IMG/VR virus record: IMGVR_UViG_3300017759_000092
Location: 1 to 23,068 of that record
Strand: one strand, 5' to 3'
DNA: 23,068 nt
DNA from: a virus
The position numbers were made by a program, and so were the translations under genes. Positions 1-23,068 of the stretch are shown here, one piece after another; position 1 is the first letter of the stretch; each line of letters begins with the position of its first letter. The notes beneath the pieces were generated by a model, which saw only the letters and a program-made list of their open reading frames with translations, was not told the origin of the DNA and searched no databases.

Positions 1-135
1 CGCAACGCCAAAGCCCTCGACCTGATCTATATAAGATCTGATCTCAGCGTCTTCTGCCTGTGTTGGAGATGATCCAGCAACGCTTACGGAGTAAGTTTTT
101 CCTGTCCGTGGGCTGGTGGCGTAAATAGTACCCAT
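1..135 (-). CDS. Virion-type protein of unknown function, 3' end cut off by window edge
   Basis: An open frame starts with ATG at 135 and runs without a stop to the window edge, giving 45 residues that begin MGTIYATSPRTGKTYSVSV. The start has a good ribosome binding site (AGGGG, about six bases before the ATG) and sits nine bases after the stop of the 709-residue gene, so it continues the same operon. The short N-terminal piece, with a basic Ser/Thr-rich strand followed by an acidic helix (QAEDAEIRSYIDQVEG), resembles in style the first residues of large internal virion proteins of marine phages, but too little is visible to name a function. Given the upstream ejection-type genes, a further large internal virion protein is the most likely guess. 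Confidence 0.65.
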   Translation of the reverse strand, partial: MGTIYATSPRTGKTYSVSVAGSSPTQAEDAEIRSYIDQVEGFGVA

Positions 136-144
136 ACCGCGCCC

Positions 145-2274
145 CTAAGATGCTGGTGGAGTTGTGTTAGCCCCAGTAGTAAACTCTGGAATGTTTATGA
201 ATCTTTGTAGATAAAGCCTTTCTTGAAGAAGCCTTTGTCTGTCTGGCTCTGATAAAGTCATGCCATCAGCGCCACCTAAAGCCCTTTCTATTTGGCCTAG
301 TCTGGTAACGGCATTGCCAGCGTCCATTCCTGTTGTGTTTTTTGCAAGTTTAGCCCTTGCGTTTATCAGGTCAACCACACCCTCTTGATATCTTGACTCT
401 GCTTCTTTCATCGCGCTAAGACCAGATATACCAGCCTCACCCAATGCGCCTAGAAGGGTTGGGTTTGTGGATGACATGAGTGACAGCCCAGCTTGAGCCA
501 GTGACAGCCACTTGTCCTGTTCTGCGCTTTTCTTCATGCGTTCTTGCATTGCCAGTATTTCAGACTCAAGAGATGACACCGCGCCAGTTGATTGCTGTGA
601 ATAAACAGGTTTATTTGAGTCTGCACCGCCAGCTTTGTCTTCTGCTTTTTTGTCATCAGTTTCCTCTGTTGCTGTAGAGGAATCGCCACTTTTAGCTTTT
701 GCTTCTTCATTTATCTTATCAGCTTCATCAACGGCCTTATCTAATACGTCTTTGATTCCACCTGAATCATCGGATGAACCCATTTCCGCAGCAGTTTTTG
801 CCGCGCCTACTGTAGTTTCAGCAACTTGCTCCTGACTTGAAAGATCAGAAAATGGAAACTTTCTTGATGCTACAGAACCCTCTCCTGTTGGATCAATACG
901 TTCTGCCCTATATTCACTTGGAGATTTAACCTTAACGCCAGAGCCTCTTGCCCTTCTTACATAATCTTTATATTCTTGGCTCTCTTCGGTTATCAGGTCT
1001 GCGTATTGATCTTCTCTGTATGATTGACGCTCACCAGTCTGCTCGCCACTTCTTGCGCCAGCGCGAGCTTGAATATCACCCTCTGTCTCAATGTCAGCAA
1101 GCCTTCTTCCCTCTGGCCCTAAAAGAGACTGAGCTATATTTTTGAATGAAAAATCAGAAGTCTCTTCGGTTTTTAACTCTGGATACATAGTTGACGCTGC
1201 GGCTTCACTTATAGGATTAACAGCAGAAAGAGCTTTTGATAACATACTTGGCGAGTCGTCATCTAAAGACCCTGCTAATATAGAGCTTACCTCTGCTGGG
1301 TCATCAGTTCCAGCGGCTCTGACTGCTCTGTTTATTTGTGCTTGACTGTATGGCTGTTGCCCCTGCTCAAATCCAACTATGGCAGGAATAATATCAGAGC
1401 CTCTGTCAGCAAGATTAATTTCAGCATCAGGGTCTATGCCTGTTTTATCTGCAAGAAAATCTATGTAATTGCCAGTCGGGTTGTTGTCTGATGGTGGTGC
1501 ATACTTGTTGGCAAGACCTCTGAGGGTGTTGACTCCATACTTATCTCCATAGGTCATAAGCAGTCGCTGTATTGCTCTCAAGCCCTCATCATCTGACTCA
1601 AATGTGGCATAGCCGCCATCATCGCCAGACTCACCTATAAAGCCAGCGCCGGGTCTTATGTTGCCGGGATTTCTTTGACGCAGACCAAGAGGTAATCCAT
1701 TTTGAGCCTTGATTACCCCACCCTCAGCAAAGCCTAGTGCCTCTTTGATGGAGTCCATTATGTTGCCGTCACCCCCAAAGCCAATCTGATCTGCAAGAGA
1801 GTCTCCGTTACCATCTCTATCTTGTTTTGTGCCTAGAAATGTATTCCCCTGAAACAAACCTATCTTGCCGTTCTTCATACGGACTTCTCTTATTCTTTGC
1901 CTTGTAGAGCCACCAGAAGCCATAGCCATAATGCCGTCCTGTGGCATTGGTGTTGGCTGAGGCATTTGTGATTTCATCGGCTGAGACATAACAGAGCCTA
2001 TGCCGCCTTCTGCCATAGCAGCTTTTGGAGCCATAGCTTCAGACATACCCATGATTCCTTGTGCAGGCACACCAGCAGAGGCTACAGCTTCTTGAGCAAC
2101 AGTTGGTTCATCTGCTGCTTTACGCATATTGAAAGTGTCGCGCATACGTTTGCGGCGTGTAATTTCACTCAGAACCAAAAACTGAGGCGCACTACCTGAT
2201 GGCATCTGCATTTCATTAATCAGTTGCTTTTCAGAGAAGTTCTTTAGGTTGTCCTGAATGTCTATAATATTCAT
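145..2274 (-). CDS. Internal virion protein with lysozyme-like (P5-type) domain
   Basis: This is a 709-residue, probably injected or internal virion protein. An N-terminal helical segment (about 1-50, with FLVLSEITRRKRMRD) is of a type common in large proteins of metagenomic marine phages. Three short GG motifs follow: MAEGGIG near 87, MASGGST near 118 and FAEGGVI near 182. A DxDGNGDS calcium-loop-like stretch lies at about 152-159. Residues about 198-322 look like a small peptidoglycan-lytic domain: RQRNPGNIRP, GGYATFESDDEGLRA, a TYGDKYGVNT stretch, KYAPPSDNNPTGNYI and a final VGFEQG, the pattern seen in phage P5-like structural lysozyme proteins. The rest (about 340-709) is charged, Ser/Glu/Lys-rich and probably helical. 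The start overlaps the previous stop as TAATG. A role in opening the cell wall during DNA ejection is inferred from the domain and the neighbours. Confidence 0.75.
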   Translation of the reverse strand: MNIIDIQDNLKNFSEKQLINEMQMPSGSAPQFLVLSEITRRKRMRDTFNMRKAADEPTVAQEAVASAGVPAQGIMGMSEAMAPKAAMAEGGIGSVMSQPMKSQMPQPTPMPQDGIMAMASGGSTRQRIREVRMKNGKIGLFQGNTFLGTKQDRDGNGDSLADQIGFGGDGNIMDSIKEALGFAEGGVIKAQNGLPLGLRQRNPGNIRPGAGFIGESGDDGGYATFESDDEGLRAIQRLLMTYGDKYGVNTLRGLANKYAPPSDNNPTGNYIDFLADKTGIDPDAEINLADRGSDIIPAIVGFEQGQQPYSQAQINRAVRAAGTDDPAEVSSILAGSLDDDSPSMLSKALSAVNPISEAAASTMYPELKTEETSDFSFKNIAQSLLGPEGRRLADIETEGDIQARAGARSGEQTGERQSYREDQYADLITEESQEYKDYVRRARGSGVKVKSPSEYRAERIDPTGEGSVASRKFPFSDLSSQEQVAETTVGAAKTAAEMGSSDDSGGIKDVLDKAVDEADKINEEAKAKSGDSSTATEETDDKKAEDKAGGADSNKPVYSQQSTGAVSSLESEILAMQERMKKSAEQDKWLSLAQAGLSLMSSTNPTLLGALGEAGISGLSAMKEAESRYQEGVVDLINARAKLAKNTTGMDAGNAVTRLGQIERALGGADGMTLSEPDRQRLLQERLYLQRFINIPEFTTGANTTPPAS

Positions 2275-3260
2275 TATCCCATAAGCCCTTTATAAAGACT
2301 CAGACCAGCTATGCCAGTTCCAAGCGCCTGTTGTATTGGATTGTAAGACTGAAATTTCTGTGACTCTGTAGAAGGTGCCACAGGAACACCCCTAAGAATA
2401 GATGAGTAGAACTGTAACTGTTCTCTTGGATAATCTCTTTGACGAACAAAATCTTCGTAAGCTGTATCAAGTCCAGCCTGATCTCTAGCCATTTGAGATT
2501 TGCCTATGCCCTCAAGTAACTGAGCAGCCTCGACATCACCAGCCCTAGCCGCCTTACCAAGCTCTGCCAGTTGAGCAGCTTGCTGACCACCAAGCTCTGC
2601 CGCACCAAGACCGAGTTTTTCTGCTGCTTGTCTTTCTGATGCCTGCGCCTGCTCAACACCAAGCCTAGCACCTCTGTCTCTCTCGAACTGACTTTGAGCC
2701 TGTTCAAATGCTTGTTGAGTTCCTGTGGCCTGTATGTTTGCGAGATTCCTAGCAAGTGCTTCTTGCGCCATTGAGTCTTGCACTGCTTGGCGCGAACCAC
2801 CAAACGCTCCGGCTTGCACTGCGGTTGCATCTCTGCCTGCTTGTTGTCTTTGATCCTCAAGTATTGCTTGTTGTTTCTGGACATCAATCACATTCTGTAT
2901 GTAGGGGGACATATACTTCTGAGCGGCGGCTGAATCAAACTCACCAGCAGCGCCAAACTGGGTTGGTGTGAACTGACTGCCTTGCTGCGCTCTTGCTATA
3001 TTTGCTGCTGTAGCCAGTTGAGCCGCTGGGAGACCCTGTATGCCTTGCCCAGCAGTTTGCCTAACCTGTGCCTCTGACGCAAGAACATCTGCCCCCGGAG
3101 TTGCTATTCTTTGACCAGTAAAAGGAGAATATGCAGCTTTAGATTCAGCTTCTGTTCTGTCCAATAGGCGTTCAAAATCACCTCGCACATATTCGGGCAA
3201 GTTTGTCTGCGTGACCGTTTGTGATGCTGGTTGTGGTGAACCGCCGCCGCCTTTACCCAT
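2274..3260 (-). CDS. Gln/Ala-rich internal virion (ejection-type) protein
   Basis: This 328-residue protein opens with a Gly-rich tail (MGKGGGGSPQP), then TQTNLPEYVRGDFERLLDRTEAES, a start seen in many marine phage proteins next to GNAT-like and lytic internal proteins. The body from about 75 to 290 is dominated by Ala, Gln, Glu and Arg, typical of long amphipathic helices, and has no Cys. The extreme C-terminus (LGTGIAGLSLYKGLMG) is hydrophobic and glycine-rich. Composition and position fit an internal core or DNA-ejection protein in the role of T7 gp14/gp15 or P22 gp7/gp20; that role is inferred, not shown by a catalytic motif. The ATG overlaps the upstream gene by 8 bases and its stop forms TAATG with the next start, so translation is probably coupled on both sides. 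Confidence 0.7.
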   Translation of the reverse strand: MGKGGGGSPQPASQTVTQTNLPEYVRGDFERLLDRTEAESKAAYSPFTGQRIATPGADVLASEAQVRQTAGQGIQGLPAAQLATAANIARAQQGSQFTPTQFGAAGEFDSAAAQKYMSPYIQNVIDVQKQQAILEDQRQQAGRDATAVQAGAFGGSRQAVQDSMAQEALARNLANIQATGTQQAFEQAQSQFERDRGARLGVEQAQASERQAAEKLGLGAAELGGQQAAQLAELGKAARAGDVEAAQLLEGIGKSQMARDQAGLDTAYEDFVRQRDYPREQLQFYSSILRGVPVAPSTESQKFQSYNPIQQALGTGIAGLSLYKGLMG

Positions 3261-3672
3261 TTTCTAACTCCATTCTATAAGCAATATATTCTGGTTTCCA
3301 TCCATGTTTTCCAAGCCAGCGTCCCCACGCCTTACGACCATAACCTTCTAGGTGAGTGCATTTATTGTCCCTTGCAAAGCTCTCCATAGTTTTTTGAGCC
3401 ATTGGAAGCCACTCACCCATTCTTGAACCACCTATCCAATCCATAGCCATCGCTCTTTTTCCGGGATAACTAATAACCCTTGTAGTGATGGCTGCTATAA
3501 CCTTTTCTTCTTCCATAATCACCCAAAGAACATATAGACCTGTTTTTATTCCGTGATAAAGGTCATCTATGTGATACTTGCCTCCGGATGTTTCAACTGA
3601 TTTGTGCATTACCCTGCTGACACCGTCCCAGACAATGCCAACAGCCTCCTTGGGAACTGCTGATATAATCAT
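3253..3672 (-). CDS. GNAT-like internal virion protein (T7 gp13-like role)
   Basis: A 139-residue protein that looks like a compact GNAT (acetyltransferase) fold. Central strands read LYVLWVIMEEEKVIAAITTRVISY, followed by KRAMAMDWIGG, a helix (WLPMAQKTMESFARDNKC), a strand with the EGYGR motif, and the C-terminal WLGKHGWKPEYIAYRMEL, a position where GNAT proteins often end. No clear Q/RxxGxG/A acetyl-CoA loop is visible, so it may be a non-catalytic relative. Small GNAT-like proteins of about this length, such as T7 internal protein gp13, occur next to ejection proteins in podoviruses, and the neighbours here agree. The start codon overlaps the upstream stop as ATGA (3669-3672), which indicates coupled translation. 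Confidence 0.68.
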   Translation of the reverse strand: MIISAVPKEAVGIVWDGVSRVMHKSVETSGGKYHIDDLYHGIKTGLYVLWVIMEEEKVIAAITTRVISYPGKRAMAMDWIGGSRMGEWLPMAQKTMESFARDNKCTHLEGYGRKAWGRWLGKHGWKPEYIAYRMELENG

Positions 3673-4967
3673 ACTGGTAGCATATCTCCTTGTGGTACTT
3701 GCTTAGGCTGCTCATCTTTTCCAGTCCTGAGATTTCTAACCCTATCCATCATTTCATAAAGAGCCTCAGAGCCAGCGTCAGTAGAACCGTTGCCAAGCCC
3801 ACTGACCACATCAGCAGGAACAATAAACTCACCATCTGAAAGAACAACATCCTGATCCCCTTCTAGGGTGGCTGGAATCATATCATCCATACCATCTCCG
3901 ATGCCTGACACCTTGCCCTCTTCAACCATAGCGTTTGCTTGGAACTCTCCTCGCTGCACACGGTCTACAAGATCTCTCAATGCTTCTTCGCCATATCGAG
4001 CGACAAATGCACCAAGAGCCACTTCTGGAGATGGTGACTTACCTTCGATTGCATCTACAGCACCACTAATAAGCTCTTTATCGTTTGCCTCTGGCATCAT
4101 GCCGCCTTCTTGCCTTCTTAACAAATCGCCAGTAATACCCGGCTGACTTAATTCTCTCATAATTAAATCTATTTCTGTTTGCTGGGATTTAGTTGTATAT
4201 TCGTCACTTGGCCCAAGCGCATCCAGCCTATCATGAAGTCCTAATCGTTCCTCTTTTGATAATACTTTGCCGCCTCTTCCATATGCCAGAGATGCTATAC
4301 CGCCTGACTTCAGGCTTGTTAAAGACTGATCAAAATAACCAAACTCTGGGTCAATTCCCGGCCTGTAATCTTTTCCGGGGTCTTTGGGATCATAAACCGC
4401 AGCCTCTGACTCAGGTCTGATTTTACCCTTTGGCATCATGCTACCCTCTAGCCCTTGAGGTGCCAGAAGATTTGTAGAACCCAAAGCAGTAGCACCTAGC
4501 GCACCGCCAACATAAGGCATAGCATCACCAGTGAAAGCTCCAGTGTAGCTTCCGGGGGTTTGCATTGCTGCTGTGGGGTCATTAAAAATACCACCTAGCT
4601 TTCCTGTGGCTCCTGTAGCCCCCAAATTCAGATTACTAGTTGCAGCGTCTGCCGCTGTGGTAGCACCCATTCCAGCAGATGTGGTTCCTGCAATCCTCAT
4701 GGGATCTGCAACAGTTCCTGCCCCTACTGTATTGGCTTGATTTGCAGCATTTATAGCGTCTGAACCACCACCCATCAATGACCCAAGCGCCTTACCACCA
4801 AGGTATGATGTGAGTCCTGTTTGGATGCCCTTGCCCAGATCTCCAGTCTCAAGATAAGACCCAAGTCCTGAGCCAATAGCGCCAGCACTTAAAGCACCTA
4901 GCCCCCCTAATAATCCAGCGCCGCCTAGGGCAGAGCCGCCTAATCCTAATAATAGTGGTAACGCCAT
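3669..4967 (-). CDS. Internal virion protein with glycine-zipper N-terminus and GEFIVPADVVSGLGNGS C-terminal motif
   Basis: A 432-residue protein. Residues 1-70 are a Gly/Ala/Leu-rich segment (LLLGLGGSALGGAGLLGGLG and onward) that could form glycine-zipper helices able to enter a membrane. The middle is low-complexity and Thr/Ala/Gly-rich, then comes an SLKSGGIASLAYGRGGKV module near 215-235, one of the GG motifs that recur in this window. The C-terminal 85 residues hold a motif I recognise from many marine phages: GIGDGMDDMIPATLEG, GEFIVPADVVSGLGNGS, then SEALYEMMDRVRNLRTG. The motif is highly conserved but, to my knowledge, without a known activity. AGGAG lies seven bases before the ATG. 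Its place between amidase and GNAT-like genes suggests a DNA-ejection or membrane-penetrating role; that part is inference. Confidence 0.72.
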   Translation of the reverse strand: MALPLLLGLGGSALGGAGLLGGLGALSAGAIGSGLGSYLETGDLGKGIQTGLTSYLGGKALGSLMGGGSDAINAANQANTVGAGTVADPMRIAGTTSAGMGATTAADAATSNLNLGATGATGKLGGIFNDPTAAMQTPGSYTGAFTGDAMPYVGGALGATALGSTNLLAPQGLEGSMMPKGKIRPESEAAVYDPKDPGKDYRPGIDPEFGYFDQSLTSLKSGGIASLAYGRGGKVLSKEERLGLHDRLDALGPSDEYTTKSQQTEIDLIMRELSQPGITGDLLRRQEGGMMPEANDKELISGAVDAIEGKSPSPEVALGAFVARYGEEALRDLVDRVQRGEFQANAMVEEGKVSGIGDGMDDMIPATLEGDQDVVLSDGEFIVPADVVSGLGNGSTDAGSEALYEMMDRVRNLRTGKDEQPKQVPQGDMLPV

Positions 4968-4976
4968 ATTATACTC

Positions 4977-5387
4977 CTATAGGGCTGCGTATTCTGATTT
5001 TGCGTCAAATGACGGGCAGGCTTTCTCCGAAAAATCACAGTGACCGTATATCTCTGCGTCTTCGTATCTATCAAGAATGTCTGACAATAGCTTTGCTAGT
5101 GTCTTTTTCTGTTCTTCCGTGCGTGTGTCTTTAGGATCTCCGTCAGAGTCAGCACCACCAACATAACATATCCCGATGCTAGTAGAGTTATGCCCTCTAC
5201 AATGAGCGCCATTGATCTCTTCAGGACGACCAGCATGAAGCGAACCGTCCAGCTCAACCACCCAATGATATCCAATATCACTCCAGCCGCGCTCTTCAGT
5301 GTGCCACCTCTTGATCTCAGCCGTCTTTACATCACGCCCCTCTGGGGTATCAGCGCAATGAACGATAACTTTATTAATCTCCCTCAT
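4977..5387 (-). CDS. T7-lysozyme-like N-acetylmuramoyl-L-alanine amidase (endolysin)
   Basis: This is a zinc amidase of the Amidase_2/T7 gp3.5 family that cuts the bond between muramic acid and L-alanine in peptidoglycan. Counting from the ATG at 5387 (136 residues), the zinc ligands are H10 (VHC), H116 (GHC) and C124, with Y40 (DIGYHW) and K122 as the catalytic pair. KACPSFD is identical to the T7 lysozyme motif, and the middle reads NSTSIGICYVGG, close to the T7 SIGVCLVGG. There is no signal peptide, so it would need a holin to reach the wall. I prefer 5387 because GGTGA lies at good distance; an upstream ATG at 5399 would add four residues. The N-terminus is shorter than in T7 lysozyme, so binding to a phage RNA polymerase cannot be assumed. 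It overlaps the phosphoesterase gene end. Confidence 0.9.
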   Translation of the reverse strand: MREINKVIVHCADTPEGRDVKTAEIKRWHTEERGWSDIGYHWVVELDGSLHAGRPEEINGAHCRGHNSTSIGICYVGGADSDGDPKDTRTEEQKKTLAKLLSDILDRYEDAEIYGHCDFSEKACPSFDAKSEYAAL

Positions 5388-5388
5388 C

Positions 5389-6399
5389 TTACTCACCATA
5401 CTCTTCTATTAAGTTGTTAATCGGTATCCAAGTTCTCTGATCTATTCTACCATCTTTTATTAGAATATCGTAGACCCCATATGACCATCCAGTAAGACTA
5501 TGTTTAGCATACTCTTCGACATGACCCTGCGGTAAACTGCAACCCAGATTAATTACAGTAAGAAACTGACCGCCCATCTTTGGAAAGGCTTTATCAAGTC
5601 TTTTATGGGTATGACCAAACACCACATCATGTAACGCATCCCTTGATATTTGGTTCTCACAGTGCATCCCACCGTATGCCTTACCCATTCCATTGATTGG
5701 GGCGTGTGTAAAACCCACATCTCCTACAAAATAGAACTCCTTATAAGGAGAGTATGTCCAGCCATAATCGTCCATAGTGGCAAACAGTATTTTATCAAGC
5801 ATATCCACTACTTCTGGATTTTTATTTGTGTACGACCATATTCTATCTTCGTGATTACCTAGAGTAACATGCCTAGGCACATCATATCCAGACAAACCCT
5901 TGTGAAAAGCCCTTATTGCTTCTTGAAAACTTTGCATGTCATCTCTAAATGACGGTTTATTTTGCCCTTTTACAGTGTCATTTTTATCAAAACTGTTTAA
6001 CGAGTCACAGGTAGCAAAGTCGCCTATTTGTATTATTTGATCTACCTGCTTTATTTTTGCGTAGTTTCCCATCGCAAAAAATCTGTTTTTATTCGAAAGA
6101 GACGGACTGTCGTGACAGTCCCCTATTGCTAAAACTCTTTTTGTCTCATCAGGTTTTGACTTTCTTTGTTGTATTCTGAATCTAGGTTGTAAAATAACAG
6201 TGGTTTGGTCTATTATTTTAGCCGCTGTGGCTGCTTGCTCAGTCACAATCCCCATCTCCCTAGCTTTTCTTAGGCGCGAAGTAAATGTTGAGTAATTTAC
6301 TTTAGCCTGTTGAGCGGCCTTTATTACACTTTTACCGTTTTCTATAAAAAAACGAGCTGTTTCTTCATATATTTCTCTAGGCAATGGTGGTTGGGCCAA
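5389..6399 (-). CDS. Calcineurin-like metallophosphoesterase with N-terminal helix-turn-helix-like segment
   Basis: A 336-residue two-metal phosphoesterase. The five family blocks are present: GDCHD (D94, H96), GDFATCD (D127), GNHED (N182, H183), FTHAP (H232) and GHTHKRL (H263, H265). The order and spacing fit a complete, likely active enzyme; the substrate cannot be told. Residues about 9-47, with IENGKSVIKAAQQAKVNYSTFTSRLRKARE, look like a small DNA-binding HTH of the Psq/Tn3-resolvase style seen in phage DNA-packaging-type small subunits. The first codon is TTG (6397-6399), supported by AAGGGG about eight bases upstream. The gene follows the only sizeable non-coding gap in this half, which holds a promoter-like sequence and a perfect hairpin, so it may be expressed separately from the structural genes. 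Confidence 0.85.
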   Translation of the reverse strand: MAQPPLPREIYEETARFFIENGKSVIKAAQQAKVNYSTFTSRLRKAREMGIVTEQAATAAKIIDQTTVILQPRFRIQQRKSKPDETKRVLAIGDCHDSPSLSNKNRFFAMGNYAKIKQVDQIIQIGDFATCDSLNSFDKNDTVKGQNKPSFRDDMQSFQEAIRAFHKGLSGYDVPRHVTLGNHEDRIWSYTNKNPEVVDMLDKILFATMDDYGWTYSPYKEFYFVGDVGFTHAPINGMGKAYGGMHCENQISRDALHDVVFGHTHKRLDKAFPKMGGQFLTVINLGCSLPQGHVEEYAKHSLTGWSYGVYDILIKDGRIDQRTWIPINNLIEEYGE

Positions 6400-6413
6400 A
6401 GGACAATCCCCTT

Positions 6414-6435
6414 AAAAAGTTATCGGTAACTTTTT
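6414..6435. repeat. Perfect 9-bp inverted repeat (site C) in the phosphoesterase leader
   Basis: On the minus strand AAAAAGTTA is followed by CCGA and then TAACTTTTT, a perfect 9-bp hairpin with a four-base loop. It lies between the promoter-like sequence at 6445-6473 and the TTG start at 6399. Its arms contain the same AAAGTTA/TAACTTT core as the junction palindromes at 7290-7307 and 19191-19208. It could be a protein operator, an RNA hairpin that adjusts translation, or a weak terminator; the A/T-only outer stem makes a strong terminator less likely. Confidence 0.7.
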
Positions 6436-6444
6436 ATTTGCAAG

Positions 6445-6473
6445 ATTGTACCAGCTAAGTGTCTATTTTGTAA
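6445..6473 (-). promoter_or_regulatory. Sigma70-type promoter candidate for the phosphoesterase gene
   Basis: On the minus strand TTACAA (6473-6468) is separated by exactly 17 bases from TACAAT (6450-6445), and TGG just before the -10 box gives an extended -10. Both boxes differ by one or two positions from TTGACA and TATAAT. It lies in an 80-base gap between the holin-like gene and the phosphoesterase gene, one of the few places in the window where a promoter has room. Confidence 0.55.
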
Positions 6474-6479
6474 GCCCTT

Positions 6480-6866
6480 TCACTTTTTGCCAAAAAATTT
6501 GGTTGCTGCGCGTGTTCCAAAGCTAGCAGCTACGATTGTTCCCAATGTATATTGGTAGTAGGTTGGCATGGTCTCCAAGGCCATAAATCCGTCAGATACT
6601 ATTTGTCTGCCCCAATCACCACAGAATGATAGTATTAGAGGGATTGAGAAGATTATAGTAAGCCATTCGTCTTTCCAGCTATGGGCAGAAGCATCAGCCA
6701 TCTTTAGATCCCAGTCGATCTCTCCTGTTGCTTTTTTCTGCATAACCACAGCCTCAGCCTGAGCCTGAGCCACCCTAGATGCAGTTTCTGCTTTTTTTGT
6801 TTCAACCTTGCCTTCAAGCCAAGTACCAACAAGAGACCCTATTGGGCCTATAAGAGCCTGTATCAT
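6480..6866 (-). CDS. Holin-like membrane protein (Holin_3TMs type)
   Basis: A 128-residue protein that I read as the holin, which opens the inner membrane so that the amidase can act. An amphipathic N-terminus (MIQALIGPIGSLVGTWLEGK) is followed by a charged Ala/Glu/Lys helix (about 20-46), then SWKDEWLTIIFSIPLILSFC (about 63-82) as a first clear membrane segment and a second around 103-118 (YYQYTLGTIVAASFGT). The KDEWLTIIFSIPLIL pattern is typical of the three-TM holins of gene-transfer-agent and marine phages. I chose the ATG at 6866, preceded by AAGGGG at a good distance; the frame stays open upstream to 6935 but has no good signal. The gene lies next to the EF-hand membrane gene and close to the amidase, a classical lysis block. 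Confidence 0.75.
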   Translation of the reverse strand: MIQALIGPIGSLVGTWLEGKVETKKAETASRVAQAQAEAVVMQKKATGEIDWDLKMADASAHSWKDEWLTIIFSIPLILSFCGDWGRQIVSDGFMALETMPTYYQYTLGTIVAASFGTRAATKFFGKK

Positions 6867-6968
6867 TATGATCCCCTTACATACATAAATCTTCATACTT
6901 CGTGGTGTGCCGCCTGTGTTCTGACATATCACCACTTCTACAACTTAAAAATCTAATCAACCAAGCAA

Positions 6969-7289
6969 TCATTTTTTATTCATCCACGCTGTTGTTCCCA
7001 TATATGCGCCGACTATACCTGCACCACTGAGGAATATAAGATCAGTGACCGCTCCAAGCCCCTCTAATTTTTCTGCTGAACACCAAGGAGATGCTAAAAA
7101 TAGTGCGTAACAACCCATAAATATTAAAGTGTATCTAGCCATTCTTAACTGAGCTAAATTTTTTCTTAACTCAGTCTCTGTCTTTTTTATCTCCTTAACG
7201 TGAGAAAGCTCCTCGTCTGTTACGATACCATCCCCGTCTTCATCGTACTCAGCATACGCAGAATCTGTTTGTAATTTTTTCTGAGCCAT
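6969..7289 (-). CDS. EF-hand protein with two membrane segments, candidate holin or lysis regulator
   Basis: A 106-residue protein. Residues 16-27 (DEDGDGIVTDEE) match the canonical EF-hand loop at all key positions: D16, D18, D20, G21, V23 and E27, so calcium binding is likely. A charged, probably coiled helix follows (about 28-47), then hydrophobic segments at about 50-69 and 80-99. The size and two-TM layout next to the three-TM holin suggest a membrane lysis protein, either a second holin, an antiholin or a sensor. The function is not established by sequence. Its start is preceded by an exact 18-base palindrome whose loop carries the only SD-like bases (TAGG), an arrangement repeated at 19190. 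Confidence 0.7.
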   Translation of the reverse strand: MAQKKLQTDSAYAEYDEDGDGIVTDEELSHVKEIKKTETELRKNLAQLRMARYTLIFMGCYALFLASPWCSAEKLEGLGAVTDLIFLSGAGIVGAYMGTTAWMNKK

Positions 7290-7307
7290 AAAGTTACCTA
7301 TAACTTT
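7290..7307. repeat. Junction palindrome (site B) before the EF-hand gene
   Basis: On the minus strand the sequence is AAAGTTATAGGTAACTTT, a perfect 7-bp inverted repeat with loop TAGG, followed directly by ATG. It begins inside the stop codon of the upstream gene, so it is the complete intergenic space. The SD-like AGG sits in the loop. The same 23-base block, with one change, occurs at 19191-19208. Confidence 0.8.
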
Positions 7308-7597
7308 TATGATACAGAAACAGTAACAGTGCCTAGTGAAGTGGTTGCTGATACTGTACCTGAGTGTATTTCGGTTTTGCCGACAATCTTTAGAAAGCCG
7401 CCGTCAGCTATATATATGTCTCCTTGAGACAGAAGATTATTATTTCCGTCCGTTGGTATTTCCTGAAGGTTTAATTGAGGGTTTTGTGCCTGCCTTAAAA
7501 ATATTTCTAAAGCTCGCACTAGATCGCTAATGTACTTTTCGTCTATGTTTTGTGGAGCTGTTGGAAGCCTTGGAAATGGCGTTACGTTTGTAGCCAT
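7307..7597 (-). CDS. Small virion structural protein of unknown function
   Basis: A 96-residue protein starting MATNVTPFPRLPTAP. The first half has a predicted helix (EKYISDLVRALEIFLRQAQNPQ) and the second half is a series of short beta strands (DIYIADGGFLKIVGKTEIHSGTVSATTSLGTVTVSV). The strand-rich end with alternating Val/Thr is typical of tail or head accessory proteins. The ATG shares TAATG with the end of the nozzle gene and GGGAG lies at good distance, so it is probably made together with that protein. I do not recognise a named family; a tail accessory role is inferred from position. Confidence 0.6.
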   Translation of the reverse strand: MATNVTPFPRLPTAPQNIDEKYISDLVRALEIFLRQAQNPQLNLQEIPTDGNNNLLSQGDIYIADGGFLKIVGKTEIHSGTVSATTSLGTVTVSVS

Positions 7598-9483
7598 TAT
7601 CTTCTCCCATCAGGACGAACATCCACCCTAGGACTTCCGAGCCTCCATCTAACCCCGGTTGTGTTACAATCTATCTTAATAGAGTAAGCTCTGCCTCTAA
7701 GCCTTACATCTGCCTTATTAGTGTATTGCTCAAAAGGAACTGTGGTAGATGTGGCGGTTCTGTCTATCTGACTAATCTCTGATTGCAAGAAGTTACCGCC
7801 GGGAAAGTTGTTTGCCTGCAAAGTAACATTTACCTTTGGGTCAGCGTTTGTTGATCCGTTAAAAGTGAGGTCAGGTATTACTCTAGTTATAAAAGAAAAC
7901 TTGTCACCCGCTCCCATATCCATAGGGCTTGACTCAATTGACGATACCATTACAGAGCCATCGTCACTGTATCCGCTCTCGTGGTTAAATAAATAGTTGC
8001 CTTCAGCGCCTATTGGGAAATCTCTTATACCCTTATCCAAAAAGGCTGACCTGCCAAGGTTTCCATAGTACCAAGTGTCTTCAGCATAATTAAATATGAC
8101 GTATCTATTGTTTTCACCTGTGCCACCATTGGCAGTGGAGTTCCCATCAGAACAATAAAACCATACGACCTCACTAAACTGCGAGTTTACGGCAGCGTAC
8201 ACTTTATCAGCCTGATCAAAATCAAAATCAAAGAAAACTCTTTCTCTGACAGAGCATGGTAGTTGTTTTGTCTTACCATCATAAACATAGAAGTTTTGCC
8301 TGCCCATCCAATATACAGAGTCTTCTACAGCTATCGCTGCGTTTGGCCCCATTATGGTGGTGTTAGAAGCTATTGGCTGTATGCCAAATGTAAACGGCGC
8401 TCCAATAAACTGCATAGAATGCACAGAGCTATCAGTTATAATGATAATCTCTCTTTTGGTCTCTATGGCTTTTACAAACTTAGATCCAGAACCTATGCGA
8501 AGATCTCCGGCAGTGTTTGTTGATGTGGGATTCCAATCTAAAAATGACTCTTGATCGGAAAATCTTATAAGAAGTGGATCTTGATCCGTTCCACCCAAGG
8601 GATTAGCGCCAAAAGCTATGACATGCCTATCTACATCAGACACCATGATCTGTTTAGCTATAATTGGACACTCTTTAGCTCCTGCTATTGATGATATTTC
8701 CACAGCCCTTGTTGTAACTCCATTACTCTTATCCCAATGATATATAGAGCTGTCTCTAGGATTTATAAGCAGATCCTCTCCAAAGTTGTCCTGACTCCAA
8801 ACACGAAGAGATGTTACCACGCTGATTGTTGTGCCTGACCCCCAAGTGCCTCTACCCCAAGTTCCAGCTCCCCATCCGTTTCCGCCAACACCTGTGTTTA
8901 GTCCAGCGTTTATCTGGTAAACGCCGTCAACACCAGCTCCACCATTGCCGCTATCGCTTGCATTGGCTATTACAGTGGTGCCGCCTGTGTCTTTCGCTAC
9001 AAAGGTATAGGTGCTTGATGATGGCACAGATGCTATTTCATACTCTTGATTTAGAACCGCCGCTGTTACCAGTCCGCCCAAACTAACAGCGTCAGAAAAG
9101 GTAACAAAGTCACCTACCGATGCGCTGTGTCCGCTATCAGTTGCTGTAATTGTTGATGAGCCATCTGTTGCAGAAAATGTTACACCGTTTGTTGTTGTTT
9201 TTCTAATCGGTGTAATATCGTAAAAAGCCTGACCCTGCTCTATATAATATTTGGATTCTGTCCCCACACCCAATAAGTCAGATCCATCTAAAGCAACCCA
9301 GTTAAATAAGCCTCTGGCTGTGCCTATATATGTGTTTTGAGAATACTTCTCCCAGCCGCCTATCACCTCTGGATAGCCCTGCCTAAATCTAATTAAGTCA
9401 CAGTCTACCCATCCCCCCTCATTAGAGTAAGATGTGATATCCCTATTTATGCCGGGGGTAAATTGCAGTTTGCTTAAAGCCAC
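7597..9483 (-). CDS. Tail nozzle-like protein (P22 gp10-type)
   Basis: A 628-residue protein that opens MALSKLQFTPGINRDITSYSN, then WVDCDLIRFRQGYPEVIGGWEKY, a start that I associate with P22 gp10-like stabilisation or nozzle proteins of short-tailed phages. It is beta-rich throughout, with an inserted Ser/Thr/Gly-rich segment (about 98-200) and a GWGAGTWGRGTWGSGT repeat near 203-218, after which beta-propeller-like strands resume (LRVWSQDNFGEDLLINPRDSS, SVYWMGRQNFYVYDG and NRYVIFNYAEDTWYYG). The end RGRAYSIKIDCNTTGVRWRLG fits the same family. It would form the tip of the short tail. The start is GTG with GGGGAG upstream; the stop overlaps the next start as TAATG. The assignment rests on pattern memory, not a search. 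Confidence 0.72.
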   Translation of the reverse strand: MALSKLQFTPGINRDITSYSNEGGWVDCDLIRFRQGYPEVIGGWEKYSQNTYIGTARGLFNWVALDGSDLLGVGTESKYYIEQGQAFYDITPIRKTTTNGVTFSATDGSSTITATDSGHSASVGDFVTFSDAVSLGGLVTAAVLNQEYEIASVPSSSTYTFVAKDTGGTTVIANASDSGNGGAGVDGVYQINAGLNTGVGGNGWGAGTWGRGTWGSGTTISVVTSLRVWSQDNFGEDLLINPRDSSIYHWDKSNGVTTRAVEISSIAGAKECPIIAKQIMVSDVDRHVIAFGANPLGGTDQDPLLIRFSDQESFLDWNPTSTNTAGDLRIGSGSKFVKAIETKREIIIITDSSVHSMQFIGAPFTFGIQPIASNTTIMGPNAAIAVEDSVYWMGRQNFYVYDGKTKQLPCSVRERVFFDFDFDQADKVYAAVNSQFSEVVWFYCSDGNSTANGGTGENNRYVIFNYAEDTWYYGNLGRSAFLDKGIRDFPIGAEGNYLFNHESGYSDDGSVMVSSIESSPMDMGAGDKFSFITRVIPDLTFNGSTNADPKVNVTLQANNFPGGNFLQSEISQIDRTATSTTVPFEQYTNKADVRLRGRAYSIKIDCNTTGVRWRLGSPRVDVRPDGRR

Positions 9484-9494
9484 AGATACTCCCC

Positions 9495-10067
9495 TTATAT
9501 TTCATTAGGCCAGTCGTTAATCTTAGCAATAGTTTTTACTGTGCCATCTGAATTACGCTCATCCTCAAACAAAGCCATAAATGCAGCTAAATCAGATGCG
9601 CCATTCAACGCTGTCTCTATCTCTGCACATTTGGTACGGATGGAATCCCTGTACGTAGTTACTGAACTAGGTATGGCTGTAGACTTTTCAACATTGCGAG
9701 TAACGTACCAGTCATGCACGGAAAGTTTATCTGCTGCTGTTCGTTTTGTTTGTGCTACCCACACATATTTAAGACCTCGTGTTACACCTTGTGCGCCTGT
9801 CGTTGGGTCTGTAACAGCATCGCCATCCGCATCTACCCACAATGTATCCGTTAGGCTTTTAGGTATGAGTGTGCCATCAGCCTGTCTGCCACTATAAAAT
9901 CTATCGTCAAATGCAGCTTCACTTGCTGGGGGGTCTTCCCATGTAATACCAATAGCAGACTTCTCGCTATCGCTATAACGCATCCAGACTTTAGGATACT
10001 GCGTACCATCTGTACCAATAAACTCTCGTCCTACTTTAAGGGTTGCCCCATTATATTTCCACGGCAT
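9495..10067 (-). CDS. Tail fibre-associated protein (DUF4376-like layout)
   Basis: A 190-residue protein. The N-terminus reads WKYNGATLKVGREFIGTDGTQYPKVWMRYSDSEKSAIGI, the start of a group of phage proteins that sit beside tail fibre genes. A central DDRFYSG and WYVTRNVEKSTAIPSSVTTYRDSIR precede a short helical part and a final ND-W-PNE, which also match that group, where the end usually reads WP. The role (fibre assembly, attachment, or minor fibre piece) is not known to me. It lies between the large fibre gene and the nozzle gene and has AGGAG before the ATG, so it is probably part of the same transcript. Confidence 0.65.
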   Translation of the reverse strand: MPWKYNGATLKVGREFIGTDGTQYPKVWMRYSDSEKSAIGITWEDPPASEAAFDDRFYSGRQADGTLIPKSLTDTLWVDADGDAVTDPTTGAQGVTRGLKYVWVAQTKRTAADKLSVHDWYVTRNVEKSTAIPSSVTTYRDSIRTKCAEIETALNGASDLAAFMALFEDERNSDGTVKTIAKINDWPNEI

Positions 10068-10078
10068 TTTACATTCTC

Positions 10079-12562
10079 CTAAAAGGCATTAGCAAATTTA
10101 AATGGGCTATGAGCAAAGGCCATATAAACAAATGTTCCACCACTAGCGTTCACATATGCTTCTGACCCTCTAATTTTGAATCCATTGCTCAAGAAATCAC
10201 GATTGTATGCAGCGTCAGAGGCTTCTGCATATGTACCACTTGGAAACAAAAGACCATCCATTACGTTGAAAAGGTTTCTTTTGTCATCCATAATATGCCA
10301 GTCAGCCGCTGAGTCTACTCTCTTGGACATAACAAAAGCTGGTCTGAATCCTGTGTAGACAAATGGCCCGTCATCGGCTCCATTTCCAGTGAAGGAACCT
10401 ATAGAACTATATCCTTCAATTTCTGCAAATACCCATGCCACATAATCTTCACCAGACTTATTAACACTATCAACAGATGAACCAGTAGAACCAATTCTAG
10501 GCACTAAAGTTGTAGTGTTACTGCTATCAAAATCTGACCAGCCGCCACCTGCATAGTTTGTTGCTATATTAGCTTGTGCGTCTGAAAAATAAACCAAGTT
10601 ATTATTGCTGGTCAAACCTTTCCACTTAACAAACCAATAAGAAAATGCTCCACTACCTGTGTCACGACTTTTGCTCATAACGAAAGCAGGTGTTTTACCC
10701 AATCCATGCCCAATAGTATGAGAGGTATTGCCCGTCCCAGTGTACGTTAGTACGCTAAATCCAGCGTCGGTATTAGCCGATACGCTAGAATCAATACCAC
10801 TTCCGTCTGTATTTGTTGAGGCACTGCCGCCAGCTTTCCAGTTCCAAGCAACGTAGGTTTTGCTGCTTTGATTACTATTTATCTTTGTACTTAACGTGAA
10901 CCCATCACTATCAAAACTTTTAAGATTTGTTGCCGCTATATTTTCAGCAGTGGTTTGGTCAATCGCAAGTCTACCACCATTCGGGTTAGTGCCTCTTACG
11001 CTATCATAAAGTGAGTGTTGGTAAGTTGTGTTTCTACCTTTAATCCAGACCCAATCAGGCTGAAAACCAACACCAGTAATTGCATGTGGGTCATTGCCAT
11101 CACCAGTATATAACACTGTGTTGAAATTATCGTCAGCTTGACTGCTTTGTCCGGGGCCGATTGCTATGTCTGGGAGGTTGGATGTACAAGGCGCAAGATA
11201 ACCAGACAAACCTATAGTGTCATAAAACTTACCAACACCGTTGTCATCACTTGCCGCTGCACTACCTGATGTTTTCAGGCCAGCAAATGTATCATCCTGA
11301 CCAAAGTTGACAGCAACAAAACCACCGTTTTCAGTATCTGCTGCGAATCTAAACGGCCCAGTCACGCCAGTAAATGCCGCTGTCCCTGAATTTTGCACAG
11401 TTCCATTTATACTAAAATATATATTGCCATTGTCTGCATCTATGTAAATGCCAACAACATCACCAGAACCGTCTGCGGCTACTGAATAAGAACTGCCATA
11501 GCTAGTGTAAGAGCCACTATTTATTTTGCGTCCATCCCGATACATTCCATAAGTGAAAGTGTCTTGCCCTAAATACCTGTTAGCACCAGCATTTGTGGTT
11601 CCTGCAATAACTCCGGGATCAGCGTTTCCAGTGTCTATGAGATACTCTGCATACCATTTGCCACTGTCAAAATAAAAGCTACTGTATGCCTGTGCAAAAT
11701 TGCCAGACCTTTCCACTTTTAAGTTGCCTTCAAAGAAGGAGGTGACTGAGCCTGATACATCTAACGGATTAAAAATAGCAAAATTATTAGTCGGGCTGTC
11801 TAGCACGACATCTGTTGCGGCTAGGTTAGCAACAGTCCAATCATTTGTGTTTGCGCTTTCATCGTCACCAATTGCGCTGCTGTCGTCGAAGGGAAGATAA
11901 AAACCATTATCCCCATGTGAACCTGAGTAGGCTTTTGGAATCCACACTCCGTCTTTAGTTTCGCCAAATGAACTTGGTGTTAACTGCTGACCATCAATGT
12001 TGTGAAACTCAGCCATGTAGCCATCAAAGTTTAAACTATTGTTACTGGCACTTCTTGCACCAATCGCACATGATTTACCATTCGTATTCCAATTTGAATT
12101 ACTACTACTGCTGATGCTACTGCGTTGGTCTGCGGCAAATGATGTTTCTTCAGTGCCGTTAATATACAATCTGAGACGATGCGCTGCTGTGCCATTATCT
12201 TCGTCAAATGCAACAACTATGTGATACCAAGCTGAAAAATCCCTGAACAATCTGTTTGTTTGAATATAGTGGGATCCACCACCAGCGTTTATCTGAATGT
12301 AAAGAGTGTCATTGTAAAATGCACAAACAGTCCACGCCTCACTTTCTTCTGCAAACAAAGTGTGCCAATTACCCCCGTCTTGACTAGCCCTTTTAACCCA
12401 CATTGAAACAGTCCAAGTGGTATCGTCTGTTGCTGCCGCACCCCAAGTTCTTGATAGTCTAGGGGTATCGTCATTATTAAAACGCAAAGACTGGTCAATA
12501 GTGTTACTATAAATCCCAGTGCTAGGCTGATCCCCTGCGCCTGTTCCCTTAATTATACTCAT
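10079..12562 (-). CDS. Tail fibre / receptor-binding protein with LamG-like, SPRY-like and triple repeat regions
   Basis: An 827-residue protein that is probably the host-binding fibre. Residues about 42-200 look like a concanavalin-type LamG domain (TWTVSMWVKRAS, AWYHIVVAFDEDNG, LRLYINGTE, NFDGYMAEFHNIDG). Residues about 285-425 look like a SPRY domain, with GKWYAEYLID, GDVVGIYIDADNGNIYFSINGT and VAVNFGQ. From about 478 three repeat units follow, each with a tyrosine/threonine start (VLYTGDGN, VLTYTGTGN, SIGSFTGNG), a hydrophobic PDWVW/PAFVM strand and an end with YVAWNW, YVAWVF or YMAF. Such repeats are known in marine phage fibres. No catalytic residues stand out. The ATG shares TAATG with the upstream gene. 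Confidence 0.78.
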   Translation of the reverse strand: MSIIKGTGAGDQPSTGIYSNTIDQSLRFNNDDTPRLSRTWGAAATDDTTWTVSMWVKRASQDGGNWHTLFAEESEAWTVCAFYNDTLYIQINAGGGSHYIQTNRLFRDFSAWYHIVVAFDEDNGTAAHRLRLYINGTEETSFAADQRSSISSSSNSNWNTNGKSCAIGARSASNNSLNFDGYMAEFHNIDGQQLTPSSFGETKDGVWIPKAYSGSHGDNGFYLPFDDSSAIGDDESANTNDWTVANLAATDVVLDSPTNNFAIFNPLDVSGSVTSFFEGNLKVERSGNFAQAYSSFYFDSGKWYAEYLIDTGNADPGVIAGTTNAGANRYLGQDTFTYGMYRDGRKINSGSYTSYGSSYSVAADGSGDVVGIYIDADNGNIYFSINGTVQNSGTAAFTGVTGPFRFAADTENGGFVAVNFGQDDTFAGLKTSGSAAASDDNGVGKFYDTIGLSGYLAPCTSNLPDIAIGPGQSSQADDNFNTVLYTGDGNDPHAITGVGFQPDWVWIKGRNTTYQHSLYDSVRGTNPNGGRLAIDQTTAENIAATNLKSFDSDGFTLSTKINSNQSSKTYVAWNWKAGGSASTNTDGSGIDSSVSANTDAGFSVLTYTGTGNTSHTIGHGLGKTPAFVMSKSRDTGSGAFSYWFVKWKGLTSNNNLVYFSDAQANIATNYAGGGWSDFDSSNTTTLVPRIGSTGSSVDSVNKSGEDYVAWVFAEIEGYSSIGSFTGNGADDGPFVYTGFRPAFVMSKRVDSAADWHIMDDKRNLFNVMDGLLFPSGTYAEASDAAYNRDFLSNGFKIRGSEAYVNASGGTFVYMAFAHSPFKFANAF

Positions 12563-13851
12563 TAGGTCAAGGCTCCTGATGCTGACACTAATATGGTATT
12601 ACTACCACTAGCTGCGCTGCAATAGTAAGCTAAATGATATGTGCCAGTTGCTGAAATGGCAGTTAGTGATGCCGCATTTATTGCTACATCAGCATGGGCT
12701 GCAATGGCGTGATTTCCACCATTAATGAACATAATGTTACCCGACTGTCCTGCTGCTGCGTTTGTAAAGGTCAGCGTTAGACCGCCAGCCGTAGTGCATT
12801 TAAAATCATTGCCTACTGCTAAATCAAAACTACCATCGTTGTCGGTGGTGACATGACCGCTGGCTCTTCCTGCTACTGTAATATCGTTGTTAATCGCCAA
12901 AGAAATATTATCTTCAACCGTCATAACAGCAGTGCCATCAAACTGTTGGAAGATTATATCTTTAGCATCTGTTAGAGGCTTTATAACTACATCACTGGAA
13001 GAGTTGGCAATGTTTAACTTGTTTCCAACAAGACCTAAACTTGCGTCATCCTCAATACGAACAACCTCGGTGCCATCAAATTGAGATATAACCAAATCAT
13101 CAGAGTTAACGGCTGGTTTCATTATAACTTCGCCAGCAGTTCCGTCTAAATCAAAGGCAATTTGATCCACGCCACCATCTTGAAGTTTAATGTCTCCAGT
13201 CGTAGAGTTTAAGTGTAGCTCTCCAGTTGAATCTATAGATATAGGAGTTGCTGCAATAGTCACTCCGGTTGTGCCATCGTGAGTTATTGTTGCATCGGCA
13301 CCCACTCCCAAACTAATTAAAGAGCTATCAGAATTTAGTAATAAATCGTCACCAACTGTAAGATCATCAGTTACTGTAATATCGCCAGTTGCCTTTAAAT
13401 TAACTACACTTAATGAAGCCAAAGCATCAACAACAGCCGCCCCAGACCCTGCGCCATCAAGGTAAACAATTTTAGTGTCACCATTAGGTATAGTTATATT
13501 TGCCCCAGATCCTTGGCTTATAATAATATTGTACGGGCCAGAACTACCGCTATCCGTTGTAGCGTTTTCAATAAAATGAACTCGACTTATGGTATTAGGC
13601 GTAATTGTAATTGTACAATCGGAGTCTAAAGCACCCGTGTACTTTATGTACATATTACGAACAGGATCACTCGAACCGTCTGCCACTACGCTGGAATGAG
13701 TATCTGCGTTTGTAGTTATGGCTTCTGTGCCAAAACCAAAACCCTCTGCAATAAGCTCAAAGTTTGTGTTGGTTGTAGTCCCCCAAGTACCAGAGCCATC
13801 GCCAGTACCCAGCTCATTAAGTCTTAAATCATTTACATAGGTGCTTGCCAT
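12562..13851 (-). CDS. Tail fibre protein with beta-repeat region
   Basis: A 429-residue protein starting MASTYVNDLRLNELGTGDGSGTWG, a start found in many tail fibre-type proteins of marine phages. The middle consists of repeated beta strands: DITVTDDLTVGDDLLL, SISLG-like units and DLVISQFDGTEVVRIEDDASL, which is repeated as DIIFQQFDGTAVMTVEDNISL about 45 residues later. This suggests a fibrous beta-helix or triple-stranded stem. The C-terminal 80 residues (CTTAGGLTLTFTNAAAGQSGNIMFINGG and after) form a Gly-rich knob. It lies upstream of the larger fibre gene, sharing TAATG with it. The two probably work together at the tail tip; exact placement in the virion is not shown by the sequence. Confidence 0.68.
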   Translation of the reverse strand: MASTYVNDLRLNELGTGDGSGTWGTTTNTNFELIAEGFGFGTEAITTNADTHSSVVADGSSDPVRNMYIKYTGALDSDCTITITPNTISRVHFIENATTDSGSSGPYNIIISQGSGANITIPNGDTKIVYLDGAGSGAAVVDALASLSVVNLKATGDITVTDDLTVGDDLLLNSDSSLISLGVGADATITHDGTTGVTIAATPISIDSTGELHLNSTTGDIKLQDGGVDQIAFDLDGTAGEVIMKPAVNSDDLVISQFDGTEVVRIEDDASLGLVGNKLNIANSSSDVVIKPLTDAKDIIFQQFDGTAVMTVEDNISLAINNDITVAGRASGHVTTDNDGSFDLAVGNDFKCTTAGGLTLTFTNAAAGQSGNIMFINGGNHAIAAHADVAINAASLTAISATGTYHLAYYCSAASGSNTILVSASGALT

Positions 13852-13861
13852 TTTACTGTCC

Positions 13862-14641
13862 TTATGCCGCTATATCTAACCAGTTTGGTGTTTGTGAAGG
13901 CGTTATAACCTCCCAGAAAATTTCTTCTCCGACTCTGCCAGTAGCCGCCACACCTGTGACAGAAACCCCTAATGACACGGGAGAAACAAAAACGCTGCTA
14001 CCAATAGAGTTTGTTGCCGTAACACCAGTGACGGGAACTGTCGCCCCAGCAGCAGCAGAGGTGGCTGTGCCAATAGCCGTTGTGCCAGACACACCAGTAG
14101 GCACAATGTGGAAGCCTAAAATGGCTGGTGTATTCGCAGTGCCTCCCATAGCACTGTGATTACTACAATAATAATACAGTGTCGGAGCGCCTGACGCTAC
14201 CGTGATCTCTGTATAAGCGCCAGAGCTTCCCGGAGTGCCGTTTGTTGTTACGCCTGTAGTATAAGCAGATCCACCAGCATGAGTCCCGTTAGATGTTTCA
14301 CTTAATCTTAATGGGTGACCACTATTACTGCTGTCAGACTGATCAAATCTATATGTGTTTCCTTCGTATAGTGTTAGTGTTGCCTGCTGTACGCCATCTA
14401 TATAATACTTATTACCAGATCCGGGGTTAACTACAGTTACAGCTAGAGTTATTGTGGTGGCAACATGCTGACTTATTAATGCAGATGCAGAAACACCAGT
14501 AGCACCGAATACAATACCTGTGTCAGATACTGCTGTACCCAATGATGCAGTGGCAGAAAAACCAGTAACTTCCACAGCGATAGGGCTGCTCCAAGTCCCT
14601 TGGCCCCAAGTGCCTCTACCCCATCCGGTAATATTAGCCAA
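13862..14641 (-). CDS. Virion protein with cupredoxin-like domain
   Basis: A 259-residue protein. The start is MANITGWGRGTWGQGTW (first codon TTG, GGAG upstream), the same W-G repeat as in the nozzle protein. Two VTGxSAT-type repeats lie at the N-terminus (about 25-55) and similar ones near the C-terminus (205-235). Between them, residues about 64-166 form a beta-rich domain with YYIDGVQQATLTLYEGNTYRF, then SGHPLRLS with H109, and YYYCSNHSAM with C159, H162 and M165. That set is the ligand pattern of a type 1 copper site (His, Cys, His, Met), so a cupredoxin fold is likely. Whether it binds copper, and what it does in the virion, is unknown; adhesion or tail-tip function is inferred from its place beside fibre genes. 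Confidence 0.7.
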   Translation of the reverse strand: MANITGWGRGTWGQGTWSSPIAVEVTGFSATASLGTAVSDTGIVFGATGVSASALISQHVATTITLAVTVVNPGSGNKYYIDGVQQATLTLYEGNTYRFDQSDSSNSGHPLRLSETSNGTHAGGSAYTTGVTTNGTPGSSGAYTEITVASGAPTLYYYCSNHSAMGGTANTPAILGFHIVPTGVSGTTAIGTATSAAAGATVPVTGVTATNSIGSSVFVSPVSLGVSVTGVAATGRVGEEIFWEVITPSQTPNWLDIAA

Positions 14642-14652
14642 TGTTTACTCCA

Positions 14653-15105
14653 CTAAGCTATGCGAATAATCGCATTGCTCGCGTCTGCTGTAGGAAACTG
14701 AACAGTAAAAGTGCCTGATGTTGACGTTTTGTTTGATCCAAAATCCAGCACAGCCACAGCCTTGTTACTATTTGTGCTATTGTATATTAAAGCGCCCATT
14801 GCTGTAATTGTTGCTGTAGTAAAACTTATATCAGCAAAATCTGTAAAGGCTGTTGTGCCTGATGTATTCGGGGCAACCTTGGTTAATGTACCCCCACCAG
14901 TAGCATAAGTTCCGCTTGACGCAACCTCACCAGTCGTTACCAACACTGTCGTTGTAGCACCTAAAGTAGCTGTGGAGCTTGACTTACCCCCACTGCCCTC
15001 TGCAAAAAGAGCCAGCTTGAAAGCATTGCCATTTGTGGCAAAGTTGTGTGTACCCAACATTAGCTCTTTCTTGAAAGATGTACACATTGCTTGTGCGATT
15101 GCCAT
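14653..15105 (-). CDS. Virion structural protein, MAIAQAMCTSFKKEL type
   Basis: A 150-residue protein that begins MAIAQAMCTSFKKELMLGTHNF, a start I know from a common but unnamed marine phage family. After the helix the chain is strand-rich and Thr/Ser/Gly-rich (FKLALFAEGSGG, YATGGGTLTKVAPNTSGTTAF, then DISFTTATITAMGALIYNSTNSNKAVAVLDFG). It has a single Cys and no catalytic motif. A beta-sandwich accessory protein of the head or tail is the best guess. It has AAGGAG at about seven bases and shares TAATG with the small gene upstream. Confidence 0.62.
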   Translation of the reverse strand: MAIAQAMCTSFKKELMLGTHNFATNGNAFKLALFAEGSGGKSSSTATLGATTTVLVTTGEVASSGTYATGGGTLTKVAPNTSGTTAFTDFADISFTTATITAMGALIYNSTNSNKAVAVLDFGSNKTSTSGTFTVQFPTADASNAIIRIA

Positions 15106-15392
15106 TATATTCTCCTTATAGCATCTGCTAATTCTAATTGACCCGCTTCACGAACCTTAGCGCATATTGTAGCACGTTCCTCTCTCCTCGCCAACTCCAC
15201 ATAGAATTGGAGAAGATTTCTAACTTTATCTCTAAATGCCTCTGCTTGAAGCCTTATTTCTTCTGGAGAGTCTTCGGAAACATAAACAATCTTATTTGTA
15301 GCCATCTCCGCAATCTGATCGTTTGAAAGGCCACCCTCATCTGAAGTCATAACATTTACTGGCCCTAATGCCATTTCTCCCGGACTAAACAT
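15105..15392 (-). CDS. Small helical protein of unknown function, conserved in marine phages
   Basis: A 95-residue protein starting MFSPGEMALGPVNVMTSDEGG. The middle reads LSNDQIAEMATNKIVYVSEDSPEEIRLQAEAFRDKVRNLLQFYVELARREERATI, mostly helical with charged heptads, and it ends REAGQLELADAIRRI. I recognise this as a small family in metagenomic phages, usually next to the Rossmann-like protein encoded just upstream, but with no known activity. The start at 15392 has GGAGG seven bases upstream and overlaps the upstream gene by eight bases; an ATG two codons earlier has too short a spacing. A chaperone or accessory role is only a guess. Confidence 0.62.
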   Translation of the reverse strand: MFSPGEMALGPVNVMTSDEGGLSNDQIAEMATNKIVYVSEDSPEEIRLQAEAFRDKVRNLLQFYVELARREERATICAKVREAGQLELADAIRRI

Positions 15393-16062
15393 TATCATGC
15401 CTCCCAAATATAACTGGTTTATCATCTTGCGGCTCTGGCGGAGCAAATTCTGACTGCCTTGTTATTAGCAGCGCACCATCTCTTACCGTCTGGACAAGTG
15501 GATCATCTAGCCTGTGATAGCCATACAACTTTTCATTATCAGGAACATTTGTGTCCAGAAGTGTCGAGTTGTGAGCCACCTCTATCTTTATCCCCTTAGA
15601 AACAGCTATAGCCAACCAAAACTCTACACATGCCCTACCAGACTCTGCCATGCTGACATTTTTGTAAGTGTAGTCTATGCCGTAAAGACATAAAGTCTCA
15701 ACCTTGCTCCATATTGCGTATGCCACAGCGTAAGCCACAGTGTTATTAAAATAACAAAAGCCCAAGTCTGTAGCCACCTCCTTCAATGGGAAAAGTTCTA
15801 GGTAACTTATTCTATCGTCCAGTTGACAGGTAATCACTGGTTTTGTGTTTTTTGATAAAAATTCACGGGCAACACCCGTTTGTGTACCCGCGTTTTCTGT
15901 ATCTAAAAACCTAGACACAGGATCCATCATAAAAGTTTTATCAACGTGTATGATCGCCCCTATGCAGTTTATTCCCCAAACTTCATCAAAATGTTGTGAG
16001 GCTATTCTCGCAGAAACGTAATCAGCGTAACTGCTACCAAGCCCTACTATAGCTATTTTCAT
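15385..16062 (-). CDS. Norphogenetic-type protein with Rossmann-like N-terminus
   Basis: A 225-residue protein that starts MKIAIVGLGSSYADYVSARI, a Rossmann-type beta-strand and glycine loop. Further strands follow with VWGINCIGAIIHVDKTFMMDP, then KPVITCQLDD, a YFNNTVAYAVAYAIW helix, LCLYGIDYTY, and a C-terminal part with HNSTLLDTNVPDNEKLYGYHRLDDP. The layout resembles the MptE/DUF115-like proteins and a phage group usually labelled 'norphogenetic protein'. No sugar- or nucleotide-binding residues can be named with confidence. The start was chosen at 16062 because AGGGAGACA precedes it; the longer open frame overlaps the previous gene without a good signal. Its place amid structural genes is odd for an enzyme; a role in sugar-linked virion modification would be speculation. 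Confidence 0.62.
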   Translation of the reverse strand: MKIAIVGLGSSYADYVSARIASQHFDEVWGINCIGAIIHVDKTFMMDPVSRFLDTENAGTQTGVAREFLSKNTKPVITCQLDDRISYLELFPLKEVATDLGFCYFNNTVAYAVAYAIWSKVETLCLYGIDYTYKNVSMAESGRACVEFWLAIAVSKGIKIEVAHNSTLLDTNVPDNEKLYGYHRLDDPLVQTVRDGALLITRQSEFAPPEPQDDKPVIFGRHDNV

Positions 16063-16069
16063 TGTCTCC

Positions 16070-16747
16070 CTATGTCCTCGGTCTTTCTGGAAGCCCCTCT
16101 CTGTAAGCATCCGAGTTTTCTCTGGCCTCTGCTAAGTCTTTTAACCTAGATAAACTTTCTGCAAATCGAGATTCATACAGTGAAATTATATCAGGTTCAC
16201 CCTTCATAAATATGTAAGCCTCTATCAAAGAGCCGTACAAAAGAGAGTTTGGAGAGTTTTGACTAAGCCATGTGTACTCTGTGTCTGCCAAAGTTGTAAG
16301 GCTGGCTGGCCTGTAATAATAATGTAATTCAACTGTATAATCCGCATTAGGGGTTGGCCCTAATATAAAACTAGCATTTACAAGACCACTTGCAGATGTG
16401 ACAGATGAATCAAAGAAACCATAATACAGCGGCTTTCCCGTTGATGTTACATCAGGAAATGCCTCCCTCATAAAGTTGACATCCTTTTCCAAAAGGAAGC
16501 CTTCACTCCCAGAGGTTGTAATGAATAAGGAAAATGGGGCAAGAAAATCTGTAGGGGTTTTTAGATACTGGTTACCCGTAGCCATTACACCAGTAGCGTT
16601 CTTTCTAAAGTTTTCTAAATCAACATTAGAGAATATTCTTTGTTCTGCTGCTTTTATAAAGTTTGAGATATTAGCAACAAAAGTTGCCTCGCTGTTGTCA
16701 GTGTAAGATTGAATAGCGGTTTTTAGCTCACCAAATGTAAAAGACAT
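16070..16747 (-). CDS. Head-tail adaptor-like protein (SU10/gp11 type)
   Basis: A 225-residue protein starting MSFTFGELKTAIQSYTDNSEATFVANISNFIKAAEQRIF, then LKTPTDFLAPFSL, VNFMREAFPD and YTVELHYYYRPASL, finishing with a helical SLIEAYIFMKGEPDIISLYESRFAESLSRLKDLAE. This is the pattern of the adaptor proteins that join portal and tail in short-tailed phages (SU10-like and P22 gp4/T7 gp11 role). It is helical at both ends with a beta insert in between. AGGG lies at about eight bases. A second protein of similar layout is encoded at 18250-18930. Confidence 0.75.
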   Translation of the reverse strand: MSFTFGELKTAIQSYTDNSEATFVANISNFIKAAEQRIFSNVDLENFRKNATGVMATGNQYLKTPTDFLAPFSLFITTSGSEGFLLEKDVNFMREAFPDVTSTGKPLYYGFFDSSVTSASGLVNASFILGPTPNADYTVELHYYYRPASLTTLADTEYTWLSQNSPNSLLYGSLIEAYIFMKGEPDIISLYESRFAESLSRLKDLAEARENSDAYREGLPERPRT

Positions 16748-16751
16748 TTTA

Positions 16752-17273
16752 CTACCCTAAAGCTGTTACTGGCCCAGCGCTTGCAAAAAAGCCGCCGCCA
16801 GAAACAGATCCCGTTGTTGCACCGCCAGAAACAGAAACGGTATAAGTATCATCTGATACTTTTGTTATAGAATACCCAGTAGACAGTTCCATCACCGCCT
16901 GAGTTATGCCATCAAACGGCTCGACAGTTCTAAACCTTACAGTGTCTCCCGTGTCTCTTTCGTGATTAACTTCTGTCACCGTTATGGTTGTTGTTACTCC
17001 GCCAGAAGCGCCAGTCGTAAACGGGTTATCTTGCAAAAGATTAATTACATCAGGCTCTAGTCTATTTGGCCTTGCATTAGGCAGTGACTGACCATCAGAG
17101 GTTCTTACCCTGCCAATGAAGTTTTGCGGGTGGTCATGGTCAACCACATCTTTTCCAACACGCATACCTGTTCTGGTTCCGTTTCTTATTTCAAAAACAA
17201 GGTCAGATAACTTATATCTGAACCCTGTTTTATCACATACACCATATGCGTGTTTTCCTACCGCGTTAGGCAT
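16752..17273 (-). CDS. Virion structural protein with N-terminal KHAYGVCDKTGFRYKLSD motif
   Basis: A 173-residue protein. The N-terminal 60 residues (KHAYGVCDKTGFRYKLSDLVFEIRNGTRTGMRVGKDVVDHDHPQNF) belong to a small domain that I know from many marine phage structural genes. It has one Cys and a His-rich DHDHP turn, but not a complete zinc set. The C-terminal half is beta-rich (TITVTEVNHERDTGDTVRFRTVEP, YSITKVSDDTYTVSVSGGATTGSVSGG) and could bind as a collar or tail attachment. The gene sits three bases before the LysM gene and five bases before the adaptor gene. A tail or neck accessory role is inferred. Confidence 0.62.
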   Translation of the reverse strand: MPNAVGKHAYGVCDKTGFRYKLSDLVFEIRNGTRTGMRVGKDVVDHDHPQNFIGRVRTSDGQSLPNARPNRLEPDVINLLQDNPFTTGASGGVTTTITVTEVNHERDTGDTVRFRTVEPFDGITQAVMELSTGYSITKVSDDTYTVSVSGGATTGSVSGGGFFASAGPVTALG

Positions 17274-17276
17274 TTA

Positions 17277-18248
17277 CTAGCCTGCGCGTCCAAAGCGCTT
17301 ACCCTTTGTGGCTGCACCAGTACCGCGCATTACACCACCTTTAGCCATACCCTTTTTCTTCATCATTCCACCCATAGCATAGCCTTTTTTCTTCATGGCA
17401 CCGCCACCTGCTCTACGGGCTAATTTGTTTTTGTTAGCCAACCTAGCCATACGAGTTTCAGCAACCTTAGCAGCACCTGACTTAGGTGTGTTTGCTAATG
17501 TTTTTCCAGTCGGTATTTTATTTGCTTTTACCGGCTTTTTACTGGCATCTGCTGCTCTACGCTCCTTATTGATTGCGCCAAGCTGATTGAGGCGAGTTCC
17601 TACCCTAGCTCTTTTATTTGCTGTTTCAGACTGTTTTTTAGAAACTGGCGTTCCAGCTTTCTTTGATCTTTTAGCCGCAGTATCATCAGCTAGTGCCTTC
17701 ATAGAAGATTTTGTCATTCCAGCATAAACGTTATCGCGTCTGTTTAGATTTTTATCGACATTTTGAAATGCTATTTGTGACCTTGTTTTTGCGCCACCAG
17801 TTGGCATCTTAATGCTTTGTCCAACGCGAATTTCATTGGCGTTTTTGATTCCGGGATTAGCAGCCATCAAAGACTTGAGAGTAAGACCTTTTGACTTGGC
17901 AATCTGAGACAGGGTATCGCCTGACTTAACCTTTACAGCCCCGCCTTTGGCGTAGCCCTTCTTCATCATGCCACCTTTTTTCATGCCTTTTTTCTTCATG
18001 CGACCACCAGCAGCCATTTTGCCCTTACCGTCAGCAGCAAAGAATGGAACTTTCTTTCCATCTTTTTCAACCATTTTAAGTTTACCACCAGCAGCCATAC
18101 CTTTTGACTTCATCATACCGCCACGGCGCATGCCCTTTTTCTTCATCATGCCGCCACCTTTTGCAACCTGTGGTGGATTCTTCTTTTTCTTTGCTTTTGA
18201 CTTTGGCTTTCCTGTCTTGGGATCTAATTCTTTAATTACTATAGGCAT
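17277..18248 (-). CDS. LysM-domain protein flanked by MKKKGM/GG repeats
   Basis: A 323-residue, very basic protein. Residues about 105-149 are a LysM domain: VKSGDTLSQIAKSKGLTLKSLMAANPGI, then NEIRVGQSIKMP; this fold binds N-acetylglucosamine in peptidoglycan. On both sides are repeats: GGGMMKKKGMRRGGMMKSKGM and GGRMKKKGMKKGGMMKKG before it, and GGGAMKKKGYAMGG plus MMKKKGMAKGG at the end. Between them lies a Lys/Ala/Asn-rich linker. The last residues, RGTGAATKGKRFGRAG, resemble the tail of the protein encoded at 21145-21525. GGAGGG at a good distance supports the ATG. A role in cell-wall attachment during infection or lysis is plausible; the repeats have no known function. Confidence 0.75.
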   Translation of the reverse strand: MPIVIKELDPKTGKPKSKAKKKKNPPQVAKGGGMMKKKGMRRGGMMKSKGMAAGGKLKMVEKDGKKVPFFAADGKGKMAAGGRMKKKGMKKGGMMKKGYAKGGAVKVKSGDTLSQIAKSKGLTLKSLMAANPGIKNANEIRVGQSIKMPTGGAKTRSQIAFQNVDKNLNRRDNVYAGMTKSSMKALADDTAAKRSKKAGTPVSKKQSETANKRARVGTRLNQLGAINKERRAADASKKPVKANKIPTGKTLANTPKSGAAKVAETRMARLANKNKLARRAGGGAMKKKGYAMGGMMKKKGMAKGGVMRGTGAATKGKRFGRAG

Positions 18249-18249
18249 A

Positions 18250-18930
18250 TTACCCTCCTAGGTAAAATGTGTCGTATGGTACAAATTTTAACGCAGAGGA
18301 ATCAGTGTCCTCGTTTGCTGCCAGTTCAAACTGGAACTCATATTCCTGCTTTAGGGGGGCAACCCTATTTGCCACTTCTGGTTTCTTCATAGCTATATAA
18401 TACGCTAATCCTGTCACCAGACAAGGCACAAACCTAGGTGGTACAGCGGCTGTCCCAGATATACCGGAAGTTATCCCATCTATCCCCAGAAGGTAGTAAT
18501 AAGCGAGCGTATACGATGCCGCACTGTCTGGTACAGGCCAGAGAGTAAAAGTTGTAGACGTTGCCAGTCTCTGCACAAAGATCTGCGAAGGCTTGCCTTG
18601 AGCGTTTTTATTGCTTGTTTTAGCGTATGTAGAAACCGAAATCCTCTGAACGTCAGTATCGACTTGATTCGTGCCAGTACCTGTACGAATTTGTTGCTCA
18701 ATAAGGTCAATCGTTCCCGTAGGTAACGTATAAGTTGCTGTGCCTGCTGTAAGAGCTTGCGTCCCAGCATTGATAGTCCACAAATTAAGTCCACGATTTT
18801 GCCACTCCAATGTTAAAAGGTTAAAACTCCGCCTAGCGGTTTTAAGATCATACCCAGTTTGTAAAGAGAGTCCCGCTCTTTCAAACGCCTCTTCAAATAT
18901 CTCTGGTAGGTCGGGTGTTACAACAGCCAT
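18250..18930 (-). CDS. Second adaptor-like or head-completion virion protein
   Basis: A 226-residue protein. It opens MAVVTPDLPEIFEEAFERAGLSLQTGYDLKTARRSFNLLTLEWQNRGLNLW, helical, then a beta insert (TATYTLPTGTIDLIEQQIRTG, IFVQRLATSTTFTLWPVPDSAASYTLAYYYLLG) and a helical end (FVPCLVTGLAYYIAMKKPEVANRVAPLKQEYEFQFELAANED). The helix-strand-helix plan is like the adaptor at 16070-16747, and this family is abundant in marine phage metagenomes. It may be the portal-side adaptor, a stopper, or a tubular protein; sequence alone does not settle which. It shares TAATG with the small basic gene upstream and ends one base before the LysM gene start. Confidence 0.68.
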   Translation of the reverse strand: MAVVTPDLPEIFEEAFERAGLSLQTGYDLKTARRSFNLLTLEWQNRGLNLWTINAGTQALTAGTATYTLPTGTIDLIEQQIRTGTGTNQVDTDVQRISVSTYAKTSNKNAQGKPSQIFVQRLATSTTFTLWPVPDSAASYTLAYYYLLGIDGITSGISGTAAVPPRFVPCLVTGLAYYIAMKKPEVANRVAPLKQEYEFQFELAANEDTDSSALKFVPYDTFYLGG

Positions 18931-19190
18931 TATTTGACCTTCCTATGCGGCTTTACTTTAGCTCGTATCGTTTTAGGCTGCTTTGCAAACTGCTTACCAG
19001 CCTTAGTTGCTTTTCTTTTAGCACGGGTGGTGGCCGCATATTCCTTAGACGAGAGGGCTTTAATAGCTGATGCCGGAAGATATCTTTCTCCCGTTGCCTT
19101 CGGCCCTTGTGTGGACGGCTTTCCACTCTTGGTTCTCCACTTCTGCTTAGTCCAAGACTTCAAACTTCTTTGCGATTTTTTTAACGGCAT
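18930..19190 (-). CDS. Small basic protein with KSWTKQKWRTKSGKPS motif
   Basis: An 86-residue protein, about one third Lys and Arg. The pattern LKSWTKQKWRTKSGKPSTQGPKATGERYLPASAIKALSSKEYAATTRAKRKATKAGKQFAKQP is shared by many phages and large viruses from sea samples; I do not recall an assigned activity. It has no Cys, so zinc binding is unlikely. High positive charge suggests nucleic acid or internal-capsid binding, which is inference. The ATG is preceded by AGGGA in the palindromic leader at 19191-19208 and the gene shares TAATG with the adaptor-like gene that follows. Confidence 0.68.
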   Translation of the reverse strand: MPLKKSQRSLKSWTKQKWRTKSGKPSTQGPKATGERYLPASAIKALSSKEYAATTRAKRKATKAGKQFAKQPKTIRAKVKPHRKVK

Positions 19191-19208
19191 AAAGTTCCCT
19201 ATAACTTT
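19191..19208. repeat. Junction palindrome (site A) before the small basic gene
   Basis: On the minus strand the sequence is AAAGTTATAGGGAACTTT, a 7-bp inverted repeat with one mismatch and loop TAGG, directly followed by ATG. It starts inside the stop codon of the upstream gene, exactly as site B does at 7290-7307. Over the 23 bases from the stop codon to the ATG the two sites differ at one base. The TATAGGGA core also resembles the start region of T7-class promoters, though the upstream half does not. Confidence 0.75.
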
Positions 19209-19702
19209 TAAACATTAAGAGCTGCGGCTACCGAAACCATTAAAAAAACAAAAAGACCAATGATTATTATTGTAAGAGCAAAAATACCCAAACCCATTTT
19301 TATGTTATTTTCCAACTCTCTTTGTTTTTTTATCTGCTCTCTTTTGGCTGCTGCCGCCGCTTCCTTTGCTTCCCTTATTCTTTTGGCCCTTTCCTCAGTT
19401 ATACTTTTCCAAGTACCGTGACCAAACCTCATATCAACCATAGAGGCTATTTCCTGCATTTGCTCTTTAGCAAGTTTTGCATTAATAACCTCAGTTGCTA
19501 CTGATTTTACACCAAATTGATCAGCAACACCACCAACACCTGATTTTTTACTTCTTAACTTCTGTACCTGTTTTTCACCCTCAAATAAATTATCTATATA
19601 ACTTGCTATATCACCCACATCATTAGCTGTGCCGATAGCACCTTTAATGCCATCAACTGCCGCCTTGAATAATGATATACCCGCGAGGGTCTCTGCAATC
19701 AT
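19208..19702 (-). CDS. Membrane-anchored protein of unknown function (MIAETLAGISL family)
   Basis: A 164-residue protein. The start MIAETLAGISLFKAAVDGIKGAIGTANDVGDIASYIDNLF is amphipathic, followed by VADQFGVKSVATEVINAKLAKEQMQEIASMVDMRFGHGTW and a highly charged helix (about 102-132, EERAKRIREAKEAAAAAKREQIKKQ), then one strong membrane segment at about 136-160. I recognise the family from T4-like cyanophages and other marine phages, where it has no assigned function. The layout, a long cytoplasmic or virion part with a C-terminal anchor, could suit a lysis regulator or membrane-entry protein, but nothing proves it. It follows the 56-residue gene with one base between stop and start. Confidence 0.65.
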   Translation of the reverse strand: MIAETLAGISLFKAAVDGIKGAIGTANDVGDIASYIDNLFEGEKQVQKLRSKKSGVGGVADQFGVKSVATEVINAKLAKEQMQEIASMVDMRFGHGTWKSITEERAKRIREAKEAAAAAKREQIKKQRELENNIKMGLGIFALTIIIIGLFVFLMVSVAAALNV

Positions 19703-19703
19703 A

Positions 19704-19874
19704 TTATCTAAGTTCCATATCTATGCAAAAACACTGATCTTTTTCGTTGTCAAAGCCATGAACCGTACTAGCCACATGACACTCAGATATGGTGTCATGC
19801 ATACTTATTATTTCTGTTTCTATTTCAACTGACGAAGTATTAACAACGGCGCAAAATAATATATATCTGAACAT
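19704..19874 (-). CDS. Short protein with hydrophobic N-terminus and cysteines, 56 residues
   Basis: A complete frame from ATG (19874) to TAA (19704) fills the only gap between its neighbours. It begins directly after the TAG of the previous gene and ends one base before the next ATG. The protein opens MFRYILFCAVV, a short hydrophobic segment that could be a signal or a weak lipobox (ILFC), then has a hydrophilic part rich in Asp, Glu and His, ending with CFCIDMELR. The Cys residues are at 8, 32, 48 and 50. An exported or outer-membrane-linked small protein is possible, for example a spanin-like or superinfection-related product. This is an inference; tight packing is the strongest evidence that the gene is real. 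Confidence 0.6.
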   Translation of the reverse strand: MFRYILFCAVVNTSSVEIETEIISMHDTISECHVASTVHGFDNEKDQCFCIDMELR

Positions 19875-20651
19875 CTAGTCTCGGTATCCACCGCCAGCTT
19901 TTTTATAAGCTGATGCCATCATTTGCGCTTTTCTTGCTGACCACTGACCCGGAGCGCCACCTTTTCCGCCAGCCTTAATTCTATTGAATATTCTTTTTCT
20001 TAACGCGGGCTTTGTGTAGTTTCCTGCTTCATTAACACGGGACTTTGTCTTGCCGCCCTTTTTCATTGGCTCAACATCACCACCAGACTCATATCTACTT
20101 GCCCTCATGGTAGTGGGTTTCAAAGGCTGGATTCCCTTAAATCCCTTCGTGCCTTTTGGCGTTTTTAACTTTGGCTTTCTTTTTGTTGTAGACCCACCCT
20201 CTCTTAATTTAAGAGCAGATAGTGTCTTGGCCTGACCAGCATGTGACTTAGAGGCTTTCTTTAGAGCCTTTACTACTTTGCCAACCTTCTTCTTTACGTT
20301 TCCGCCTGACTTCAATTCTGCTTGTCTGGCTGGGGTGGCAAAACCCTTGCGGGATTTATTCAAATCTTTCTCAATCTTTTCTTTTGCGGCCTTTTGCCTT
20401 GCTTTGGCCCTTACTCCAGTTGCTGGAGTCTTTGCCCTAACGCTTGCCATATAATCCTTGCCAGCAGATCTTACCTTTGCTGCACCACCAGAACTAAAAG
20501 AAGAGGCCTTCCTATTGTAAGACCCCTTACCTTTCTTTGGCTTTACTATGCTTGGTTTAATTTTTTTTACAGCTTTAGCTACTGGGTTTTTTACAGTTGC
20601 ACTTCCCCCACTCTTCATAGCTACTGGTTTTTTGGTTGGACACCTTCGCAC
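19875..20651 (-). CDS. Lys/Gly-rich protein with NEAGNYTKPALRKR and GQWSARKAQMMA motifs
   Basis: A 258-residue, strongly basic protein. Most of it is low-complexity, Lys/Ala/Gly-rich, with GG motifs: MKSGGSA, FSSGGAA, LKSGGNV, LREGGST and YESGGDV. The last 55 residues form the recognisable part: SRVNEAGNYTKPALRKRIFNRIKAG, then GKGGAPGQWSARKAQMMASAYKKAGGGY, a motif common in marine phages and large DNA viruses, with no known activity. The start is most likely GTG at 20651, which has AAGGAG seven bases upstream and so overlaps the end of the zinc gene; the ATG at 20618 is the alternative. Basic composition suggests nucleic acid or virion-internal binding, which is not shown. Confidence 0.68.
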   Translation of the reverse strand: MRRCPTKKPVAMKSGGSATVKNPVAKAVKKIKPSIVKPKKGKGSYNRKASSFSSGGAAKVRSAGKDYMASVRAKTPATGVRAKARQKAAKEKIEKDLNKSRKGFATPARQAELKSGGNVKKKVGKVVKALKKASKSHAGQAKTLSALKLREGGSTTKRKPKLKTPKGTKGFKGIQPLKPTTMRASRYESGGDVEPMKKGGKTKSRVNEAGNYTKPALRKRIFNRIKAGGKGGAPGQWSARKAQMMASAYKKAGGGYRD

Positions 20652-20866
20652 AATACTTCTCCTTGACAACAATCATCTATTACAGATCCACAAACAACAC
20701 ACTGATCGTGACCATGTACATTAACTGTTTTTAAGCTGCCTTGACATCTAGGACATCTGGGGCCGCAATGCTCCTTAACCAAAGAATGTTTTGACTTTGT
20801 TTCGCTTGTTGACATTCTTTTTGTGTTTGCCGGGACGGCGAATCCGTTTCCGCTTGATGTGTACAC
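20621..20866 (-). CDS. Small zinc-ribbon-like protein
   Basis: An 81-residue frame from a GTG start. The Cys and His residues are C34, C38, C41, H51, H53, C56, C59, then C66, C67 and C73, with the clear CPRC (38-41) and CVVC (56-59) knuckles of a zinc ribbon around TVNVHGHDQ. The middle reads HCGPRCPRCQGSLKTVNVHGHDQC. It may bind nucleic acid or a protein partner. GGAG lies at about eight bases from the GTG; an ATG at 20815 would give a shorter 64-residue protein but lacks a ribosome binding site. Its first 92 bases lie over the 36-residue basic gene in another frame. The conserved part lies after that overlap, so the end is more certain than the start. Confidence 0.68.
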   Translation of the reverse strand: MYTSSGNGFAVPANTKRMSTSETKSKHSLVKEHCGPRCPRCQGSLKTVNVHGHDQCVVCGSVIDDCCQGEVLCEGVQPKNQ

Positions 20867-20885
20867 TTTCTACTCTCCTCGCCAT
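20775..20885 (-). CDS. Very small basic protein (RRPGKHKKNVNKRNKVK), 36 residues
   Basis: A frame too short for most gene finders. Its ATG shares TAATG with the end of the HNH-like gene and it stops at 20775. The product opens MARRVESVHIKRKRIRRPGK and continues HKKNVNKRNKVKTFFG, more than 40 percent Lys and Arg. The RPGxHxKxxNK core recalls tiny basic proteins found in marine T7-like and T4-like phages (often RPGxHxK followed by K..YRGQG). That likeness and the coupled start are why I call it real. The function is unknown; DNA or RNA binding is inferred from charge. Confidence 0.6.
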   Translation of the reverse strand: MARRVESVHIKRKRIRRPGKHKKNVNKRNKVKTFFG

Positions 20886-21145
20886 TAGGACTTCCTATTG
20901 GCCTTTCTTGCCGTGCTTGTTCTTCTAAACGATCTATTAACAGACGCTCTAACAACCTTTAGATTAGATGATCTGTTGTCCCTTGGGTTGCCATTTTTAT
21001 GGGACACATCTTTTCCATCACCTTTAGACACTCTGCCATCAGACATCATTTTTCTTCTCGCAGCATTCCTACTAGCCCTTTTCTTTTTTTGAGACGGCTT
21101 GCTTTGATAATTTTTATACTCAGATGCGTAATCCCTACGGCGCAT
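20885..21145 (-). CDS. Degenerate HNH-like small basic protein
   Basis: An 86-residue basic protein. The first 33 residues (MRRRDYASEYKNYQSKPSQKKKRASRNAARRKMM) are a leader of a type common in marine phages. Residues 46-62, DVSHKNGNPRDNRSSNL, look like the beta-hairpin of an HNH nuclease, with H49, N57 and N61. The residue before that His is Ser instead of His, and the position where a final His would be expected reads VNRS (N70), so it is an HN(N) variant and may have lost activity or use a different metal set. It shares TAATG on both sides, so it is made together with its neighbours. A nicking nuclease or a DNA-binding remnant are both possible. Confidence 0.7.
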   Translation of the reverse strand: MRRRDYASEYKNYQSKPSQKKKRASRNAARRKMMSDGRVSKGDGKDVSHKNGNPRDNRSSNLKVVRASVNRSFRRTSTARKANRKS

Positions 21146-21525
21146 TACTTTGCCCTTGTTCTTCCGCGCTGTGCGATTCCATCAATCGGACGCTTACGCT
21201 TCATGGCACCACCTTTACTCATTGTCATTGGTGTGGCTGGAGCAAACTGACCGGGATCACCCATAGGGTTTTTCTTACCCATAGTTTTAGCTGCTGCTGC
21301 TGGCGCAGGAGCGGAGCCTTTCTTTTTATTTCTTAATTTTTTTGCTGCCAACTGCCCCAGACCAAGAGCGCCACCGCTCATAATTCCCTTGTCTTTTAGA
21401 AATTTCAAAGCTGGCGATGATGTCAACAAACCCATAAACGCCTTTGTTACTGGCTTCTTTTTCATTTTTTTAGGCATCTTATTCCCCTTTAACTGTTTCT
21501 GCATTGAAGCTCTACTAATTGTCAT
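21145..21525 (-). CDS. Basic protein with MTISRASMQKQL start and DGIAQRGRTRAK end
   Basis: A 126-residue protein from the ATG that shares TAATG with the upstream gene. The start MTISRASMQKQLKGNKMPKK is of a type seen in many phage proteins of this group (xTISRxxMxKQL). The middle has KAFMGLLTSSPALKFLKDKG, a Gly/Ala stretch and a Lys-rich loop; the end reads MSKGGAMKRKRPIDGIAQRGRTRAK, combining a GG motif with an RG-rich tail. A second start at 21477 (MPKKMKKK) has a stronger ribosome binding site (AAAGGGG) and would give 110 residues; both may be used. The function is unknown. High charge suggests binding to nucleic acid or to virion protein. Confidence 0.65.
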   Translation of the reverse strand: MTISRASMQKQLKGNKMPKKMKKKPVTKAFMGLLTSSPALKFLKDKGIMSGGALGLGQLAAKKLRNKKKGSAPAPAAAAKTMGKKNPMGDPGQFAPATPMTMSKGGAMKRKRPIDGIAQRGRTRAK

Positions 21526-21734
21526 TACAGTAATCTCTGTAAAAATGGAGCAAGGATCACAAGACCAACAATCCACCATAGACGCTGATCTAACTTGCAC
21601 ATGTGACCCTTATGGTCATCAAGACGCTCTTCAATGCGTTGATATCGCAGATTGCATTCGGCCTCATGCTTCACAAGCTCTGCCATAACCTGTTCTACAG
21701 TAAGTTCCTGAACTTGCTGTTGTTCAAGTTTCAT
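21525..21734 (-). CDS. XhlA-like small membrane protein
   Basis: A 69-residue protein: a coiled-coil-like charged part (MKLEQQQVQELTVEQVMAELVKHEAECNLRYQRIEERLDDHKGHM) followed by a single C-terminal membrane segment at about 52-66 (LWWIVGLVILAPFL). The plan, a heptad helix then one anchor, is that of XhlA/haemolysin-like phage proteins that work with holins, so a role in lysis is possible. The start at 21734 shares TAATG with the gene upstream; a GTG at 21746 also keeps the frame open. Two small residues on the outside (RLL) complete the chain. Confidence 0.68.
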   Translation of the reverse strand: MKLEQQQVQELTVEQVMAELVKHEAECNLRYQRIEERLDDHKGHMCKLDQRLWWIVGLVILAPFLQRLL

Positions 21735-22024
21735 TAACATTTCCACCGTTTTCTTGCTTGCCTAAGCCTGCTATTTGGATTCTTAGCAGCCTTTGGAAAT
21801 TTTTTCATTTGACCTGCTGATCTTGCACAGAATGACTTACGCCTTTTAGCAGACGCGCTACCCGGCTTTACCTTGCCTGTGACGGCAGTCTTTAGCTTGC
21901 TTCCGGGATTTGCAGCCCTGTACGCCTTGACTCCTTTAGCGGTCATTCCCGCGCCTTTTTTAGTGGCGCGAAAATTACCAGACTTGACCGATGTTCTTAT
22001 CGGTGTTTCTTTTTTCCTAGGCAT
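21734..22024 (-). CDS. Small basic protein with RRKSFCARSAGQM and RKRWKC motifs (DUF6321-like)
   Basis: A 96-residue protein with about one third Lys and Arg. After MPRKKETPIRTSVKSGNFRATKKGAGMTAKGVKAYRAANPGSKLKTAV it has RRKSFCARSAGQMKKF (C66) and ends SRLRQARKRWKC (C96). This is a pattern I know from many phages, I think under the name DUF6321; the name is from memory. Only two Cys are present, too few for a zinc finger alone, though two chains could share one site. It overlaps the end of the structural gene by eight bases. A nucleic acid binding or internal-capsid role is guessed from charge only. Confidence 0.72.
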   Translation of the reverse strand: MPRKKETPIRTSVKSGNFRATKKGAGMTAKGVKAYRAANPGSKLKTAVTGKVKPGSASAKRRKSFCARSAGQMKKFPKAAKNPNSRLRQARKRWKC

Positions 22025-22616
22025 AGAAAATATTCATCATATCAATAGTACCCACTGTGTACTTGATAGAAAGCCCATTCTCAAAAACAATACCATCTTC
22101 TGGGATTGTGTTATCTAGCGTTGTGTTGTCAGTTCCAATGGTTCTGGCTTTAAATAAAACAGTTCCATCTTCAGGAGTGCCATTAATAAACTCAATTACA
22201 CCAGCAGTACCACCTGAAACGATTGAATATCCTTTTAACCTAACTCGACCGCCAAAAACAGCCTGCGCGGCAGAGGCGAGAGAGCCTACTTTTATGTTTG
22301 CCGCGAATTGTGCAGAGCTTGTAATAGAAGTTACTGTTTTAAAAAACTTCGTTCCATCAACCTGTGCGGCTGAACCCGTTGAAACTATTACTTCAGTGAG
22401 CGCATTATCAAAAACGTCTGTGCCAACAATAGTATTAGTTTTAGCATTGTCACCAGTGCCTGTTGTGGTAACACCAAGAAGCCTTGCACCTCCAGATGCA
22501 AAAGACGAATTTGCTAGGGTTGCTGCCGTGTTTGGTCTAGCTGCCGTAACAATGAAATCATCGTCTGCCGCCACCTCATCGCTAATGAGTTGAACCTTTA
22601 CGTCTGATCTTGCCAT
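22017..22616 (-). CDS. Virion structural protein (MARSDVKVQLISDE type)
   Basis: A 199-residue, beta-rich protein with little charge. It opens MARSDVKVQLISDEVAADDDFIVTAARPNTAATLANSSF, then GARLLGVTTTGTGDNAKTNTIVGTDVFDNALTEVIV, repeated strand units such as KFFKTVTSITSS and RVRLKGYSIVSGGTAGVIEFING, and ends with GLSIKYTVGTIDMMNIFYA. I associate this type with head or decoration proteins placed after the capsid gene in marine phages, but cannot assign it. It has the AAGGAG signal six bases before the ATG, and that signal lies in a hairpin that could compete with the terminator upstream. Confidence 0.62.
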   Translation of the reverse strand: MARSDVKVQLISDEVAADDDFIVTAARPNTAATLANSSFASGGARLLGVTTTGTGDNAKTNTIVGTDVFDNALTEVIVSTGSAAQVDGTKFFKTVTSITSSAQFAANIKVGSLASAAQAVFGGRVRLKGYSIVSGGTAGVIEFINGTPEDGTVLFKARTIGTDNTTLDNTIPEDGIVFENGLSIKYTVGTIDMMNIFYA

Positions 22617-22629
22617 TTCAATCTCCTTA

Positions 22630-22658
22630 TAAAAAGGAGAGGGGGATTAACCCCTCTC
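22630..22658 (-). terminator. Intrinsic terminator between the two structural genes
   Basis: On the minus strand GAGAGGGG, loop TTAATC, CCCCTCTC form an eight-base GC-rich stem, followed by CTTTTTAT. It stands after the stop of the gene at the right end, a common place for partial termination behind a highly expressed head gene. The last bases of the stem and the T-run also form part of an alternative hairpin with the next SD. Confidence 0.85.
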
Positions 22659-22662
22659 ATTA

Positions 22663-23068
22663 TTAGGCTTCGTAGCCCATCAATTCAATAAAGAGTTTGC
22701 CAGCAGAGTAATCAGCGTCTGTAGCTGCGCCTGTTGTTAGATACAAGAACTGATCGGCAGCGGGGACGGCAGTAAAGTAAACTTTACTTCCTAGTGTAGC
22801 GTCACCAGCATTGACAAGAAGCGTTTCAGTCAAATCACCGATTGCCCCATCCTCAACACCTGTGCCTTCTGTTGCAGAATGCACATTAATATCTGGGTCA
22901 CCACCAGTAGGTGCTTCAAAACACTCCATGCTTCCAGTCAAGATGGTGCCGTTTTTCGCAGCAGTAATCTGACCAATGTGACAAACAAGTGCTGTGCCGT
23001 TGACACCAATGATGTCTGCACCACCTGTTGAGCGTAGACCAGTCAGGTCAATAAGAATACGAGTTGTA
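22663..23068 (-). CDS. Virion structural protein, 5' end cut off by window edge
   Basis: The frame is open to the window edge and ends at 22663; 134 residues are visible. Reading from the edge: TTRILIDLTGLRSTGG, then a central strand-rich part including TALVCHIGQITAAKNGTILTGSMECFEAPTGGDPDI, and the C-terminus DYSAGKLFIELMGYEA. A TTG at 22941 could look like a start but lies inside the same continuous frame. The protein resembles abundant structural proteins found close to the major capsid gene in marine phages, though I cannot say whether it is the capsid protein itself or a decoration protein. A terminator follows it, consistent with a strongly expressed gene. Confidence 0.6.
   Translation of the reverse strand, partial: TTRILIDLTGLRSTGGADIIGVNGTALVCHIGQITAAKNGTILTGSMECFEAPTGGDPDINVHSATEGTGVEDGAIGDLTETLLVNAGDATLGSKVYFTAVPAADQFLYLTTGAATDADYSAGKLFIELMGYEA

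Follow-up and report, generated by a model that had tools for sequence, protein, structure and literature searches.

A small two-helix membrane protein with a strictly conserved loop of the calcium-binding type is carried by many aquatic phages, probably as part of their lysis machinery. We studied this protein, hereafter the EF protein, in a stretch of 23,068 nucleotides comprising positions 1 to 23,068 of the IMG/VR virus record IMGVR_UViG_3300017759_000092 (the window). The gene (6969–7289, minus strand) has an ATG start and encodes 106 aa, and the product falls in phrog_27150, a PHROGs family with no assigned function that was matched by 33 of 37 members of the EF protein family. A comparison of the whole window with named phages at the DNA level gave no similarity.

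The sequence-only reading had described a perfect EF-hand loop standing before two membrane segments, and we confirmed the open reading frame, the ligands and both hydrophobic segments. The loop, DEDGDGIVTDEE (residues 16–27; 7209–7244, minus strand), has the ligands D16, D18, D20, G21 and E27, and agrees with an EF-hand in having D/N at positions 1, 3 and 5, G at position 6, a hydrophobic residue at position 8 and E/D at position 12. In the six-frame ORFs of the window (16,150 residues), this loop alone matched a PROSITE-like EF-hand pattern, and the strict loop arose in a fraction of 3.5e-5 of 200,000 shuffles of the window protein. The Pfam EF-hand_1 model (PF00036) scored the single window protein with an E-value of 0.0031 and 17.4 bits, under the curated cut-off of 25.4, and matched 14 of 14 family members at E-values up to 0.1; we name the window protein a predicted "EF-hand loop" protein rather than a curated Pfam EF-hand member. 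When a profile of 37 relatives was compared with calmodulins, profile positions 8–32 matched with a whole-sequence E-value of 6.5e-9, a figure that sums the several hands of calmodulin, as no single stretch passed the limit alone. With the calmodulin-type EF-hand (PF00036) the EF protein has in common the canonical 12-residue loop, all ligands and an exit helix, but it has one hand rather than a pair, and its exit helix continues, in the model, into a membrane helix.

Averaged over 17 residues on the Kyte-Doolittle scale, the two hydrophobic segments of the window protein peak at 1.55 and 1.68. TM1 (approximately residues 50–66; 7092–7142, minus strand) is assigned with modest confidence and is weak by hydropathy in the window copy, in which a 19-residue scan with a threshold of 1.5 detects TM2 only. 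The Gly/Ala-rich TM2 (approximately residues 83–103; 6981–7043, minus strand) is placed by the AlphaFold model, hydropathy and the alignment together. Both segments attain a 17-mer Kyte-Doolittle value of at least 1.2 in 218 of the 232 aligned rows. The AlphaFold model of the window protein has helices at residues 25–66 and 72–105 with a modest mean pLDDT of 70.7, and a second model has a mean pLDDT of 66.9; from both, the helix pattern alone was used. In the model of the window protein the entering helix of the EF-hand comprises residues 13–15 only. In both models the exit helix is long and runs unbroken into TM1, which is followed by TM2. According to the charge rule, the N and C ends are both cytoplasmic in 231 of 232 aligned rows, which points to a predicted N-in/C-in topology.

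One IMG/VR scan matched at least 579 stretches, of which the best 80 of 579 were used. Named carriers of the EF protein are the Roseobacter phages CRP-1, CRP-9, CRP-207, CRP-345 and CRP-810, Limnohabitans phage DC31, Pelagibacter phage HTVC008M and four Methylophilales phages (Melnitz group). Because the first scan included a loop peptide pattern, it was repeated with the membrane part alone as the query. Conservation of the loop in relatives had been set beforehand as one of the points on which the sequence-only reading could fail, and it passed: the strict loop was kept in 228 of 230 intact proteins of loci new to the membrane-part-only searches, truncated copies (6 of 236) having been set aside. 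The two intact exceptions have D at position 6 (L169) and Q at position 12 (L227). We also aligned 228 distinct proteins, leaving out copies with fewer than 25 residues before the match and one masked protein that was not placeable (L093). Position 1 was D in 227 of these (one masked), position 3 was D in 163 and N in 65, position 5 was D in 226 and N in 2, and position 6 was G and position 12 E in 227 each. Since the ligand positions are near invariant while the non-ligand positions 2, 7, 10 and 11 vary (1.8–2.8 bits) and the ligand codons show synonymous variation, the loop is under strong selection exactly at the calcium-coordinating positions and does not reflect chance inheritance. Even the outlying family members CRP-810 and CRP-345 retain a D-x-N-x-N-G loop.

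In the window the EF gene is followed by genes for a phrog_2524 protein of 128 aa from the likely ATG (6480–6866; the ORF opens at 6935), a metallophosphoesterase (phrog_221; 5389–6399) and an N-acetylmuramoyl-L-alanine amidase endolysin (PF01510, phrog_822; 4977–5399), all on the minus strand and the latter two assigned by family match. The neighbour had earlier been called holin-like. That description holds as a relationship by profile comparison with GTA_holin_3TM (PF11351), not as a holin function by name, as phrog_2524 carries none. PF11351 was matched by 11 of 21 sequences in an alignment of phrog_2524-cluster neighbours and reference proteins, and a global profile comparison of the phrog_2524 subset with the holin subset gave a probability of 95.7 percent. 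Of 194 distinct non-T4-like loci, 103 have a member of a companion family, c0 (a C-terminal TM protein, phrog_32327-like), no more than 2.5 kb from the EF gene. The copy of c0 in the window (19208–19702, minus strand) lies 12 kb from the EF gene, as does the gene for a small basic protein (18930–19190, minus strand) that by eye resembles CRP-1 gp57 and HMO-2011 gp59; the CRP-1 counterparts of both stand directly upstream of the EF gene. It is as if the cassette were split in the window, with c0 and the small basic gene set apart from the EF gene.

Outside the T4-like phages, the EF gene is embedded in varied lysis cassettes in most lineages. Flanks of 2.5 kb or more were available on both sides in 85 distinct non-T4-like loci. 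Of these, 61 had an endolysin gene within 2.5 kb, 30 a spanin gene, 47 a holin-family gene and 78 any of the three; the lysis HMMs were made from neighbours of these same, mutually related loci, so that the counts are not independent and describe a pattern, not a probability. The CRP-type loci had both endolysin and spanin within 2.5 kb in 27 of 27 cases and a recognised holin-family gene in none of the 27, and the window-type loci had a holin-family gene in 42 of 48 and an endolysin in 26 of 48. The endolysins near EF genes are of unrelated types (M15-like, T4-type lysozyme, amidase and GH108), and gene order varies as well. The EF gene is followed by a PF11351 holin and GH108 in CRP-810, by a spanin and then an endolysin in CRP-345 and DC31, and by an endolysin and then a spanin-like gene in CRP-1 and CRP-9. 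CRP-207 is an exception, as the neighbour annotated as a lysozyme matches no lysozyme family; this "putative lysozyme" (gp73, L002:3292–3873) has no lysozyme match in Pfam or PHROGs and looks like a membrane-anchored coiled coil.

Contig L020 has two EF two-TM genes, at 3001–3318 and 4717–5025, which belong to different subtypes; a phrog_2524-cluster gene stands directly before the latter. On a 263 kb contig of a SAR116 single-cell genome (L088), the EF gene directly follows a T4-type lysozyme gene and a holin-family gene lies downstream, an arrangement that suggests a prophage.

The context in T4-like phages is different. In HTVC008M the EF gene is flanked by the hub-assembly gene and the tape measure; in Melnitz-3 the hub-assembly gene is again on one side, and on the other is a large gene positioned like the tape measure. 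No lysis gene was found near the EF gene in any of 21 T4-like loci with full flanks, nor in any of the 66 distinct T4-like loci in all. An adenylate/guanylate cyclase gene is present on the opposite strand just past the large gene adjoining the EF gene in both HTVC008M (L003:6547–8321) and Melnitz-3 (L005:6943–8303). In the excerpted text of the Melnitz paper (PMC9004378), CsgG is proposed for pinholin-like control, and "holin" is absent there as the start of a word. That proposal, like ours for the EF protein, is an attempt to explain lysis control in these phages; CsgG, unlike the EF protein, is a curli pore protein, and we put the EF protein forward as another candidate for these phages.

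Two unrelated genomic slots hold either the EF protein or phrog_10198, a two-TM protein that lacks an EF-hand; this exchange between sister phages is newly described here. In CRP-13, phrog_10198 occupies the EF slot and is followed by a phrog_2524 protein. This phage infects FZCC0023, the host strain common to CRP-1 and CRP-9, and its endolysin is 70 and 72 percent identical to theirs. The protein is also present in CRP-901, and in CRP-406 it directly precedes an amidase. Among 81 distinct phrog_10198 loci with flanks, c0 was found in 66, a holin-family gene in 58 (directly downstream in 55) and an M15-type endolysin in 60. The second slot is seen in the pelagimyophage Mosig, where phrog_10198 directly follows the hub-assembly gene and is separated by one 42-codon ORF from the large gene in the tape-measure position. 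A search with the Mosig protein gave 74 distinct loci, EF-less loci being told apart here by their last 180 bases, and 34 of the 74 showed the hub context. Mosig and HTVC008M, with the EF-less and the EF form respectively, have a common host strain, HTCC1062. Within the flanks available, phrog_10198 was absent from all 331 EF loci, and the EF protein from all 247 phrog_10198 loci.

phrog_10198 matched 358 named-phage records (348 Vibrio, five Roseobacter, two Puniceispirillum, two "Phage" and one Pelagibacter, the latter being Mosig). No EF carrier was found among the best 60 of the 358; one Roseobacter and two "Phage" records lie outside these 60. The family includes proteins of KVP40 (L502:2965–3195), Vibrio phage D2 (L501:2950–3201) and many other Vibrio phages, and in the KVP40 and D2 loci none of the scanned neighbours is named as lysis. 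Homology between the EF protein and phrog_10198 was considered and not accepted: the hhalign probability was approximately 0.1–10 percent, and the best HMM E-value, 0.0077, came from a six-sequence search. The phrog_10198 proteins (CRP-13 gp73, CRP-901 gp43, Mosig_00135 and KVP40.0094) resemble the EF protein in their two hydrophobic segments, slots and neighbours, but have no EF-hand and no detectable homology to it. We infer that the two are interchangeable parts doing one job.

The EF protein matched no holin family, the best being Phage_holin_3_6 with an E-value of 0.019 in 3 of 14 members, and PF11351 was absent among the families matched by the 14 EF members. GTA_holin_3TM/phrog_2524 is a lysis-module membrane protein and the adjacent partner of the EF protein in most window-type loci; the EF protein is not a member of that three-TM family, which differs in sequence and has no EF-hand. 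Fold searches against the PDB and viral models returned nothing significant (best E-values 8 and 1.6). NCBIfam has no family for the window protein. The calcium-binding effector model XopAW matched 8 of 37 members weakly (best E-value 0.0026), a signal that we attribute solely to the EF loop, and three other matches were weak and confined to single members. None of the matches listed in a search of the open-access literature treats an EF-hand membrane protein in phage lysis; the MetSV paper (PMC9694453) concerns, as far as its excerpt goes, a host gene. A parallel in architecture is LysF1a of the mycobacteriophages Girr and NormanBulbieJr, described in the abstract of PMC13056207 as acting jointly with another holin-like protein next to the endolysins. 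It is likewise a small two-TM protein with a predicted N-in/C-in topology, but its host is mycobacterial and the abstract mentions no EF-hand.

A small membrane protein that changes places with a second one, just upstream of holin-family and endolysin genes, fits best as a holin or holin partner, which is how we read the slot. The reading that we prefer, and to which we give an even chance, is that the EF protein is a membrane component of the lysis module with both termini, and thus the EF-hand head, in the cytoplasm, acting either as a small holin of two helices or together with the neighbouring 3TM holin-family protein. The earlier alternative of an antiholin gained no support over holin or holin partner. 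Judging from its sequence, the loop would bind calcium, and the EF protein may respond to it. Oligomerisation would pair the single EF-hands, and at submicromolar cytoplasmic calcium the loop would be empty. A cytoplasmic EF-hand would make a leak-triggered response possible: on leakage of the membrane the loop would become calcium-bound and signal through the exit helix, continuous with TM1, to the membrane pair, and the resulting positive feedback would end in abrupt final membrane failure. The EF-less counterpart would perform the basic membrane job without calcium input. Since sister phages that share a host strain may have the EF or the EF-less form, calcium sensing is not a requirement for the function of the slot, and the EF-hand would be an optional cytoplasmic calcium-responsive module. 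The proposal of a calcium-sensing lysis protein is therefore retained in part: the lysis neighbourhood in most lineages and the cytoplasmic EF-hand predicted from charge speak for it, and the tail-gene cluster of the pelagimyophages and the EF-less sisters against it. Its emphasis on sea-water calcium is not upheld, as the freshwater phage DC31 keeps the loop too. A stronger version, in which the EF protein is a calcium-gated holin whose remaining molecules are opened by calcium entering through the first lesions, would make it the unrecognised holin of HTVC008M and Melnitz and phrog_10198 its EF-less version in Mosig; we regard this version as rather unlikely.

The same observations can be accommodated by other explanations, which we rank in the order given here. 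The protein could be a lysis membrane protein whose EF-hand is not a sensor but serves structure or assembly constitutively, being either permanently occupied or a site at which calcium does no more than stabilise an oligomer. Single EF-hands can act structurally, and the filling of the same slot by EF-less proteins in sister phages of the same host fits this role; the head being cytoplasmic by charge, however, a very high affinity would be needed for the loop to be occupied before leakage, and we consider this explanation improbable, though the foremost of the rivals. A membrane factor for tail assembly or DNA entry is less likely again. It would account for the T4-like context (66 distinct loci), in which the EF gene has the hub-assembly gene and the tape measure as neighbours, and for the position of the window EF gene two genes downstream of a putative tail stabilisation protein (7597–9483, a virion structural family match whose similar proteins are annotated as stabilization protein), but not for the invariable endolysin and spanin neighbours of CRP-type loci or for the terminase genes of CRP-1, which lie further on.

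A role in superinfection exclusion or immunity comes last and appears very unlikely, with the EF gene merely near lysis genes. T4 Imm is a small two-TM protein, as is the EF protein, and the pelagimyophage site is not a lysis cassette. Against this role stand the repeated linkage to several unrelated endolysin types, spanin and holin-family genes and the replacement of the EF protein by a second two-TM protein in its slots. Holins are timers, which fire at a critical concentration or on collapse of the membrane potential. A conserved calcium loop in a lysis membrane protein, if true, would add an ionic signal to holin timing. Sister phages that share a host strain but differ in having the EF or the EF-less form constitute a ready-made natural experiment, and the EF protein and phrog_10198 provide concrete lysis candidates for the abundant phages of SAR11, OM43 and Roseobacter.
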